Of a stretch of 64,000 nucleotides of DNA, positions 1-64,000 are shown piece by piece (positions within the stretch are counted from its first letter, which is position 1; every line of letters starts with the position of its first letter). The stretch comes from Claveliimonas bilis. GTDB taxonomy: Bacteria; Bacillota; Clostridia; Lachnospirales; Lachnospiraceae. Location: assembly GCF_030296775.1 (NCBI RefSeq), contig NZ_AP027742.1, positions 2,046,001 to 2,110,000 on the forward strand, written 5' to 3'. The position numbers were made by a program, and so were the translations under genes. Under the pieces are notes generated by a model. That model was not told where the DNA came from, did not search any database, and worked only from the letters and a program-made list of their open reading frames with translations.

Positions 1-772
1 GAAAATAGGGTTTTCTGGATGTACGTGCCCTGTGAAGTCCATACAGATTGCGACTCTTATCAAAAACAGGCGTCTCCGGCGAATTGAGATACTTTGGCTT
101 CGCATCCCCCATCACCCGTCCGCCGAATCCGATCACCCGGTTATTGGCGTCCATAATGGGAAACATAACACGGTTCCAGAATTTATCATAGGGTCCATGT
201 CTTTCGTCAAAGGAAATCAGTCCTGCTTTAAAAAGAATGTCGTCTGTATACCCTTTCGTTTTCAGATACCGGTACAGATCGTCGCTGTACTTGTTGGAAT
301 ACCCTAGTCCAAATGCGGTGATGGTATCATCTCCCAGCTGCCTTCCCTTCAGATACTCGTAAGCCGTTTTCCCCTGGGGAGCCTTAAGCTGCGCATAATA
401 ATATTTTGCCGCCAGCTTATTGATCTCAAGCAGGACAGCTTTCTCATCTGCCCGCCTTTTGGCTTCTTTGGAGTACTCCTGCTCCGGCAGTTCCACTCCG
501 GCACGTTCCGCCAGAAATTTCAGAGCTTCCACGAAAGAATAGTTCTCGTATTCCATAATGAATGTAAAGACATTTCCTCCCGCTCCGCAGCCAAAACAAT
601 AGTACATCTGCTTATCTCTGCTGACGGAAAAAGAAGGGGACTTTTCATTATGGAAAGGGCAAAGCCCGAAATAAGAGCTTCCCTTTTTCTGAAGTTTTAC
701 ATACCCGGAGACCACATCTACAATATCATTTTTCAGTCTAACCTCTTCTACCACTTCATCCGGATAATACAT
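1..772 (-). CDS. dnaG: DNA primase DnaG (N-terminal part, cut by window edge)
   Basis: DNA primase makes the RNA primers for replication. The reading frame enters the window from the left edge; its ATG is at 770-772 on the minus strand and the protein begins MYYPDEVVEEVRLKNDIVDV. A CHC2-type zinc finger is visible near residues 38-65 (CPFH, then CFGCGAGG), followed by the start of the catalytic core with NRVIGFGGRV. Only about 257 codons are inside the window, so the TOPRIM and helicase-binding domains are missing here. It follows dgt on the same strand across an 86-bp gap that holds a weak 5-bp hairpin (807-824). In Firmicutes dnaG is normally followed by the primary sigma factor gene, which would lie just outside the window. 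The protein family is very clear. Confidence 0.95.
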   Translation of the reverse strand, partial: MYYPDEVVEEVRLKNDIVDVVSGYVKLQKKGSSYFGLCPFHNEKSPSFSVSRDKQMYYCFGCGAGGNVFTFIMEYENYSFVEALKFLAERAGVELPEQEYSKEAKRRADEKAVLLEINKLAAKYYYAQLKAPQGKTAYEYLKGRQLGDDTITAFGLGYSNKYSDDLYRYLKTKGYTDDILFKAGLISFDERHGPYDKFWNRVMFPIMDANNRVIGFGGRVMGDAKPKYLNSPETPVFDKSRNLYGLHRARTSRKPYF

Positions 773-858
773 GTGCTGACATCATCCTTTTCTATACATA
801 AATCCAGAGGGAAAAAAAGCCCTCATTATTAATATTCGACAAAACTTCTTTATTTCCT

Positions 859-1869
859 TTAATTTTTCCAAGATTCCGGAATAAAATATTCCTGAAATTT
901 TTTTACCGCATAGGAATCGGTCATTCCCGCTATATAATCACATACAACTCTCTCCTTTGTTTCCCCTTTTTCTGTTATCATTACCAGGTACTGTTCCGGG
1001 AGAAGTTCAATATGATCCATATAATATCCGTACAGATTAATAATCATATTGACCGCCTTTGTCTCTTCCCCTTTTGCCGCCGGATTCTGATAAACATGTT
1101 CAAACAGGAACTTTCGAAGGCCCATCGTCGCCTCCCGTATTTCATCAGACATGACGATCCGCGGCTGTCCCATACTGTGGCTCACCACATCATGGATCAT
1201 GGTATTCAGACGCATTCTGGTCGTATGCCCCAACACATCCGTATATTCTGCCGGAAGATCCTCTTCCTTCAAAATTCCGCCTCGTACCGCATCATCAATA
1301 TCGTGATTGATATAGGCGATCTTATCGGAGAGTCTCACGATCTCCCCTTCCAGTGTATGAGGCGTTCCGCTGGACTTATGGTTCAAAATACCATCCACTA
1401 CTTCCCAGGTAAGGTTCAGTCCTCTCCCCTGCTTTTCCAGGATTTCCACTACGCGGACACTCTGCTCATTATGCCGGAATCCATCCGGGCACATCTGATT
1501 GAGCGCCCGCTCTCCTGCATGACCAAAAGGAGTATGACCCAGATCATGTCCCAGGGCAATGGCTTCTACCAGTTCCTCATTGAGCCGGAGCGCTTTTGCG
1601 ATCGTCCTGGCATTCTGAGATACTTCCAGCGTATGCGTCATTCTTGTCCGGTAATGATCCCCCTTCGGCAGAAGAAAAACCTGCGTTTTTTGTTTCAGTC
1701 TCCGAAAGGACTTGCAGTGAAGGATCCGATCCCGGTCTCTCTGGAATACCGGCCGGATATCGCACTCCGGTTCCGGTCTTTTCCTCCCCTTTGATTTCCG
1801 GCTTAAAGATGCATAGGGACTTAAATATTCCTTTTCCCGCTCTTCCAGCTCTTCCCTGATATTCATCAT
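859..1869 (-). CDS. dgt: dGTPase-like HD-domain triphosphohydrolase
   Basis: A 336-aa deoxyguanosinetriphosphate triphosphohydrolase-like protein of the HD superfamily; such enzymes cleave dNTPs to nucleoside and triphosphate, adjusting dNTP pools. Visible metal-binding residues are H79 in MTHTLEV, the H108-D109 pair in ALGHDLGHTPFGHAGE, and a later D in INHDIDDA. The N-terminal RDRDRILHCKSFRRLKQKTQVF stretch is typical of the family. Its ATGA start overlaps the stop of the upstream polyphosphate phosphotransferase gene by 4 bp, so the two are translationally coupled, and dnaG follows. The dgt-dnaG-sigma order is common in Clostridia. Substrate specificity cannot be read from sequence, because short members of this family are often active on several dNTPs. 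Confidence 0.9.
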   Translation of the reverse strand: MMNIREELEEREKEYLSPYASLSRKSKGRKRPEPECDIRPVFQRDRDRILHCKSFRRLKQKTQVFLLPKGDHYRTRMTHTLEVSQNARTIAKALRLNEELVEAIALGHDLGHTPFGHAGERALNQMCPDGFRHNEQSVRVVEILEKQGRGLNLTWEVVDGILNHKSSGTPHTLEGEIVRLSDKIAYINHDIDDAVRGGILKEEDLPAEYTDVLGHTTRMRLNTMIHDVVSHSMGQPRIVMSDEIREATMGLRKFLFEHVYQNPAAKGEETKAVNMIINLYGYYMDHIELLPEQYLVMITEKGETKERVVCDYIAGMTDSYAVKKFQEYFIPESWKN

Positions 1870-3392
1870 GCTTTCCCGCCCCCTGTTTCCATCCGTTCTT
1901 CTATGGCCTTTACAACAGTTTCCAGTACTTTGATCCTTGCATAGTATTTATCATTCCCCTCTACCACGATCCAAGGTGCCTCTGCAGTAGAAGTACGTAC
2001 AAGCATCTCGTTCACTGCCGTTTCATACTGGTCCCATTTTTCCCGGTTCCGCCAGTCCTCATCCGTAATTTTCCACTGCTTTTCCGGATTTTCCTGACGC
2101 TGCCGGAAGCGTCTTTCCTGTTCATCCTTATCAATCTGCATCCAGAATTTCAGGATCAACACACCCTCCTTCGTCAGATTTCTCTCCATGTCATTGATTT
2201 CTTTATATGCCCGCCGCCATTCCTCTTCGGTGCAGAATCCCTCGATCCGCTCTACCATAACCCTTCCGTACCATGTTCTGTCAAAGACAGCGATATGGCC
2301 CGCCTTGGGCATGGAGCGCCAAAACCGCCACAGATAATGGTACTGCCTCTCCACCGCGTTTGGTGATGCTGTAGGATGGACCACATAACCTCTGGGATCC
2401 ATTTTTGCTGTCAGGCGCTTAATGGCTCCTCCTTTTCCGCCGGCATCCCACCCCTCAAAGGCCAGCACGACAGGAATCCTCTTTCTGTACAGCTCTCCGT
2501 GAAGCTCTTCGATCCTTTTCTGAAGTTTCTTCAGCTTCTTTTCATACTCTTCCTTCGTATAGGAAAGAGAGAGATCCGCCTTTGCCAAAATAGACTCTGT
2601 CAGCTTCATCTCCTCTTTACCGTTGTCTTTTGGTTCCTTCTCCTCTTCTGCCCTATCCCGGCTGTGCTCACTCTTTTTCTCCACTGCCTCTATCTGTCTC
2701 TCCAGGGTCTCTGCTGCAATGGAATAGATCTTTACTGTAGCGAACCGGCGGTCTACTGCCTCCACGATGTGCCATGGCGCATTTTCACTGTCTGTGCGGG
2801 AGAGCATCTCCTCATTCATTGCCTCGTACTTTTCAAACTTTTCATTTCTCTTTCTGTCGCCTTCACTCACTCTCCATGCTGTATCTTTAGAAGACAGAAG
2901 CTTATCAAACCGCTTTTTCTGCTCTTTTTTGTCAATGGCAAGAAAAATCTTAATGATTACCATGCCGTCATCTGTCAGCTGTTTTTCAAAAGAACGGATG
3001 GCTTCATATGCATCAAAAAGTTCTGATTTTTTTATCTTTTTATCAAAACGATCGATCAGCACTCTTCTGTACCAGCTGGTATCATAAATCGCAATTCTTC
3101 CCTTGGGAGGGAGCTTTGTCCAAAAACGCCACAAAAAGGGATGCATTTTCTCCTCTTCCGTCTCGCCTTTTACGGCATATACCTGAAACCCTCTCGGATC
3201 GAGCGCCTGTATCAGTTTACTGATCTGAACTCCCTTTCCGGCAGCTCCATATCCCTCGAAGGCGATCATCACCGGAATATTCAAATCTTTACATTTTCTC
3301 TGAAGCTTTCCCAGTCTTGGAATCAGTTTTTCCATTTCTGATCTGTAAATTTCTTTTTCCATCTTCTTTGACAAATCCAGTTTTTCGAGCAT
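1866..3392 (-). CDS. pap: Polyphosphate:AMP phosphotransferase, tandem PPK2 domains
   Basis: A 508-aa protein with two PPK2-type kinase domains. The first P-loop is at about residues 46-55 (EGYGAAGKG) with its second motif IYDTSWYRR near 102; the second P-loop is at 313-321 (EGWDAGGKG) with VFDRTWYGR further on. They are joined by a charged, low-complexity linker (about 235-275, rich in E and K). This two-domain form matches the class II polyphosphate kinases that phosphorylate AMP to ADP with polyphosphate. The second domain has the more canonical GWDAGGKG motif; in studied tandem PPK2s only the C-terminal domain is catalytic, so the first may be structural here too. The gene overlaps dgt by 4 bp and so forms an operon with it. 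Confidence 0.87.
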   Translation of the reverse strand: MLEKLDLSKKMEKEIYRSEMEKLIPRLGKLQRKCKDLNIPVMIAFEGYGAAGKGVQISKLIQALDPRGFQVYAVKGETEEEKMHPFLWRFWTKLPPKGRIAIYDTSWYRRVLIDRFDKKIKKSELFDAYEAIRSFEKQLTDDGMVIIKIFLAIDKKEQKKRFDKLLSSKDTAWRVSEGDRKRNEKFEKYEAMNEEMLSRTDSENAPWHIVEAVDRRFATVKIYSIAAETLERQIEAVEKKSEHSRDRAEEEKEPKDNGKEEMKLTESILAKADLSLSYTKEEYEKKLKKLQKRIEELHGELYRKRIPVVLAFEGWDAGGKGGAIKRLTAKMDPRGYVVHPTASPNAVERQYHYLWRFWRSMPKAGHIAVFDRTWYGRVMVERIEGFCTEEEWRRAYKEINDMERNLTKEGVLILKFWMQIDKDEQERRFRQRQENPEKQWKITDEDWRNREKWDQYETAVNEMLVRTSTAEAPWIVVEGNDKYYARIKVLETVVKAIEERMETGGGKA

Positions 3393-3486
3393 AAGCGGAC
3401 CCTCCCTTCAATTTTCTCGATTTTTTCTTCTATTATACAATATTTTACAGAATTTATTGCACTTTTCTGCAAAAAAGAGCAAAAAG

Positions 3487-3535
3487 AAAAAATCTGTGGC
3501 GGGGCATGGAAAAATACCCCTTCCTCAGATTTTTT
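3487..3535 (-). terminator. Rho-independent terminator after the CheB-CheR gene
   Basis: The arms AAAAAATCTG (3487-3496) and CAGATTTTTT (3526-3535) pair perfectly, with an inner GGGG/CCCC pairing. A T tract on the minus strand follows the hairpin. It lies 15 bp past the stop of the gene at 3550 and between two minus-strand units. Confidence 0.75.
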
Positions 3536-3549
3536 CTCGATTTCTTCTG

Positions 3550-6069
3550 CTATTTTTGTGCTCCCAGACTGTCAATAATTGTAATAACGAGACCGCGGAT
3601 ATTGTTCTCCGTTGTCCGGTAAGGTGCGATCCTCAAGGTATAGAACCGCCCGTTCATTCCTGTCACCTCACGGTCTATAGGCACCAGGTTTTTCAAGACC
3701 TCCCCGGCATCCTTGATGATATCTTCCGCCGGGAAACTGTGTGCAAAAATCTGGAGGGAGCGTCCTACATCGTGATCCATCAGCTGAAACTCCCGGCCTA
3801 CATATTCCGTAAATTTACGGATATTCAAATTGCTGTCCACAAAAAGGATTCCTATCATAGTGGAAGAAAGGAAATTGGACAGGTCATTCGTAAGCATTGT
3901 CAGCTCATCCAGTTTCTGCTGGTATTCCGTGTTTACAGTATAGAGTTCCTCATTGACGGACTGCAGTTCCTCATTAGAACTTTGCAGCTCTTCATTCGCT
4001 GTCAAAAGCTCCTCATTGGCCGCCTGCAATTCTTCATTGACAGTTTCCAGTTCTCCGATCGTAGATTTCAGGTCATTTTGGGATTCGTGAAGTTCCTGTT
4101 CCAGATCTGCAATCCGGCGGGCTGACGTCTTATCCACATCGTACTTTTCTGTCACGCCTTCCATTTCTATCTTTTCATCCTTCATAAAAAGGATTGCGAT
4201 CAGTCCGGTATCTGCCTTATTCTTCCCGTAAATCGGGCTGACAGTCAGATTAATATTCTCCCTTCCATTTACACAGTCTACTGTGATTCCGGTATAAGTA
4301 ACTGCAATTTTTTCTGATCTGCAGCGATTTAAAGCCGTAGAAGCCACAAGACTTAGGTCTTCATTGATCATGCTGAAAAAATTGAAAGTGGCTTTTCCCG
4401 GTGCAATGGACATATAATCCTGATAATTTCCAAAGAAATGGATCACATTATTTGCTTCATTCAAAATGACAGAAGCCGGAAGGAAGTTTTCCATAAAATG
4501 AATATACGTATTTTCAAAAGCATATTCTGCTCCCTCCCTGTCTACAGAGCTGGCAATCCGGGGAGAAATCGTATTCACATTAGGGATATTAAAAGACGGA
4601 GGCGTAAATTCATCCACCTTTCCTTCTCCTTTATGCAGATAGATTTTCTCCGCCCCGCACACAGGTTTGAACACACTGCTGTATTCGCCTGCCGTCTCGC
4701 TCTTTCCAAGGAAAAGATACCCTCCGCTTTTCAGCGCGGAATGAAAAATGGAAAACAGAGACTTCTGCAGTACCGGCTGGAAGTAGATCATTACATTTCT
4801 GCAGCTTATCAGATCCAGTTTCCCAAAGGGCGGGTCAGAAAGCATATTGTGCGGTGCAAAAATGATCATCCTTCGGATTTCCTTTGAGATCACATACTGG
4901 TCATTTTTCTTTGTAAAATATTTCGCAAGACGTTCCCCTGACACGTCTTCCAATATACTCTCTGTGAAAACTCCTTTTCCAGCCTGTTCGATTGCCTTGG
5001 CATCCACATCTGTGGCGAAAATCTTCACATCCCTTTGAATGTTCATCTCTTCCAGCACTTCCCGGAACAAAATAGCAATAGAATAGGCTTCCTCCCCGGT
5101 AGAACAACCGGCGCTCCACACCCGGATCGGCTCATTTATATCAGCTCTCTCTACAATATCATATATGACATGATATTTCAGCTTTTCAAAAAAGGCAGCG
5201 TCCCGGAAAAAATTTGTAACACCGATCAAAATCTCCTTCGCCAGTATATTGCCTTCCTCCAGGTTTTCGCCCAGCATTTTTACATAATCCGACAGGCTGA
5301 CCCTGTGGGTAATGACCATTCTTCTTTCAATACGGCGCATAACAGTTGTCCGTTTATAATTAGTAAAATCAATGCCGCTGGCCTTTTTTAAAATCGCATA
5401 AATCTGAGAGAATGTCTCCTCATCCGAAAGAAATACCTCATGGTCTTCAAACCGGATCAGATCGGGATAATTAGAAAAATTCAGGATCTCATCCACAATC
5501 TCATCCGGTGAAAGAATAAAATCCGCAAGTCCCGTATTTATCACGCTGCGGGGCATTCCGTCAAACTTCGCCGTTCCCGGAGACTGTACGATCACCAGTC
5601 CTCCATGCTCTTTCACTGTCTTTATACCGCTTGTCCCGTCTGAACCGGTGCCTGAAAGCACGACTGCAATCGCCTTTCCTCCCTTTTCTTCCGCCAGAGA
5701 AGCAAAGAACACATCGATCGGATGATTCAGTGTCCCATGTATATATTCTGTCAACATCAGCTTTCCGTTTTTCAGTGTCAGATTCTTCTTGGGAGGGATC
5801 AGATAAACTGTGTTCGGCTCAACTGCCATTTCATTTTCTGCCTGTCTGACGTCCATCTCCGTATATTTCCCCAGAATATCTGCCATCAGGCTTTTATAAT
5901 CAGGAGAAAGATGCTGGATCACAACAAAGCTCAGACCGCTGTTGGCAGGCATCTGCTGAAAAAACTGCTGCAGGGCTTCCAGCCCTCCTGCCGATGCCCC
6001 CAGGCCAACTATGAATGAAGCTTTCGCATCTTTCTTCTGTATGGTATCCATACTTCTTTTCTTTGCCAT
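3550..6069 (-). CDS. CheB-CheR fusion protein with C-terminal PAS domain
   Basis: An 839-aa multidomain signalling protein. A CheB-type methylesterase domain fills about residues 15-205 (GLGASAGG near the start, [17 protein letters not shown]). A CheR N-terminal helical domain and SAM-dependent methyltransferase follow at about 210-475 ([26 protein letters not shown]). A long heptad-repeat coiled coil is at about 650-720 (repeats of NEELQ/NEELL), then a C-terminal PAS-like domain. No receiver domain precedes CheB. Such fusions occur outside classical chemotaxis arrays and probably modify receptor-like glutamates or signal through the coiled coil and PAS. It starts 19 bp after the GGDEF/EAL gene, so the two form one unit. 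No receptor, CheA or flagellar gene is in view, so a non-motility role is equally possible. Confidence 0.85.
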
Positions 6070-6088
6070 CTTAGATTTCCTCCATCTG

Positions 6089-9000
6089 TTACTGACTTAA
6101 ATAAATCTCTTCAAATTTTTGAGGCGGTAACGGTTTGTTATAGTAATAGCCCTGTCCGTAAACACATCCCGCTTTTAACAATGCCTCTTCCTGCCGATGC
6201 GTTTCCACTCCTTCCGCCACACAGCGCATCCCTACATTCCGGCAGATTTTGATGATATTTTCCACCAACATACAGCTGATCTCATTGTCCGGCAGATCAG
6301 CTACCAGACTCCGGTCCAGCTTCACCGTATCAAATTTAATATTGCTGAAAACGGTCATATTGGCATAATGCGATCCAAAATCATCCAATTCGAACCGGAT
6401 ACCATATTCTCCGAAATTATTTACGATGCCGGACAGGGGCGCCGTTTCCACATCGCCTGCCGTTTCTGTAATTTCCAGCTCGATCTGATCTGCTGCAATT
6501 TCCGGATAATGACTCTGTATCGCAAGTACGGAAGCAAGTATCGTGGGGTTAAACAGCGTAACGCGGGACATATTCACCGAGACACGGACAGGCTCCAGCC
6601 CCTTCTTCTTCCATTCGCTCATCTGGTGAAGGACACTTTCCAGCATAAACAGATCCAGATCCCGGATCTTTCCGCTATTTTCCAGCTCCTCAATAAACTG
6701 CCCCGGAGCAATAATGTTTCCTTCTGCATCCACTCCGCGCACCAGTGCCTCGGCGCCGGCCAGTTTTCCGTTTCTCATATCGATTTTCGGCTGGAAATAG
6801 GGGATATATCTTCTTTGCATCTCACCGGTCCGCTCTTCCTGCTCCCCAAAGAAATCTCTTCCGTCTCCCCCTGCATTCTCAACCGTTTCGCATCTCATGA
6901 TGGACCGTGCCTCGCGCACCAGATTTTTTGCTGTAAAAGCCCCGTCTGACCAGGTATATCCGATACGGATCTCGCCCGGATAGCGCCGCTGGACACGGGA
7001 TCTAAGCCTGCTGCATCTTCCCACAAAAACTTCCAGGATCGTATTGGGATACAGGATAACAAACTCTGCATCCCAGGTACGAAAGATAAAACACTGCCCG
7101 AATACGCCTATCAAAGCCTCCACGATATAGGCCAGCATCTCCCTTCCGTAATGGAATCCCAGACTGTTGTTTATATCAGATATATTCGGGATATCGATTG
7201 CCAGAGCCCCCATGGAGCTGTAATTTGCAGAATCAATACTGTTGATCATCTCTTTGCAGGCCCGAAGATTAGGAAGACCTGAAACCATATCCTGTACTGC
7301 CCCGCTTCTGATCTGTGGACGGAACCGGAACCGGCTTTCCTCTTTTTTCAGATACGGCACCACTTCTTTCAGTAAGGAGGACTGGCGCGAATGTCTCTTG
7401 GGATTCTCCACACAAAGGAAGCCTGTTATTTTTTGTCTTTCTTCTGTAGGGAATACGATAAAATTCCAGGAGTCCTCTTCGTCCCTTTCTTTACTCAGCG
7501 AGAGCTTATGCTTTGAGAATACCGGCCGGTTTTCCTCAAGACATTTCTTAAGCAGGGGGATCTTCTCTACCTGAACCCCTGACATCACATGACGGATACT
7601 GGGCTTCCCGGGCTTCTTCCACTCATACTGGATCGTTACCGTCTGCCTGTCTTCCGCCAGTGCAAGGATATAAACTCTGGCTGCCCGGTAGTAATCGCCA
7701 ATACAGCTCATGGAGCTTTTGACAGACTGCTCCAGCGAATCCGCCCGCAGCATGGAAGTATAACAGCGCAGAGCCGCCTTCTGCTCTTTGACGGACAATT
7801 CCTCTTCTGCCTCTTCTGTCTGAAATTCTTCCTCTTCTTTTCCATTTCCTCCCACCCAGGACCAGTTTTCTGCTCCTGTAGGCAAAGCCACTGTATCTAT
7901 CGCTGAGTTTTTCCACATTTCGCACAGATACTGGGCATGAAGGACCATTACGTCGTAATCCGCCTGTTCTGTTGTTTCCGTGACGACTCCCGCCACCAAA
8001 CGCATGGCGTCTATTCCGCTTATGCTGCTCATAGCTGCCCGGATATAAGCAAAAGCGTCCTCCAGCCGCGTTTTAATCTCATACCTGGACCCGACGTCCG
8101 GATAAAATACAAGGATAGAGTCTTGATTATACTGCCCAATGATACAGTCGGTTCCGATCGCCAGTGACAGAACAACAAAAATGAAATGCCTCTCCCGTTC
8201 TTCCTGTTTTTTCACTTCCTCCTGGTTTCCGCCGGAACTGCCGTTAATCTGGATCAAAGCCATGGCGCAGACTGCCTTTTTTCTCTCCTTTATCAGCATT
8301 TCTGCCAAAAGGCGGGCTGTCTTCATATTATAAAATCCATTTTCTATGTCATGCTCTATATCCTGTTCCAGCTGCTGTTCCCACTCATATCTCTGCTGAA
8401 TGTCGCTGAAACAGGCAAACATGTAAATTTCATCTGTTCTCTTGTCGCGGACGAGATTTACCATGTCCGTCATCCAGCGGATCTGTCCCCCGTTTGCCAC
8501 TCTGTGATATTCCCTGGAAGACCATAGCTGACTGTTCTCATATGCTTTCAACAGGTTTTTCCGGCTGAACCTTTCCTGGAACTCCCGCCCCTCCCCTTTT
8601 ATAAAAGGAAGAAGATCATCCCCCTCTATCATTTCCGAATAAGATCTCCCCTTGTGAGCTGAAGTCTGATCAATTCCTTTCAGCCATACCTCTTCCACCT
8701 GGTCCGTTGTAAGATTTACCCGGATCCTGGCCACAAGATGGTGACGCAGCACTTCCGGAAGCGGACGCCTCTCGAATTCTGTATTATAGCCGAAAATATC
8801 CGGGAATTTTTCCTGCACGCCTACAGCCTTTACCGGGAATCCATCTGTATCATAAATCATCCTGTAGGATAAAGTAAACCATCCGTAACATCCCATCTTT
8901 GGATCTTTCAGGATAAAATTCCCCGATCCGGCTTCATTTCCGCCTAAAATCCCCTTTGCAAATTCGCGGAACTGGCGGAAGGAATCCGGATGCACAACCC

Positions 9001-9607
9001 CATCTTCGATCATAGATTCCGGAAAATTGGAAATACATGTATCTTTCCGCACAGATTGCGTGCTGATATCATAAATACCGTATTCTTTTCGTTCAATATT
9101 TACTTCCCACAGAACCTGGGGCGTCTGTCCATAAGCCACCTTGAGACGTTCGCTGCATTCTTTGAGCTTTTCCCCTTTTTCCATAAGTTCTGTAATATCT
9201 GTAGAAAATTCCAGCATAACGGGATTCCCATTCTCTGTATGTCCTACTTTGACTGCCCGCACATGGATCCAGCGCCACCTCTTCCCGTCCGCCGAAATCC
9301 GGTGGATATTTTCTGCTGCCGCTTTCCCTTCTGCCGCATGTCTTAAAGACATACCGTAATCCGCCTCATAATCCAGCTGCAGGCCGATCTCCTTCAGAGT
9401 ACAGGGAAAAAGCCAACTGTCCTTTTCTATTCCCAGAATACGATACAACCCCGGATTTGCATAAATTATCCTGATTTTTTCCCCGATTTCCAAAAGAGTG
9501 ACTCCGCCCTCCACATGCTGTAAAAGCAGCTCTGATGGAATATTTTCCGATCCATGCTGAAGTCCCTCATATTTCACCAGCACAATATCCTCTTCCTTTC
9601 TTTCCAT
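6089..9607 (-). CDS. PAS-GGDEF-EAL cyclic-di-GMP protein, probably a phosphodiesterase
   Basis: A 1172-aa cytoplasmic protein with no membrane segment. The N-terminal half holds PAS-like repeats (for example around residues 30-140 and 340-420). A GGDEF domain sits at about 780-900 but its signature is degenerate (WDAEF where GGDEF is expected), so cyclase activity is unlikely. The EAL domain at about 915-1165 keeps the expected residues: AEALVRG, VNMSR, ELEITET, LDDFGSHYANM, VKLDRSL and AEGVET. The likely role is a sensory c-di-GMP phosphodiesterase. It is followed by the CheB-CheR fusion gene after 19 bp. A sigma-A-type promoter lies just upstream (9639-9666), next to a nine-C homopolymer. 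The ligand of the PAS domains is unknown. Confidence 0.88.
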   Translation of the reverse strand: MERKEEDIVLVKYEGLQHGSENIPSELLLQHVEGGVTLLEIGEKIRIIYANPGLYRILGIEKDSWLFPCTLKEIGLQLDYEADYGMSLRHAAEGKAAAENIHRISADGKRWRWIHVRAVKVGHTENGNPVMLEFSTDITELMEKGEKLKECSERLKVAYGQTPQVLWEVNIERKEYGIYDISTQSVRKDTCISNFPESMIEDGVVHPDSFRQFREFAKGILGGNEAGSGNFILKDPKMGCYGWFTLSYRMIYDTDGFPVKAVGVQEKFPDIFGYNTEFERRPLPEVLRHHLVARIRVNLTTDQVEEVWLKGIDQTSAHKGRSYSEMIEGDDLLPFIKGEGREFQERFSRKNLLKAYENSQLWSSREYHRVANGGQIRWMTDMVNLVRDKRTDEIYMFACFSDIQQRYEWEQQLEQDIEHDIENGFYNMKTARLLAEMLIKERKKAVCAMALIQINGSSGGNQEEVKKQEERERHFIFVVLSLAIGTDCIIGQYNQDSILVFYPDVGSRYEIKTRLEDAFAYIRAAMSSISGIDAMRLVAGVVTETTEQADYDVMVLHAQYLCEMWKNSAIDTVALPTGAENWSWVGGNGKEEEEFQTEEAEEELSVKEQKAALRCYTSMLRADSLEQSVKSSMSCIGDYYRAARVYILALAEDRQTVTIQYEWKKPGKPSIRHVMSGVQVEKIPLLKKCLEENRPVFSKHKLSLSKERDEEDSWNFIVFPTEERQKITGFLCVENPKRHSRQSSLLKEVVPYLKKEESRFRFRPQIRSGAVQDMVSGLPNLRACKEMINSIDSANYSSMGALAIDIPNISDINNSLGFHYGREMLAYIVEALIGVFGQCFIFRTWDAEFVILYPNTILEVFVGRCSRLRSRVQRRYPGEIRIGYTWSDGAFTAKNLVREARSIMRCETVENAGGDGRDFFGEQEERTGEMQRRYIPYFQPKIDMRNGKLAGAEALVRGVDAEGNIIAPGQFIEELENSGKIRDLDLFMLESVLHQMSEWKKKGLEPVRVSVNMSRVTLFNPTILASVLAIQSHYPEIAADQIELEITETAGDVETAPLSGIVNNFGEYGIRFELDDFGSHYANMTVFSNIKFDTVKLDRSLVADLPDNEISCMLVENIIKICRNVGMRCVAEGVETHRQEEALLKAGCVYGQGYYYNKPLPPQKFEEIYLSQ

Positions 9608-9638
9608 AATTTCCGTTCAATTGCACCCACTTATATCT

Positions 9639-9666
9639 ATTATACTACAATTTTCGCCAACATCAA
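9639..9666 (-). promoter_or_regulatory. Sigma-A-type promoter of the GGDEF/EAL-CheBR unit
   Basis: On the minus strand, TATAAT lies at 9644-9639 and TTGATG at 9666-9661 with a 16-bp spacer. The predicted transcript would start near 9632, some 25 bp before the ATG at 9607. Confidence 0.6.
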
Positions 9667-9689
9667 AATATTTTTTCATTTTTCTTTCA

Positions 9690-9698
9690 CCCCCCCCC
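9690..9698. repeat. Nine-C homopolymer upstream of the c-di-GMP gene promoter
   Basis: Nine consecutive C (G on the minus strand) stand in an AT-rich divergent intergenic region. The tract is 24 bp upstream of the -35 element of the minus-strand promoter at 9639-9666. Such tracts are prone to slipped-strand length change. Confidence 0.8.
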
Positions 9699-9821
9699 TA
9701 TATTTTTCTGACATTTTCCCTTCTGCTTTTTAACAACAAGCCAAAAAGTTTATTTTCACCTACATTTTTCCGGAAATTGTCAAACATTCCACTACATTTC
9801 CAAACTATTCAGTCAATATTC

Positions 9822-9850
9822 TTGGATTTTCACGGAGAACGAGGTATAAT
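9822..9850 (+). promoter_or_regulatory. Sigma-A-type promoter of the SnoaL-fold gene
   Basis: TTGGAT at 9822-9827 and TATAAT at 9845-9850 are separated by 17 bp. The ribosome binding site GAGGAGG is at 9871-9877 and the ATG at 9885. Confidence 0.75.
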
Positions 9851-9884
9851 TTTCAATCATAAATATCTAAGAGGAGGAACAGTT

Positions 9885-10415
9885 ATGGACGATAAGGCAT
9901 TGGAAGTATTACTTGCAAAGGAGGCGATCCGGGACCAGATCTATACATACTGCCGCGCTCTGGATCGTATCGACAATGAACTTGGCTACAGCGTATTTGC
10001 GGAAGACAGTAAAGTAAATTACGGCCCCACTTTTCCATCCGGAACCGGGCGCCAGTTTATCGACAATATGCTGAAGCAGCACCGCCATATGATCTCAACC
10101 CACCATATGATGACAAATATTCTCATCAAAGTAAACGGAAATAAAGCTGCCAGCGAAACATATATGTATGCGGCATGTAAATTTCCAAAGAAAAACAAGG
10201 ACGGTTCCAAAGGCAGCTTTACGGTAGAGGCAAGATGCAGGGACGTTGATCTCTGGGAATGCCGTGACGGCAAATGGCTGATCGTAGAACGGACGGTAGC
10301 CGGAGACAATACTATGAGTCTTGTGCCAAACCATGATTTTGAAAATTATAATACGGAACGGAACAACCGCAAGGATGTATCCTATAAAGTATTTGAGCAG
10401 ATCGAAAACCTTTAA
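9885..10415 (+). CDS. SnoaL-fold dehydratase/isomerase-like protein related to BaiE
   Basis: A 176-aa protein of the NTF2/SnoaL-like fold. The ATG at 9885 is chosen because GAGGAGG sits 7 bp upstream and the fold begins there; an in-frame upstream extension has no such site. The pattern Y22-x4-D27 (YCRALD) and a later H73 in ISTHHMMTN repeat the spacing of the catalytic Tyr30, Asp35 and His83 of the bile acid 7-alpha-dehydratase BaiE (knowledge of that family). The position of BaiE Arg146 is less clear here; ERTVAGD takes the place of GYVRIYE. It stands alone between its own strong promoter and a hairpin, 8 kb from the bai genes. A dehydratase or hydratase role on a cyclic hydroxylated substrate is a reasonable inference; the substrate is unknown. 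Confidence 0.7.
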   Translation: MDDKALEVLLAKEAIRDQIYTYCRALDRIDNELGYSVFAEDSKVNYGPTFPSGTGRQFIDNMLKQHRHMISTHHMMTNILIKVNGNKAASETYMYAACKFPKKNKDGSKGSFTVEARCRDVDLWECRDGKWLIVERTVAGDNTMSLVPNHDFENYNTERNNRKDVSYKVFEQIENL

Positions 10416-10428
10416 TTTCCCCAACAAT

Positions 10429-10460
10429 AACAGCCAGGCCTTTCAACAGACCTGGCTGTT
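10429..10460. terminator. Bidirectional hairpin between convergent genes
   Basis: AACAGCCAGG (10429-10438) pairs with CCTGGCTGTT (10451-10460) around a 12-nt loop. It separates the plus-strand SnoaL gene from the end of the minus-strand glycan cluster. The T tract is weak on both sides. Confidence 0.6.
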
Positions 10461-10462
10461 AT

Positions 10463-11530
10463 CTATGCAGATTGCTTTGTCACATATTGATCCGGTTCAC
10501 CATAATAATCAAGGAGCATGGAAGAAAACCTTTCATAGACGCCATGCTTTGCAGGTGCCTGCACAATATTCATTCCCGGGCTGTGATTTCCCTCGATCAG
10601 TTCCAAAGTACCATCCTCCAGAATCGCCACATCCCAGCCGACCACACGAAGACAGGGAAGCTCTTTGGAGGCCTCCTTGCACAGCTCTACCACTTCCTTC
10701 CAGCGGGGGATCTGCATCCCTTTGAAAGGCACTCCGGTCATAGGATGGGTAACATAGCTGTTGGAATATTCATCCAGTCCATCGGTGATGATCTTCCCGC
10801 TTTCCGGATCGATCTCGCAGAAAATTCCTCCTCCATGGGCATTGTCTACGCAAAGGCCGTTATTTCCCACTCGCAGACCGCCGCCGAAGACTTCAAAACG
10901 GTCCCCGTTCCTGAAAGTGATCACACGCAGCGTATTCAAAGACGACGGATGAAATGCCGCCAGCTCCTTGCAGGATTGTACAAATTCTTCCGCAAGATAT
11001 CTTCCCTCGCATAATTTCTGATAAAATTCTTTCGGATCCTCTTTTGAAGCGAACTCTTCCTCCGTCAGTTTGAAAAAACCGATTCCCCAGCTGGAATACT
11101 GCGGCTTAAGGGCAATAGTACGATATTTATGGAGAAAATCACAAAATTCTTCATAACTTGCCTTTGGCACATAAAGCCATCCCCGGTGAATAAAACGTGT
11201 AAAATTTTTCAGAAACGTAGCTTTGCTTTTCAGATACGGTTCTGAATCATTATTATAAGGCCGCATCAGACGAGTGGCCTCCACATCCGTAAGGTACTTT
11301 TTCTGCTCGCCTGTACTTAAATTATAAAATCCGAATATCATATACTCGCTCTGGGATACTCTCTTTTCCGGATTATTTCTTCTGACTTTCAGATAGTCGT
11401 GAAACAACTTGTTTTCACGAAACCCTTCCGGAAGATTTTTCACTCCCTTCATGTAAGCCATAAATTTTTCCCGCAGGACCGGATAGGCCCTTACGTTTTT
11501 TACAATATAGTTTTCTGTCAAAATACTCAT
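10463..11530 (-). CDS. Sugar-transfer-associated ATP-grasp protein (copy 1)
   Basis: A 355-aa ATP-grasp fold protein that looks like the sugar-transfer-associated ATP-grasp family (PF14397 type). The ATG at 11528-11530 is preceded by AAGGAG and lies 2 bp after the upstream stop; a longer frame exists but overlaps the neighbour. ATP-grasp features are visible: ALKPQYSSWGIG (glycine-rich nucleotide loop), LAEEFVQ, HPSSLNTLRVITF, DNAHGGG, and the metal-binding GWDVAILEDGTLELIEGNHSPG near the C-terminus. The family forms carboxylate-amine or similar ATP-dependent bonds, often on cell-surface glycans. This is the last gene of an eight-gene minus-strand cluster with four more ATP-grasp proteins. 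The actual acceptor and donor cannot be told. Confidence 0.8.
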   Translation of the reverse strand: MSILTENYIVKNVRAYPVLREKFMAYMKGVKNLPEGFRENKLFHDYLKVRRNNPEKRVSQSEYMIFGFYNLSTGEQKKYLTDVEATRLMRPYNNDSEPYLKSKATFLKNFTRFIHRGWLYVPKASYEEFCDFLHKYRTIALKPQYSSWGIGFFKLTEEEFASKEDPKEFYQKLCEGRYLAEEFVQSCKELAAFHPSSLNTLRVITFRNGDRFEVFGGGLRVGNNGLCVDNAHGGGIFCEIDPESGKIITDGLDEYSNSYVTHPMTGVPFKGMQIPRWKEVVELCKEASKELPCLRVVGWDVAILEDGTLELIEGNHSPGMNIVQAPAKHGVYERFSSMLLDYYGEPDQYVTKQSA

Positions 11531-11532
11531 TT

Positions 11533-12516
11533 TCACTCTACTCCTTCCAAGCATTCTTGTATCAGAGGATACTTTCCTATCCCATCCAGCTGAATGATAT
11601 TTCCACCCGGCCAATGGCAGTTTCCTTCGATCATCTCCGGTCCTTCCGGAGTAACTGCAATGTCCCATCCTATATACCCGACCTTGGGCATATGTTCCAT
11701 AGCCTGTGTGACACATGCAATGACAGCATCCCAGCAGGGCACTGTAAATCCGGGCATATAGACCAGGGATCCCGGATGCCGCTCATAGTCCCGGATTTCT
11801 TTGTTATTCCTCCCCGGCCCTGCGACAGTGCCTGTCTTAAGATCCAAAGGATAAGCGATACCGCCTGAATGAAAGTTGTCTGCGGCCGCCTCTTCTGCCC
11901 CGCATTTCAGACAGGCTCCGATCAGCCGGATCTTTCCTTTACTGTCTCTGGCGGCGTTAATACGAATGGAATTTACACAGGAACTGATCTTCTCCAGTTC
12001 TTCATGCTGTCGGATTTTTTCTTCTATCAAAAGTCCGCCGTCCCGACATCTCTCATAGAGTTCTTTTTTATCCTCTATTTCCTTTGTCTGTACTTTCTCA
12101 ATCCCATGCCCCATAAGCCCCCGGTCCGGTTTCAGCACAACAGTTTCGTGAGCCTCAAGAAAGTTCAGAAATTCTGTCAGAGAAACCTCCGGCACATACA
12201 GACTTTCCCGCCGTACAAAATCAGAAAAATGCCGGTAAAACAAATGTTTGCTGGCCAGTATCTGATTGTTCTTTTTTGTCATAAACCGATTCAATCTGCG
12301 ATCTGCCATAGAGGACCGCCCGGAAGTCAGGTAAGTCCCCCTCTCCCTTTCATCCAGTTCATAGAAACGGAGCACAAAATAATTCTCCGGCGAAGCCTGA
12401 TGGCGGTATCCGCATCTTAAGGCATCCATAAGGTAGACCGCCGTAAAACCGCCTCTTTGCCGGCGCAGGCTTTTTGCCATCTGATAAGTTTTTTTCCCGG
12501 TATTCCATCGCGACAT
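11533..12516 (-). CDS. Sugar-transfer-associated ATP-grasp protein (copy 2)
   Basis: A 327-aa ATP-grasp protein with the same core as its neighbours: VVLKPDRGLMGHGI, LLIEEKI, SSCVNSIRINA, DNFHSGG, and the C-terminal GWDIAVTPEGPEMIEGNCHWPGG. The ATG at 12516 has a strong GGAGGAG site. It lies 11 bp after the TupA-like gene and 2 bp before the next ATP-grasp gene, so translation is probably coupled. It is clearly a divergent paralogue of the other copies, not a recent duplicate. Most likely it ligates an amino-acid-like or carboxylate group to a surface glycan intermediate; this is inferred from family and context only. Confidence 0.8.
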   Translation of the reverse strand: MSRWNTGKKTYQMAKSLRRQRGGFTAVYLMDALRCGYRHQASPENYFVLRFYELDERERGTYLTSGRSSMADRRLNRFMTKKNNQILASKHLFYRHFSDFVRRESLYVPEVSLTEFLNFLEAHETVVLKPDRGLMGHGIEKVQTKEIEDKKELYERCRDGGLLIEEKIRQHEELEKISSCVNSIRINAARDSKGKIRLIGACLKCGAEEAAADNFHSGGIAYPLDLKTGTVAGPGRNNKEIRDYERHPGSLVYMPGFTVPCWDAVIACVTQAMEHMPKVGYIGWDIAVTPEGPEMIEGNCHWPGGNIIQLDGIGKYPLIQECLEGVE

Positions 12517-12527
12517 AGCTGCTCCTC

Positions 12528-13403
12528 CTACACCATACTTCCAAAGAGCAGATCTGTCTCCGGAAGGCGTTTATTATCCAAGGCAGCGGACGGCGTAAAT
12601 GTCATCTCGCCAAAGCGTACGCCCCGCTCTGTCAAATACAGATCCACCCGCACAAAAGGGAACCCCCAGCTTAATCGGTCCGCTATCTCAAAAGCCTCCT
12701 CAACCCTCTGGGGTTTGGGAAGAGAAAAATCATCCGGCGCTTCTTTCCCGTCGTGGTTGATGCGCATAAGCTGAAATTTCCTGTCAAAAAAGTAGAATCT
12801 GGGCCATCCTTCCTCTCTTCCGGCACACACCATAACACAGTGGGCATGTCCATGAAAACAGTAAAATTTATAATCCTCCGGAGGCAGCCCTTCCGGGCTT
12901 CCGATATATTCTTCTACAATGATCTTCTTGTCAACACCTCTGTACTGGAGTTCTGAATAATATGCCCAAAAAGGCTCTCTCCCCCACTTTTCCATCTGCC
13001 TTTTGGCTGCTTTTTTATCCAATTGATCCTTGGAACGGCAGATAATATTATAACTGCATCCAAAGTTCCATTTCATTGCAAAACTGTGGGGAAGCGCATC
13101 CCAGTCAATATCCTCTGCCCTGTCATAAACCGCCTCAATAGCATTCAGGCAGCTTTCAAGTCCTCTCTCCCGGACATATTCCCGCACCCGGTATTTATCC
13201 GCGCATTTTCTGACAAGTTCACTGTCTCTGTATTCTTCCAGCTTTAATTTCAGCAGTTTTTCATTGAGCGTGACAGGGTTTTTAAGATCCGGCAAACGTC
13301 CGAATTTCTTAAAAAATAACAGTTCTGTATTGATACGCGGGGAGAAAAAAGAAAGTAACGCAAAAAAATTTCTCTCCGCTTTGCTGATCTTTTTTTTCTT
13401 CAT
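12528..13403 (-). CDS. TupA-like ATP-grasp protein
   Basis: A 291-aa protein resembling the TupA-like ATP-grasp family (PF14305), named after a gene of teichuronopeptide synthesis in alkaliphilic Bacillus. Visible family marks are the N-terminal NPVTLNEKLLKLKLEEYRD, CADKYRVREYV, FAMKWNFGCSYNIIC, the IVEEYIG strand, DYKFYCFHG and the C-terminal VRVDLYLTERGVRFGEMTFTPSA, a strongly conserved stretch in this family. The stop of the upstream glycosyltransferase overlaps its ATG by 4 bp. In its family the enzyme is thought to link amino acids or peptides to acidic polysaccharides, which fits the ATP-grasp-rich cluster. Start and family are well supported; the chemistry is inferred. Confidence 0.85.
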   Translation of the reverse strand: MKKKKISKAERNFFALLSFFSPRINTELLFFKKFGRLPDLKNPVTLNEKLLKLKLEEYRDSELVRKCADKYRVREYVRERGLESCLNAIEAVYDRAEDIDWDALPHSFAMKWNFGCSYNIICRSKDQLDKKAAKRQMEKWGREPFWAYYSELQYRGVDKKIIVEEYIGSPEGLPPEDYKFYCFHGHAHCVMVCAGREEGWPRFYFFDRKFQLMRINHDGKEAPDDFSLPKPQRVEEAFEIADRLSWGFPFVRVDLYLTERGVRFGEMTFTPSAALDNKRLPETDLLFGSMV

Positions 13404-14281
13404 ACCCTTTCCTCCCCGCCTGTCTCAAGGATCAGCTCTTCTGCTGCCGTCAGCGAATCCAGAAGGCAGTCCATCACAAATTTCGATCTTCTGATAATGG
13501 ACTTCAGTTCCTGCCTGGACGCCTCATGCTGATAATGCAATGCGCAAATGGACGGATCATATCGCACAACGCTTCCTTCCCGCCTGCACATCCATTCCAA
13601 AATTTCCATTTCATAATACATATATGTTTTGGGATAGAAAGGTTCCGGATGCGATTTCAGGTAACGCTCGGAAAAAATCACACAGGAACCATGCAAAACT
13701 ACGTTTTTTGCCGGAACCGATACATCAATACACTGTTTCGCTCTTCGGCGCCGCTGTACATGTTTCCAGAGCAGAGGACTGTTTTTCTCTCCACTGCTTA
13801 AAAGAAGCAGGATAGGATGCGTGCTCCGTTTTACATTTGCCCGCTTTTTCCTCACCGAATCCAGCGTACATCCTTTCAGACTCTTGGGATTTTGATGAAT
13901 ACCGGAAAATACCGACACAATATCCGGTCCCAGGATATCAAAGGGATCCTCTTTATAAATTTCCTCTGTCCTGACAATAAAATCTTTCTGCCGGATTTCT
14001 ACATCGTTATTGAGCACAACGGTAAACTGTGCCGGAAGATGGGTGCACACCCATCGTATCCCAAGGTTATTTCCTCTTGCAAACCCGGCATTCTCTTCAT
14101 TCAGAAGAACGGTAACGTTATCCTGTCCGGCATATTCCTCCTTAAGGATACGCCCTGTCCCGTTGGGAGACGCATTATCCACGATCACAATATGTTTGCT
14201 GCCATCCAGCGCCTGGATCCGTTCCACACATGTCCTTGTCATCTCCACCGCGCGGTAATGCAGTATTACAAATGCTGTCAT
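13400..14281 (-). CDS. Family 2 glycosyltransferase (rhamnosyltransferase-like)
   Basis: A 293-aa GT2-type glycosyltransferase. The start MTAFVILHYRA at 14281 is chosen because its ATGA overlaps the upstream stop by 4 bp and GGAAGAGGGAAGG precedes it; the longer frame would run 60 bp into the neighbour. The GT-A fold is seen in VDNASPNGT and ENAGFARGNNLGIRW, with the DXD-like NNDVEI around residue 100. The C-terminal half carries an arginine-rich stretch (KHVQRRRRAKQ). It should transfer a sugar from a nucleotide donor to a lipid-linked or protein acceptor on the cytoplasmic face. The donor sugar is not predictable. It belongs to the ATP-grasp cluster. Confidence 0.82.
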   Translation of the reverse strand: MTAFVILHYRAVEMTRTCVERIQALDGSKHIVIVDNASPNGTGRILKEEYAGQDNVTVLLNEENAGFARGNNLGIRWVCTHLPAQFTVVLNNDVEIRQKDFIVRTEEIYKEDPFDILGPDIVSVFSGIHQNPKSLKGCTLDSVRKKRANVKRSTHPILLLLSSGEKNSPLLWKHVQRRRRAKQCIDVSVPAKNVVLHGSCVIFSERYLKSHPEPFYPKTYMYYEMEILEWMCRREGSVVRYDPSICALHYQHEASRQELKSIIRRSKFVMDCLLDSLTAAEELILETGGEERV

Positions 14282-15156
14282 CCTTCCCTCTTCCTCCCTC
14301 TTTCCTTCATTGCTGACCTTATCCGATCTGCCGTCCAATAGCCCAGATCATAGAAGCTATGGCTTAGGGCAAAACTTTTTCTGAAATGCTCCGCTGCCAA
14401 AGCAGGATCTGCAGCATGCACCCTCTTCCCCAGCCGCCGGTTCATCACTGCATCGCTGGCCGGATACTGGCGGTACAAAAGCGCATGCTTATCGTACAGC
14501 CTTCGCAGATGGGGATAGGAAGTCACTCTGGCAGATATACTGTCTTCTCCCACCTTAGATTCCACCAGGGCTTCCGGCAGATAGCAAAGTGCAAACTGCT
14601 TTGCCGCGCGAATGCCAAAGTCCCAGTCCTGGTAGCGTTTTATCGTCTCATCAAACTGCAGCCTTTCCCACACATGCCTGTACATCAGCATAGTCTGTGT
14701 TCCCGCTCTGTTTTCTGCAAGAAAGGCCTCCAATTCATGGCCGGCCCTGAAAGGATGTACCGGAAAATAGAACCGGCTACCTTTCTCTGATATCCGGTTC
14801 ATCCCGCAGAAACACAGATCGGCTTTGTTGGAAAGCAGCCATGCATACTGTTTCTCCAGCTTCTTAGGATGCCACAGATCGTCACTGTCCTGAAAGGCCA
14901 GCAATTCCCCTTTTGCCAGGGCAGCTCCGCAGTTTCTGGCGTAACAGGCTCCTCTGTTGGTTTCATAACGTATGTATCGGAGACGGGGATCTGTTTTTCT
15001 CTGAAAAAGTTCTTCTGTTCCGTCCGTAGAAGCATCATCCACTACCAGCACTTCAATATGTTCGTAAGTCTGCTCAAGGATGCTGCTGATGCATTCCAGA
15101 AGCTTTTTCTTCCTATTATAAGTCGGAATGATCACTGTGATCAGTTTTTTCTCCAT
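14278..15156 (-). CDS. Family 2 glycosyltransferase
   Basis: A 292-aa GT2 enzyme with textbook motifs: VIIPTYNRKKKL at the N-terminus, VVDDASTDGT, NRGACYARN, and the metal-binding DSDD in LLAFQDSDDLWHPKK at about residue 90. The lower conserved region QDWDFGIRAAKQF, with the catalytic-base-like ED/WD equivalent, follows. The C-terminal about 80 residues are rich in basic and aromatic residues without a clear membrane helix. It starts 11 bp after the pyruvyl-transferase-like gene and overlaps the next gene by 4 bp. It probably acts in the same glycan as its neighbour. Confidence 0.87.
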   Translation of the reverse strand: MEKKLITVIIPTYNRKKKLLECISSILEQTYEHIEVLVVDDASTDGTEELFQRKTDPRLRYIRYETNRGACYARNCGAALAKGELLAFQDSDDLWHPKKLEKQYAWLLSNKADLCFCGMNRISEKGSRFYFPVHPFRAGHELEAFLAENRAGTQTMLMYRHVWERLQFDETIKRYQDWDFGIRAAKQFALCYLPEALVESKVGEDSISARVTSYPHLRRLYDKHALLYRQYPASDAVMNRRLGKRVHAADPALAAEHFRKSFALSHSFYDLGYWTADRIRSAMKERGRKREG

Positions 15157-15167
15157 AAGGCAACTCC

Positions 15168-16001
15168 TTACTTTACCGGAAAAGGAAATACTTCCCGTAA
15201 AGCTTTCTTTTTTGCTTCCACCGCTTCCGGACGGATCCTGTACTGTTCTTGGATCCAGGCAAGCTCCGGAAGGGGCTCTGTACGCATATCATAGGGCTTA
15301 TGTGTCAACCCGTAAGCGGAATAATAATCGTCGAATTTGTATCCATCCCCCAACAGTCTGTCTCCAAATTCCACGTGCAGATTGGGAATCCCCATACTGT
15401 CTGCTATAATAAGCCCGTGAAGACTGCTGGAAAGAATAAAACGGCATTCTGCAATCTGCCGGATCACCTCCAGCGGCTCCTCCTTCACACTGATGAAGCG
15501 GGCATTTTCATACTCCTGATGAAGATTTGCCGCCCTGGGATCCTGAAGATCACAAAGATGGGGGATGACACCTACGTCATAGCGCTTTGAAGGAAGGCTC
15601 TCCAGCACTTCTGCCGCCAAAATCCCGGCGTCTGCCGTGGGAATATCCAGCCTTTTCTTCCTCATCTTTTCCACTGCTTTTCTTGTAAGTTCTCCCCGAA
15701 CCGCGCAGAAATTCATATCTCTTTTAAAAAAGCTGCCTTCACAGTCTGTATAATTGATAAAACCAGTTCCCCAGATGGACACATGGGGCTTTTGGATCCC
15801 GTTGATCCTTTGCTGTATCCGCATAGGCACGCTGCCGTGCAAGGTATACATTCCAAGGCAGCTTCCGATGGCACACATCTCTCCCTCCAGAAAAGAACAG
15901 CGTACCGTCTCATAGCCAAAGCACTTCTCAATGATCAGTTTATTCAGCTGATCTCCCATATTGTGAATTTTACTGTAATATACCCTGATCTTATCTGCCA
16001 T
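15168..16001 (-). CDS. Polysaccharide pyruvyl transferase family protein
   Basis: A 277-aa protein of the polysaccharide pyruvyl transferase family (PF04230 type). The N-terminal IHNMGDQLNKLIIEK and the C-terminal FILSSSLHGLIIADSMGIPNLHVEF are the family marks. Members move a pyruvate ketal from phosphoenolpyruvate onto a sugar, giving the glycan a negative charge; some members have other glycan roles. It lies between the ATP-grasp genes and the two glycosyltransferases with gaps of 46 bp and 11 bp, so it is part of the same transcript. The presence of an acid-forming step beside amine-ligating ATP-grasp enzymes suggests a charged surface polymer. Confidence 0.82.
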   Translation of the reverse strand: MADKIRVYYSKIHNMGDQLNKLIIEKCFGYETVRCSFLEGEMCAIGSCLGMYTLHGSVPMRIQQRINGIQKPHVSIWGTGFINYTDCEGSFFKRDMNFCAVRGELTRKAVEKMRKKRLDIPTADAGILAAEVLESLPSKRYDVGVIPHLCDLQDPRAANLHQEYENARFISVKEEPLEVIRQIAECRFILSSSLHGLIIADSMGIPNLHVEFGDRLLGDGYKFDDYYSAYGLTHKPYDMRTEPLPELAWIQEQYRIRPEAVEAKKKALREVFPFPVK

Positions 16002-16047
16002 CTTGCAAACTCCTCTTTGTATTCGGCGATATCCCGCCTCCTTTGCA

Positions 16048-17106
16048 CTATTCCAGCTTCAGGACCACTCTCTCATAACGTCCGTCGTCTTCAAAGGATT
16101 TGCCATGCACCGCATCAAAGAGAGGCTGGTAACCGTATCCGTCTGTGATCCATCCGAATCCTGCATACTGTGCCGTCATAAAACCCGGTATTGTATTGGC
16201 CTCCACCAGGATCGGTCCTTCTTTTGTAAGAGCCACATCCCATCCGATGTTGGATATTTTTCTTCCAAGAGGCAGCGCCCGTCGCATCATTTGGATCGTC
16301 TTATCCCAATTATTCAGCTTCAATCCCTTGAATGCCATTCCGGTGGACGGATGTGCCTGATAGATCTCCCCACTGTTCTGGTCTACTGCATCAGTCAGCA
16401 CTTCTCCCGTCCGGATATCCACCATTGCAGTCAGTGCATCCTTGCAGCCGTTGGAAATTTTATTCTTATGCGCCACTGTAAGCACCGGAGCAAAGAGAAA
16501 TTCGCCTTCCGGAGAACTGGCAGAATAAAACCGGATCACACTGACGGCATTGGGATTCAGCGAGGTTAACAGATCATCCTGGCAGATATACTCCTCCACA
16601 ATCCCGCCGCCGCTTTTTTGAATATATTGCAGAGCTTCCTTTGCCTCTTCCTCTGTCCTGGCAGAAAGAACGCGGATTCCCTGCCCCATTCCTTTGCAAT
16701 TAGGTTTGTAAACAACACGGCCGCTCTCTTTTGCCATTTCTCTTAAGCTTTTGGCATCTGCTTCAGACGCACGCATGCACCATCGGCCATAAAAATCCCC
16801 AAACACTTTTGAAAAGATATACTTATTCATAAGCATTCCGATGTAACGTCTGTCTGTAAATTGCTTCCGAAATTCCATCCGTGTCCAAAGAGTAGAGATT
16901 GTCTTCTTCTGTTCCGGAGTCAGGTGATAATACCCCGTCCATTCATATTCTGCAAATGAAATGTGGTTCCTCTTCTTAGCCTGCAGGATATCCCGCTCCA
17001 CATCTTTTGGATCCTCTCCGGATTTTTCTGCATACTCACCTGCAAATTGCCGTATATGCTTCCTTGCGTTCAGATATCTTTTGACTTCATCTAACTGCTT
17101 CATCAC
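16048..17106 (-). CDS. Sugar-transfer-associated ATP-grasp protein (copy 3)
   Basis: A 352-aa ATP-grasp protein. Nucleotide-binding and metal residues are visible in VVYKPNCKGMGQGIRVL, GGGIVEEYI, NPNAVSVIRFY, and the C-terminal GWDVALTKEGPILVEANTIPGF. It overlaps the upstream ATP-grasp gene by 20 bp and begins with two adjacent ATG codons (17106 and 17103). It differs from the others in the middle region, where a lysine-rich VAHKNKISNG replaces the usual GGGLR/DN segment, so its acceptor site may be different. The role is inferred as an ATP-dependent ligase of surface glycan assembly. Confidence 0.8.
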   Translation of the reverse strand: MMKQLDEVKRYLNARKHIRQFAGEYAEKSGEDPKDVERDILQAKKRNHISFAEYEWTGYYHLTPEQKKTISTLWTRMEFRKQFTDRRYIGMLMNKYIFSKVFGDFYGRWCMRASEADAKSLREMAKESGRVVYKPNCKGMGQGIRVLSARTEEEAKEALQYIQKSGGGIVEEYICQDDLLTSLNPNAVSVIRFYSASSPEGEFLFAPVLTVAHKNKISNGCKDALTAMVDIRTGEVLTDAVDQNSGEIYQAHPSTGMAFKGLKLNNWDKTIQMMRRALPLGRKISNIGWDVALTKEGPILVEANTIPGFMTAQYAGFGWITDGYGYQPLFDAVHGKSFEDDGRYERVVLKLE

Positions 17107-18202
17107 AATCCCTCTTCTCCTGCATCTGTGTGATCAGATCCTCCAGCTCATGCCTGCGTCCTTTTTTTTCCACCATCTGCATAGCTCCCATCTGCGCCGT
17201 ACAGTTTGCTTCAACCATGCACCAGCCTCTGTCCCTGGCAAAAGCCAGATCCCATCCGCAGTAATGGTTGTCCGGGATCATCATCGCTGCTTCCTTTACC
17301 ATTGCTACAGCTTCCTCCCACCGGGGAATCCCGAACCCCTTAAACTTCACTTTACTGTCCGGGTGGCACTCATAACTGTGACCTTTTTTATCAGCGCCGT
17401 CCGTATAGATCACTCCGCTGTCCGGATCGATCAGTGCGCTGATCCCGCCGGCGCTGAAATTATCTACAAAGCTGCCCTCCCTTCCCATTCTAAGAGAAGG
17501 ATGAAACAACCTGATCTCCGGCTCGTTTTTTTCGTTTCGGATAATAACAGTAGGAATGCGGAGTGTATTGACGGACCCTTCGTGTATGCGGGCCATCTCC
17601 CATCCCTGTTCGATTTTTTCTTCTATAACAGCGCCATATTTCCGGTAATGCTCGTGGGCGTCTTCTACCGAATCGTACATGGCGATATTTTCAATTCTCA
17701 CTGCCTTCCCAAATGCTGCATATACCGGTTTCACTACATACTCACCATGACGGCCGGCAAATTCCTGCAGCTTTTTCAAATTTTCCTGGGTCGGATCTTC
17801 ATTTTTTCTGATGCGGATGACTTCCCGCTTGTACATATTCTCAAATTTCTTATACGTCCTGTATTTATTTTCCAAAATGTCGGTGTTTTTTCGTTTATTC
17901 ATCCGGGGATAAAAACTCATTCGTATTCCTTCTGTAATGAAAGACGCCCGGTATTCCGGATCTTTCCCTTCATAATCATAGAGAAAGTATTCGCTGTAGT
18001 AAGAACCATATTTAAAAAGACTCCGGATCATATCCCTCTTCAGCCTGCGAAGATACCGACGGTCCTCAAAGGCTTCCGGGCCTTTGTACTTCTCAATGAT
18101 CTCATCCATCTTATCCCGTTTGCGCCAATAATAATTACCTTTGCGGTACCATGTCTCAAAACGGATTTTTTTGTAAATTTTTCTGCGATATTCCCGCAGC
18201 AT
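17087..18202 (-). CDS. Sugar-transfer-associated ATP-grasp protein (copy 4, first gene of the cluster)
   Basis: A 371-aa ATP-grasp protein. The ATG at 18200-18202 is preferred over an in-frame GTG 9 bp upstream because GAGGTGG then sits at the right distance. The core motifs are VVKPVYAAFGKAVRI, VIEEKIEQG, HEGSVNTLRIPTV, DNFSAGG and GWDLAFARDRGWCMVEANCTAQMGAMQ. The N-terminal 60 residues are very basic. It is the promoter-proximal gene of the glycan cluster and sits 105 bp downstream of baiE on the same strand, so read-through from the bai promoter is possible. The C-terminal metal-binding region ends in a short charged tail. Confidence 0.8.
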   Translation of the reverse strand: MLREYRRKIYKKIRFETWYRKGNYYWRKRDKMDEIIEKYKGPEAFEDRRYLRRLKRDMIRSLFKYGSYYSEYFLYDYEGKDPEYRASFITEGIRMSFYPRMNKRKNTDILENKYRTYKKFENMYKREVIRIRKNEDPTQENLKKLQEFAGRHGEYVVKPVYAAFGKAVRIENIAMYDSVEDAHEHYRKYGAVIEEKIEQGWEMARIHEGSVNTLRIPTVIIRNEKNEPEIRLFHPSLRMGREGSFVDNFSAGGISALIDPDSGVIYTDGADKKGHSYECHPDSKVKFKGFGIPRWEEAVAMVKEAAMMIPDNHYCGWDLAFARDRGWCMVEANCTAQMGAMQMVEKKGRRHELEDLITQMQEKRDCDEAVR

Positions 18203-18251
18203 CTTTCCCACCTCTTCTCTTCCCGTCTTGTCTGTTCAAATCGCCGTTTTT

Positions 18252-18295
18252 GCAAATATACCGCTATACCAAAACAGGCACAGCGGCATATTTGC
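18252..18295 (-). other. Hairpin between baiE and the glycan cluster
   Basis: GCAAATATACCGCT (18252-18265) pairs with AGCGGCATATTTGC (18282-18295), one mismatch, 16-nt loop. The T-rich side is on the plus strand, where no gene ends, so on the minus strand it is a stem without a U tract. It could partly terminate, stabilise or process the baiE transcript. Confidence 0.6.
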
Positions 18296-18307
18296 TGTTT
18301 TTCTTTC

Positions 18308-18856
18308 TTATTTTGTTGTTTTTCTTTTTGCGATTTTCTTTTTCTTTGTAGCAGGGCGGAACATACTGATACGAACACGGTGTGTCGCATCTCTTTGGGA
18401 TGACTCCTCAAAAATACGGAGATATCCGGTATCCTGGATCAGCCACTGTCCGTCAATCTTTACATATTTATCTGTGTAAATAGCAGACCCCCTGATCTCC
18501 AGGCCTTCATAAGTATCGCCCTTATCAAAAAGCAGATCATCCTGCAGATACCATTTTCCATAGGCAACTGTATCGCTCTCAAACCAGATCTGCGGATTAT
18601 GTCCCTGATGCAGAGTGATTTCTGTTTTCGGCATCGTTTCTGCCAGATAATTTGTAATCTCTTTCGGACCGTGGAATACCAGTTTACCATCAGAGTATGA
18701 TGTCTCAATATCCGGCGCCATAGTGGCTTCCATCGCTTCCCAGTCCTTTGTATCCATTGCGCAGAAATATCTGCTCTTCAGTTCTTTAATTGCCTGTACA
18801 TCCTTCAGCTGCTGCACTTCTTTTTCCAATGCCTCAAGACGTTCTTCAATTGTCAT
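18308..18856 (-). CDS. baiE: Bile acid 7-alpha-dehydratase BaiE-like
   Basis: A 182-aa SnoaL-fold protein closely resembling BaiE, the enzyme that removes the 7-alpha hydroxyl of 3-oxo-delta-4 bile acid-CoA intermediates, the rate-limiting step of 7-dehydroxylation. The catalytic residues reported for BaiE are at the same positions: Y30 and D35 in YFCAMD, H83 in ITLHQGH; BaiE R146 corresponds to R147 in GYLRIFE after a one-residue insertion. The fold marks SYSDGKLVFHGPKEI and YTDKYVKIDGQW are also shared. It ends in a lysine-rich tail (about 16 residues, KKKKIAKRKTTK) that BaiE of C. scindens (about 166 aa) lacks. It starts 23 bp after baiCD behind GGAAAGGA. A BaiI-like or other substrate range cannot be excluded. 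Confidence 0.85.
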   Translation of the reverse strand: MTIEERLEALEKEVQQLKDVQAIKELKSRYFCAMDTKDWEAMEATMAPDIETSYSDGKLVFHGPKEITNYLAETMPKTEITLHQGHNPQIWFESDTVAYGKWYLQDDLLFDKGDTYEGLEIRGSAIYTDKYVKIDGQWLIQDTGYLRIFEESSQRDATHRVRISMFRPATKKKKIAKRKTTK

Positions 18857-18879
18857 AATATCCTGTCCTTTCCTTAGTA

Positions 18880-20802
18880 TTATACGCTCATTCCAACTGC
18901 GTATGCGTCGGCTGTCGCATCAATACCCATTCCTACTTTCTTCGCGTCACCAATTACATCATAAGCGATTCCCAATTCTTCACATTTTGCTTTCAGATCC
19001 TCTGTCTTCCGGGATGTCGTTCCTACAGAAATTACAAGAGTGTCAAAATGGCGGGTTTTCTCGCTTGTCTTTTTGAATTTATCTGTAAACTTATATGTAA
19101 TCTCATGGTCGCCGATGCTTGTGATATTGCTTCGGTTGCTCTTCTGGATCGTCTTGCCCGGATACTCGATATCAAGGAACATCGTACGCAGCATACCCAT
19201 CTTGTTTCCGACACGCTTTTTATCCATAATACGGACATCCTTCACGCCTTTGTTGATCAGATACTGGGCTGTCTCGCAGCCGATCAGACCACCGCCCAGG
19301 ATCAGCACTTCTCCTTTGGCCTCTGCTTTATCTGTCAGAATATCTTCTGCAGAAACAACGTCTGCTCCATCAATTCCCGGAATATCCGGTTTTACATATT
19401 CAGAGCCGGTTGCTATGATGACATGGTCCGGCTTTACTTCTTCAATCAGCTCAGGTGTTACTTTTGTACCAGTCTTGATCTCAATACCTTTCTTCCTGCA
19501 CTGCTCAATTTCCCATTCTACAGCGGCAGCAAATTCTTGCTTCTTAGGTGCTTTTCCTGCCAGCACAAATCTTCCTCCCGGATTTTCCGCTGCTTCGTAG
19601 ATCGTTGGATTGTGTCCCCGCGCTTTCAGAAATTCTGCTGTAACCAGACCGCCGATACCTCCGCCGATCACCATAACATTCTTTGGCGTTTCAGCTTTTG
19701 GAAGTCCTTTGTATTCCAGACAAAGCATAGGATTTCTCGTACAGGTAATATGTTTCGCATTCGGATCGATAACCTTGTCATAACATCCTTCTGTACATCC
19801 GATACAGCGGCGGATATCCTCCTCGCGGCCTTCTTTTGCCTTATTGCACCACTGTGGATCAGCCAGCTGTCCTCTTCCAACCGCGATCATATCGATCTTT
19901 CCTTCGCGGATCAGTTCATCTGCAAGTCCCGGCATATTGACACGTCCCACTCCGATAACAGGAATGTGAATACCTTTTTTTATTGCTGCAATATTATCCA
20001 TATTAAATCCCGGCTCCAAATTATAAGGAGGAACCTCATAAACAGTTGCAAGACTGCGGGCATTCCCTCTGGAAAGATCCATGGCATCCACGCCGGCTTC
20101 TTCTGCCCAGTTGATAAACTGGATGGTTTCTTCTACTGTTGTAACCTTTGGAAGCATCTCATCAATGGCGTCGATACGCATGATCAAAGGCATATCATCC
20201 GGCATATTTGCACGCATTTCCCGGATTACCTCCAGACTGAAGCGGCAGCGGTTTTCCAGGCTCTGATTGCCGTACTCATCTGTTCTCTGATTCAAAGAAG
20301 GATTCATAAATTCATGAGGCAGATAAGTGTGCGCTCCGTGAAATTCCAGCGCATCAAATCCGGCTTCCACGGCAAATTTTGCCGCCTGCCCGTACTGTTT
20401 GATAATTTCATGAATACGCTCTACTGTAAGATTGTCCGGTGTTTCCAGCTTATTCGTTTTATCAAAAAACTCCTGGGGAACAAATCCTCCATGCCAGATC
20501 TGCACAGCAGCCTTTCCACCGTTTTCATGGATCGCATCTACAATCTTCTTCAGCTCATCTCTGTGGTGCTCATTATAAAGGCCAAGATACAGATAGGCGT
20601 GACATTCCGGACAGATTGTAGCAATCTCCACAATATTCAGTCCGCAGCCTCCTGCTGCGATCGCTCCATGATATCCTGTCAGGTCTTCCGCTACATCATG
20701 TTTGTTTTTGGCCATCTTTGTATTCATCCCCGGGAGAACTACTCTGTTTTTCAGCTCCAGTCCTCTCAGTTTAATCGGTGAAAACAATGCGTCATAACTC
20801 AT
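18880..20802 (-). CDS. baiCD: BaiCD-like 3-oxo-delta-4 bile acid oxidoreductase
   Basis: A 640-aa flavoenzyme of the 2,4-dienoyl-CoA reductase/old yellow enzyme group. An FMN TIM barrel covers about residues 1-330 (HGAHTYLPHEFMNPSLNQRTDEYG), then a 4Fe-4S cysteine set (CIGCTEGC and a later C in ITCTRNP), then an FAD/NAD(P) domain (VMVIGGGIGG, LILGGGLIGCETA). The N-terminus MSYDALFSPIKLRGLELKNR matches BaiCD of C. scindens as remembered, which is about 639 aa; this favours the ATG at 20802 over one at 20814 that has no spaced Shine-Dalgarno. BaiCD interconverts 3-oxo and 3-oxo-delta-4 CoA intermediates. It is the first gene of a two-gene unit with baiE and is divergent from baiH. Confidence 0.87.
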   Translation of the reverse strand: MSYDALFSPIKLRGLELKNRVVLPGMNTKMAKNKHDVAEDLTGYHGAIAAGGCGLNIVEIATICPECHAYLYLGLYNEHHRDELKKIVDAIHENGGKAAVQIWHGGFVPQEFFDKTNKLETPDNLTVERIHEIIKQYGQAAKFAVEAGFDALEFHGAHTYLPHEFMNPSLNQRTDEYGNQSLENRCRFSLEVIREMRANMPDDMPLIMRIDAIDEMLPKVTTVEETIQFINWAEEAGVDAMDLSRGNARSLATVYEVPPYNLEPGFNMDNIAAIKKGIHIPVIGVGRVNMPGLADELIREGKIDMIAVGRGQLADPQWCNKAKEGREEDIRRCIGCTEGCYDKVIDPNAKHITCTRNPMLCLEYKGLPKAETPKNVMVIGGGIGGLVTAEFLKARGHNPTIYEAAENPGGRFVLAGKAPKKQEFAAAVEWEIEQCRKKGIEIKTGTKVTPELIEEVKPDHVIIATGSEYVKPDIPGIDGADVVSAEDILTDKAEAKGEVLILGGGLIGCETAQYLINKGVKDVRIMDKKRVGNKMGMLRTMFLDIEYPGKTIQKSNRSNITSIGDHEITYKFTDKFKKTSEKTRHFDTLVISVGTTSRKTEDLKAKCEELGIAYDVIGDAKKVGMGIDATADAYAVGMSV

Positions 20803-20825
20803 TTTCCAAACCATCCTCTCTTTTC

Positions 20826-20856
20826 TTAATACAGATCTTTCATCTGTATCCTCCTT
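20826..20856 (-). promoter_or_regulatory. Strong RBS, five-codon mini-ORF and hairpin in the baiCD leader
   Basis: On the minus strand AAGGAGG (20856-20850) is followed after 6 nt by ATG AAA GAT CTG TAT TAA (20843-20826), encoding MKDLY. The same bases form a perfect 8-bp hairpin, ATACAGAT / ATCTGTAT, at 20829-20849. The mini-ORF stops 11 bp before the upstream candidate ATG of baiCD. It could be a leader peptide or an RNA hairpin that controls baiCD translation; neither is proven. Confidence 0.5.
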
Positions 20857-20947
20857 CTGGCAGATACGGGAATTACCTGTCAGAAAATGTTTGAATATAA
20901 TTCATAGTATTTCATTTCAGTATTTAGTTTTATAATGGTGATGAACA

Positions 20948-20965
20948 GATTACATAGCTGTAATC
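20948..20965. promoter_or_regulatory. Perfect 18-bp palindrome, candidate operator of the bai genes
   Basis: GATTACA (20948-20954), 4-bp spacer TAGC, TGTAATC (20959-20965). The two 7-bp arms are exact inverted repeats. It lies about 150 bp upstream of baiCD and 290 bp upstream of baiH. AraC proteins usually bind direct repeats, so another regulator may use it. Confidence 0.55.
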
Positions 20966-21254
20966 CTTAAAAGTTGTTTAAATTTTAACACTATCTTTAC
21001 ATTCCTGCAGGAGCAAAAATTTGATTATTATATACAAACAATGTACAAAATTTCGATTTTTAATATCACTATTGTCTAATTGCCAAGAGTTCTCTCTGAA
21101 TTTTGTAGTGATTTTTAAATAAATGTCCTGTTTTACAGAAATACTTTCTCACGATTTTTTTTGAAAATGTAGCTTGATTGACAAAAAAATGTGCATTCTC
21201 CCTCTTTCAGTTCGTTTATTATTTTATTAAAACAAACGTTCAGGAGGAAGTTTT

Positions 21255-23246
21255 ATGATAACAGATATGAAAAATTCAAAGCTTTTCAGTCCTATTCAGA
21301 TTGGAAGAACCACTCTGAAGAACAGAGTGGCAATGGCTCCTATGAGTATGGATTATGAAGCAGCAGACGGATCCGTCCCGAAAAAGCTGGCGGATATTTT
21401 TGTACGGCGCGCCGAGGGCGGCACCGGCTATATTGTAATCGACGCTGTAACTGTCGACAGCAAATATCCTTATATGGGAAACACGACATCTCTGGATAAA
21501 GACAGTCTTGTTCCACAGTTTAAACAGTTTGCAGAACGCGTCAGGGAGGCAGGCAGTGTTCTGATTCCTCAAATCATCCATGCAGGTCCCGAATCTATTT
21601 GCGGATACCGTAAGATCGCACCTCTCGGACCTTCTGCCAATGTAAACGCCAACTGTCATGTCAGCCGTCCTGTTACGGTAAAAGAAATCCAAAAGATCGT
21701 AAAACAGTACGGTCAGGCTGCACGCCGGGCGGAAGAAGCCGGATGCGGCGGCGTCAGTCTTCACTGCGCTCACGCCTATATGCTTCCCGGTTCTTTCCTG
21801 TCTCCTCTCCGCAACAAACGAATGGATGAATACGGCGGAGGTCTGGACAACCGCGCAAGATTTATTCTGGAAGTCATTGAAGAAGTCCGGAAAAATGTAA
21901 GCCGGGATTTTCCGATCTTCCTGCGTATTTCCGGCGACGAACGTATGATCGGAGGCAACTCTCTCGAAGATATGTTGTACCTGGCTCCCAAATTTGAAGC
22001 GGCCGGAGTCGATATGCTTGAAGTTTCCGGCGGTACCCAGTATGAAGGACTGGAGCATATCATCCCCTGCCAGAACAAGAGCATCGGTGTAAATGTATAT
22101 GAAGCATCTGAAATCAAAAAAGTAGTAAATATCCCTGTTTTTGTTGTTGGAAAGATCAATGATATCCGCTATGCAGCAGATATTGTAGAGCGCGGTCTAG
22201 TAGACGGTGTATCTATGGGACGTCCGCTTCTTGCAGATCCTGATCTGTGCAAAAAAGCCTATGAAAACCGGTTTGATGATATCACGCCATGCGCAAGCTG
22301 CGGCGGAAGCTGTATCACCCGCAGCGAGGCAAGTCCACAGTGCAGATGCCATATCAATCCGAGAGTCGGAAGAGAATATGATTTTCCGGAAGTTCCGGCT
22401 GAAAAATCCAAGAAGGTACTGGTGGTGGGCGCCGGTCCCGGAGGTATGATGGCTGCTGTCACAGCTGCAGAAAGAGGACACCAGGTTACTGTCTGGGAAG
22501 CTGATAAAAAAATCGGCGGACAGCTGAATCTGGCTGTTGTTGCCCCCGGCAAACAGGAAATGACCAAATGGATGGTGCACTTAAACTATCGCGCTAAAAA
22601 AGCCGGTGTAACTTTTGAGTTTGGCAAAACGGGCACTGTAGAAGCAGTTCGGGAATTTGCTCCTGACGCCGTGATCGTAGCTACCGGCGCAAGACCTTTG
22701 ATCCCGCCGATCAAAGGAACACAGGATTATCCGGTCCGTACAGCTCACGATTTCTTACGCGGCAAGATTGTCATTCCGCGAGGACGTGTCTGCGTATTGG
22801 GAGGCGGCGCCGTTGCCTGTGAGACTGCAGAAGTTCTTCTCGAAAATGCACGTCCTAATTCCTTTACCAGGGGATTTGAAGCCAGCATCGGTGATGTGGA
22901 AGTCACAATGGTGGAGATGCTGCCCCAGCTTCTCACCAATGTCTGCGCGCCGAACCGTACTCCAATGGTACGGAAGCTCAAGAGCAAAGGTGTGGATATT
23001 AACGTAAATTCCAAAATCCTGGAAGTAACAGATCACGACGTAAAAGTACAAAGAGCAGACGGCACGGAGGAATGGCTCCGCGGATTTGATTATGTACTTT
23101 TCGGCCTCGGTTCCCGAAATTACGATCCGCTTTCCGAAGAACTGAAGACATTTATTCCTGAAGTATATGCAATCGGCGACGCGGTGAGAGCCCGCCAGGC
23201 AAGCTTCGCTATGTGGGAAGGTTTTGAGGCCGCTTACAAATTGTAA
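21255..23246 (+). CDS. baiH: BaiH-like NADH:flavin oxidoreductase
   Basis: A 663-aa FMN/4Fe-4S/FAD oxidoreductase. The OYE-type barrel (KNRVAMAPMSMDYEAADGSV; LHCAHAYMLPGSFLSPLRNK) is followed by the cysteine cluster CASCGGSC...CRCHINP near residues 345-375 and the dinucleotide domain VLVVGAGPGGMMAAVTAAERG. The length and long stretches of sequence agree with BaiH of C. scindens (661 aa) as remembered, more closely than with BaiCD. BaiH acts on delta-4/delta-6 unsaturated bile acid intermediates in the reductive arm of 7-dehydroxylation. It has its own strong ribosome site AGGAGG and a terminator right after, so it is a single-gene unit, unlike the C. scindens operon where it lies downstream of baiG. 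Confidence 0.88.
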   Translation: MITDMKNSKLFSPIQIGRTTLKNRVAMAPMSMDYEAADGSVPKKLADIFVRRAEGGTGYIVIDAVTVDSKYPYMGNTTSLDKDSLVPQFKQFAERVREAGSVLIPQIIHAGPESICGYRKIAPLGPSANVNANCHVSRPVTVKEIQKIVKQYGQAARRAEEAGCGGVSLHCAHAYMLPGSFLSPLRNKRMDEYGGGLDNRARFILEVIEEVRKNVSRDFPIFLRISGDERMIGGNSLEDMLYLAPKFEAAGVDMLEVSGGTQYEGLEHIIPCQNKSIGVNVYEASEIKKVVNIPVFVVGKINDIRYAADIVERGLVDGVSMGRPLLADPDLCKKAYENRFDDITPCASCGGSCITRSEASPQCRCHINPRVGREYDFPEVPAEKSKKVLVVGAGPGGMMAAVTAAERGHQVTVWEADKKIGGQLNLAVVAPGKQEMTKWMVHLNYRAKKAGVTFEFGKTGTVEAVREFAPDAVIVATGARPLIPPIKGTQDYPVRTAHDFLRGKIVIPRGRVCVLGGGAVACETAEVLLENARPNSFTRGFEASIGDVEVTMVEMLPQLLTNVCAPNRTPMVRKLKSKGVDINVNSKILEVTDHDVKVQRADGTEEWLRGFDYVLFGLGSRNYDPLSEELKTFIPEVYAIGDAVRARQASFAMWEGFEAAYKL

Positions 23247-23281
23247 ATAATATAGACTGTAAAAGACATTCTACTCCTGGA

Positions 23282-23326
23282 AAAACTGCAGATGCCATGT
23301 AGTATCTGCAGTTTTTTCTATTTTTA
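23282..23326 (+). terminator. Terminator of baiH
   Basis: AAAACTGCAGAT (23282-23293) pairs perfectly with ATCTGCAGTTTT (23304-23315), followed by a T-rich tract. Confidence 0.85.
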
Positions 23327-23374
23327 CCTTTCTTCGTTTCAAAATCTGAAAATCCAAAAAATTTATGTGCCTCA

Positions 23375-23403
23375 TTGATTTTTCTTTTTCAATATGCTAT
23401 CCT
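23375..23403 (+). promoter_or_regulatory. Possible promoter of the AraC-type regulator
   Basis: TTGATT (23375-23380) and TATCCT (23398-23403) with a 17-bp spacer, about 65 bp before the GTG start. The -10 matches only 4 of 6 positions. Confidence 0.4.
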
Positions 23404-23468
23404 TTTCGCATACTTGGAGTGTCATATTTCGACATTTGCCACAGAAATCAGAGAGGTGACGTATTATT

Positions 23469-24746
23469 GTGAACAAAAAGATCTATCCCTTATGCGAACC
23501 ACCAAGAAACGGCATATTCTGCGGTCCTGACAAGTATCTGAAACTTCAGGAATATACCGTCAGTACTGAAATGTGTCCGATCATGGAGTTTGACAGCTAT
23601 TTTATTCTTGTAAAAAAGGGGCGTGGCATTTTTATTATAAATGGGGAAAAATTTGCAGTGGAGCCCGGCTGCATATCATGGATCCAATGCTCGCAAGTTC
23701 TTACAATCTGTCCGGATTTTAATGAACAACTTCAGCTATGGGTCTGTTCTTATGATTATCAGCTTTTAAACTATTATTCTTTCAGCAGAATATCTTTTAA
23801 TGAAGAACAGGAAATTGTCAACAGTCTTCCTGTAATCGGTCCGGCTGGCTCCGAGGTGGAACAGATCATCCACTTATTCGATCAGTTCCAGAAACTAGGT
23901 AAGAAGAAATCTTACGGATCAGCTATCCTGCGCAGCTCTTTTCTCCGTAAGATCGAACTACTCTATAACCGTGTGGCACAGAGCGCAAAGGCGAGCTACC
24001 AGTTTGAGTCTTTCCCCTTGAGCCGGAAGATCAGCCTGTATATCGCTACCCACAGTAATGCGCCCCTGACTGTATCGGACGTAGTCGATAATGTATGCCC
24101 TTCTTCAAGTGAAGCGTCTCTTAATCATACGCTTCTTGTCGTTACCGGGCTGAATTTCGGCCAGTATCTGAACTGGATGCGGCTGGCGCATGCAATGGCA
24201 TATTTTCTTTATGATAATCTGCCTTTTAACTACATATCTTCGATTTCCGGTTTTAATAAAGAGATTTCATTTTTCCGTCATTTCAAAGCCATAACAGATA
24301 TGACGCCCCTGGCTTACCGGGAACAGATGCTAAGCAACGGTAAAGACGGACGGATCTATCGGGGAACGATAATCAGTGAACCTCTTCTGTCTGCCATCAC
24401 TTATCTATATGACAATATGACTGAACCTATTGATGCAAATATTATGACCCGGGATCTTTACACTACAAAAAATATCCTGCGCAGTCAGTTTAAAGAAAAA
24501 CTGAATGCCAGCTACAAAGACATTCTGCTTCAGTTCCGGGTGCGCTATGCAGAATCTTTGCTGGCTACTACTAACCTGCCCATTCTGGATATTGCTATTG
24601 AATCCGGTTTTGGTTCCGACCGCACGATGACGCGGGTATTTTTCAATATTAACGGCCTTTCCCCTGGCGAATTCAGAAAACGGCAGCGTCGGGGGGAACA
24701 GGACGAAAAAAGCATCCCGCCTAAAACCATAAAAGAAAGCAGATGA
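23469..24746 (+). CDS. AraC-family regulator with two tandem HTH domains
   Basis: A 425-aa transcription factor with a GTG start behind GAGAGGTG (23451-23458). An N-terminal cupin-like ligand domain lies at about 25-105 (YFILVKKGRGIFIINGEKFAVEPG). Two AraC-type DNA-binding modules follow. The first (about 205-300) is degenerate, with ISGFNKEISFFRHFKAITDMTPLAYR; the second (about 310-405) is canonical, with ILDIAIESGFGSDRTMTRVFFNINGLSPGEFRKR. AraC proteins normally have one such module. Its place between baiH and baiA suggests it is the bile-acid responsive regulator of this locus, comparable in role to the AraC/XylS-type bar genes reported upstream of the C. scindens bai operon. It overlaps the next gene by 4 bp. 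Confidence 0.8.
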   Translation: MNKKIYPLCEPPRNGIFCGPDKYLKLQEYTVSTEMCPIMEFDSYFILVKKGRGIFIINGEKFAVEPGCISWIQCSQVLTICPDFNEQLQLWVCSYDYQLLNYYSFSRISFNEEQEIVNSLPVIGPAGSEVEQIIHLFDQFQKLGKKKSYGSAILRSSFLRKIELLYNRVAQSAKASYQFESFPLSRKISLYIATHSNAPLTVSDVVDNVCPSSSEASLNHTLLVVTGLNFGQYLNWMRLAHAMAYFLYDNLPFNYISSISGFNKEISFFRHFKAITDMTPLAYREQMLSNGKDGRIYRGTIISEPLLSAITYLYDNMTEPIDANIMTRDLYTTKNILRSQFKEKLNASYKDILLQFRVRYAESLLATTNLPILDIAIESGFGSDRTMTRVFFNINGLSPGEFRKRQRRGEQDEKSIPPKTIKESR

Positions 24747-25342
24747 TGACTATGCAAAAGGATTCCACATCAAAAAGTACACAGAATAAACAAAAATCTT
24801 CCCCCAGAAATAATTCTACGTTTTCCGGTGCACATGATTATTTTTCCAACAACGTGCTTCCACAGGATATTCATGCGCGCACACGGCATATTAAAGCTCC
24901 GACATCTTACATTAACAATCAGGAGCAAACTTTTCTTCTGGTTCGTTCGGGAACAGGAACGATATATGTAAACGGAATGGGGTACAAACTGAAGCCGAAC
25001 ACTTTAATTTATTTAAATCCCTTTCACCGCTACCGCCTGCTTCCCTCCAGCCAGGAGGAACTTACCATTGCAGAGGCGCGCATCAACAGCAGTACCTACG
25101 TATATATGATCGCGAATCCATATCTGAAATATGAGCATATGGTTGTTCCATCGCAGCCGCCGATCGCCTGTCTCGAAGGGCTGCCGGCCCAGATTGCCAA
25201 TGATTCCATGGATGCCCTCTTAAGCGAAACAGAAAACCATTCCAAAGACAGTATCCATTTTTGCTTCTGTTATATTATGGACTTTTTTGGCTTGATCACT
25301 GATTGTATTCCTAAAAGTTATCTGTTCCCTTCAGAAAAATAA
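24743..25342 (+). CDS. Cupin-only AraC-type sensor partner without HTH
   Basis: A 199-aa protein whose ATGA start overlaps the regulator stop; a second in-frame ATG is at 24752. A cupin-like beta-barrel similar to AraC N-terminal domains is visible at about 55-130 (FLLVRSGTGTIYVNGMGYKLKPNTLIYLNPFHRYRL). The first 45 residues are Ser/Asn/Lys-rich. The protein ends where an AraC protein would go on into its HTH region, and no HTH is found in any frame before the terminator at 25386. It may be a truncated AraC gene, or a working co-sensor that binds ligand or dimerises with the double-HTH regulator. I recognise no closer homologue. Confidence 0.6.
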   Translation: MMTMQKDSTSKSTQNKQKSSPRNNSTFSGAHDYFSNNVLPQDIHARTRHIKAPTSYINNQEQTFLLVRSGTGTIYVNGMGYKLKPNTLIYLNPFHRYRLLPSSQEELTIAEARINSSTYVYMIANPYLKYEHMVVPSQPPIACLEGLPAQIANDSMDALLSETENHSKDSIHFCFCYIMDFFGLITDCIPKSYLFPSEK

Positions 25343-25385
25343 TATAAAGGGAGCAAAACAGAATCACTATCACCAGAAAATTATG

Positions 25386-25429
25386 AAAAGAGTCATTGTT
25401 AAAAATATATTTTTAACAATGACTCTTTT
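25386..25429 (+). terminator. Terminator after the regulator pair
   Basis: A 19-bp perfect stem: AAAAGAGTCATTGTTAAAA (25386-25404) with TTTTAACAATGACTCTTTT (25411-25429), 6-nt loop. T-rich on both ends, so it works in both directions. It isolates the baiA-B-G-F unit. Confidence 0.88.
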
Positions 25430-25674
25430 GCATTTTCACCGGTTTCCCCTTCTTCAAGTTCTATACGTCTGTCAAATTGACTATAAATTCTTACTTTTTG
25501 TCTCTTTGTTTTAGCATAAAGCCACAACTTTCCAACCGTTGCATGATCAAAAATATGTTAAAATATCGACAGTCATTGGATGACACATTGGTGATGGACT
25601 TTCGAGGTGACGGGAAAGCTTCGAAAACAAAAAGAAATTCACACATATTTACATTCAGGAAAGGGGATCAAACA
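25430..25674 (+). promoter_or_regulatory. Upstream region of the baiA-B-G-F unit
   Basis: A 245-bp gene-free stretch that must carry the promoter of baiA. Candidates are weak: TTGACT at 25477 without a spaced -10, TATAAA at 25482, and TAAAAT near 25559 behind TTGCAT at 25539 with a short 14-bp spacer. A weak promoter needing an activator would fit control by the AraC-type protein. An in-frame upstream extension of baiA crosses this region without a ribosome site and is not believed. Confidence 0.45.
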
Positions 25675-26442
25675 ATGTTTGAAAACGAATTTGAAGGAAA
25701 AGTTGTACTGGTTACTGGTGGTACCACAGGCATTGGATATGCCACTGTAAAATCTTATCTGAAAGCAGGAGCAAAAGTTTATTTCCTCGGCAAAGAAGGA
25801 GAAGATGTAAGCGCACAGCTTGAGGAACTCAAATCCATCAATCCAAATTATGAATTTAAACACAAAGCAATCAACCTGTGCGATTACAAAGCTGCACAGG
25901 AACTGTATGCTGAAATTGAAGAAATGTGGGGAAAACTGGATATTTTAGTAAACAACGCCGGTGTTGACAGCAGCCTTCCTATCCACAAAATGAAACAGGC
26001 GCAGTGGGATTATGTTATGGATACCAATATTAAAAGTATGTTCAACATGACAAAATATGCCATCAAAATGCTGAAAAAGACAAAGGGCTGTATCGTAAAT
26101 ACTGCTTCTGTAGCAGGTATTTATGGTTCCGGATGCGGATGCCCATATCCGGTATCCAAAGGCGGTGTTATCGCTTTCACACAGTCTATGGCATGGGAGC
26201 AGGCTTATGCCGGAATCCGCTGCAACGCTGTTGCACCGGGTGTTATCAACACAAAGCTTCTTGACACTGTTCCGCCATTTGCTAAGAAAAACCTTGCACA
26301 GGGTATCCCTCTTCGCTATATTGGCGAACCTCAGGTTATCGCTGATGCGATTCTTTTCCTGTCTTCCAGCGCCGCTTCCTATATCACAGGCGTTACCCTG
26401 CCTGTAGACGGCGGATACAGACCGGCAAATGTCGCTAATTAA
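25675..26442 (+). CDS. baiA: BaiA-like short-chain 3-alpha-hydroxysteroid dehydrogenase
   Basis: A 255-aa SDR enzyme. The ATG at 25675 follows AGGAAAGGGG and fits the usual SDR length. The cofactor motif TGGTTGIG (14-21), NNAG (93-96), N118 and the catalytic triad S145-Y158-K162 (IVNTASVAGIYGS then YPVSK) are present; VAGIYGS and the C-terminal VDGGYRP recall BaiA2 of C. scindens. BaiA oxidises the 3-alpha-hydroxyl of bile acid-CoA in the first oxidative step and may reverse it at the end. At the cofactor-selecting position after beta-2, where BaiA2 has Glu42 (FGE), this protein has Lys40 (LGK), which may change NAD/NADP preference. It is the first gene of the rightward unit. Confidence 0.78.
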   Translation: MFENEFEGKVVLVTGGTTGIGYATVKSYLKAGAKVYFLGKEGEDVSAQLEELKSINPNYEFKHKAINLCDYKAAQELYAEIEEMWGKLDILVNNAGVDSSLPIHKMKQAQWDYVMDTNIKSMFNMTKYAIKMLKKTKGCIVNTASVAGIYGSGCGCPYPVSKGGVIAFTQSMAWEQAYAGIRCNAVAPGVINTKLLDTVPPFAKKNLAQGIPLRYIGEPQVIADAILFLSSSAASYITGVTLPVDGGYRPANVAN

Positions 26443-26498
26443 GCGATATACATATAGAAAAAACTCGAATCTGGGAGAGAAATGAGAGGTTAAATACT

Positions 26499-28034
26499 GT
26501 GTGTACATCACGCTTCAATATTTTTAATCATAGCAACAATAGTTTTTTTACTCCTGGAACTCAGTTGGCTAATATCGCAAAAGCAAAACCAGATGATCCT
26601 GCGATCGTATACATTTCCCCTAAGAATACAGAGTCCGTCATGACCTGGCGGGCTCTGGAGGAATTATCCAATCGAATTGCATGGTATCTTATGGATCAGG
26701 GAATCCGATCAGGTAAAAGTGTAGTTGTAGCGCTCCCTAACATTCCCACACATATTGCTCTTGCATTTGGCATTTGGAAAGCAGGTGCATGCTATGTTCC
26801 TGTATCCGACAGGCTTCCCAGAAGGAATCTTCTTGAAATTTGCGGATGTGTCTCACCTTCTCTTGTTGTGACTAACCGCTGGAAGCCCAGCAAATATTTC
26901 AGTCTGAGTTCAACCAAATTAAAAGAAGTATGTCAGGAATATCCGGCTGAAATGCCGCCCGATACTCTTGCTGTACCCAATCTTGCAAACTGTACCGGCG
27001 GAACGTCAGGAAAAACCAAGGTTGTCCTTCAAAATATGCCCGCCGGAGGAAGTGATGAAGGGCTTCGGGCATGGTTTGCCATGACCGGTATGAGATTTGA
27101 AATGCGTCAGCTTCTGGCTGGGCCACTCTTTCACGGTGCCCCTCACTCTGTCGCCTTTAATGGGCTTTTTTGCGGAAATACATTGTATATGCCCTCCTGT
27201 TTCGACCAGAGAGCAATCGTAGCTTTAATCAAAAAACACCAGATCGAGTACGTACAGTTGGTTCCAACGCTTATGCAGCGCATTATCAAGATGCCGGATT
27301 TTAATCCGGAGGATCTTGGCAGCCTGAAAGTTTTATGCCATACCGGAGGAGTCTGTTCTCCAGATCTTAAGAAGGAATGGTTCCGCATTCTTTCACCGGA
27401 GAAAATATATGAAATCTATTCCATGACAGAATGTGTGGGGATCACCTCTATCCGTGGGGATGAATGGCTGATCCATGAAGGCAGCGTTGGAAAAATGCCT
27501 TGCGGAAGTATTGCGATCCGTGACGACAACGGGCAGGATCTTCCTGTCGGTCAGGCCGGTAATATCTATATGTCCTGGACAGAAAATGCACCGGAAATCG
27601 GATTTTTAAATTCTCCTCCGCCGGAAATCTCCAAAGACGGTTTTCGGAGTGTGGGCGACATCGGATATATCGATAACGATGGTTATCTGTATTTTGTCGA
27701 CAGGCGCAGCGATATGATCGTAACCGGAGGAGAGAATGTATTTGCCAATGAGGTAGAAACTGTATTAAAAAAATCAAAAAAAGTTTTAGATGTGGTTGTT
27801 GTCGGTATTCCCGACAAGGAATGGGGGCATCGCATCCACGCTATCGTTGAGACCAAGGAGCCTGTAAGCGATAAAAGCCTGATACGGCTTGCCCTTGATT
27901 ATCTGCCCCCTTATAAGATTCCAAAATCTTTTGAATTTGTGGATGAAATTCCACGAAACGCAAACGGTAAAGTCGTACGCAGTACGCTTGTAGAGCAGTA
28001 TATTAAAAACAATTCAGATTCAAATGGAGACTAA
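26499..28034 (+). CDS. baiB: BaiB-like bile acid CoA ligase
   Basis: A 511-aa AMP-forming acyl-CoA synthetase. The GTG at 26499 is used, 9 nt after GAGAGG. Adenylation motifs: CTGGTSGKTKV (P-loop like, about 168), YSMTECVGITSIRGDEW (about 305-325), SVGDIGYIDNDGYLYFVDRRSDMIVTGGENVFANEVE (core to hinge), and the C-terminal lysine in NANGKVVRS. LFHGAPHSVAFNGLF, CHTGGVCSPDLKKEW and IRGDEW agree with BaiB as remembered (about 520 aa). BaiB activates primary bile acids as CoA thioesters after import. It overlaps nothing and is followed by the transporter gene after 4 bp. In C. scindens baiB is the first gene of the operon, so the order differs here. Confidence 0.83.
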   Translation: MCTSRFNIFNHSNNSFFTPGTQLANIAKAKPDDPAIVYISPKNTESVMTWRALEELSNRIAWYLMDQGIRSGKSVVVALPNIPTHIALAFGIWKAGACYVPVSDRLPRRNLLEICGCVSPSLVVTNRWKPSKYFSLSSTKLKEVCQEYPAEMPPDTLAVPNLANCTGGTSGKTKVVLQNMPAGGSDEGLRAWFAMTGMRFEMRQLLAGPLFHGAPHSVAFNGLFCGNTLYMPSCFDQRAIVALIKKHQIEYVQLVPTLMQRIIKMPDFNPEDLGSLKVLCHTGGVCSPDLKKEWFRILSPEKIYEIYSMTECVGITSIRGDEWLIHEGSVGKMPCGSIAIRDDNGQDLPVGQAGNIYMSWTENAPEIGFLNSPPPEISKDGFRSVGDIGYIDNDGYLYFVDRRSDMIVTGGENVFANEVETVLKKSKKVLDVVVVGIPDKEWGHRIHAIVETKEPVSDKSLIRLALDYLPPYKIPKSFEFVDEIPRNANGKVVRSTLVEQYIKNNSDSNGD

Positions 28035-28038
28035 AACT

Positions 28039-29313
28039 ATGGAGACTAAAAAATTTAAAGGCTGGGGAGTACTCGTTGCAGCGTTCATCCTGTCATTTAT
28101 ACCCACAGCCATTATGAGCAACTGCTTTTCCCTGTTCATGGCGCCGGTTTGTGCTGATCTCGGCTTCAGTACAACAAGCTGGTCAATGGTAAGTCTGATC
28201 TCCTCTTTTGCAAGTGCGATCGGAGCTATGATCATTGCAGGAATGTACCAGAAGAAAAATATGAAACTCATCATGATGATCGTAACGATCGGAACAAGTC
28301 TATGCTGGGTAGTTGCAACCTTTTGTACTGCTATCTGGCAGTTCTACCTGATATTCGGCCTGTCAAATATTTTTATGGCCGGTCTGACACAGCTTCCGAT
28401 TTCCATGCTTGTCACTGCATGGTTTGAAGACCGGCGCGCAACCATGATGTCGATCGCTTATGCCGGAGGCGGCCTTGGCGGTACAGTATGGTCGCCTGTT
28501 CTTACAAAATTTATTTCTTCCGGAACTGACGGATGGAAAACCGCAATGCTGTTTGCAGCTGTTACAGTCGGCGTCATCACCGTCCTTACTGCCCTCTTCC
28601 TGGTAAAACGTTCTCCTGCAGAGTATGGCACAGAACCATACCGCACCGGAAACAAAACAGACCAGAAGGACAGCCGTCAGGAAAAGGCAGCCGAGTGGAT
28701 CGGCGTATCTAAAAAAGTTGCCACAAAATCCAGCGCATGGTACTGCGTCCTTGGCGTTGTGATCTGTGTCGGTATACTGGCTGCAGGAGTTACAACTCAT
28801 GTTCCGAACTTTGTCACATCCATCGCGCAGGACGGCGGAACTCTTCAGGGAACAGTATTGTCCGTTTATTCCGTTGTTTCCATTTTTGGTATGCTGGGCG
28901 GCGGCGTGTTGATGGACAAACTCGGCATCCGCAAGACCGTTCTTTGTGCAGCTGTACTGGTTATCGTCGGGCTGGCAAGTCTGGTGGCTTACTCTGTAAC
29001 CGGAATTACAGTGGTCGTATTTGGATATGCATTCTTCGCACTGGCTATGTTCCTTCCGAAAGTTCTGCCGGCAGTTTTGATGTCCAAAGTATTCGGAACA
29101 AAAGATTATGCCGGAATTTATGCTACTGCTAATCTCTTCTTCCTGATCGGATCTGCTTTCGGCGCTGTGCTGACCTCTATTATCCAGGGGATTGCAGGTT
29201 ATGGAATGACCTGGATCTTCTACATGATCGTAGCTGTTTTAATGTTCTTCTTTGTATCCGGCGCCATCAGCGGAAGTGAGAAGCTTCAGGCAAAATATCC
29301 GCAGGGTGATTAA
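28039..29313 (+). CDS. baiG: BaiG-like MFS bile acid transporter
   Basis: A 424-aa major facilitator superfamily protein with about 12 hydrophobic helices (first at about 8-30, FILSFIPTAIMSNCFSLFMA). A cytoplasmic loop rich in charged residues (about 195-220) separates the two halves. The ATG at 28039 is preferred because GGAGA precedes it by 8 nt; an in-frame ATG at 28024 lies inside baiB and has no ribosome site. The first codons are a small duplication of ATGGAGACTAAAA. BaiG of C. scindens imports unconjugated primary bile acids with protons; the same role is inferred from the company of baiA, baiB and baiF. Confidence 0.78.
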   Translation: METKKFKGWGVLVAAFILSFIPTAIMSNCFSLFMAPVCADLGFSTTSWSMVSLISSFASAIGAMIIAGMYQKKNMKLIMMIVTIGTSLCWVVATFCTAIWQFYLIFGLSNIFMAGLTQLPISMLVTAWFEDRRATMMSIAYAGGGLGGTVWSPVLTKFISSGTDGWKTAMLFAAVTVGVITVLTALFLVKRSPAEYGTEPYRTGNKTDQKDSRQEKAAEWIGVSKKVATKSSAWYCVLGVVICVGILAAGVTTHVPNFVTSIAQDGGTLQGTVLSVYSVVSIFGMLGGGVLMDKLGIRKTVLCAAVLVIVGLASLVAYSVTGITVVVFGYAFFALAMFLPKVLPAVLMSKVFGTKDYAGIYATANLFFLIGSAFGAVLTSIIQGIAGYGMTWIFYMIVAVLMFFFVSGAISGSEKLQAKYPQGD

Positions 29314-29376
29314 ACAGCAGCTATTTTACGTTAATATTTATTTACTATACTACTTTTTAAGAAAGGGGAACTATTC

Positions 29377-30747
29377 ATGAAACAAATCGACAACAAATTA
29401 ACTCAAAAATTTGATGAATATCCGCAGTTTGGTGTTCTTCAGGGCGTTAAGGTATTTGTAACTGGTACCAACATCGCCGGACCATTTGCCGGATGCCTCA
29501 TGGCTGAAATGGGAGCACAGGTCCTTCAGGCCGAATCTCCTTCCATCGCCTGCCAGACAAGAGGTACACTGTCGTGGTCTCAGAACCACCGTAACGAATA
29601 TTCCATTACGATCAATACAGCAAAGGCTTCCGGACGTAAAATCTTCTATAAATGTGTCGAATGGGCAGATATCTGGATCGAGGCCGGTAAGCCGGGATCT
29701 TACGCAAAACGCGGTATTACAGATAAATCCTGCTGGGAACACAATAAAGCCCTTACAATTGTCCATGTATCAGGATACGGACAGTTTGGGCCATCTAAGG
29801 ACAAACCGTCCTACGATGTGTCCGGACAGGCAATGGGCGGATATATGTACCTGAACGGACCTTCGCCCACTTCCAGCCCTCTGAAAGTAAATCCGTACCT
29901 GTCAGACTATGTGACCGCATACAATGCCTGCATCGTCGCTCTCTCCGGCTATATCAACGCACAGCGCACCGGCGAGGGAGATTCCTGTGACGTGGCACAG
30001 TATGACACAATGTTCCGTCTGCTGGACAACTATCCGGCAAGGTGGTTCAACAACGGCTATCCGAAGCAGGGCGAGCCTGTTCCGGAGCGTACAGGAAACA
30101 AGAGCGACATGGCGGCATGCTTCTCCTTCTACGATACAAAGGACGGCAATACTATCTTTGTCGCTATCACAGGACAGGGCCCTGTTACCCGCGGATATCC
30201 GATCATCGGTATGGGAAAACCGGGCGTGGCAAAAGATATTCCAAAAGACTGTACCGGATTCCCTCTCTTTGACCCAAGGGGACAGAAAGCCGACAAACTC
30301 CTTACCGAGTTCTGTGCTTCCCACACCTGCGACGAGCTGGAAGAAATCTTCAACAAGGCAGGTATCCCCTGCCAGAGAGCTTACGGACCTGCTGATATCG
30401 AAAAAGATCCGCAGTATGAAGCACGTGAGAACCTGGTGGAATGGGAAGATCAGTGCTTCGGCCGCATGAAAGGCATCGGCATTACCAATATCTTCAAGAA
30501 GAATCCTTCTCAGATCGTTGCTTCCGCTCCCTGCTTCGGCGAGCACAACAGGGAAGTTCTTCAGTACTTTGGCTATACCGACGAGGAGATCGACAAACTC
30601 TACAAAAATAAAGACATTGTAACATGGACTCCTGCCGAGACAGCAAAACGGAAATTATTCGTAGAATGGGGATTCTTCTGGGATCCGGAACGTCAGGCAA
30701 AACGGATCGGACTGGAATATCCGCCGAAAAAGAAAACAAAGAAATAG
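29377..30747 (+). CDS. baiF: BaiF-like bile acid CoA transferase (class III)
   Basis: A 456-aa class III CoA-transferase. GSNIAGP-like GTNIAGPFAGCLMAEMGA at the N-terminus, VHVSGYGQFGP near 130, and the catalytic aspartate D177 in NPYLSDYVT, which aligns with Asp169 of CaiB-type enzymes. The GESVDVAQY-like segment GDSCDVAQYD and the C-terminal FKKNPSQI also fit BaiF. In C. scindens BaiF moves CoA from secondary to primary bile acids, saving the ATP of the ligase step. It is the last gene of the unit, 63 bp after baiG behind GAAAGGGGA. It is about 30 residues longer than BaiF (about 426 aa) and ends in a lysine-rich tail (PPKKKTKK), as BaiE does here. Confidence 0.85.
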   Translation: MKQIDNKLTQKFDEYPQFGVLQGVKVFVTGTNIAGPFAGCLMAEMGAQVLQAESPSIACQTRGTLSWSQNHRNEYSITINTAKASGRKIFYKCVEWADIWIEAGKPGSYAKRGITDKSCWEHNKALTIVHVSGYGQFGPSKDKPSYDVSGQAMGGYMYLNGPSPTSSPLKVNPYLSDYVTAYNACIVALSGYINAQRTGEGDSCDVAQYDTMFRLLDNYPARWFNNGYPKQGEPVPERTGNKSDMAACFSFYDTKDGNTIFVAITGQGPVTRGYPIIGMGKPGVAKDIPKDCTGFPLFDPRGQKADKLLTEFCASHTCDELEEIFNKAGIPCQRAYGPADIEKDPQYEARENLVEWEDQCFGRMKGIGITNIFKKNPSQIVASAPCFGEHNREVLQYFGYTDEEIDKLYKNKDIVTWTPAETAKRKLFVEWGFFWDPERQAKRIGLEYPPKKKTKK

Positions 30748-30786
30748 TAGCAGCTGCTACTCATGAAATATTGATTAACCTCCGAA

Positions 30787-30833
30787 AAAAGACCGCCGGA
30801 TCGGGTGCAACATTCCTGATCCGGCGGTCTTTT
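30787..30833 (+). terminator. Terminator of the baiA-B-G-F unit
   Basis: AAAAGACCGCCGGATC (30787-30802) pairs with GATCCGGCGGTCTTTT (30818-30833), 16 bp, 15-nt loop. It also ends leftward transcripts from fur. Confidence 0.88.
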
Positions 30834-30919
30834 CCCGCATATATTTACCGGGTTAACCTTAATATTTACTGCCTATCCGTCTTTTATGCAGTTTACTAGT
30901 TATAGCGGCGATACGTCTG

Positions 30920-31330
30920 TTATATCTGCCCGCTATGATAAATAATCTTTGATATTTTCTTCCCCGAATTCAGATATCCGCTTTGTCTGACACCTTCCTG
31001 AACAATCCGATCCAGCTTTTCTTTCGGCATTCGCAGAACCGTATCATCCTCCAGAACAATTTCACATCCGTCATCATTATTACCTGTCTCCCCGCATTCT
31101 ACTCTATACATATTCTTTCTGTTGATTGCACCGATTTCTTCCAGTGCATTGATCATACGGTATACAGTTGCCAAGCCGATCCTTTTATCTTCCTGTGATG
31201 CCTTGTAATAGATTTCTTTACAGCTTGTACAGTCATTTTCTAAAATAATATCAATCAGGATCTTTCTCTGCTTTGTGATCCGGCACCCGTTTTCTTTTAG
31301 CCTTTGAATAATCTCATCTTTTCCGTTCAC
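30920..31330 (-). CDS. Fur-family metal regulator, reduced C-terminus
   Basis: A 136-aa Fur-superfamily repressor. The winged-helix part is clear at about 5-80 (GCRITKQRKILIDIIL, SCKEIYYKA, IGLATVYRMINALEEIGAI). The usual dimerisation part with HHDH-type metal ligands and CxxC pairs is reduced: only C82 and C96 remain and no HxH motif is visible, so metal sensing may differ from true Fur, Zur or PerR. It is transcribed toward the end of the bai unit and has its own promoter with a palindrome in the spacer (31491-31519). The metal ATPase gene lies upstream on the same strand, which suggests iron or manganese efflux control, by inference. Confidence 0.78.
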   Translation of the reverse strand: MNGKDEIIQRLKENGCRITKQRKILIDIILENDCTSCKEIYYKASQEDKRIGLATVYRMINALEEIGAINRKNMYRVECGETGNNDDGCEIVLEDDTVLRMPKEKLDRIVQEGVRQSGYLNSGKKISKIIYHSGQI

Positions 31331-31490
31331 TCACTCGCCCCGCCTTACGTTTGTGAAATACTGATGACTTCAAATCCTGCTCCGCCGCTCCATGCACCCT
31401 CACCGTTAAAACGTTTGCCTGATCCTTTCAGTATAAGAGATACCACATCAACGAATACGTTTTGAAACAGGATTATTCCTACCTTGAATT

Positions 31491-31519
31491 AGTATATTCT
31501 AACTTTAGTTAGATTTCAA
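31491..31519 (-). promoter_or_regulatory. fur promoter with a 16-bp palindrome filling the spacer
   Basis: Minus-strand TTGAAA (31519-31514), 17-bp spacer, TATACT (31496-31491). The spacer is almost wholly the perfect palindrome TCTAAC-TTTA-GTTAGA (31498-31513). A further TTAG/CTAA pair overlaps at 31489-31502, recalling DtxR- or Fur-type metal boxes. The untranslated leader would be about 150 nt. Confidence 0.65.
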
Positions 31520-31550
31520 TAACTATCTTATACATTTTTCAGGATTTTTT

Positions 31551-31580
31551 ATTTAATAGGAAATTTCTTTCCTATTAAAT
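31551..31580. repeat. 13-bp perfect palindrome
   Basis: ATTTAATAGGAAA (31551-31563), loop TTTC, TTTCCTATTAAAT (31568-31580). Flanks are T-rich upstream and A-rich downstream on the plus strand, so it is not a standard terminator for either direction. Confidence 0.7.
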
Positions 31581-31590
31581 AAAACGTTCT

Positions 31591-31680
31591 GCGGGATGCG
31601 CACTCGCGCGAAGTGGAATTTTGCCACTAAGGCGACCGCGCTCGGCGCGAGAGTTCCGCAAGCGGAACTCTTTGTTCTTT
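31591..31680. other. GC-rich multi-hairpin element
   Basis: In an AT-rich setting a 90-bp GC-rich block folds into nested stems: CTCGCGC (31603-31609) with GCGCGAG (31645-31651), enclosing AGTGG (31612-31616) with CCACT (31624-31628), followed by AGAGTTCCG (31650-31658) with CGGAACTCT (31663-31671) and a T-rich tract on the plus strand. No plus-strand gene ends here. It looks like a mobile or repeated intergenic element, or a structured RNA. Confidence 0.55.
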
Positions 31681-31740
31681 TAATCAAGCGTCTCCCACAC
31701 ACAGGGATATATTACGTTGACCTAAGCCGGGCCGACAACT

Positions 31741-31772
31741 GAGGGGGACTGCACATATTGTGAGTCCCCCTC
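31741..31772 (-). terminator. Hairpin after the metal ATPase gene
   Basis: GAGGGGGACT (31741-31750) pairs with AGTCCCCCTC (31763-31772); CACA/TGTG extends it inward. It sits 12 bp past the ATPase stop. No clear U tract on the minus strand. Confidence 0.6.
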
Positions 31773-31784
31773 TTCGCATCATTC

Positions 31785-33872
31785 TTATTTATTTCCGTCT
31801 GTCAAAAGATTTCTCATGCTCCTTAAGCTGATCAGCAGGGTCGATGTATTGTGGAGCAAAGCGGAGGAGGTAGGCCTGATCATTCCAACGCCTCCCAGCA
31901 GGATCAGCCCTGCATTGATCCCGATAATCTGGTGATAATTTTTCCTGATCCGCTTCATCATTCCGTTTGTGAGGCGTTTCAATGTAACAAGCTCTCCCAG
32001 GTCTTCCGCTGCGATGGTAATATCGGCAATCTCTCTTGCAATCTCTGCGCCATCGCTGATTGCGATGCCGGCATCAGCAGCAGACAGAGCAGGGGAATCA
32101 TTGATTCCGTCCCCGATCATAATAACCTTATGCCCCAGTGCTTTCTCCCGTTCCACAAATCCGGCCTTTTCTTCCGGCAGCACCTCCGCATAATACTCAT
32201 CTACACCAACCTGGCGTGCGACAGAGGCGGCAGTCTTCTCACTGTCTCCAGTCATCATAACTGTTTTCTTTATTCCTTCTGCCCGCAGCGCCCGAATCAT
32301 ATCTGCCGCTTCTTTCCTTAATGGATCTTCGATACAGATGACTGCTATCAGCTCCTGCTCGACGGCAAGATACAAGTGGGAATATTCTTCCGGCAGCGTC
32401 TCAAACCTTTCCTGGTATTCCGGGCGGACCGCACAGCTCTCATCCTCAAAAACAAAATGTCTGCTGCCGATCACCACTTTTTTCCCATCGATATAGGAAG
32501 AAATCCCATGAGCTACGATATATTCTACTTTAGAATGCATTTCCTCATGGGCGAGCTGCCGCTTCTTTGCCGCATCCACCACGGCCTTTGCCATGGAATG
32601 GGGAAAATGTTCCTCCAGGCACGCCGCAATCCGCAGACATTCTTCCTCCGGATAATCTCCAAAAGGAAGTACCGCTTTCACAGTCGGCTTCGCCTTTGTG
32701 AGCGTCCCCGTCTTATCAAAGACCACTGTGTCCGCTTCTGCTATTGCCTCTAAAAACTTCCCGCCCTTTACTGTAATTCCGTATCCGCCTGCTTCCCGGA
32801 TCGCTGACAGTACGGTCAGCGGCATAGCAAGCTTTAGGGCACAGGAAAAGTCTACCATGAGCACAGATAACGCTTTGGTTACATTCCGGGTCAGGAACCA
32901 TACGCCTGCTGTTCCGAATAAAGTATACGGCACAAGCCTGTCAGCAAGGTGCTCCGCCCTGCTCTCCATGGAAGACTTCAATTTCTCAGAATCTTCGATC
33001 ATTGCCACAATCTTTTCAAATCTGGTAGATCCTGAAACCGCCTTTACCAGAACGTCCAGTTCTCCCTCCTCGACTACAGTTCCCGCATAGACAGACTGGC
33101 CCTGTACTCTGCGTACAGGCATGGCCTCCCCGGTCAGAGAAACCTGGTTTACCATCCCTTCCCCGCCGTAAACTTCTCCGTCAAAAGGAATCACATTTCC
33201 CATATGTACGGTCACGACATCTCCCTTCCGGATCTGGTCTGCCTTCACAAGGATTTCCTGTCCGTCTCTTTTAAGCCAGACCTTTTTAATGTTCAGGGAC
33301 ATACTCCGCGCCAGGTCTCCCACTGATTTTTTATGGGTCCACTCTTCCAGAAGTTCTCCGACTCCCAGGAGAAACATAACCGAACCGGCGGTATTAAAGT
33401 CTTTGCGTATGACAGAGACGCCGATCGCTGCCGCGTCCAGAAGCGGGACTTCAATCTTCCCTTTCCGGATACAGCACAGTCCCGCGGCAAGATATTTCAG
33501 AGAGCGGAACACCACAACCCCCGCCCGCAGCGGAGAGGGCATCAGAAGTCTCCCACCGTAATGCAGCAGTATTTTCGCAATAAGCTTCTCCTTATATGCT
33601 GTGTTCAGCGTCCTCCCGGAATTACGAACAACTGTTTCCGGCACAGTTACATTTTCATACCGGAAACTTCTCAGCAGCCGGATCAGCGCGGTCCGATCCC
33701 CGCTATAACAGATGACAGCGTCTGCGGTGCGTTCATACACTTTGACATCTGTTATATTTTTCTGTCTGTCCAGATACCACAAAAGAGTATCCGCCTCCGC
33801 ACATGTCATTTTTTTCTGAATGACATGAATGCGAAGACGGCCTCTGATCTCATGCTTTATGATATATTTCAT
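31785..33872 (-). CDS. P1B-type heavy-metal ATPase with SCALK motif
   Basis: A 695-aa metal-translocating P-type ATPase. Phosphorylation site DKTGT (386-390), actuator SLTGEAMP (245-252), nucleotide-domain HP in HFPHSM (about 427) and hinge GDGINDSPAL are present. In the sixth helix the ion-binding motif is S343-C344-A345-L346-K347 (DFSCALKLAMP), not CPC, CPH, SPC or TPC of the well-known groups. The N-terminal about 80 residues look like a degenerate ferredoxin-like domain without CxxC. Only about six hydrophobic segments are evident, the first ones short. Export of iron, manganese or zinc is likely. It lies 6 bp after the DUF6110-type gene and upstream of a Fur-like regulator. Confidence 0.85.
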   Translation of the reverse strand: MKYIIKHEIRGRLRIHVIQKKMTCAEADTLLWYLDRQKNITDVKVYERTADAVICYSGDRTALIRLLRSFRYENVTVPETVVRNSGRTLNTAYKEKLIAKILLHYGGRLLMPSPLRAGVVVFRSLKYLAAGLCCIRKGKIEVPLLDAAAIGVSVIRKDFNTAGSVMFLLGVGELLEEWTHKKSVGDLARSMSLNIKKVWLKRDGQEILVKADQIRKGDVVTVHMGNVIPFDGEVYGGEGMVNQVSLTGEAMPVRRVQGQSVYAGTVVEEGELDVLVKAVSGSTRFEKIVAMIEDSEKLKSSMESRAEHLADRLVPYTLFGTAGVWFLTRNVTKALSVLMVDFSCALKLAMPLTVLSAIREAGGYGITVKGGKFLEAIAEADTVVFDKTGTLTKAKPTVKAVLPFGDYPEEECLRIAACLEEHFPHSMAKAVVDAAKKRQLAHEEMHSKVEYIVAHGISSYIDGKKVVIGSRHFVFEDESCAVRPEYQERFETLPEEYSHLYLAVEQELIAVICIEDPLRKEAADMIRALRAEGIKKTVMMTGDSEKTAASVARQVGVDEYYAEVLPEEKAGFVEREKALGHKVIMIGDGINDSPALSAADAGIAISDGAEIAREIADITIAAEDLGELVTLKRLTNGMMKRIRKNYHQIIGINAGLILLGGVGMIRPTSSALLHNTSTLLISLRSMRNLLTDGNK

Positions 33873-33878
33873 AGACGG

Positions 33879-34178
33879 CTATATCTTTCCTTCATCTGAA
33901 GGATCCGCACCGTCTTCTTCTGTTTCCTGCACTGCCGCAGCCTCCTGCGCTGTCCTTTCCTCATTGATCTGCTGTGCTTCCGCAAGGATATCCTCTGCGT
34001 TTTCCTGGACTGTGGTAACTGTTTTCATCACGCAGTCCTTCGCGCGCAGAGCAGCCGCCGTACACTCTGTATATACCTTCTTTGCATCCCTGCTGGATAA
34101 AATCTTTACCCCTGCCGTTCCGAAGAGGACACCTCCTGCAAATAATCCGATCTTCTTCATTAATGATTCACTAAACAT
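33879..34178 (-). CDS. DUF6110-type small membrane-anchored protein
   Basis: A 99-aa protein with one N-terminal hydrophobic, glycine-rich segment (about 9-28, IGLFAGGVLFGTAGVKIL), followed by a conserved SSRDAKKVYTECTAAALRAKDCVMK and an acidic C-terminal tail. Small proteins of this kind (DUF6110 as I recall it) stand in front of the same class of metal ATPase in gut Firmicutes. AGGAGG precedes the ATG at 34178 and the ATPase starts 6 bp after its stop. It may be an accessory subunit or metal-delivery partner, with C39 and C47 as possible ligands. Function unknown. Confidence 0.75.
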   Translation of the reverse strand: MFSESLMKKIGLFAGGVLFGTAGVKILSSRDAKKVYTECTAAALRAKDCVMKTVTTVQENAEDILAEAQQINEERTAQEAAAVQETEEDGADPSDEGKI

Positions 34179-34227
34179 AAAATTCTACCTCCTGATAAGA
34201 TTTTTATACTGACTGACTATCGTCTGA

Positions 34228-34308
34228 TCACTTATGTCTGTATCCGGTATAAAATACCATTATAAAACAGAATACTGCAGCCCACGCCCAGAATTTATGC
34301 TGTTTCAC
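34228..34308 (-). CDS. 26-residue membrane peptide ahead of the metal ATPase operon
   Basis: A 26-codon frame with a GTG start at 34308-34306 reads KQHKFWAWAAVFCFIMVFYT and ends GYRHK. AAGGAAG lies 9 nt before the start. One hydrophobic helix flanked by basic ends (KQHK and YRHK) is what a single-pass small protein would show. I recall similar HKFWAWxA...FYTGY peptides beside this ATPase class in Lachnospiraceae. It lies between the putative promoter at 34359-34388 and the DUF6110-type gene, so it would be the first gene of the operon. Its role could be to modulate the ATPase. Confidence 0.65.
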   Translation of the reverse strand: MKQHKFWAWAAVFCFIMVFYTGYRHK

Positions 34309-34358
34309 TTGCCATCACTTCCTTCTCCTCTGCTGAATCACCTTAAAGGTATAGTATC

Positions 34359-34388
34359 AGCATAGCAATACTTTTTCGGGCTAGTCAA
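34359..34388 (-). promoter_or_regulatory. Putative promoter of the metal ATPase operon
   Basis: Minus-strand TTGACT (34388-34383), 18-bp spacer, TATGCT (34364-34359). Just downstream is the palindrome ACCTTAAAGGT (34340-34350), well placed for a repressor. The rest of 34391-34546 shows no gene or clear structure. Confidence 0.45.
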
Positions 34389-34546
34389 ACATAATCGCCA
34401 TTATCGATAAATCTTCTCATTATCTTATATGCTCTCGAATTCCGCTTGACAGCAGGAAGGTTTCTGATACATATGCAAACTTTCTCACTTCCTGCCTTTC
34501 GATCTGAATGTAATTTTCATGCATATCCGTCATCTTAATGCATACC

Positions 34547-34590
34547 AAAAGGGTGAGAAGCCTAATTATTCACTTCTCACCCCTCTTTAC
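34547..34590 (-). terminator. Terminator of the dockerin gene pair
   Basis: GGGTGAGAAG (34551-34560) pairs with CTTCTCACCC (34573-34582); on the minus strand TTTTGG follows. It lies about 50 bp after the transglutaminase-dockerin stop. Confidence 0.75.
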
Positions 34591-34638
34591 CATAACAGCA
34601 TCCTGACTCACAAGTTTTTTCAGGTTCTCACTATTCGC

Positions 34639-35943
34639 TTATAAAACACTGCTCTTTCGTCCCACATAATTCAGCAAGCGCATTAAATCCACCAAATTAA
34701 CAGTGCCATCTCCGTTAATATCCGCTGTTTTAAGTGGTTCCGTTTCCAAAAGTTCCTTCCTCCCAATATGATTCAAACACATCATAAGATCGACTAAGTT
34801 AATGTAGCCATCTCCATTAATGTCTCCCGCCTTCTTCTCTATCTCTCCAGAAGAAGGGTCATACACATAATCTGTATCAGAGGCTTCCGGCAATTCATAT
34901 AGGAAATTTACTCCCGAACTATCGGGTGAATCCGGAATATGATCTGTAAAGTTTTCATTTCCTACCAGGAAATAATCATGCTGAAACTCTTCATAGAACT
35001 GATCGTCCCATGTAGCATCCAGCCAGTAGTATAGCCCGTCATCCATCTGCACCATGTTCCAGGCATGTCCGCCCCCGGCATATCCTGTCACATATATATT
35101 CTCAATATTATAAGAATTCATCATAACCTGCATCACTTTCGCATAGCCTTCACATACCGCCGACCGGCTGGAGGTCATAGCACCTGCAATAGAATGAGAA
35201 ATTGGTATTGTGGTATCTTCTGAATATTCAATATCTGCAATCAAAGTATCATGGATATATAGCACTTTATTGTAGATATGATCCTGGTCTGAAATTCCAG
35301 ACTGATATACTGTCTCTGCTGTGTTTACTATCTCATCTAATGTATTTCTGCGAACATCACCATCAGCGTATTCGTCATACGTCACGACCTCTAAGGTACG
35401 GCCGGAGTATAAGACACTGTTCGCCAACCAAAAATACTGGGGATTATCGTTCCGGAATGTAAAGTAAACTTCTGTCTTTTCATAGCCTGTCAAATCAGTC
35501 AGACCAAGTTCTGACAGATTAACTGTAAATGCTTTTGCATACTGATTTTCACCGACCGATACTGTCGACGCATCTGACCCATCTACGGTAAACTTTCGGC
35601 ACTCTTCATTCAATTCACGATAAAGTGCCTGCCTTTGTTCTCCATGATCTCTCTTTATCATATCCTGATACCCGTAATCTGATCCATATTCTAAAAATGG
35701 ATACTGAGCTCCTGCCTGTGCATCCTGACTACCCTGACTCTTTTCTTCCGCACTCCATTCGTCAGCCTGCTCATCAGATATTTCAATCCCAACCAATGCT
35801 TCCAGATCTCCTATGGCTTCACGCAACACATACTCTTGTGCATGAACTTCAGAGACATTTCCGGCAAACCATATCAGACAGATAACAAATAAAATAGTCC
35901 TTATCCATCTGCGAATTATTCTGTAGTTATCTTTTATCCTCAT
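34639..35943 (-). CDS. Secreted transglutaminase-like protein with dockerin
   Basis: A 434-aa exported protein. The ATG at 35943 follows AAGAGGG by 6 nt; an in-frame GTG at 35961 has no good site. A signal peptide is seen at about 10-35 (TILFVICLIWFAGNVSEVHA). A transglutaminase-like core lies at about 215-330 with the Cys in SAVCEGYAKVM, His in GGGHAWNMV and Asp in WLDATWDD as a Cys-His-Asp triad. The C-terminus (about 370-434) is a type I dockerin with two calcium loops (DINGDGYINLVDLM and DINGDGTVNLVDLM). It is 43 bp downstream of a second dockerin gene. A scaffold or surface cohesin partner is expected elsewhere; the substrate is unknown. Confidence 0.85.
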   Translation of the reverse strand: MRIKDNYRIIRRWIRTILFVICLIWFAGNVSEVHAQEYVLREAIGDLEALVGIEISDEQADEWSAEEKSQGSQDAQAGAQYPFLEYGSDYGYQDMIKRDHGEQRQALYRELNEECRKFTVDGSDASTVSVGENQYAKAFTVNLSELGLTDLTGYEKTEVYFTFRNDNPQYFWLANSVLYSGRTLEVVTYDEYADGDVRRNTLDEIVNTAETVYQSGISDQDHIYNKVLYIHDTLIADIEYSEDTTIPISHSIAGAMTSSRSAVCEGYAKVMQVMMNSYNIENIYVTGYAGGGHAWNMVQMDDGLYYWLDATWDDQFYEEFQHDYFLVGNENFTDHIPDSPDSSGVNFLYELPEASDTDYVYDPSSGEIEKKAGDINGDGYINLVDLMMCLNHIGRKELLETEPLKTADINGDGTVNLVDLMRLLNYVGRKSSVL

Positions 35944-35986
35944 TTTGTACCCTCTTTTCACTTAACTATCTGACTTAATCAAAGGA

Positions 35987-38578
35987 TCATAGCGCAGATG
36001 TCTTTCTCCCTACATAGTTCAACAGTCTCATCAAATCTACAAGATTCACTGTTCCATCTCCATTGATATCTGCCGCTTTCAAAGCCTCACCTTCCAGGAG
36101 TTCTTTTCTTCCCACATGGTTCAGGCACTTCATCAAATCCACAAGATTGATTTGTCCGTCTGCATTGATGTCTCCCGTTGTTCCGCCTTCGATATGAATC
36201 TGATAAGCTGCCGTCAATTCACCATCCGCAGTAGTTACCCTGATTTCTACACTCCCAGCTCTTTGTGCTGTTACAATTCCAGACGGATCCACCGTGGCAA
36301 TTTTTTCATCACTGCTTGTCCACACTGCATTTTCTAAAATGCTGCCGGAAGGATAACATACAGGATCCTGCCAATAGTTTCCCTCCTGATCAATTTCTAC
36401 ATTATTATTTATAAAATACATATTTTGAACTGCCGGCAGAATGGTTTCGTTAATTACCGCAATTCCCTTTTCCTTCAATGTCTGAATATCTGCATTATTC
36501 AGCGGAGTATTGGACACATTGATCTCCTGCAAGCCCTCTAAATCTGTCAGTACAGACAATCCGAAAATCATATTTCCGGACAGATCCAGTGTCTGCAATT
36601 GCTTCAGGTTCTGCATATGCGCCAGATCTTCTTCTGTCAGATTCGTACATGACAGATTGACACTGATCAAGCGGGCCAAAGTCTCCATCCAATCTAATCC
36701 CTCCAGGGGATTTCCTTCCAGCGACAGCTGCTGAAGATTTATGTAAGTCTTCAATGCCTCCGCTTCTGCTATTGCATTGTAAGACAGATCAAGGCTTACC
36801 AAACTCTCCGCTTTCGCCAACGCATCTACACTGTTGATCTTATTATTTGAAGCATTCAGTACTGAGAGCTTTTCCGTGTTAATTCCATCCAATGATTCAA
36901 GGCCGCATCCGCTGATATTCAGTTCTGTCAAATTCACAAGGTCTGATAAACCTGACAAATCTATTTCTTTCATAGGATTATCTGCCACATTCAAATACTG
37001 TAGATTCTGCAGCGTTCCTGCCGTTCCGAAAACCAGGATTTCATTTCCGCTGACGTCCAATCGTTCAAGTTTAGTCAGTTTTTTCAGCGAAGACAGGGTG
37101 GTCAGTTCATTATCCGCAAGCTGCAGCTCCGTAAGTTCTCCTAAAGAGGCAAGCGCACCCAGATTAGAGAGGTACTGTCCGCTGGCGTCTAACTTTTTTA
37201 AATTCCGCAGCCCAAATATAGGCGACAGATCAGTAATCTCATTATTTGCTATATCCAGTTCTTCCAGGTTATCAAAATACTGAAGTCCGTTTAAATCTCT
37301 GATGTATCCGTCTGAAAGATCCAGATTTGTGATTTCATCAGCCTTACTAAAATCCGGTTCTCCCGATCCATCGTCCCCCAGAACATCTATCAGTTCTTGC
37401 CGCAGCCAGTCATCTTTTACAGTCGGCGATAAAGCGGGGATCACAATTTCTTCCTGCTCTTCTTCCGGTACTTTTATACTTTCCGCTGAATGATCCGCTG
37501 CTTTGACAGACATGGTTTTCGCACTTTTCGAAAGTATATCCAATACCTTGAAGCTCTTCTTTAAATCCTGAACACTTTTACTGTCACTGGTGTTCAACAC
37601 TGAAGAATCTATGCAGACATTTTTTACTGCTTTTTCTACAAATTTCTTTACTACGGACGTTGTAATATCCCCCCAGCCAAATGTGCCTTGCAGGACTCCA
37701 GCAATACCACCGCTAGCATATCCGATAAGCTCACTCTTCATATTTTCAGCCAGATATTTTTGAGCCTTTTCTGAAAATTCTTTTACATTTGCATTTGATA
37801 CGATTCCCACAGTTGAGTCATAAGAAGCCCCGTCCACATTTAGATACACAGCGTTCACCCCGCCAAATCCAAATGCAACGCCTTTACTTTTCAGGACACA
37901 CTCCTTCCCGTTTATCTCAAATCGTAATTCCTGCTGCACACTGGATGACTCCACAAATCCCTCGCAAAGAGGTGTATTCAGTGTGTTGATCCATACAGAT
38001 GCCAGCGCGTTTACAAATTGATTTTCTTCTGCTGTCAGCTGACTGCTATTGGACTGAAAAGCGCTCTGTGTCGCTACGCCCCGGAACGCGCTTTCCACAT
38101 TTGCGCTCCAATTGGCGCTCTCTGTAGCAGAGGACAGATTTTGTCTGGCTGCAAATGTCCATTTCGAGGTATTCACAGTACATGTATAGGCGCTTATATA
38201 ATTTCCGCTTTCCAAAGCCATCTCCTTGAATACGCTCTCGTCTTCTACATACAGTTTCCCCAGGCAGAATTTATCTCCATCTGCCTCAAGGGAAACATCC
38301 TGCTTCCCATAGAACACAACATTGAAATTGCCGCTTTGAGAAATAAAGCTGCTTTTATTTCCCTTCCCATCCTTTTCACTGGAAGCAGAGAGGACACTAT
38401 GTGCCGCAGGAATATGGAAGAGGAGTACCTTGAGATGAGCCGTCTCGTGCAGGACCGTTCCATCCACATGTTTCAGACAGGCGGGCACCCTTCCATCTTG
38501 ACAAACGCAGAGCTTTCCGCCAGAGTCATAACTGAATTTATCTACAGATAAGCTGTACTCTGCTACTGCCAGGTACAA
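35987..38578 (-). CDS. LRR/Big2/dockerin protein, apparently 5'-truncated
   Basis: An 863-codon frame whose only possible upstream start is a TTG at 38578 without a ribosome site. The frame stays open without any ATG into the terminator of the msmX-like gene, and no signal peptide is found, so the 5' end has probably been lost. The remaining parts are an N-terminal region of unknown type (1-420, rich in S, T, N), an internalin-like leucine-rich repeat array (about 425-690, NLDLSDGYIRDLNGLQ), a Big2-like domain (about 720-790, WTSSDEKIATVDPSGIVTA) and a type I dockerin (about 795-863). The dockerin is nearly the same as in the next gene. It is expected to have been a secreted adhesion or binding protein. 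Confidence 0.72.
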   Translation of the reverse strand: MYLAVAEYSLSVDKFSYDSGGKLCVCQDGRVPACLKHVDGTVLHETAHLKVLLFHIPAAHSVLSASSEKDGKGNKSSFISQSGNFNVVFYGKQDVSLEADGDKFCLGKLYVEDESVFKEMALESGNYISAYTCTVNTSKWTFAARQNLSSATESANWSANVESAFRGVATQSAFQSNSSQLTAEENQFVNALASVWINTLNTPLCEGFVESSSVQQELRFEINGKECVLKSKGVAFGFGGVNAVYLNVDGASYDSTVGIVSNANVKEFSEKAQKYLAENMKSELIGYASGGIAGVLQGTFGWGDITTSVVKKFVEKAVKNVCIDSSVLNTSDSKSVQDLKKSFKVLDILSKSAKTMSVKAADHSAESIKVPEEEQEEIVIPALSPTVKDDWLRQELIDVLGDDGSGEPDFSKADEITNLDLSDGYIRDLNGLQYFDNLEELDIANNEITDLSPIFGLRNLKKLDASGQYLSNLGALASLGELTELQLADNELTTLSSLKKLTKLERLDVSGNEILVFGTAGTLQNLQYLNVADNPMKEIDLSGLSDLVNLTELNISGCGLESLDGINTEKLSVLNASNNKINSVDALAKAESLVSLDLSYNAIAEAEALKTYINLQQLSLEGNPLEGLDWMETLARLISVNLSCTNLTEEDLAHMQNLKQLQTLDLSGNMIFGLSVLTDLEGLQEINVSNTPLNNADIQTLKEKGIAVINETILPAVQNMYFINNNVEIDQEGNYWQDPVCYPSGSILENAVWTSSDEKIATVDPSGIVTAQRAGSVEIRVTTADGELTAAYQIHIEGGTTGDINADGQINLVDLMKCLNHVGRKELLEGEALKAADINGDGTVNLVDLMRLLNYVGRKTSAL

Positions 38579-38586
38579 GCGAACAC

Positions 38587-38630
38587 AAAGCGCCGCCTCA
38601 TCCTCGTATTCTGAAGATGAAGCGGCGCTT
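38587..38630 (-). terminator. Terminator of the ABC sugar-transport operon
   Basis: AAGCGCCGC (38588-38596) pairs with GCGGCGCTT (38622-38630), with an inner TCATC/GATGA pair. It lies about 25 bp after the stop of the msmX-like gene, and the truncated LRR gene begins at its edge. Confidence 0.8.
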
Positions 38631-38655
38631 CGTTCCTTTTATCTGTTGTGATATT

Positions 38656-39738
38656 TTATATTCTCTCCTCTGTCTGAGCGTCAAACAGATGGATCTTGTC
38701 CTTTCGGAAGTTGAAGTGCACTCTGTCTCCTTTGCGGATGGGAGTGTCTGCCGCTGTTCTGACTGCCACAGTTCCCCCATCGTGATCGAAATACAGATAT
38801 GTCTCCGAGCCCAGCATCTCATAGACACGGACCTTGCTTTCTACTCCCTCGTCCGCGATCAGCATATCCTCCGGGCGCACGCCGATAATGACGTCCTTCC
38901 CAAGCTCGCTTTTTTTCTTTACCCGGTCAGCCATGTCCGGGGGCAGCTCGATCTGCATACCCGCTGTGCTGACATAGACCTTCTCATAGCGCATCTGGCA
39001 TCTGCCTCTGAAGAAATTCATGGGCGGCATGCCGATAAATCCTGCCACGAACACATTGGCCGGTTCATTGTACAGCATTTCCGGGGAGGCGATCTGCTGG
39101 ATCTCGCCGGCTTTCATAACCACGATCTTTGTCCCCAGCGTCATGGCCTCTGTCTGGTCATGGGTCACGTAGATAAATGTACTGTTCAGTTCCCTGTACA
39201 GCTTCTGAATCTCCCTCCTCATCTGGGTCCTGAGCTTGGCGTCCAGGTTGGACAAAGGCTCATCCATGAGAAAGGCCTTCGGCTGCCGCACGATGGCGCG
39301 CCCCATGGCCACTCTCTGCTTCTGTCCGCCGGAAAGCTCTGCCGGCTTTCTGTCCAGCACCGCTTCCAGTCCCAGGATCTTTGCCACTTCCTCCACTTTC
39401 TGTCTGCGTTCTTTTTTCGGCACATGCTTCAGCCTCAGGCTGTATGCCATATTCTCCGCCACTGTCATATGTGGATAGAGAGCATAATTCTGGAATACCA
39501 TGGCTATATCCCTGTCGCAGGACTGTACATCATTCATCTTCTTCCCATCGATCACAAGAGTGCCGTCGGAGATCTTCTCCAGACCGGCAATCATGCGCAG
39601 GGTGGTGGATTTTCCACACCCGGAAGGTCCTACAAAGACCACGAAATCCCTGTCCTGTATATCCAGGGTAAAATTCTTTACCGCGGTAACTCCATCATCA
39701 AATTTTTTATAAACATGGTTTAACTGAATTTCAGCCAC
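38656..39738 (-). CDS. msmX: MsmX/UgpC-type ABC transporter ATPase
   Basis: A 360-aa carbohydrate-type ABC ATPase. Walker A is GPSGCGKST (37-45), signature LSGGQKQRVAMGRAI (about 134), Walker B AFLMDEPLSNLDA, and H-loop in YVTHDQTEAMTL. The C-terminal about 130 residues form the TOBE-type regulatory domain of this family. It energises sugar or glycerol-phosphate importers and is often shared by several. Here it is the last gene of an operon with a binding protein and two permeases, 39 bp after the HAD gene, so it is probably their dedicated ATPase. Symbol given for the family. Confidence 0.88.
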   Translation of the reverse strand: MAEIQLNHVYKKFDDGVTAVKNFTLDIQDRDFVVFVGPSGCGKSTTLRMIAGLEKISDGTLVIDGKKMNDVQSCDRDIAMVFQNYALYPHMTVAENMAYSLRLKHVPKKERRQKVEEVAKILGLEAVLDRKPAELSGGQKQRVAMGRAIVRQPKAFLMDEPLSNLDAKLRTQMRREIQKLYRELNSTFIYVTHDQTEAMTLGTKIVVMKAGEIQQIASPEMLYNEPANVFVAGFIGMPPMNFFRGRCQMRYEKVYVSTAGMQIELPPDMADRVKKKSELGKDVIIGVRPEDMLIADEGVESKVRVYEMLGSETYLYFDHDGGTVAVRTAADTPIRKGDRVHFNFRKDKIHLFDAQTEERI

Positions 39739-39777
39739 AGCTATTCCTCCTTGTCATCCGTGTCTGATCTGTTTTAT

Positions 39778-40509
39778 TTATTCCATCCGCTCCAGAAGCT
39801 GCGGCAGCTCCTGGATGGAATTCAGAATATAGTCCGCCTCGCCCCGGAAGTCTTCCTCGCTGCTGACGCCGCTTAAGACTCCAATGGCAATGCCGCCGTT
39901 GTTCTTTGCAAACACAACATCATTGTAAGTGTCTCCCACCACGGCGATCTCCTCCGGTTTCAGATGAAATTTGTTCTGAAACTCCAGGAACATATCCGCC
40001 TCCGGCTTGGGTTTTCGGATACCGTCATCGGCTCCTACATAGTCAAATTCCTGGTATGTGCCCAGCTTTTTCAGACAGCTCTCTGCCGAGTACAGGGTGT
40101 CAGCCGTGGCAAGTCCCACGCAGATCCCTTTTCCTTTCAGATCCCGCATGACCTGTCCGATATCTGTCAGCTCTCTGTAGCTGATGTCTCCGCTGGTGAC
40201 ACTCCCGTTAAAGAGCCGCTCCAGCTGCTCCTGAACCCTGCCGGTATCCAGGACAATGCCTTTTTCTTCCAGCGCCCGGCAGATATCTTCCGCGATCTCC
40301 TGGTAGGACTTGTAGGCAAGCGCACCTTTAGGATCCACTTTCCCGTCTTCCACGCCCATGGCCCGCAGCACATAATCGGTCATCTGCGCGTTGTCGTCCA
40401 GGTTGTTTTCTCGTAAAAACGCCGGAGTCACTTCCAGAGCCGCCTTAAGCCACAGGGAGAAAAAATCCACCAGGGTTCCATCTTTGTCAAATAAAATTCC
40501 TCTGATCAT
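39778..40509 (-). CDS. HAD-family phosphatase
   Basis: A 243-aa haloacid dehalogenase-like hydrolase: nucleophile and base in FDKDGTLVDF (8-17), a helical cap of the phosphoglycolate-phosphatase type, lysine in GIRKPKPEADMF and the metal-binding VVGDTYNDVVFAKNNG. It should hydrolyse a small phosphate monoester. Its place between a CehA-type hydrolase and the ABC ATPase suggests it removes phosphate from the imported compound. The substrate cannot be read from the sequence. It starts 2 bp before the end of the neighbouring gene. Confidence 0.85.
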   Translation of the reverse strand: MIRGILFDKDGTLVDFFSLWLKAALEVTPAFLRENNLDDNAQMTDYVLRAMGVEDGKVDPKGALAYKSYQEIAEDICRALEEKGIVLDTGRVQEQLERLFNGSVTSGDISYRELTDIGQVMRDLKGKGICVGLATADTLYSAESCLKKLGTYQEFDYVGADDGIRKPKPEADMFLEFQNKFHLKPEEIAVVGDTYNDVVFAKNNGGIAIGVLSGVSSEEDFRGEADYILNSIQELPQLLERME

Positions 40510-40511
40510 AT

Positions 40512-41999
40512 TTATGGTTCATCCATCATCTTATTTATTTCGCCGAATGTGCGATATCTGGATATCTTCTGTCCCTTGAACACAGGGTTCATGTAACCAA
40601 GAAGCTGCTTTTTGCTGCTGCGGATCTCCAGACGTATCCACTGCCACTGCCTTTCTTCCAGGTCTGTCTCCGCCAGGACTTCCCAGGCGCCATTTCCCAG
40701 TTCTTTTACTTCCAGCTTCTCAAAGCTGCCGTTTTTCACAAGGGAGATCTCCGGCTGTTCAGAAAGCCCCTCCACGACAGCCTGTATGGTGACTGTCCTG
40801 GCTTCCTCCGGAAGTTCGTCCCCGGGCAGGAATGTTTCTCCTGCCGCATGGATCACCGGCGTCATTTTACAGAACCGGGTCACACACATATGTCCCGCCT
40901 TCACGGCTGTCATCAGATTTTCCGGTGACAGATCGCCGCAGCAGACCCATGTAGCCGGATCGCCGGGGATAGACGGAAGATCCGCCCCCTCGTAGCGCTC
41001 CTCCACCAGATTGTGTGAGTCGCTGCCTCCCACACCGTAGATCCTGTGTCCGTCCTGCCACAGCGCGTCCAGAAAGCGCACCGCCTTCTCGTTGGAGTCC
41101 GGAGCGTCTGTGTACGTGGGATCATTGATGATCTCCAGGCAGTCTATGTCGCGCAGATCCGTCTGTTCATAGAGCCATTTCCAGATGGTGAGGAAAGGAT
41201 GATTGATGCTTGTGATCCAGTGATTTCTTCTGGCCTCCTGTATGGTCTCCTCCATATAGGTATCCACGATCTCCTCCCCATTGTGGGCCACGATGTCCAT
41301 GATGCGCTCCGGCATCTTTGTGATACCAAACAGGTTCATGTGCCCTTTGTCCGTCGTCACTTCTATGCCGGGAAGGATACACAGGGATGTATTGCACCAT
41401 CCTGTGTGCATCAGGTTGTGCTCTGTCGGCACGTAGAAATCCATCTCCATATCCTGTGCCTTCTTCATGGCTCTTTCCAGGGACTCCTTGCCGTCAGACA
41501 GCCTTGTATGGGTGTGGAAATCACCCTTGTACCACTGCTTTTTCGTTCCACATATTCTGTCCCAGCGGTACTTCTCCGGCGAGATAGCCAGCCCGTCATC
41601 CACCCAGCAGGTATCCATCGGATCTGAGACAGCGCCCTTTTCATCGGACACTGTCATGGTGATCTGTCCTTCTCTTTCCCCCAGTCTCTGGTTCAGATAT
41701 TCTGTGAAAATACCAAGTCCTACCTGCCATGTGCCCGCCTGGATCCTGCCGGGCACGCCTCCGATTGTGGTATCCTCCGGTCCTGCCCCGATGCCCAGGT
41801 TCTGTTCTCCCCAGGCAAGCTGCTTCTGCAGCCGGACGCGGCCGTCTGGATCTTCCACAATGATAAAGCTCATGTACCGGAACTCATCCGGAAGATCCAC
41901 CTGGATATACAGGTTTTCTGTATCACAGGGAACCTGTACCGGTTCCCTGTGCAGATTGTCCGCTTTGCGGCTGATGGTAAATGTCAGTGTCTCTTTCAT
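40512..41999 (-). CDS. CehA/McbA-like PHP-domain metallohydrolase
   Basis: A 495-aa protein; the ATG at 41999 lies 1 bp after the stop of the binding-protein gene. Residues 1-165 form a beta-rich N-terminal domain (GVPGRIQAGTWQVGLGIF). A PHP domain follows with metal ligands in YKGDFHTHTRLSDG (about 180), PTEHN, LPGIEVT, SINHP and GGSDSHN. CehA/McbA-type members hydrolyse phosphodiesters or esters with a metal centre. The context with a HAD phosphatase and an importer resembling the glycerol-phosphodiester type suggests a two-step attack on an imported phosphodiester, as an inference. Confidence 0.8.
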   Translation of the reverse strand: MKETLTFTISRKADNLHREPVQVPCDTENLYIQVDLPDEFRYMSFIIVEDPDGRVRLQKQLAWGEQNLGIGAGPEDTTIGGVPGRIQAGTWQVGLGIFTEYLNQRLGEREGQITMTVSDEKGAVSDPMDTCWVDDGLAISPEKYRWDRICGTKKQWYKGDFHTHTRLSDGKESLERAMKKAQDMEMDFYVPTEHNLMHTGWCNTSLCILPGIEVTTDKGHMNLFGITKMPERIMDIVAHNGEEIVDTYMEETIQEARRNHWITSINHPFLTIWKWLYEQTDLRDIDCLEIINDPTYTDAPDSNEKAVRFLDALWQDGHRIYGVGGSDSHNLVEERYEGADLPSIPGDPATWVCCGDLSPENLMTAVKAGHMCVTRFCKMTPVIHAAGETFLPGDELPEEARTVTIQAVVEGLSEQPEISLVKNGSFEKLEVKELGNGAWEVLAETDLEERQWQWIRLEIRSSKKQLLGYMNPVFKGQKISRYRTFGEINKMMDEP

Positions 42000-42000
42000 T

Positions 42001-43299
42001 TTATAACGCGTCCAGCGCCTCCTGTGCTGTTTCCTGTGCTGCGTCCAGCGCCTCCTGTGCCGGAACATTCTCCAGCTCTACCTGGTCTGCCGCGATCTTC
42101 AGTGCGTCAAGGATCTTGCCTCCCGTCGGGTCTACAAGGGCTGATGTGCCGTGCATGGACTGCTGCAGAGGTACAAGTGCATGGGGGTTCTCATCTGTGT
42201 AGGCTTTGAAATCCGGCACTTCCTGTGTGGACTCACGCACTGCCACGTATCCTGTAGCCATGGACCATTTTGCCTGGTTCTCCGGTGTTGTGAAGTATTT
42301 CATAAATTCATACACGCCCTGCTTCTCTTCATCAGAGGATCCCTCCAGCATAACAAGCTGCAGTGCGTCTGCTGTAGGTGCGGACGGATTGTCGCCAAAT
42401 CCCGGCTGCTCGATGGCTCCCACAATGCTGAAGTCAAGGTCTGCCTGGTCTCCTGAGGATCCTGTGTATCCGCCGGCCTTGTTCTGAAGCACATCGTCAA
42501 TGGTTGTATACCAGTACTCCCATCCCTGTCCACCGGAATGTACTTTCATGATCTGGTCATCGTGGATCCACTGACGGAAGCTCTCCCACACATCTACCCA
42601 CTCTGGTGAGTTGATCAGACATGTCTCCCCGTCCTCGCTGATCAGGGAAGCGCCGTTGCTTAAGGCAGCATCCACCAGGTTTGCGTAGCCCCACATAGGC
42701 TCCCAACCGATGACAGAGCCGTCGTCTGTAGTGATCTTCTCTGCTGCTGCCTCAAGATCTTGCCATGTCTTGATGGTGGTTGGGTCAATGCCTGCGTCTG
42801 AAAAGATCTGTTTGTTGTAGTACAGTACCTGTGTGGTTCCATATGCCGGAAGGGCAAACAGCTTTCCGTCTGCATCCACGCCCTGCTCATAGAAAACTTC
42901 AATGTAGTCGTCTTTGTCAAACTCATCATCAGCCTCTACATACTCGTTAATATCTGCCACAAGGTTCTTTTCGGAAAGGTTTCTGGACTTGTCTGTGTCA
43001 AGAAGTGCCATGTCCGGCGCGTTCTTTCCTGCAATACCTGCCTGAAGTTTCTCATATGTCTCTGTGTAGTCTGCCTGGGTTGTAGTCGCTACCTCGTACT
43101 GATCCTGTGAGGCATTGAAATCATCCACGATCTCCTGGAATACATTTACAGCCGTCTTTCCTCCGGAATACCACAGATCGATCTGGATCTTTCCGTCTGC
43201 TGTGGTAGTTGTCTCAGAAGCGGAGCTACCGCCGCAGCCAGCCAGAAGAGAGGTTGCCATTGCGCATAATAAAAGTGCTGATACAATTCTTTTTTTCAT
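42001..43299 (-). CDS. Extracellular solute-binding lipoprotein (sugar ABC transporter)
   Basis: A 432-aa family 1 solute-binding protein. Lipobox LLAGC puts the lipidated cysteine at C22. The mature protein has the usual two lobes (IQIDLWYSGGKTAVNVFQEIVDDFNA; LFALPAYGTTQVLYYNKQIF; a C-terminal VDPTGGKILDALKIAADQVE). It captures a sugar or sugar phosphate outside the cell for the permeases upstream. The last 25 residues contain an imperfect repeat (ALDAAQETAQEALDAL) coming from a short DNA duplication near 42010-42060. It is 75 bp downstream of the permease gene. Confidence 0.88.
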   Translation of the reverse strand: MKKRIVSALLLCAMATSLLAGCGGSSASETTTTADGKIQIDLWYSGGKTAVNVFQEIVDDFNASQDQYEVATTTQADYTETYEKLQAGIAGKNAPDMALLDTDKSRNLSEKNLVADINEYVEADDEFDKDDYIEVFYEQGVDADGKLFALPAYGTTQVLYYNKQIFSDAGIDPTTIKTWQDLEAAAEKITTDDGSVIGWEPMWGYANLVDAALSNGASLISEDGETCLINSPEWVDVWESFRQWIHDDQIMKVHSGGQGWEYWYTTIDDVLQNKAGGYTGSSGDQADLDFSIVGAIEQPGFGDNPSAPTADALQLVMLEGSSDEEKQGVYEFMKYFTTPENQAKWSMATGYVAVRESTQEVPDFKAYTDENPHALVPLQQSMHGTSALVDPTGGKILDALKIAADQVELENVPAQEALDAAQETAQEALDAL

Positions 43300-43374
43300 G
43301 TCATTTCTCCTTTTTTGTTCAATTCCTTTTTTACTTTTCCTTTATTCAGTTAAAAATAATCTATGTAAGAGGGA

Positions 43375-44211
43375 CTAGCCCTTCATACCCGTATCTCCGC
43401 CGATGCCGTTGATAAACCATTTCTGGGTAAAGGCAAAGAGGATCAGAAGCGGCAGGACGATGATGGCGCTTCCCGCCATAACAAGGGGCCACTCGGTTCC
43501 GTAGGCGCCTCCTTCGATAAAGAACTTTCTAAGTCCCTGGGACACCAGCATTTTCTCGTCTGTGTCCGTGATAAGGGACGGCCACATGTAGTTGTTGTAA
43601 CAGGTGATAAAATTCATAAGTCCCATGGTGATAAAAGAGGACTTTGTCATGGGGCACACCACTCTCCAGAGGATCTGCCAGTGGCTTGCCCCGTCTATCC
43701 TGGCCGCCTCGATCATTCCCGCAGGCACCTGCATGAAGGCCTGTCTGAGAAGGAAGATGCCGAATATGCTGACACATCCCGAGATAATAAGGCCTGTGTA
43801 TGTATTCAGAAGTCCCCAGTTGGCCAGAATGATGTAGCTGGGAATATAGGTGGCTGCCGTGGGCAGCATGTACGTTCCCATGATAATGGCAAACAGAACT
43901 TTCTTACCCTTAAAGTTCATAAACACGATGGCATAGGCGATCATGGCCCCTGTGACAATCTGTATCAGCAGTGTAAATGCAGATACATACAAGCTGTTTG
44001 CCACGTATTTCAGAAGCGGGGAGTTAAAGATGACTTCATAAAAATTCTGCCACTGAAATTCTGCCGGGAAGAAGGCAGACACATCCATAACTTCCGCCTT
44101 TGTCTTCAGTGCACTCAGCACCATCCAGATGAAAGGGAACACTGTAAATACGCAGAACACAAGAAGTATGATGATTTTTCCTGTCTTTTGAATTCCTGTT
44201 TTTATCTTCAT
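43375..44211 (-). CDS. Carbohydrate ABC transporter permease (MalG/UgpE-type)
   Basis: A 278-aa inner-membrane permease with six hydrophobic helices. The N-terminal FTVFPFIWMVLSALKTKAEVM and the EAA loop EAARIDGASHWQILWRVVCPM (about 180-200) are typical of the MalG/UgpE group. It pairs with the neighbouring permease to form the channel. The EAA loop is where the ATPase docks. It begins 15 bp after the other permease. Confidence 0.88.
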   Translation of the reverse strand: MKIKTGIQKTGKIIILLVFCVFTVFPFIWMVLSALKTKAEVMDVSAFFPAEFQWQNFYEVIFNSPLLKYVANSLYVSAFTLLIQIVTGAMIAYAIVFMNFKGKKVLFAIIMGTYMLPTAATYIPSYIILANWGLLNTYTGLIISGCVSIFGIFLLRQAFMQVPAGMIEAARIDGASHWQILWRVVCPMTKSSFITMGLMNFITCYNNYMWPSLITDTDEKMLVSQGLRKFFIEGGAYGTEWPLVMAGSAIIVLPLLILFAFTQKWFINGIGGDTGMKG

Positions 44212-44226
44212 ATTTTTTCCTCTTTT

Positions 44227-45108
44227 CTAATAGTGAACCCATTTTTTGGATGCTGTGAACTGTATGGTTGACAGGAACACCGTCAGAATGATCATGACGA
44301 TAGCCACCGCTGTAGCCTGTCCCATATTAAATTCCTCAAATCCAAGCTGATAGTACATATACAGCAGCGTCCTTGTGCTTCCCGACGGGCCGCCCTGGGT
44401 CAGGATCTGTATCTGATCATAGGCCTGCAGGGAACTGACCATTGTAATGATCACCAGGAAAAATGTGGTGGGGGAGATACACGGCAGCGTCACATCCCGG
44501 AATCTCTGCCAGCTCTTCGCCCCGTCAAGGCCGCTTGCCTCGTACAGCTCTCCCGGAACTTTCTCCAGAGCCGACAGGTAGAAGATCATAGCGTATCCCA
44601 GGCTCTTCCAGACAGTCACAATGATCACCGCCAGCATGGCTGTCTCGGAACTTTTTATCCACTGCAGTGCCGGAAGATGCAGAAATTCCAGCACTGCGTT
44701 TGCAATTCCGGTGTCCGGATCATAGATCCAGGTCCACACAATGGAAATTGCCACTGTAGGCGTGATCCACGGGGAAAACAGAATGAACTTCACGATCCCG
44801 CTTCCTTTGAACGCCTTCTGCATCAGCAGCGCCAGGAGCAGTCCCAGTACGATGGTGGGAACCAGGGTTCCCACAGTAAATACAAGTGTATTCCACAGTG
44901 CATCGTAGAAACGGTCGTCCTTAAAAAGCGCTATAAAGTTGTCAAGAAATACAAAATTGTATGTTGGCGACATGTAATCCCAGTCTGTAAAACTGATGTA
45001 GACTGACCGAAGTATCGGGTAAATCCAGAACACGATCAGCGGGATCAGTGCAGGCAGGACAAACAGCCACACACTTCCCACCTTTCGGAAATTAATCCTT
45101 TTTTTCAT
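44227..45108 (-). CDS. Carbohydrate ABC transporter permease (MalF/UgpA-type)
   Basis: A 293-aa permease, six helices, with VLPALIPLIVFWIYPILRSVYISFTDWD at the N-terminus and the EAA loop EASGLDGAKSWQRFRDVTLPCI (about 197-218). It overlaps the end of the MATE gene by 17 bp. Together with the next permease, the binding protein and the MsmX-like ATPase it makes a complete importer. Confidence 0.88.
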   Translation of the reverse strand: MKKRINFRKVGSVWLFVLPALIPLIVFWIYPILRSVYISFTDWDYMSPTYNFVFLDNFIALFKDDRFYDALWNTLVFTVGTLVPTIVLGLLLALLMQKAFKGSGIVKFILFSPWITPTVAISIVWTWIYDPDTGIANAVLEFLHLPALQWIKSSETAMLAVIIVTVWKSLGYAMIFYLSALEKVPGELYEASGLDGAKSWQRFRDVTLPCISPTTFFLVIITMVSSLQAYDQIQILTQGGPSGSTRTLLYMYYQLGFEEFNMGQATAVAIVMIILTVFLSTIQFTASKKWVHY

Positions 45109-46384
45109 AACTCATTTCCTTTCTGTTTATAATTCCATAGATCACAAGCATTGTAACCGCCGTTGCGGGCAGTGAGATCCATATGCCGGACATCCCCACA
45201 GCCACCGGAAGCAGAAACAGATACGCCGGCGAGACGATCAGACTTTCTGCAAACGTGAGGATCACGGCCAGCTTCGTCTTCAGCACTGCATTCAGATAGG
45301 ACAGATTGAATTTGACAAAGCCTGTCACAAGAAAGGCAAGTGCGCTGATCCGCATGCCGGTTTCAAAAAATACAACCGCCTCATCCGAAAGCCCGAACCA
45401 CCGGGCCAGGTGCGGCGTACAGATAAACACTGCTGCCATGGTGATGACTCCCAGCACACCGGCTCCGGCTCTTGCTGTCTTTCTGACCTGTGCCAGCTCC
45501 GCAGGCTTTCCTGCTCCGTTGTAGTAGCTGAGCAGCGGCTGCACGCCGTCTCCTATGCCGGTGAGAAGGTACTGTACCGGAAACACAATATAGGAGATCA
45601 CTGCATAGCAGGCTACCGCCGCGTTTCCACCGTACCGCAGGCACTGCCAGTTGGTGAAGATCAGAGCCACCGTGGGAGCCAGGGATACGCCGAAAGCCGT
45701 GACGCCGCTGCGGCAGATCCCTGCGGCCAGCTTTCCCTCCAGAGCCGGACGGGCTTTCTCTTTGTAAGCCTTAAGAAGAACCGCCACGCTGATGACGAGG
45801 ACCACAAGCTGGGCTGTCACCGTGCCCCAGGCCGCACCCCGTATCCCCATTCCCATTGGAAACATCAGATAATAGTTGACTCCGATATTGACCGCAAATC
45901 CGGTCACCATGCTGATCATGGCCGCGAAGGACAGGTTCATGTTCCGCAGGATGGGAGTGATACCGGTACCGCATACCTGGAGCACGCCTCCCGCGATAAT
46001 GATGCCTGTGTACTTCTGTGCCTCTTCCAGCACCTCACCTTCCGCCCCTAAGATCTGAAGAAGAGGATCTCTCACAAGAAAGAGGAAAAGTGACAGGAGA
46101 ATACCAGCCAGGACAAGAAGGGTCGCTGTGGTATTGAACATTCTCCTGCAGCCTTCCCGGTCCCCTTTCCCCATCATATTGGAATAGAGGACGCTTCCGC
46201 CTGTTCCGATCCCGACTCCCAGCGCAGTGATCACTGCCGGTATCGGCCAGGCGATATTGATCGCCGCAAGTCCGATGTCCCCCGCCGCTTTTCCCACAAA
46301 CAGTCCGTCCACCACACTGTACATGCCTGACATCGTGAATGCGATCATGGTCGGGAGCGCCTGTTTTAAAATTCGTCTGAACAT
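45092..46384 (-). CDS. MATE-family efflux transporter
   Basis: A 430-aa multidrug and toxic compound extrusion protein with about 12 helices. The ATG at 46384 starts MFRRILKQALPTMIAFTMSG, the usual N-terminus; an in-frame extension to 46528 has no ribosome site. LFVGKAAGDIGLAAINIAWPI and GTGGSVLYSNMMGKGD are family marks. It is the first gene of the operon with the ABC importer and catabolic genes, an odd combination that may export a by-product or toxic analogue. The true substrate is unknown. Confidence 0.82.
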   Translation of the reverse strand: MFRRILKQALPTMIAFTMSGMYSVVDGLFVGKAAGDIGLAAINIAWPIPAVITALGVGIGTGGSVLYSNMMGKGDREGCRRMFNTTATLLVLAGILLSLFLFLVRDPLLQILGAEGEVLEEAQKYTGIIIAGGVLQVCGTGITPILRNMNLSFAAMISMVTGFAVNIGVNYYLMFPMGMGIRGAAWGTVTAQLVVLVISVAVLLKAYKEKARPALEGKLAAGICRSGVTAFGVSLAPTVALIFTNWQCLRYGGNAAVACYAVISYIVFPVQYLLTGIGDGVQPLLSYYNGAGKPAELAQVRKTARAGAGVLGVITMAAVFICTPHLARWFGLSDEAVVFFETGMRISALAFLVTGFVKFNLSYLNAVLKTKLAVILTFAESLIVSPAYLFLLPVAVGMSGIWISLPATAVTMLVIYGIINRKEMSYEKKD

Positions 46385-46504
46385 GGATTTCTTATTCCTT
46401 TCTCCTGCGTCCTTTCGGACACAACCCGGATTATAAACAATGATTTTTAAAAAATCTTCAAAGAAATGTAAAGTCTGCGTTAAGTCATTTTCTGCGGGAG
46501 AGCA

Positions 46505-46550
46505 TAAAAAAAGGACCTCCCGGAGCAACGCTCCGAAAAATCCTTTTCCC
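46505..46550 (-). terminator. Terminator of the RpiR-type regulator gene
   Basis: AAAAGGA (46509-46515) with TCCTTTT (46541-46547), inner CGGAG (46521-46525) with CTCCG (46531-46535), and a run of seven T following on the minus strand. It separates the regulator from the MATE-led operon. Confidence 0.75.
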
Positions 46551-46554
46551 CATT

Positions 46555-47415
46555 TTATTCTTCTTTATGATGCATATCCTGCTCGAACTCCTTCGTGGAC
46601 TGTATCAGCATCCTGTCAAACCGTTCCGGATCGCTGAGCATGATCGCCCCGCACAGGGCGTCCACAAAAGCCATCTGAGAGATCCTGGATGAGATCCATC
46701 TGCTGATCTCCGAAAAATGGATCGTGGGCGTAATGAAAATGTAATCCGCGATCCGTGCCAGCTCTGACGTCTGGCCGCCTGTCACAGCCACCGTCACTGC
46801 CCCCGCCTGCTTAGCCGCCGCCAGGGAATCTATGACAGCCTGGGTTTCTCCGGATATGGAGAAACCGATGGCCACGTCCTTTTTCCCCAGATGCCCGGCG
46901 CTGACTTTCTGAAAGAACAGATCCGAGTAATTCCGGCTGGTAAGTCCCAGATGAAGCATCCGCCCCGAAAGTTCAGCCGCCGCGTTGGCCGAGTTGTCTG
47001 TCCCGTATACATCGATGATCTTGGCCTTTTTAATGACTCTGACCACCTCTTCCATCTGTCTGAGATCCAGATGTTTTGCCATATCGGATATCATGGTCAG
47101 ATCATCCCGTATAATCTGAAAGACTGCCTCGTACTTCTTATTTTCACGCTTCTGCCCGGTCTGCTCACCGGACAGTTCCTGCTGCCCCTTCTCCTGCCAC
47201 ACAGTCTTCTGAAAGGCCGACCAGCTTTCATACCCTGCTGCCTGCAGCATGCGGATAATGGTGGCCTGCCCCACGCCGGCCCTCTCTGCCAGTTCCCGCA
47301 CAGTTATGTTCCCGGCCGCCTCCGGATTTTCCAGAAGCAGATCTGCCGCTTTTTTCTGGTTCCGGCTCAGCATGGCATAGCAGAGCCTCAGTTCAGTCTC
47401 CCACATATCTGTCAC
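46555..47415 (-). CDS. RpiR-family transcriptional regulator
   Basis: A 286-aa regulator with an N-terminal HTH_6 domain (about 1-77; GNITVRELAERAGVGQATIIRMLQAAGYESWSAFQ) and a C-terminal SIS sugar-phosphate-binding domain (about 125-260; IDVYGTDNSANAAAELSGRMLHLG, FSISGETQAVIDSLAAAKQAGAVTVAVT). RpiR proteins sense phosphosugars. It is located upstream of the ABC/HAD/PHP operon on the same strand and very likely controls it, so the operon substrate or its product is probably a sugar phosphate or phospho-diester. Confidence 0.86.
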   Translation of the reverse strand: MTDMWETELRLCYAMLSRNQKKAADLLLENPEAAGNITVRELAERAGVGQATIIRMLQAAGYESWSAFQKTVWQEKGQQELSGEQTGQKRENKKYEAVFQIIRDDLTMISDMAKHLDLRQMEEVVRVIKKAKIIDVYGTDNSANAAAELSGRMLHLGLTSRNYSDLFFQKVSAGHLGKKDVAIGFSISGETQAVIDSLAAAKQAGAVTVAVTGGQTSELARIADYIFITPTIHFSEISRWISSRISQMAFVDALCGAIMLSDPERFDRMLIQSTKEFEQDMHHKEE

Positions 47416-47510
47416 TCCCTTGTCCGGAACATTGCTCCGTTTTTTTGACTTTTTTCAATGTCTTAATTTTAGCATTGTCGGCCGGACAAGGGTGTAGAAA
47501 ATTTACAATT

Positions 47511-47879
47511 TTACAAAGATTTAACCTCACATTCGTGTTCTGTGTGCAGCAGCATATGTGCTTTATGTGACATAGGCTGCCCCATATACTCGTCATAGAG
47601 CTTCAGAATATCCGGGTTCTCGTGTGAGAAGCGCACCTTGTAATCCCGGTCCAGGCGATAGAGCTGCTTCCCTCTTTCAAATGCCAGCTCCTGTCCGTCG
47701 TGGATCGGCTGTCCGCCGCCGCCCACGCAGCCGCCGGGACATGCCATGACTTCCACAAAGTCATACTGCACTTCCCCTTTTTCCATTCTGTCAAGAAGGG
47801 TTCTGGTATTTCCAAGGCCGCTGACTACTGCCGTGCGTACTTTGATCCCATTGATGGTAACCTGGTTCCGCTTTACGGC
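47511..47879 (-). pseudogene. Remnant of an [FeFe]-hydrogenase (C-terminal 120 residues)
   Basis: Only the end of an iron-only hydrogenase large subunit is left. The minus-strand frame reads NQVTINGIKVRTAVVSGLGN from about 47879 on, then EVMACPGGCVGGGGQPIHDG with the two H-cluster cysteines, and the small-subunit-like end NPDILKLYDEYMGQPMSHKA. A full enzyme is about 450-580 aa. The upstream frame breaks at a TAA near 47893 and the preceding sequence belongs to another small gene. It ends in ECEVKSL. This is a decayed copy, not a working hydrogenase. Confidence 0.85.
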
Positions 47880-48204
47880 AGTGACAGGATCTTATTCGCG
47901 GACATCCAGTACAGAAGCCCTCGTCATCATCCGTTGGCTCTTCATCTTCCATCATCTCTTCAAGAGGACAGTCTTCTTTATCATCGCAGTATTCACAGTT
48001 CCCGTCACACCCTTGGATCCCTTCCAGCATCGCAAGAATAGATAACGTCTCTTCTGCTATCTGATCAAACTTTTCGGCAGACATTACGATCAGATCGCCT
48101 TTAGCACGTTCTATCTTCAGAATACCATCCTCATCGATGTTATTTAAGACATTTGCTATTGTCGTAAAATTCTTTAGAAATTTCTTTTCAGTTGTTGTAA
48201 TCAT
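47791..48204 (-). CDS. Small acidic Cys-rich protein running into the hydrogenase remnant
   Basis: A 137-codon frame. The first about 95 residues look like a genuine small protein: a helical N-terminus (KKFLKNFTTIANVLNNIDED), a lysine-rich strand, then an acidic Cys-rich segment (CDGNCEYCDDKEDCPLEEMMEDEE). The last 40 residues (after GFCTGCP) are an out-of-frame reading of the hydrogenase remnant, so the original C-terminus was lost in a deletion or recombination. AGGAGAATT precedes the ATG at 48204. Similar small proteins of unknown function occur with mobile genes; I do not recognise a family. Confidence 0.5.
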   Translation of the reverse strand: MITTTEKKFLKNFTTIANVLNNIDEDGILKIERAKGDLIVMSAEKFDQIAEETLSILAMLEGIQGCDGNCEYCDDKEDCPLEEMMEDEEPTDDDEGFCTGCPRIRSCHCRKAEPGYHQWDQSTHGSSQRPWKYQNPS

Positions 48205-48270
48205 ACAATTCTCCTTTCGGCAGATAATATCTGTTTCATATGAATATGGTAGATGACTACCTGGAACGAG

Positions 48271-48294
48271 AAAAAGACGCCCGAAGGCGCCTTT
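48271..48294 (-). terminator. Terminator of the DUF5688 gene
   Basis: Minus strand AAAGGCGCC-TTCG-GGCGTCTTTTT, a stable tetraloop hairpin with T tract, just past the stop at 48300. Confidence 0.75.
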
Positions 48295-48299
48295 CCCTG

Positions 48300-49154
48300 T
48301 TATGCAACTTTTTTTAATTTTCCATTTTCGATGGTATATACAGAGTCTGATAAATACTCTTCTGGTGAAACTTCTGTCATGTTAACATCCTTAACCATGG
48401 CTTTACATATTTCGGGCGACACTTTATCTTTAAAATATGGGGGCAGAATTAAAAGTTCAAAAACGGAAGCTGGTAAAATCAAAAAACCATCTGGGAATAA
48501 CTTATTTAGCTTTTTCTGTATTTTTGGAGAAAAAATTGCTCCGGCAGTATGAAAATTCCCATGAGAAAATAAGACAAGAAACATTCTTTCTGACGAACCA
48601 TCAATATTCTTCTCAAAATAATTTTCATCCAGATTTCTCATTGCCAAATCAAAGGGTGAATGTAATCCCACGTTGTTAAGCTCTTCTGAAGCATATGCCG
48701 CCTCAAATACCTGCTCTTCTGTCACATTCCATAATTTTAGAATAGTCTTAGTCACTTTAAAGCTCATACTATCATTCAGTACAACAACTGGATAAAAAAT
48801 GAGGTCTTCCTCTCGCCGTATGATGATATGATGAGACTTCAGCATTTCTTCATATGACTCATTCATAACACCGATAGTAAGCTTATCTTTTATTTCATTA
48901 AATGACGTAGGAAGATGAATTTCATCAAGCGGACATGCTCCACGGATTTTTCCGATCATAGTCAGAATTTCATTTATTACCTTATCACAATCTGTTTCGT
49001 AACTGTTCGGATAATAGATTGCAGATGCATTTTCTCGAAAGGTAACTGAAATTCCAGTACACTCTCCTCCATTCTTCGCTGCCGTGACTATCTCCGCCTT
49101 AAGGTTCGGATAGTTTCTTTTAAGATACTGTACTACCTCGTTTAAATTGATCAT
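48300..49154 (-). CDS. DUF5688-type protein
   Basis: A 284-aa soluble protein. The N-terminal NGGECTGISVTFRENASAIYYPN (about 29-51), the central VVVLNDSMSFKVTKTILKLWNVTEE and the C-terminal ILPASVFELLILP stretch (about 228-240) match DUF5688 as I remember it, a family frequent in Lachnospiraceae and often beside tRNA genes or in mobile islands. The function is unknown. It follows tRNA-Leu and its terminator on the same strand with GGAGGAAG before the ATG. No catalytic motif is recognised. Confidence 0.7.
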   Translation of the reverse strand: MINLNEVVQYLKRNYPNLKAEIVTAAKNGGECTGISVTFRENASAIYYPNSYETDCDKVINEILTMIGKIRGACPLDEIHLPTSFNEIKDKLTIGVMNESYEEMLKSHHIIIRREEDLIFYPVVVLNDSMSFKVTKTILKLWNVTEEQVFEAAYASEELNNVGLHSPFDLAMRNLDENYFEKNIDGSSERMFLVLFSHGNFHTAGAIFSPKIQKKLNKLFPDGFLILPASVFELLILPPYFKDKVSPEICKAMVKDVNMTEVSPEEYLSDSVYTIENGKLKKVA

Positions 49155-49492
49155 CGTTACTTCCTCCTCTTATTATTTATTACAAAAGAAATTGGGAAAA
49201 TACAGTAAATGAAATTGAATATAAATACGAAAAACACTGTAATTCAATGTTAGAATTGATAGCAACAAAAAAAAGACACCCAAAGGCATCTTTTTTTCAC
49301 CCTATAATCCTTTATTATACATAATCAGTCATATATGCTTTCCTCCTCTTTATTATTTTACATGGTGAGTATGCACAATAAGGTTATAAAAGGACTTTAA
49401 AAAAAAATAAACATCCCCCATTATTACGGCGATGTCATATACGCAAATACAGTTATGTCACTTTTTGGTTACCTGAATGGTTACTTTTTGTT
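49155..49492. other. Gene-free stretch with a short hairpin
   Basis: An AT-rich 338-bp stretch without a credible gene. At 49267-49297 AAAAAAAGACACC / GGCATCTTTTTTT forms an imperfect terminator-like hairpin with the same CAAA/CGAA-loop style as the one at 48271-48294. The leader of the DUF5688 gene must start here. Nothing else stands out. Confidence 0.6.
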
Positions 49493-49528
49493 ATGAATAA
49501 AAAAAATCCCTTGATTTCAAGGGATTTT
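49493..49528 (-). terminator. Terminator of tRNA-Leu
   Basis: AAAATCCCTTG (49503-49513) pairs with CAAGGGATTTT (49518-49528), and eight T follow on the minus strand. Confidence 0.85.
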
Positions 49529-49533
49529 CCAAC

Positions 49534-49618
49534 TGCGGAAGATGGGACTTGAACCCACACGATCGCATTGATCACAAGATCCTTAGTCTTGCTCGTCTGC
49601 CAGTTCCGACACTTCCGC
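49534..49618 (-). tRNA. tRNA-Leu (anticodon AAG)
   Basis: An 85-nt class II tRNA. The acceptor stem is GCGGAAG / CTTCCGC, the T loop GGTTCAAGT is present, and the anticodon stem CAAGA / TCTTG encloses the seven-base loop CTAAGGA, giving anticodon AAG (read as inosine at position 34). A long variable arm supports Leu. CCA is not encoded. It lies between the rplT terminator and its own terminator. Confidence 0.88.
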
Positions 49619-49726
49619 ATGACATCTGCTGTCCGAAAATTATAATACTACATCACTCTTCGAATGTCAACAGTTTTTATTAAATTTTTTATATTTCATA
49701 TAATATATATATTTTCAGAAATCCTT

Positions 49727-49754
49727 TGAAAATTTCCGCCCTGTCAGGCGGAAA
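49727..49754 (-). terminator. Terminator of the infC-rpmI-rplT operon
   Basis: TTTCCGCC (49733-49740) pairs with GGCGGAAA (49747-49754); TTTTC follows on the minus strand. It lies 30 bp after the rplT stop. Confidence 0.8.
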
Positions 49755-49783
49755 CCTTCAGGAACTTCCTTTCTTGCCTCTTA

Positions 49784-50140
49784 TTAAGCAATACTCTTCT
49801 TTGCAAGCTCTGCCAGTGCTGTAAATCCTTCTTTATCATTTACAGCCATCTCTGCCAGCATCTTTCTGTTCATATCTACGTTTGCAACCTTTAATCCGTG
49901 CATAAATTTACTGTAGGAAAGTCCGTTCATTCTTGCAGCAGCGTTGATACGTGCGATCCAGAGCTGACGCATCTGGCGTTTACGCTGTTTTCTTCCTGCG
50001 TATGCGGAAGTCAGCGCTCTCATAACAGACTGTTTTGCAACTCTGTACTGTTTGGAACGTGCTCCTCTGTATCCTTTCGCCAGCTTTAAAGTTCTATTGT
50101 GTTTCTTCTTAGCGTTCATTCCGCCTTTAATTCTTGCCAT
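49784..50140 (-). CDS. rplT: Ribosomal protein L20
   Basis: 118-aa large-subunit protein L20 ([20 protein letters not shown]...). Besides its assembly role, L20 represses its own operon in Firmicutes by binding the leader. Full length, strong GGAGG, last gene of infC-rpmI-rplT with a 31-bp gap after rpmI. The highly basic N-terminal extension and the conserved [13 protein letters not shown]-terminal part are intact. Confidence 0.97.
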
Positions 50141-50171
50141 GTCTTATTCCTCCTTCAATCTTTCGCCAATC

Positions 50172-50369
50172 TTACAGATATGGTAATACTTTCTTCATAT
50201 TCTTTACATTTGTTGCGTCTGTAATTGTAGCCTGTCTAAGATTTCTTTTTCTCTTTGTAGACTTCTTGGTTAAGATATGGCTCTTATAAGCTTTGTTTCT
50301 TTTCAGCTTTCCTGTACCTGTTTTTTTGAAGCGCTTTGCAGCCGCTCTATTTGTTTTAATTTTTGGCAT
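50172..50369 (-). CDS. rpmI: Ribosomal protein L35
   Basis: 65-aa ribosomal protein L35 ([20 protein letters not shown]...), very basic, complete, with AAGGAGG before the ATG. It lies between infC and rplT with a 32-bp gap on each side, the standard Firmicutes order. Confidence 0.97.
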
Positions 50370-50401
50370 GATATTTTCCTCCTTAAGATAATTAAATATT
50401 T

Positions 50402-50908
50402 TTAACGTTTTTCAGTTAAAACCATGCTCATGTTTCTTCCTTCCAGTTTCGCCGGCTTTTCCACCACCGCTGTATCTGCAAGCAGTTCTGCAAAATCATC
50501 CAGAATATGCTTGCTCTGCTGTACGTGAGCCATTTCTCTTCCCCGGAAACGCAGAGTAACTTTGACCTTGTTGCCTTTACTGATAAATTTTCTGGCATTG
50601 TTGACTTTTGTATTCAAGTCATTTGTGTCAATGTTCGGTGAAAGACGCACTTCCTTCACTTCAACCGTTTTCTGTTTTTTCTTGGCTTCTTTTTCTTTTC
50701 TTGCCAGCTCATATTTGTACTTACCGTAGTCAATGATCTTACATACCGGCGGCTGAGCCTTAGGAGCAATTTTTACCAGATCAAGTTCCGCCTGTTCTGC
50801 CAGCTTCATTGCTTCTCTTGCCGACATGATACCCAGCTGTTCTCCATCTTCGCTGATCACACGTACTTCTCTGTCTCTGATCTGTTCATTAATCATTAAA
50901 TCGCTAAT
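50402..50908 (-). CDS. infC: Translation initiation factor IF-3 (AUU start)
   Basis: 168-aa IF-3. The frame extends upstream of the ATG at 50896 to an ATT at 50908-50906, giving [18 protein letters not shown], the known N-terminus of clostridial IF-3. GGAGGTG (50922-50916) is 7 nt before the ATT but 19 nt before the ATG, which decides the start. A rare AUU start allows IF-3 to repress its own translation, as in other bacteria. The N-terminal domain ([13 protein letters not shown]...[21 protein letters not shown]) and C-terminal domain ([17 protein letters not shown]) are complete. First gene of the operon, behind an attenuator. Confidence 0.93.
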
Positions 50909-50928
50909 TGTAGTGCACCTCCATCATA

Positions 50929-51060
50929 AAATAAAAAATAAGTGAATAGCTCAGACTACCCACTTATATCACATAACATGCTCACTCATGTAAGACTGTC
51001 AATATCAAACCGATAGTCACCCGATCGTGCTATGGTGAGAGTGGATACTCTGCTTTGTTT
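50929..51060 (-). promoter_or_regulatory. L20-type attenuator leader of infC-rpmI-rplT
   Basis: The leader folds: AGAGT/ACTCT hairpin near 51032-51046, a region around GATCGGGTGACTATCGG, a CATGAGTGAGCATG stem, and finally a terminator hairpin ATAAGTG / CACTTAT (50938-50967) followed by TTTTTTATTTT on the minus strand. This is the arrangement of the L20 leader of low-GC Gram-positives, in which L20 binding favours termination before infC. The exact L20-binding site was not modelled. Confidence 0.75.
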
Positions 51061-51140
51061 TTTGCTTTACGCATTGTCAATATTATCACATTTCTTTTTT
51101 CATGTCAACACTTTTTTCTACCTGAAATATCGGGTTTTAC

Positions 51141-51169
51141 TTGCTAAATACTATCTTATTCATTATAAT
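51141..51169 (+). promoter_or_regulatory. Sigma-A-type promoter of the NSS symporter
   Basis: TTGCTA (51141-51146) and TATAAT (51164-51169), 17-bp spacer. Transcription would start near 51176, leaving a leader of about 67 nt that holds a short ORF. Confidence 0.75.
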
Positions 51170-51204
51170 ATAACCTGCACACATTTGAAAGGAAAAACAA
51201 AAAA

Positions 51205-51246
51205 ATGAGAAAAACAATATCTTATGAGGAGGTTTTTTACAAATGA
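51205..51246 (+). CDS. Possible 13-residue leader peptide coupled to the symporter
   Basis: ATG at 51205 opens MRKTISYEEVFYK with a TGA at 51244-51246 that overlaps the symporter ATG (51243) as ATGA. GAAAGGA lies 11 nt upstream. The symporter ribosome site GAGGAGG is inside this ORF, so ribosomes translating it would cover the site. The arrangement would couple translation; it is also possible that it arises by chance. Confidence 0.35.
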   Translation: MRKTISYEEVFYK

Positions 51247-52598
51247 ATAACAGAAGCAGTTTTTCCGGCAAGCTGGGATTTGTACTGGCTGCTGCCGGCT
51301 CAGCAGTCGGTCTGGGAAATATATGGCGTTTCCCCTATCTGGCTGCACAGTATGGAGGAGGGACTTTTCTCCTTGTCTACCTTATTATAGCAGTTACCTT
51401 TGGTTTTTCACTGATGATCGCCGAAGTGGCAATCGGACGTAAAACCGGTTTGAGTGCGATCGGTGCTTTTAAAGCTCTGGACTCCCGTTTTGGATTCCTG
51501 GGACTTTTAGCTTCCCTTGTTCCAATTATTATCCTTCCGTATTATTCTGTGATCGGCGGATGGGTCATTAAATATTTTGCCGTATTTCTGACCGGAGGAG
51601 GCGCCGCTACTGCAGCCGATGATTACTTTACCGGTTTTGTAGGCAGTGTTTTCCAGCCTTTAGGATGGTTCCTGCTCTTCCTTGGCGCTACTGCAGTCAT
51701 TGTTCTGCTTGGTGTAGAAAAAGGAATTGAAAAAGTAAGTAAATTTATGATGCCGATTTTGGTAGTGCTTGCCATTGGTATTTCCATTTACTGTCTCACC
51801 TTAGACGGAGCTATGGATGGTCTGGCATACTACGTACAGCCTCACATGTCTGATTTCTCTGTCAAGACTGTACTTGCCGCTATGGGACAGCTTTTCTATT
51901 CCATGTCTCTTGCTATGGGTATCATGGTAACTTACGGTTCTTATATGCGTAAAGATACGAACCTTGAAAGTTCTGTACGCCAGATTGAAATATTTGATAC
52001 TGTGATTGCTTTCCTGGCAGGCCTTATGATCATTCCGGCCGTATTTGTTTTCTCCGGCGGAGATCCGAAAATCCTGCAGAGCGGTCCCAGCCTGATGTTT
52101 GTCATTCTGCCTAAGGTTTTTGAGAGCATGTCCTTCGGCGGAGTTGTAGGAGCTGCATTTTTCCTTCTTGTTATTTTTGCAGCCCTGACTTCTTCCATCT
52201 CTTTGATGGAAACAATTGTGTCCATTTTCCAGGATAAATTTCACTGGACCAGAAAAAGTTCCTGTATCTTTGTGACTGTAATGAGCATTGTACTTGGAGC
52301 GCCGTCCTCTCTTGGATTTGGCCCTCTCTCCTTTATCAGCTGGGCAAATATGACAATCCTTGACATTATGGATTTTGTCAGCAACAGTGTGCTTATGCCG
52401 ATCGTTGCCTTTTTCACCGCAATCTTTGCCGGTTTCATTATCAAGCCGAAGAGTATTTCAGATGAAGTGCGCTTAACGAATGGAAAATTTGCAGGGGAAA
52501 AATTGTTTACCGTGATGATCAAATGGATCACCCCTGTATTTTTGATATTGATCCTTGGAAGCTCTGTTGCCAATGCAATGGGATGGTTTAAACTTTAA
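51243..52598 (+). CDS. Sodium-dependent NSS-family transporter
   Basis: A 451-aa neurotransmitter:sodium symporter family protein. The N-terminal SSFSGKLGFVLAAAGSAVGLGNIWRFPYLAAQYGGGTFLLVYLI is the signature of the family, carrying the sodium- and substrate-site residues of helix 1 (AAAGSAVGLGNIWRFP). About 11 hydrophobic helices are seen, as in many bacterial members. It takes up amino acids (tryptophan, tyrosine or others in relatives). Neighbours give no substrate. It is driven by its own promoter and followed by a YbaK-type gene after 33 bp. Confidence 0.9.
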   Translation: MNNRSSFSGKLGFVLAAAGSAVGLGNIWRFPYLAAQYGGGTFLLVYLIIAVTFGFSLMIAEVAIGRKTGLSAIGAFKALDSRFGFLGLLASLVPIIILPYYSVIGGWVIKYFAVFLTGGGAATAADDYFTGFVGSVFQPLGWFLLFLGATAVIVLLGVEKGIEKVSKFMMPILVVLAIGISIYCLTLDGAMDGLAYYVQPHMSDFSVKTVLAAMGQLFYSMSLAMGIMVTYGSYMRKDTNLESSVRQIEIFDTVIAFLAGLMIIPAVFVFSGGDPKILQSGPSLMFVILPKVFESMSFGGVVGAAFFLLVIFAALTSSISLMETIVSIFQDKFHWTRKSSCIFVTVMSIVLGAPSSLGFGPLSFISWANMTILDIMDFVSNSVLMPIVAFFTAIFAGFIIKPKSISDEVRLTNGKFAGEKLFTVMIKWITPVFLILILGSSVANAMGWFKL

Positions 52599-52631
52599 TT
52601 CATCCATATCACGGAAAGGCGGTATGACCAC

Positions 52632-53096
52632 ATGTCTATAGAAAACGTAAAAGCACATTTCAGGAAATGGGATATGGAAAACCGTGTCCTGGAATTTCCC
52701 GTATCCAGCGCCACTGTCACAGAGGCCGCCCTGGCCCTGCATACAGATGAGCAGCGAATTGCAAAAACTCTTTCCTTCATGGTGGATGAGCAGCCGATTC
52801 TTATCGTCACTGCCGGAGATGCCCGTGTTGATAACAAGAAATACAAAAGCACTTTTCACAAAAAGGCATCTATGTTAAAACCCGATCAGGTGCTTGATCT
52901 GATCGGCCACCCGGTCGGCGGCGTATGCCCTTTTGGAATCAAAGACGGGGGCAGCGTCTACTTGGATGTATCGCTAAAGCGTTTTGAGACAGTATTTCCT
53001 GCCTGCGGCAGCGCCAACAGCGCCATTGAACTGACTATCCCGGAGCTGGAAAAATATTCCGGTTTTAAAGCCTGGGTAGATGTCTGCAAAGAATAG
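52632..53096 (+). CDS. YbaK/EbsC-type aminoacyl-tRNA deacylase
   Basis: A 154-aa Cys-tRNA(Pro)/YbaK-like domain protein. HTDEQRIAKTLSFMV with the conserved lysine (K in AKTL), GDARVDNKKYK and HPVGGVCPFG are family marks. Such enzymes hydrolyse wrongly charged aminoacyl-tRNAs. It is complete and stands 33 bp after the symporter behind AAGGCGG, then a strong terminator. The exact tRNA is unknown. Confidence 0.87.
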   Translation: MSIENVKAHFRKWDMENRVLEFPVSSATVTEAALALHTDEQRIAKTLSFMVDEQPILIVTAGDARVDNKKYKSTFHKKASMLKPDQVLDLIGHPVGGVCPFGIKDGGSVYLDVSLKRFETVFPACGSANSAIELTIPELEKYSGFKAWVDVCKE

Positions 53097-53141
53097 CGTC
53101 GGTGTACAAGGGGCAGCACGGTCGGCGAAGGGTAAACAAAA

Positions 53142-53217
53142 AACCGTCTGCGGTATGGATATGACAGGCTGATAAAACAGCTTCTGTCCGCAGACGGTTC
53201 TCTATTTTATTATTTTT
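53142..53217 (+). terminator. Bidirectional terminator between ybaK-like and B3/B4 genes
   Basis: AACCGTCTGCGG (53142-53153) pairs with CCGCAGACGGTT (53188-53199) with an inner GACAG/CTGTC stem; a T-rich tract follows on the plus strand and an A-rich one precedes it. Confidence 0.85.
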
Positions 53218-53886
53218 TTATTCCACGATCCAGGATTCTATCTCTTCCGCGCCGGCATATTTTTCCAGATACTCTTTTCCCTTCTCCAACACCTTTTTAA
53301 GATCTCCGTTCTCGGAAAAGCAGTAGACCAAAGTCAGTACTTCCTGCGCTTCCTCTGTGATCATTGCTCTCTCGGAATCACTGGTAGAGCTTCCGATCGC
53401 CCCTTCTTCATCTGCCAGAACAGGAAGCGCCTCTATATTTATTTCGTTTTTCCCGATTCCCTTGTAGGTTTCTCCGGGAAGTCCTATCCGAAACGTCAGT
53501 TCCTCACCTATTTTATCCGCATCATAGGACCCTGCAGAAAACCCGGATTCAATGGATATCAGATTATTCACATCTACCACTGTATTGACCTCGTAAAGCC
53601 CTTTTCCCTGTCCGATCCGGCGGATCAGCGCTTCTGACGACACTCTGTATCGGCTTGGATCCTTTCCGAATGCTTTATAGGCCGCTCTGGATTCTTTGAT
53701 ACCCGGAATCTCATTTATTCCATAATCAAAAATCTCATCTTTTACTTTTTTTAAAATATCCTTTTTAAGATATTCCCACATCTGCTCATTCTTTTTTTCT
53801 ACTTTGACATGGTACTGCAGACAGCCAACCTTTGTTGCCGGCCATTTCTCTTTCATATTTGGGTCAATGGTCAGATTTTTTTTCAT
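53218..53886 (-). CDS. B3/B4 tRNA-binding domain protein
   Basis: A 222-aa protein with the B3/B4 domain also found in phenylalanyl-tRNA synthetase beta chain (about 50-200; ESRAAYKAFGKDPSRYRVSSEALIRRI, then VNTVVDVNNLISIESGFSAGSYDADKI). Stand-alone copies probably bind or edit mischarged tRNA. It starts 12 bp after the DegV gene and so is co-transcribed with it. Near residue 190 there is a YCFSEN segment of no known role. Confidence 0.82.
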   Translation of the reverse strand: MKKNLTIDPNMKEKWPATKVGCLQYHVKVEKKNEQMWEYLKKDILKKVKDEIFDYGINEIPGIKESRAAYKAFGKDPSRYRVSSEALIRRIGQGKGLYEVNTVVDVNNLISIESGFSAGSYDADKIGEELTFRIGLPGETYKGIGKNEINIEALPVLADEEGAIGSSTSDSERAMITEEAQEVLTLVYCFSENGDLKKVLEKGKEYLEKYAGAEEIESWIVE

Positions 53887-53898
53887 GAGTTCTACCTC

Positions 53899-54762
53899 TT
53901 ATCTTTCGTTTCCCATACAGAATACCGCCACTACGCCCGGACCGGTATGGCTTCCGATCACAGTTCCGATATTATTGATCAGAATATTGTCTATTCCCAT
54001 TTTCTGGCGTACCAAAGAAGCTACATATTCTGCATCTTCGATACAATCTCCATGGGTAATCATGATAATATCATTATCCCATCCTTCTGCCTGTTTCACA
54101 GCCATATCCACAATCTTATTGAGAGCTTTCTTTCTTCCTCTCTCTTTTCCGATAACCTGAAGGGCGCCGTTATTATCCATGTGGATGATGGGCTTGATCT
54201 GCACCATAGTTCCAAGGACTGCCGTAGCTTTGGAAACTCTTCCGCCTCTGTGAAGATGATTCAGGTCATCCACTGTTACATTATGGCAGATATGGAGCTT
54301 ATTTTCCTCTACCCACTTTGCAGTTTCTTCCAATGTCTTTCCGCTTTCCTTCTGCTTTAGCGTCTTATAAAGCAGAAGCGCTTCGCCCAGACAAGCGCAG
54401 AGCGTATCGATCACAATAACTTTTGATCCCGGATATTCCTCCATCAGCTCTTCCGCCGCAATTTTCATGCTGTTGCATGTTCCGCTTAAAGCAGAGGAAA
54501 AGGCGAGGTGGAGCACATCCTTCCCTTCTTTTACAAAGCCTTCCAGAGCCTCTTTTGCTTCCTCCGGATTCACCTGTGAAGTAACAGCCATTTTCCCTTC
54601 TCTGAGTTTCTGAAAAAACTCTTTTGAAGAAAGTCCATCCATATCCTCATAAGTCTGTCCGTCTATTGTATATCGAAGAGGAACAACCGGAACATTTCTC
54701 TCTGCCAGCCATTCCTTCGGCAAATCTACCGTACTGTTTACTGTGATCACGTAATCTCTCAT
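53899..54762 (-). CDS. DegV-family fatty-acid-binding protein
   Basis: A 287-aa DegV protein: NSTVDLPKEWLAERNVPVVPL at the N-terminus, TSQVNPEEA, HLAFSSALSGTCNSMKIAAEE, and the C-terminal GSHTGPGVVAVFCMG. DegV proteins bind long-chain fatty acids and, as FakB-like subunits, can feed a fatty acid kinase for phospholipid synthesis. It is encoded ahead of the B3/B4 gene. No FakA is in the window. Confidence 0.92.
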   Translation of the reverse strand: MRDYVITVNSTVDLPKEWLAERNVPVVPLRYTIDGQTYEDMDGLSSKEFFQKLREGKMAVTSQVNPEEAKEALEGFVKEGKDVLHLAFSSALSGTCNSMKIAAEELMEEYPGSKVIVIDTLCACLGEALLLYKTLKQKESGKTLEETAKWVEENKLHICHNVTVDDLNHLHRGGRVSKATAVLGTMVQIKPIIHMDNNGALQVIGKERGRKKALNKIVDMAVKQAEGWDNDIIMITHGDCIEDAEYVASLVRQKMGIDNILINNIGTVIGSHTGPGVVAVFCMGNER

Positions 54763-54888
54763 TCTTACGACCTCCTAAATCCCGTTTTCATAATCATACC
54801 ACCTTTTCCACTATTAGGCAAAATTTTTTTCGGAATGCTGTTTCGGAGATCCCTTCACGGTGCCTTTTGAATATTGGCGTCCCTTTTT

Positions 54889-56250
54889 CTAATTCAATTT
54901 CACACGAAGAAAATTTCTTCCTGTAAAAGTCTTGTTAAAACATATCATACAAAGAATAGTCACCGTTCCCAGAGCAAATCCGCCCCAGTTAAACAGAGCT
55001 GTTAAAACCAGCAGAATAAGGCGCATAAATTTCAGGGCATAGCCCAGCTCAAAATTAGGCTGGGTATAGTTAGCCACCGCCACGAATGCCATATACAGCA
55101 TAACTTCCGAGTTAAACCATCCGGACTGTACTGAAAATTCTCCCATAACAATACCTGCAATGACACTTAGAGGTGTACTTAACATACTGGGCGTATTCAA
55201 TGCTGCCAGACGAAGCCCGTCTATGGCAACCTCTAATATCAAAAGCTGAAACACAAGGGGGATATTGACTGTATCCCTCAGGGCTACAAAATGAAAAACC
55301 TCCGGCAGCCAGTTCAGATTCTGCATAAATAAAAGGAATACCGGCGTAAAAAAAACAGTCAGAAATGTGATGATCCCCCGTGAGATTTTTAAGTAAAGCT
55401 GTGTGATCAACGGGAAATAGTAATCATTTGCCTCTTCGATGATATCAAGAACAGACGTTGGCAGGATCATGGCAGAAGGTGAATTGTCCACCAAAAGAAC
55501 GATTTTCCCCTCCAGCAGACAGGCGGCGGCTGTATCCGGACGTTCTGTATATTTAAATTTCGGCATCGGATTGAGTAATTTTCCTCGGAACAGCTGCTCT
55601 GTCAGTGTCTGCTGGTTCATACGGAGATCTTTTGTGTGAATATTTTTCAACTCATCTATCAGGCGTGAAAGAAGCTGCTTATCTACCCGGTCAGTCATAT
55701 AGCAGACTGCCACGTCTGTTCGGGAACTTTCTCCGATATCCAGCATCTGCATCACAAGGTGAGGATCCCGGATCCTCCTCCTCATCAGCGCTGTATTAAA
55801 TACGATTGTTTCTACAAAGCCATCCCTGGATCCCCGAAGAGATTTATCCTTTTCCGGTTCCCCCACATTTCTGGCCGGGTAAGTTCTGCAGTCGATCACA
55901 ATACATGCTTCATAGCCGTCAATAAAAAGACAGGTAGTTCCTGACAGAAGATTTCGGAACACCTGATCAAATTCTCCTATGATATCAACTTCTACATAAG
56001 GCACATGCTGTTTTACAAATCCTGTGGCACTTGCAGGCATATTCTCCTTCGTCACTCCAAGAAAGGAATCCATAATCTTCAGCATCGCCTCGTCTTTCAT
56101 AAATCCGTCAATAAAGAAAAAGGCAGCTTCCCTTCCTCCAATCATAAGATCTCGTTGTATCAGATCAAAACTGTCCTGAATCGGCAGGATCTGATTCATA
56201 TATGCGACATTCTCCTTTACTGAGGCAGTCACAATTCTTGTATCCGGCAT
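54889..56250 (-). CDS. GerA-family spore protein, SpoVAF-like
   Basis: A 453-aa GerA/SpoVAF-type membrane protein. The soluble N-terminal domain (1-270; NVGEPEKDKSLRGSRDGFVETIVFNTALMRRRIRDPHL) is followed by five or so helices (about 285-440; TFLTVFFTPVFLLFMQNLNW, PFVSEVALL-like core LILEVAIDGLRLAALNTPSML). It sits in the inner membrane of spores and takes part in germination or dipicolinate channel function; the EPEKDK/RGSRDGF stretch favours SpoVAF over a nutrient-receptor A subunit. No GerB or GerC partner follows, which also favours SpoVAF. The terminator of the dUTPase gene at 56315-56350 lies upstream of it. It shows that the organism can sporulate. Confidence 0.82.
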   Translation of the reverse strand: MPDTRIVTASVKENVAYMNQILPIQDSFDLIQRDLMIGGREAAFFFIDGFMKDEAMLKIMDSFLGVTKENMPASATGFVKQHVPYVEVDIIGEFDQVFRNLLSGTTCLFIDGYEACIVIDCRTYPARNVGEPEKDKSLRGSRDGFVETIVFNTALMRRRIRDPHLVMQMLDIGESSRTDVAVCYMTDRVDKQLLSRLIDELKNIHTKDLRMNQQTLTEQLFRGKLLNPMPKFKYTERPDTAAACLLEGKIVLLVDNSPSAMILPTSVLDIIEEANDYYFPLITQLYLKISRGIITFLTVFFTPVFLLFMQNLNWLPEVFHFVALRDTVNIPLVFQLLILEVAIDGLRLAALNTPSMLSTPLSVIAGIVMGEFSVQSGWFNSEVMLYMAFVAVANYTQPNFELGYALKFMRLILLVLTALFNWGGFALGTVTILCMICFNKTFTGRNFLRVKLN

Positions 56251-56314
56251 AATCTTATTTCCTCCATATCCTTATACGATATGTTTAATTTGCCCTGATC
56301 TGCCGGAAATATGC

Positions 56315-56350
56315 AAAAAGAGACAGGGTAATTTTCACCCTGCCTCCTTT
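56315..56350 (-). terminator. Terminator after the nrdD-nrdG-dUTPase unit
   Basis: Minus strand AGGCAGGGT-GAAAATT-ACCCTGTCT with TTTTT following (56321-56345 stem). It lies just past the dUTPase stop. Confidence 0.8.
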
Positions 56351-56356
56351 TAACTT

Positions 56357-56875
56357 CTATTTCCCGGTTGTACTGCCGAACCCTCCGTTTCGCACCGCAT
56401 CTGCGTCATCGTCGACTGTAATGCCGTATTCTACAAAAATCCCCTGCATAAATCCTGTCCCGGCCGCTATTTCAATGGTTTTCCCTTCGTTTGTATCATT
56501 TGTGATCTTGGAAAAAATATGGCCTTCATTATCAGAGTAAAAATAATCACTGTCTATGATCCCAACGGTATTATTCAACTGAAGCCGGTATTTAAAACCA
56601 AGTCCGCTTCTCGGATAGCATTTCAGCACCCAGTTCTCTTCCATTTCCACGCGGATCCCGGTAGGAATCTTTACAGTTTCACCCGGTGCGATCGTCAGAG
56701 AAACGGGTGCAAAAAAATCATAACCCGCTGATCCTGATGTCGCTCTCTTCGGAAGCTTTATTTCCTCATATATTTCGCGGATCTTCTCCTTATCTGTCTC
56801 ACCAAACGTATCCTTCCATCCTTCTGTAAACTGTTCCAGGCTTACTTTATGAAATTTAGCAATTCTCTTAATCAT
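56357..56875 (-). CDS. dut: dUTP diphosphatase (dUTPase)
   Basis: A 172-aa dUTPase that cuts dUTP to dUMP and PPi. All five trimeric dUTPase motifs are present: ATSGSAGYDF (1), PRSGLGFKY (2), VGIIDSDYF (3), GTGFMQGIF (4) and RNGGFGSTTGK (5). The N-terminal about 45 residues are an extension beyond the usual core. The ATG at 56875 overlaps the end of nrdG by 8 bp, so it is coupled; a TTG 9 bp upstream is less likely. Linking dUTPase to the anaerobic reductase ties dNTP supply to dUTP removal. Confidence 0.87.
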   Translation of the reverse strand: MIKRIAKFHKVSLEQFTEGWKDTFGETDKEKIREIYEEIKLPKRATSGSAGYDFFAPVSLTIAPGETVKIPTGIRVEMEENWVLKCYPRSGLGFKYRLQLNNTVGIIDSDYFYSDNEGHIFSKITNDTNEGKTIEIAAGTGFMQGIFVEYGITVDDDADAVRNGGFGSTTGK

Positions 56876-57356
56876 GTAAAACAATTTCTCCTATCTGCAG
56901 TGTTTTTGGCACATCGATCACCATCTGATTTGCGCTCCCTTTCCAGTGAAGGGTATTGTCCTTTTTCTCTTCCTGAAATTCTCCATCTACAAGAACATCC
57001 AGATACTTTGCAATCTCCAGATCCTTTACTTCCTTCCAGAGACTTCCTGTATAAAGCCAGATTGTTTTGTTCGGATATTTTTCCCGTATCTCTTTTGCCA
57101 GCGCAGTGACCTGCCGGACATTCGCTTCATGAAGAGGATCTCCGCCGGAAAATGTAATGCCGCTTACATAGTCCTTATCAAGTTCATCGAAAATCTCCTG
57201 CTTTGCCTCCTCGTCAAAAGGAAGTCCTCCTTCCGGATCCCATGTAATGGGATTATGGCAGCCCGGACAGCCATGAGCACATCCTGCCACCCATAATACT
57301 ACCCTAAGTCCGTCCCCATTGAGCATATCGTCTTTCGTAATATTATGATATCTCAT
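56868..57356 (-). CDS. nrdG: Anaerobic ribonucleotide reductase activating protein
   Basis: A 162-aa radical-SAM activase. CAHGCPGC (about residues 26-33) holds the [4Fe-4S]-binding Cx3Cx2C motif and ITFSGGDPLHEANV the GGDP SAM-binding motif. It makes the glycyl radical on NrdD. The gene is 2 bp downstream of nrdD and overlaps the dUTPase start. Length and motifs are complete. Confidence 0.95.
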   Translation of the reverse strand: MRYHNITKDDMLNGDGLRVVLWVAGCAHGCPGCHNPITWDPEGGLPFDEEAKQEIFDELDKDYVSGITFSGGDPLHEANVRQVTALAKEIREKYPNKTIWLYTGSLWKEVKDLEIAKYLDVLVDGEFQEEKKDNTLHWKGSANQMVIDVPKTLQIGEIVLHD

Positions 57357-57358
57357 TC

Positions 57359-59491
57359 CTACATACTTTTCCTTTCTGCAATTTCGGCCATTTTCGCCTC
57401 ATTCAGTCTGGTATCTCCCTTCACTCTGGAATAGGAAAGGTAACCGTTCATACGGTCGATCTTCGTCAGATTTTTACTGCCGCATACCGGACATACATCC
57501 ATAGAAAGCTCCTCATGTCCGCAATCATCACAGTAAGCAAGGGAAAGGTTGACTCCCTCGTAGTATCCTTTTGCCATAGCGCGCCGCACCAAGGATTTGA
57601 TCGCTTCTTTATTATAATTAACCGGATATTTCACATACTGGATCTTTCCGCCGTTGCTTAAATCCCAGAATCTTCCCTCCAGGTCCTGTTTCTGAATGGG
57701 AGTAATATCCTCGCTGACATGGCAATGGAAACTGTTGCTCACATACTCTCTGTCCGACACGTTTTCAATGATCCCATACTTCTTGCGGAACTGTTGCACC
57801 TGAACGCCGCACAGATTTTCTGCCGGAGTTCCGTAAATGGCATAGAGCCTTCCATCTTCCTTTTTAAATTCTGCAATCTTCTCATTAATATAGCGAAGTG
57901 TCTCCAGGGCAAACTCTCCGTCCTCTACCAGAGACTTCTTATTATGAAGCTGCTGAAGTTCATTCAGAGCCGTAATCCCAAAGGATGCTGTAGCAGACTT
58001 CAAAAGAGGTTTGATCTTATCGTAAAGTCCAAGATGTCCGCCGTAAAATCCTCCTTCACAGTAAGCCAGAGGATTGGTGGATGCTTTCATCTCGCCCAGA
58101 TAATCATAGGTTCTCAAGTGAAGCTGGCGGATCAGATTCAGATAATAGTCCAGCACCTGATAAAAGTCTTTGCTCTCCTGTTTTGCCTTTGCATAGATCA
58201 TAGGCAGATGTAGGCTGATCGCTCCGATATTGAACCGTCCCACAAATACCGGCTGATCGTTTTCGTCTGCCGGCTCCATTCCGCCTCTTTCATACCACGG
58301 AGACAAAAATGCGCGGCATCCCATAGGACTTATGATCTTTCCATATTTCTTATAAATCCCCGCCACATACCCATCTCCGGTAAGGCTTAGCCAATCCGGG
58401 TACATGGTTTTAGCGGAACAGTCGATTCCCGCCTCAAAGACATCTTCCATCGGGCCTCCCGGTCCGTGAAGATTCTCATCATACAGGAAAACGATCTTCG
58501 GGAAAAGGACAGGCTTTTTATGTCCTTCCTTCCCCTGTCCGTTCTTCCTGACTTCCAGCATTTTCATTGTCACCAGCTTGCCGTATTTGCTCGGTACTGT
58601 TCCGGCTGTCACTGTGATAAAAGGATAGTCTCCCCTGCTGGATGAAACGGAATTAAACTTGTATTCCCATCCCTGGAATCCCTGTTCCATCTCCTTTTCC
58701 AGATCTGCCCATGCTACCTTCTGCACAGTTTCTTCATCCAGTCCCAGATCACGGTATTTTCGGATCAGCTTTTTGTGGGATTTCTCTGCAAATGGTTCCA
58801 GGATCTCATCTACACTCGGCACAGTAAAACCGCCGTACTGCTGGCTTGCCGCACTTAGAACAATATCGCCGATCACATCAAACGCAGTGTCCAACGTCTT
58901 AGGCTCATTATACCAGAGATTTCCCATCTCAAAGCCTCCTGTCAGCACTGATTTCACATCGAAAAGACAGCAGTTCATAGTATCTCTTCTTGCAGACATA
59001 TCATGGATATAAATATATCCGTCACGGATCGCCTGAATCTCCTCCACTGTCAGGAAAAATTTCTTATAAAGTTCTTTGTTCAGTTCATTAAAGATCAGAC
59101 TTCTTTTGGTGGACACAAGAGCGCTGTCCGTATTGCTGTTTTCCTTGTCTCCGATGTACATGATAGACTGGCTTTTCTTATATACATCATCCAGCATCTG
59201 CACAAAATCCTGCTTGTAGTTACGATAATCGCGATAGCTTTTTGCCACCACCGGGTTCACTTTCTCCAACGCGCCCTCCACCACGTTATGCATTTCCGCA
59301 ATGGGAATTTCCGTGATGTCCATGTCGTCCACTTTTTCTTCTACAAATTTGCAGATAAACCCCAGTTCTTCATCTGTAAATTTGATAAGGGCACGATAGG
59401 CTGACTTATTTACTGCAACCACTACCTTCTGTACATTAAACGCTTCCTTCGTCCCGTCTTTTTTGATTACTTTTACATCTTTTTTTACCAT
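57359..59491 (-). CDS. nrdD: Anaerobic ribonucleoside-triphosphate reductase
   Basis: A 710-aa class III ribonucleotide reductase. The ATG at 59491 follows GGAGGAG by 11 nt and gives an ATP-cone (VIKKDGTKEAFNVQKVV) right at the N-terminus; an ATG at 59542 has a poor site and overlaps a NrdR-box-like sequence. The C-terminal part has a zinc ribbon (CDDCG and CPVCGS) and the glycyl-radical segment RMNGYLSYSR. It reduces NTPs to dNTPs without oxygen. It is the first gene of the nrdD-nrdG-dut unit. Confidence 0.95.
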   Translation of the reverse strand: MVKKDVKVIKKDGTKEAFNVQKVVVAVNKSAYRALIKFTDEELGFICKFVEEKVDDMDITEIPIAEMHNVVEGALEKVNPVVAKSYRDYRNYKQDFVQMLDDVYKKSQSIMYIGDKENSNTDSALVSTKRSLIFNELNKELYKKFFLTVEEIQAIRDGYIYIHDMSARRDTMNCCLFDVKSVLTGGFEMGNLWYNEPKTLDTAFDVIGDIVLSAASQQYGGFTVPSVDEILEPFAEKSHKKLIRKYRDLGLDEETVQKVAWADLEKEMEQGFQGWEYKFNSVSSSRGDYPFITVTAGTVPSKYGKLVTMKMLEVRKNGQGKEGHKKPVLFPKIVFLYDENLHGPGGPMEDVFEAGIDCSAKTMYPDWLSLTGDGYVAGIYKKYGKIISPMGCRAFLSPWYERGGMEPADENDQPVFVGRFNIGAISLHLPMIYAKAKQESKDFYQVLDYYLNLIRQLHLRTYDYLGEMKASTNPLAYCEGGFYGGHLGLYDKIKPLLKSATASFGITALNELQQLHNKKSLVEDGEFALETLRYINEKIAEFKKEDGRLYAIYGTPAENLCGVQVQQFRKKYGIIENVSDREYVSNSFHCHVSEDITPIQKQDLEGRFWDLSNGGKIQYVKYPVNYNKEAIKSLVRRAMAKGYYEGVNLSLAYCDDCGHEELSMDVCPVCGSKNLTKIDRMNGYLSYSRVKGDTRLNEAKMAEIAERKSM

Positions 59492-59519
59492 ATGATGCCA
59501 GTCTCCTCCACTTCGTCGC

Positions 59520-59566
59520 TCTCTATATTTAGTATCATTCATCTTTTTTATTCACTATATAGTGTA
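59520..59566 (-). promoter_or_regulatory. Pair of NrdR-box-like sites before nrdD
   Basis: Site A (59520-59535), CTATATTTAGT core, fits the NrdR consensus with one mismatch. Site B (59553-59564), CACTATATAGTG, is a perfect 12-bp palindrome, 2 bp tighter than consensus. Their centres are 31 bp apart, the three-turn spacing typical of NrdR. NrdR represses reductase genes when dATP is high. Confidence 0.6.
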
Positions 59567-59634
59567 TAAATTTGCTTTATTAAGTTTATCACCTGTCCTA
59601 TGTTCCGTCAACGGTATACGGCCTGAAATTTTTC

Positions 59635-59661
59635 ACAAAAAAAGAACCCTGACGGGTTCTT
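59635..59661 (-). terminator. Terminator of the TrpXYZ-type operon
   Basis: AAGAACCC (59642-59649), loop TGAC, GGGTTCTT (59654-59661), with seven T following on the minus strand, 17 bp after the ATPase stop. Confidence 0.88.
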
Positions 59662-59677
59662 AATTTTGGATGATTCT

Positions 59678-60451
59678 CTAGTTGCCGCATTCTATGCTGA
59701 TTTCGTTAAACTGCTTCAATATTTCATCTACAGACATCGCCTTTTTTTCCTCACCTTTCAGGTCAAGTACAGCCTCGCCCTGATGCATCATCAAAAGACG
59801 GTCTCCATACTCTACCGCATAGCGGAGATTGTGAGTTACCATGATCGTAGTCAGTTTCTTCTCTTTTACGATTTTGTCTGTCAGCTCCATGATCAGCTCT
59901 GCCGTCTTAGGATCCAGAGCCGCCGTATGTTCATCCAGAATAAGAAATTCTATAGGAGTCATCGTAGACATCAAAAGAGCCATCGCCTGTCTCTGGCCTC
60001 CGGACAGCGCTCCCACCTTAATATCCAGCTTATCCTCCAAACCAAGTCCCAGCTGGCTTAAAAGTTCTTTATAATAGGAAATTCTCGCCTTATTGGTCCC
60101 CCGTCCGAATCCATACACCTTTCCTTTATTATCCGCCAATGCCATATTCTCCAGAATCGTCATGGAAGGACAGGTCCCCATGGCAGGATTCTGATACACC
60201 CTTCCGATCCTTCGGTTTCGTTTGTATTCTTTCTCTTTAGTAATGTCAGAGCCGTTCATAAAAATCTGGCCGGCCTCTACCGGAATGCTTCCGCAGATAA
60301 TATTCAGCATAGACGTTTTTCCGGAACCGTTGCTCCCGATTACGGAGACAAATTCTCCTTCTTCTATGGACAGGTTAAACCCGTGGAACAGACACATTTC
60401 ATTGACTGTACCGGGATTATAGTATTTATGAATGTCTTTGAGTTCCAGCAT
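59678..60451 (-). CDS. ABC transporter ATPase of TrpXYZ type
   Basis: A 257-aa ABC ATPase: Walker A GSNGSGKTS (38-46), signature LSGGQRQAMALL (about 150), Walker B FLILDEHTAALD and the H-loop MVTHNL. It overlaps the permease gene by 26 bp. It is the last gene of a three-gene transporter unit under a T-box and should power uptake of tryptophan or a related aromatic compound. The MNGSDITKEKEYKRNRRIGRVYQNP stretch is typical of this group of ABC importers. Confidence 0.87.
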   Translation of the reverse strand: MLELKDIHKYYNPGTVNEMCLFHGFNLSIEEGEFVSVIGSNGSGKTSMLNIICGSIPVEAGQIFMNGSDITKEKEYKRNRRIGRVYQNPAMGTCPSMTILENMALADNKGKVYGFGRGTNKARISYYKELLSQLGLGLEDKLDIKVGALSGGQRQAMALLMSTMTPIEFLILDEHTAALDPKTAELIMELTDKIVKEKKLTTIMVTHNLRYAVEYGDRLLMMHQGEAVLDLKGEEKKAMSVDEILKQFNEISIECGN

Positions 60452-61325
60452 CCGGTTTCACCTTCTTTCTTCTTTCCATACTGATAATCAAAATTACCAG
60501 GAATAAAACTGCTGTGATCAATTTCATTGCCTGTGGTTCAAAGTTGCGGATAGCGACAGCCACACAGGCTTTATATATGACAGAGCCGATCAAAACAGCT
60601 GTAGTAGCCTTCATAACAGTAAGCTTTTTAAAGATACTTGTTCCGATAATAACACTCGCCAATCCGATCACGATCGCCCCGGTTCCCATTGAAATCTCAA
60701 ACACTCTCTCCTCCTGGCAGAATGCGCTTCCCGCCAGAGCTACAAGGCCATTGGCGATGGCAAGGCCTACGATTTTCACATTGCCCTGATCCTTGGCCAG
60801 AGAAGTTACCAACACATCATTGTCACCCACCGCCCGCAGAAGATAGCCGGACTTTGTTTTCAAATAAAGATCCAGAAGGATCTTGCTGATCGCTGCCAGA
60901 ACAAGAGCCAGGATCAGCGTTATATAGCTTTGCAGGGCTTCCGGCATGATTCCCTGGATCCAGTCATTTTTAAAGATACTGTCCTGGGAAAACAACGGTA
61001 CATTGGAAGTTCCCGCTATATACAAATTGATAGTCCAAAGAGCCGTCATCATAATAATTCCCGATAACAAATCTCTTACTTTCCCCTTCACATGGATCAG
61101 CCCGGTGCAGACCCCTGCCAAAGCTCCTGCCAGAAAGGCTGCTAAAAGAGAGAGATAAGGATTTATCCCCTTTGTAATAAGAAGAGCGGTCACCGCTCCG
61201 CCAAGCGGAAAGCTTCCATCTACCGTAAGATCCGGAAAATCCAGTATCTTGTATGTGATATAAACCCCAAGAGCAAGTATGCCATATATCAACCCCTGCT
61301 CAAAAATAGTTACAACAAAATCCAT
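60426..61325 (-). CDS. ABC transporter permease of TrpXYZ type
   Basis: A 299-aa permease with about eight hydrophobic segments of the branched-chain/ribose-type fold (IYGILALGVYITYKILDFPDLTVDGSFPLGGAV at the N-terminus). It forms the membrane channel. It overlaps the ATPase gene by 26 bp and lies 45 bp after the binding-protein gene. The C-terminus is basic (MERRKKVKPD). Confidence 0.86.
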   Translation of the reverse strand: MDFVVTIFEQGLIYGILALGVYITYKILDFPDLTVDGSFPLGGAVTALLITKGINPYLSLLAAFLAGALAGVCTGLIHVKGKVRDLLSGIIMMTALWTINLYIAGTSNVPLFSQDSIFKNDWIQGIMPEALQSYITLILALVLAAISKILLDLYLKTKSGYLLRAVGDNDVLVTSLAKDQGNVKIVGLAIANGLVALAGSAFCQEERVFEISMGTGAIVIGLASVIIGTSIFKKLTVMKATTAVLIGSVIYKACVAVAIRNFEPQAMKLITAVLFLVILIISMERRKKVKPDAGTQRHS

Positions 61326-61370
61326 GAATCATGCCTCACCTTCTGTTATTTCCTCTGCAGATACGTCTCT

Positions 61371-62402
61371 TTATTCCGCCTCTGCCTCAGAGATCGTATC
61401 AAAGCTTTCTACTGCTGTTCCTGCCAGCTCCTCCGGTACAGTAATTCCAAGATTTTCCGCTACCTTTGTATTTACGTAAAATCCGGGCTCTGTAATCGTT
61501 TCATAAGGAAGTTCTGACGCCTCTGCCTCTCCTTTGAGCACCTTTGCCGCCATCTGTCCTGTCTGCTTTCCAAGCGCAATATAATCCAATCCTTCTGCTG
61601 CAAGGCAGCCGATCTTTACCTGCTCGATCTCGCTTCCGAAAATCGGGATTCCCTTTTCATTCGCCTTTTCCAGAATAGTCGGCAGGGACGCAACCACTGT
61701 ATTGTCTGTCAGATTTGTAATGCAGTCTACCTGGCTTAATAAATCATCTGCCGCAAGAGAAATATCCGCTGTTGCCGTGATCCCTTTTTCCACAATCTCA
61801 AAATCGTAATCTCCTGCAAGTTCTTTATATGTTTCCAGCGCTGAAATAGAGTTGGCCTCACTTGTAGTATACATGATGCCGATCTTCTGGCCATCAGGGA
61901 GCATAGTCCGGATCATCTCAAGCTGTGCTTTAATCGGCAGTTCGTCAGATGTTCCTGTCACATTTCCTACCGGATTTCCTTCTTCATCTGCAAGTTCTGC
62001 CGCCACCGGATCTGTTACTGCTGTATAAATAACCGGAATATCTGTATCCATTGCTGCATTGTATGCGCTCTGAGCAGTAGGCGTTGCAATGGCGCATATC
62101 ATATCCACCTTGTCAGAAACGAAAGTATCGGATATCTGACTTGCCGTCCCCATATCTGCCGCTGCATTTTTGTAGTCCACCGTAAGATTTTCTCCTTCAA
62201 CGATTCCTTCCTCTTCCAAGCCCTGTAAGAATCCTTCCCGGCAGTTATCCAAAGAGCCGTGCTCTGCAAACTGTGAAATACCAATGGTATAGCTCTCTTC
62301 TCCACTTCCGGAATCTGATGATCCGGAGCTGCCTGCGCATCCTGCCGTCATTGCCATCGTCATTACTGCTGTTAATAATACTGCTACTGTTCTTCTTTTC
62401 AT
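61371..62402 (-). CDS. Substrate-binding lipoprotein of TrpXYZ-type transporter
   Basis: A 343-aa ABC substrate-binding protein. The lipobox MTAGC gives the lipidated cysteine C22, followed by a Ser/Gly linker. The body is of the periplasmic-binding type I fold (YTIGISQFAEHGSLDNCREGF, DIPVIYTAVTDPVAAEL, GTSDELPIKAQLEMIR). It belongs to the predicted aromatic amino acid (Trp/Tyr) transporters found downstream of T-boxes. The T-box in front reads out a TGG codon, which supports tryptophan. AAGGAG precedes the ATG. Confidence 0.85.
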   Translation of the reverse strand: MKRRTVAVLLTAVMTMAMTAGCAGSSGSSDSGSGEESYTIGISQFAEHGSLDNCREGFLQGLEEEGIVEGENLTVDYKNAAADMGTASQISDTFVSDKVDMICAIATPTAQSAYNAAMDTDIPVIYTAVTDPVAAELADEEGNPVGNVTGTSDELPIKAQLEMIRTMLPDGQKIGIMYTTSEANSISALETYKELAGDYDFEIVEKGITATADISLAADDLLSQVDCITNLTDNTVVASLPTILEKANEKGIPIFGSEIEQVKIGCLAAEGLDYIALGKQTGQMAAKVLKGEAEASELPYETITEPGFYVNTKVAENLGITVPEELAGTAVESFDTISEAEAE

Positions 62403-62531
62403 TGTTTTGTTCTCCTTTTCCTTTTTGATTCTTTGCTGTTGTTAGGAGAGAAAATCGTGAAATGAACTTCTTCTTCGTGCAAATGCGCATCCCGCCAAGC
62501 GTTTTATTTCATGGGGAACGAGGTTTCCTGT

Positions 62532-62845
62532 CAAATAAAAAACCGCCCCAAACCAAAGGTTTGAGGCGGTAATAAACTTTATTATCGCGGTACCACTCAA
62601 ATTGACGAAGCGTCCACTTTTCTCATGTACTAACATACACTCCTGATTGATAACGGGTTCGGTTCCCGACAAACCATACTCACCATTCCCGGTTTTCAGG
62701 CCGCCCTCGAAAGTCCATTCAACTATCCGTCCGGTACAGCACTTCCACCATCTGCCGCTCTCTTTCACCTTACAATGATAATCTACTTCTCTTTCTCATC
62801 GGTTTTGCTTATATGTATCTGATGGATATTACTTTACCTCTCTCA
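62532..62845 (-). promoter_or_regulatory. T-box riboswitch, tryptophan type
   Basis: On the minus strand the T-box motif GAGTGGTACCGCG (62598-62586) is followed by the terminator ACCGCCTCAAACC / GGTTTGGGGCGGT (62570-62541) and TTTTTT. Upstream lie the AGTAG-type element, AGAGAG, GGTGGAAG distal loop and GTTGAATGGACTTTCGAGG, in which TGG is the best specifier codon. When uncharged tRNA(Trp) pairs, the antiterminator forms and the transporter is expressed. The specifier is read by pattern, not by folding. Confidence 0.88.
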
Positions 62846-62885
62846 GATCATTTTGTCAAGACATTTTCCGTTTAAAATTATTTTA

Positions 62886-64000
62886 TCAGTCATCGATAAC
62901 CGGAACAGGGGTTTCATCCCAGGCATCCAGATCATTAATGTACTTCTTCGTTTCACTGGCAATGACATTTGACAACAGAAGAACTGCGATCAAGTTAGGT
63001 ACAGCCATCAAAGCATTCAGGATATCTGCCAGTGCCCATACAACGTCAAGTGCGACAACCGGAGCGATTGCTGCTACAGCAACATAAAGGATACGATATC
63101 CGATAAGTACTTTTTTACCTGCAAAGTATTCTACTGCACGTTCTCCGTAATATGCCCATCCAAGAACTGTTGAGTATGCGAAACAGATAATGCCGAGTGT
63201 CAGAATGATCGGTCCAAGATACGGAATCTGCTGGAATGCTAATGTAGTTAAAACTCCACCGTCCTCGATCTCATCCGCATTAATGTTTGGATTCTTCATA
63301 ACAGAAGTTACAATTACAAGACCGGACATCAGACATACAACTACTGTATCCCAGAAAGTACCTGTGGAAGATACCAGCGCCTGACGAACCGGATTTCTTG
63401 TCTGTGCTGCTGCCGCCGCGATAGGAGCAGAACCCATACCAGATTCATTGGAGAAAAGACCTCTCGCAATACCAAAACGCATTGCAGCCATAATACCTGT
63501 TCCTACAAGTCCGCCTGCCGCTGCTCCCGGAGTAAAGGCCAGTGTACAGATTGTCTTGATTGCCGGAATAATATAGTCATAATTGAAGCCAAGAATAATA
63601 ATACATCCCAGCACATAAAAGATTGCCATAAATGGAACCAGCTTCTCACACACGCTTGCAATACTCTTAATACCGCCGAAAATAACAATCGCAGTAAGAA
63701 CAGCAATTACAATACCAACGATCCATCCCGGAACACCAACGTTTTCTTCCACGATATTGGCAATCGCGTTTACCTGTGTGGCACAGCCGATACCAAAAGA
63801 AGCAAATCCAGCGAAAATCGCAAAGATCATACCAAGAACTTTTCCAAGGCCTTTCCATTTTAACCCTCTGGAAAGTGCATACATGGCACCGCCCTGCATA
63901 CGTCCGTCTTTTGTCTTTACACGGTATTTTACCGCGATCAGAGATTCGGAATACTTTGTAGCAATTCCGAATACACCGGAAAGCCAGCACCAAAGCACAG
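62886..64000 (-). CDS. Sodium:alanine symporter family protein (C-terminal part)
   Basis: The C-terminal about 371 residues of an AGCS-type amino acid:cation symporter; the start is outside the window. GALWCWLSG-like entry, KYRVKTKDGRMQGGAMYALSRGL, ALASTG-like FSNESGMGSAPIAAAAAQT and ILYVAVAAIAPVVALDVVWALADI are the family marks. About eight helices are seen. It takes up alanine or glycine with sodium. It ends 41 bp upstream of the T-box leader and no terminator is evident between them. Confidence 0.9.
   Translation of the reverse strand, partial: VLWCWLSGVFGIATKYSESLIAVKYRVKTKDGRMQGGAMYALSRGLKWKGLGKVLGMIFAIFAGFASFGIGCATQVNAIANIVEENVGVPGWIVGIVIAVLTAIVIFGGIKSIASVCEKLVPFMAIFYVLGCIIILGFNYDYIIPAIKTICTLAFTPGAAAGGLVGTGIMAAMRFGIARGLFSNESGMGSAPIAAAAAQTRNPVRQALVSSTGTFWDTVVVCLMSGLVIVTSVMKNPNINADEIEDGGVLTTLAFQQIPYLGPIILTLGIICFAYSTVLGWAYYGERAVEYFAGKKVLIGYRILYVAVAAIAPVVALDVVWALADILNALMAVPNLIAVLLLSNVIASETKKYINDLDAWDETPVPVIDD

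Follow-up and report, generated by a model that had tools for sequence, protein, structure and literature searches.

A split bile acid 7alpha-dehydroxylation locus in Claveliimonas bilis, of a type already described in strain c-25

Known bai loci

The reference arrangement of the bai genes is the operon of C. scindens ATCC 35704, where they form one gene run with baiI within it, adjoined by homologues of barA and barB. A split arrangement was published by Song et al. in 2021 for strain c-25 ('Eubacterium sp. c-25'; PMC8623032), with divergent baiCDE and baiH, a barA-barB pair, a baiA2BGF unit, and baiI elsewhere in the genome. According to the same paper, c-25 makes deoxycholate from cholate, and cholate induces baiB 219-fold, baiCD 292-fold, and baiH 14-fold in qRT-PCR.

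The locus presented here lies in the window, a stretch of 64,000 nucleotides from the genome of another strain of the same species, Claveliimonas bilis (the two genomes measure 3,111,590 and 3,042,110 bp). It follows c-25 in all the features of arrangement named above. The DNA of the two strains is 99.42% identical over 18,856 bp; their BaiE, BaiCD, BaiH, and BaiB proteins are 100% identical, and the barA-like and barB-like proteins are 99.8% and 97.5% identical. The split layout is thus real, but has been known since 2021 from another strain of the same species. Since the arrangement, conversion, and induction have been published for c-25 (PMC8623032), the reading of this locus as one for bile acids is both right and already known.

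Layout of the locus

The initial annotation was correct on gene order and strands, on the 440-bp gap between the divergent genes, on the AraC-type regulator pair, and on the two hairpins, judging by the list of open reading frames, the alignment, and a hairpin scan (Table 1). The reading frames of all nine genes are open. As listed, the baiA frame begins at TTG 25477; the true start is most likely ATG 25675, because in c-25 the extra N-terminal part aligns as a separate piece in another frame. For baiCD, an alternative start is possibly the ATG at 20802, downstream of a better-spaced GAGAGG.

Table 1. Features of the bai locus, in window positions
Feature	Positions	Strand	Description and basis
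baiE	18308..18856	-	bile acid 7alpha-dehydratase, SnoaL_4 fold; phmmer, conserved residues, identity to c-25
baiCD	18880..20814	-	flavin/Fe-S oxidoreductase; NCBIfam, clade with C. scindens-type BaiCD
baiCD-baiH divergent region	20815..21254		exactly 440 bp; blocks conserved in L008-L010 (alignment)
baiH	21255..23246	+	flavin/Fe-S oxidoreductase; identity to C. scindens and c-25, clade
Intrinsic-terminator-like hairpin 3' of baiH	23279..23318	+	scan and alignment
barA-like AraC/XylS regulator	23469..24746	+	two HTH_18 stretches (Pfam)
barB-like partner	24743..25342	+	199 aa; homology to C. scindens counterpart
Hairpin 3' of barB	25386..25429		20 pairs, AT-rich, folds on both strands
baiA-type short-chain dehydrogenase (SDR)	25675..26442	+	best match of C. 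scindens BaiA2 in the genome
baiB	26499..28034	+	bile acid CoA ligase; NCBIfam NF038344
MFS transporter in baiG position	28024..29313	+	not orthologous to C. scindens BaiG
baiF	29377..30747	+	family III CoA transferase; Pfam PF02515

Because genes diverge and hairpins stand between the units, the locus is not a single polycistronic unit of the C. scindens type, with which it nevertheless shares the enzyme set. Its description as rearranged holds relative to C. scindens, but the order itself is widespread: eight of the nine fetched loci with BaiE identity of at least 74%, c-25 and CAG:103 included, have the split layout. Besides c-25, these comprise Sporofaciens musculi (L009), two MAGs with contigs from genomes of the same genus (L008, L010), CAG:103 (L013), the nearly identical RUG332/RUG13615 loci (L011, L012), and UBA1701 (L016). 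In all of them, as in the window, baiE-baiCD diverges from baiH and the order barA, barB, baiA, baiB is kept; unlike the window, L016 has an additional SDR gene upstream of baiH. The position of baiI varies. It lies between baiH and barA in L008-L010, whereas it is absent there in the window and c-25; in L013 it is found 1.8 kb after baiE, with a similar placement in L011. Judged by eye on the alignment, a hairpin similar to that following baiH in the window follows baiI in L008-L010, and the hairpin after barB has changed its outer stem sequence there while keeping the pairing.

BaiE-type genes are rare. They were found in 4 of 11 genomes of the genus and 5 of 397 in the family sample (both counts including the window genome and c-25), in 1 of 392 in the order sample, and in 2 of 391 in the class sample, where one is a weak match of 30%; the window genome is a positive in the last two as well.

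Evidence for a bile acid substrate

The best explanation, with a probability of about 0.96, is a working bile acid 7alpha-dehydroxylation locus, probably made of four transcription units: baiCD-baiE leftward, baiH rightward, barA-barB, and baiA-baiB-MFS-baiF. Following the established pathway, BaiB would form cholyl-CoA, and BaiA together with BaiCD would oxidize ring A, giving the 3-oxo-delta4 form. Removal of the 7alpha-hydroxyl by BaiE would come next, then reduction of the rings to deoxycholate by BaiH, BaiCD, and BaiA; BaiF would transfer CoA.

The resemblance to Bai proteins, seen at the level of sequence, is not due to chance, given a phmmer E-value of 1.6e-62 between BaiE and the solved BaiE 4l8p, a BaiB score of 868.8 bits, where the curated cut-off is 650 (NCBIfam NF038344), and a BaiCD score of 805.4 bits, just under the curated NCBIfam cut-off of 825. 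BaiE keeps Y30, D35, Y54, H83, D106, and R146, the active-site residues by the numbering and roles of the BaiE structure papers. Within the BaiE branch, drawn from a tree whose bootstrap had not settled, 13 of the 17 rows hold all six residues and L018 differs at two, while L014, L035, and L037 can be judged only in part, as residues 30 and 35 (and in L035 and L037 also 54) fall outside their rows, most likely because of trimmed starts. The protein comparison and phylogeny that had been proposed as a check place BaiCD and BaiH each in one clade with the C. scindens-type proteins, with support of 100/100 in both cases.

Identity to the C. scindens ATCC 35704 proteins ranges widely, from 83% for BaiH through 54% for BaiCD, 53% for BaiE, 48% for BaiB, and 43% for BaiF (43-45% to C. 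scindens BaiF) to 37% for BaiA. The latter shares no more than 37-38% with C. scindens BaiA2, which has 11 matches in the genome; among these it ranks first, with 174.7 bits (144.4 for the runner-up). A search of solved structures returned nothing for BaiA at a strict E<=1e-60. The top solved-structure matches are carnitine CoA-transferases for BaiF and 2,4-dienoyl-CoA reductase for BaiH. A search with BaiF retrieves no other protein of its own genome, and in C. scindens ATCC 35704 its sole match is BaiF, at 45%; no second CoA transferase came up there, and so the search gave no lead to baiJKL.

The caution of the initial annotation, which left room for another steroid or a terpenoid as the substrate, can be weighed against this evidence. 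That the locus serves mainly such a compound, bile acid conversion being a side activity or the work of other genes, is very improbable. Gene clusters with OYE, SDR, SnoaL, and MFS members and no close BaiE do exist (L059, L038), and Arp et al. report that steroid-hormone 5beta-reductases form a clade distinct from BaiCD and that C. scindens BaiCD reduces progesterone to a limited extent (PMC12238238). However, BaiE is matched by bile acid dehydratases of solved structure and has the compared residues intact, BaiB exceeds its curated cut-off, and c-25, with identical BaiE, BaiCD, BaiH, and BaiB, converts cholate and induces three of the genes with it (PMC8623032). The BaiCD and BaiH clades, the BaiE residues, and the published physiology of c-25 all support a bile acid as the substrate. 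Points that weigh against a working bile acid locus are the BaiCD score under its cut-off together with a higher-scoring paralogue, the low identity of BaiA, the lack of a common operator above shuffled controls, promoter-like sites at chance level, and, in one genome of the genus, a BaiI-like gene unaccompanied by a BaiE match.

Transporter and displaced baiI

Counterparts of the six Bai enzymes are present, as had been claimed, but the transporter is a different MFS protein, one that is not orthologous to the BaiG of C. scindens. It scores 181.5 bits on the NCBIfam bile_salt_MFS model, below the cut-off of 400. The C. scindens baiG product belongs to another MFS family, its top NCBIfam match being a DHA2 model, below cut-off; used as a query against this genome at E<=0.001, it hits a single site elsewhere (E=1.9e-8) and misses the MFS gene of the locus. 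Song et al. give an identity of 22% for BaiG (PMC8623032). The MFS protein may still import the substrate.

The locus likewise lacks baiI, but the genome as a whole does not: at a distance of 0.57 Mb it encodes a BaiI homologue, with 49% identity to the C. scindens protein, adjacent to a BaiCD paralogue (the pair lies at genome positions 1,493,629-1,496,216). This paralogue outscores the BaiCD of the locus (973.8 against 805.4 bits). The flanks of the displaced baiI are unlike between the window strain and c-25 within the stretches compared. A BaiI homologue is present in the same 5 of 397 family-sample genomes as the BaiE-type gene. Separately, one genome of the genus carries a 30% BaiI-like gene and has no BaiE match.

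The loss of baiI from the site that it occupies in L008-L010, shared by the window and c-25, and the lack of a BaiG orthologue at the locus could be taken as signs of decay, leaving the pathway incomplete. This is the least probable reading of all, since the nine frames are open and a BaiI homologue is kept elsewhere; moreover, baiI is stated to be unnecessary for 7alpha-dehydroxylation in vitro, and the deoxycholate produced by c-25 already contradicts a decayed pathway (PMC8623032).

Transcription and regulation

Between positions 18000 and 31500 there are 21 terminator-like sites, against a mean of 12.4 (sd 3.6) in shuffled sequence. Promoter-like sites in the same interval show no excess over chance (28, against 24.7 with sd 5.4), and one of these, no commoner than in shuffles, lies in the 440-bp gap on the minus strand (21056-21027).

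That the arms of the pathway are set separately, as the initial annotation suggested, is consistent with the published induction, in which baiB and baiCD rise about 15-20 times as much as baiH (PMC8623032). There is no clean split into oxidative and reductive transcripts, because both arms use baiCD and baiA.

BarA and BarB may sense a bile acid and drive the promoters. The barA-like protein is 36% identical to the homologue adjoining the C. scindens operon. The barB-like protein matches its C. scindens counterpart at 24% (E=1.7e-12), and Pfam and NCBIfam return nothing for it at E<=0.001, with no recognised DNA-binding domain. To look for a common operator, the divergent region (read on both strands) and the regions upstream of barA and baiA were compared as profiles built from the window and L008-L010. 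In none of the six pairs, at 20 or 30 columns, did the best score rise above the highest of 60 column-pair shuffles in this ungapped test, which short or variably spaced half-sites would escape. A TTTTTGT..TGT likeness noticed by eye upstream of baiCD and baiA ranks third for that pair and is within chance. Across the whole window, the only Rfam matches at gathering scores are a T-box and a tRNA; neither lies in the locus, which shows no structured RNA.

Origin of baiH

Identity of the window proteins to the three C. scindens-type loci and to the five CAG:103-type loci (L011-L014, L016) runs in opposite directions for the two oxidoreductases: 82-83% against 72-75% for BaiH, and 54-56% against 66-80% for BaiCD. 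BaiE (53-55% against 74-79%) and, with no counterparts seen in L014, BaiB (48-51% against 69-70%) and barA (33-36% against 57-61%) show the same direction as BaiCD. With groups named after the first tree was seen, the BaiCD grouping is firm and its alternative rejected (p-AU 7.5e-07), whereas for BaiH a single clade of split loci is not rejected (p-AU 0.227), with a support of only 58/57 for the favoured grouping.

A mosaic origin of baiH is an unproven lead from these sequence comparisons. A rather unlikely scenario would have a C. scindens-type baiH-baiI cassette swapped into the Lachnospiraceae split loci, after which the C. bilis baiI moved to a second site beside the BaiCD paralogue, or gave way to a copy there; the two genes at that site might then make up a distinct arm that handles 7beta-hydroxy (urso-type) bile acids or else other steroids.

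Significance

Deoxycholate formers shape bile acid signalling in the host and resistance to C. difficile. Both the layout and how abundant a related type is in the human gut have already been published. Surveys that seek the C. scindens operon or apply the curated BaiCD cut-off can miss the split type; in this genome that cut-off excludes the BaiCD gene of the locus and accepts its paralogue.

Conserved split layout and published counterpart

The split bai locus of Claveliimonas bilis is real and already known, and its initial annotation was correct in the main. The nine genes were found as open reading frames where that annotation had placed them: baiE and baiCD run leftward and baiH rightward, separated by a gap of exactly 440 bp, while two overlapping regulator genes (barA and barB) lie 3' of baiH and are followed by baiA, baiB, an MFS gene and baiF. 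The order had been called rearranged, and it does differ from that of C. scindens, but the same layout (baiE-baiCD divergent from baiH, then barA, barB, baiA and baiB) is present in eight of the nine fetched loci with a BaiE of at least 74% (L008-L016), including that of C. bilis c-25 (L015); in this count baiG is only partly visible (L008-L010, L015), and the fetched stretches end before baiF. In the ninth, L014, an SDR gene precedes baiH, and nothing in the 2,974 bp that remain up to the contig end matches the regulators or baiB. An additional SDR gene upstream of baiH also occurs in L016, one of the eight. The nine were taken from 16 loci returned, the other seven having a BaiE of at most 43%; the two looked at among these, L017 and L018, hold no such locus.

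The genome that holds the window, a single contig of 3,111,590 bp, is of the same species as strain c-25 (NZ_AP024845.1): 18,856 bp of the window align at 99.42% identity, and BaiE, BaiCD, BaiH and BaiB are 100% identical as proteins, with barA at 99.8% and barB at 97.5%. This strain was described as 'Eubacterium sp. c-25' by Song et al. 2021 (PMC8623032), who reported that it forms deoxycholate from cholate at a lower rate than C. scindens and yields more 7-oxo-deoxycholate. They also described the clusters baiA2BGF and baiCDE, with baiH apart, barA and barB before baiA2BGF and baiI far off, and noted that Sporofaciens musculi and two Dorea strains have nearly the same gene order. Since the layout, deoxycholate formation and induction by cholate are all published there, the finding is a rediscovery.

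Features outside the nine-gene layout, with the revised baiA start
Feature	Position	Strand	Remark
Likeliest baiA start	window 25675 (ATG)		moved after comparison with strain c-25
T-box leader	window 62559-62808	-	Rfam RF00230, 101.4 bits
BaiCD paralogue directly followed by BaiI homologue	genome 1,493,629-1,496,216 (L024:7630-10217)		paralogue 40% to locus BaiCD
BaiI homologue	genome 1,495,662-1,496,213		49-51% to C. scindens BaiI
Choloylglycine-hydrolase-family gene	genome 2,227,405-2,228,379 (L048:1426-2631)		PF02275, 249 bits, above cut-off
Additional SDR gene between baiCD and baiH (CAG:103-type loci)	L016:6691-7422; L014:5051-5809		40-42% to baiA
BaiE-like protein, Myxococcota MAG	L017:10001-10471		43%
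SDR, SnoaL, OYE and MFS cluster, same genus	L059:8922-13515		candidate
SDR, SnoaL, OYE and MFS cluster, another family	L038:3571-~8500		candidate

Identity of the enzymes

Family-search support differs in strength from one gene name to another. BaiB scores 868.8 bits, above the curated NCBIfam cut-off of 650, and the BaiCD of the locus 805.4 bits, slightly under its cut-off of 825. BaiE has no NCBIfam match; it matches three solved BaiE chains (E = 1.6e-62 to 5.3e-61) and in the alignment keeps Y30, D35, H83, D106 and R146, which we take to be the active site. Phylogeny bears out the naming of BaiCD and BaiH, each of which groups with C. scindens-type proteins in a clade of 13 rows (branch support 100/100), apart from the three other OYE proteins of the genome. 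BaiE joins the BaiE proteins in a tree with poorly resolved inner forks, a BaiI split at 86/90 and a bootstrap that had not settled.

The name baiG, on the other hand, does not hold: the MFS gene is a stand-in for C. scindens BaiG and not its orthologue. It resembles the NCBIfam bile-salt MFS model, below cut-off, while the best NCBIfam match of C. scindens BaiG is a DHA2 efflux model, also below cut-off. As a query in the window's genome, C. scindens BaiG finds only another place (E=1.9e-8). The BaiG-like transporter of c-25 has 22% identity to BaiG (Song et al. 2021, PMC8623032).

The BaiE-like protein of the Myxococcota MAG keeps all six residues compared, but the 20 kb surrounding its gene contain nothing that matches BaiCD or BaiH. 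The clusters in L059 and L038 have a likeness of about 25-33% to bai parts and lack a close BaiE (L059 has no BaiE match); they are candidate pathways for other steroids or terpenoids. The choloylglycine-hydrolase-family gene reaches 220 bits with the NCBIfam model for bile salt hydrolase, short of the cut-off of 350, and could encode a bile salt hydrolase or a penicillin amidase.

Transcription units and regulation

Hairpins 3' of baiH and of barB, together with gaps of 222 and 332 bp, suggest four transcription units: baiCDE, baiH, barAB and baiABGF. Read by eye in the alignment, the pairing of the barB hairpin is apparently kept in relatives despite a changed outer stem. The split had been thought to let the oxidative and reductive arms be set separately. 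In the established pathway, BaiB performs activation, BaiA and BaiCD oxidation, BaiE dehydration, and BaiH, BaiCD and BaiA reduction (PMC10936602); since both arms use baiCD and baiA, the division is not a neat one. The effect of the split is instead to free baiH. In c-25, cholate induces baiB 218.8-fold, baiCD 291.8-fold and baiH 13.9-fold, induction of the first two being about 15-20 times that of baiH (PMC8623032).

No operator common to the upstream regions stood above shuffled controls, and promoter-like sites were no commoner than in shuffles. For this reason we only infer that BarA and BarB may control the locus, given where their genes lie and given the homologues (36% and 24% identity, respectively) next to the C. 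scindens operon.

The displaced BaiCD-like/BaiI pair and the history of baiH

The initial annotation reported baiI as absent. It is indeed missing from the locus, but a homologue lies elsewhere in the genome and groups with BaiI proteins (96/93). In S. musculi (L009) and two MAGs (L008, L010) baiI sits between baiH and barA, whereas the window and c-25 lack that stretch and a hairpin follows baiH. BaiE and BaiI occur in the same five of 397 genomes of the family sample; within the genus, four of 11 genomes carry BaiE, each together with BaiI, and a fifth has a BaiI-like gene (30%) but no BaiE. Neither the stretch before the pair (L024:1-7447, with transposase genes) nor the roughly 3.9 kb after it (L024:10218-14086) aligns to the fetched 18 kb of c-25 (L060), and the pair thus lies in a strain-variable region. 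With the BaiCD model the paralogue scores 973.8 bits, above the curated cut-off, more than C. scindens BaiCD (892.4) and the locus BaiCD (805.4), so annotation with this model would name the paralogue BaiCD and leave out the gene of the locus.

In BaiCD, BaiE, BaiB and barA the locus is nearer to the CAG:103-type split loci than to the C. scindens type, while for BaiH the reverse is found. Kim et al. 2022 (PMC9426597) assigned Dorea sp. AM58-8 to BaiE cluster 6; CAG:103 belongs to their cluster 1, an Oscillospiraceae group that accounts for nearly 85% of the baiE genes in human gut data. Song et al. (PMC8623032) explained the high BaiH identity by an essential role. Set against the CAG:103-type loci, it suggests instead that a baiH(-baiI) cassette may have been exchanged, a lead that the tree test does not settle. 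What is still of interest is the displaced BaiI/BaiCD-like pair, together with the odd history of baiH.
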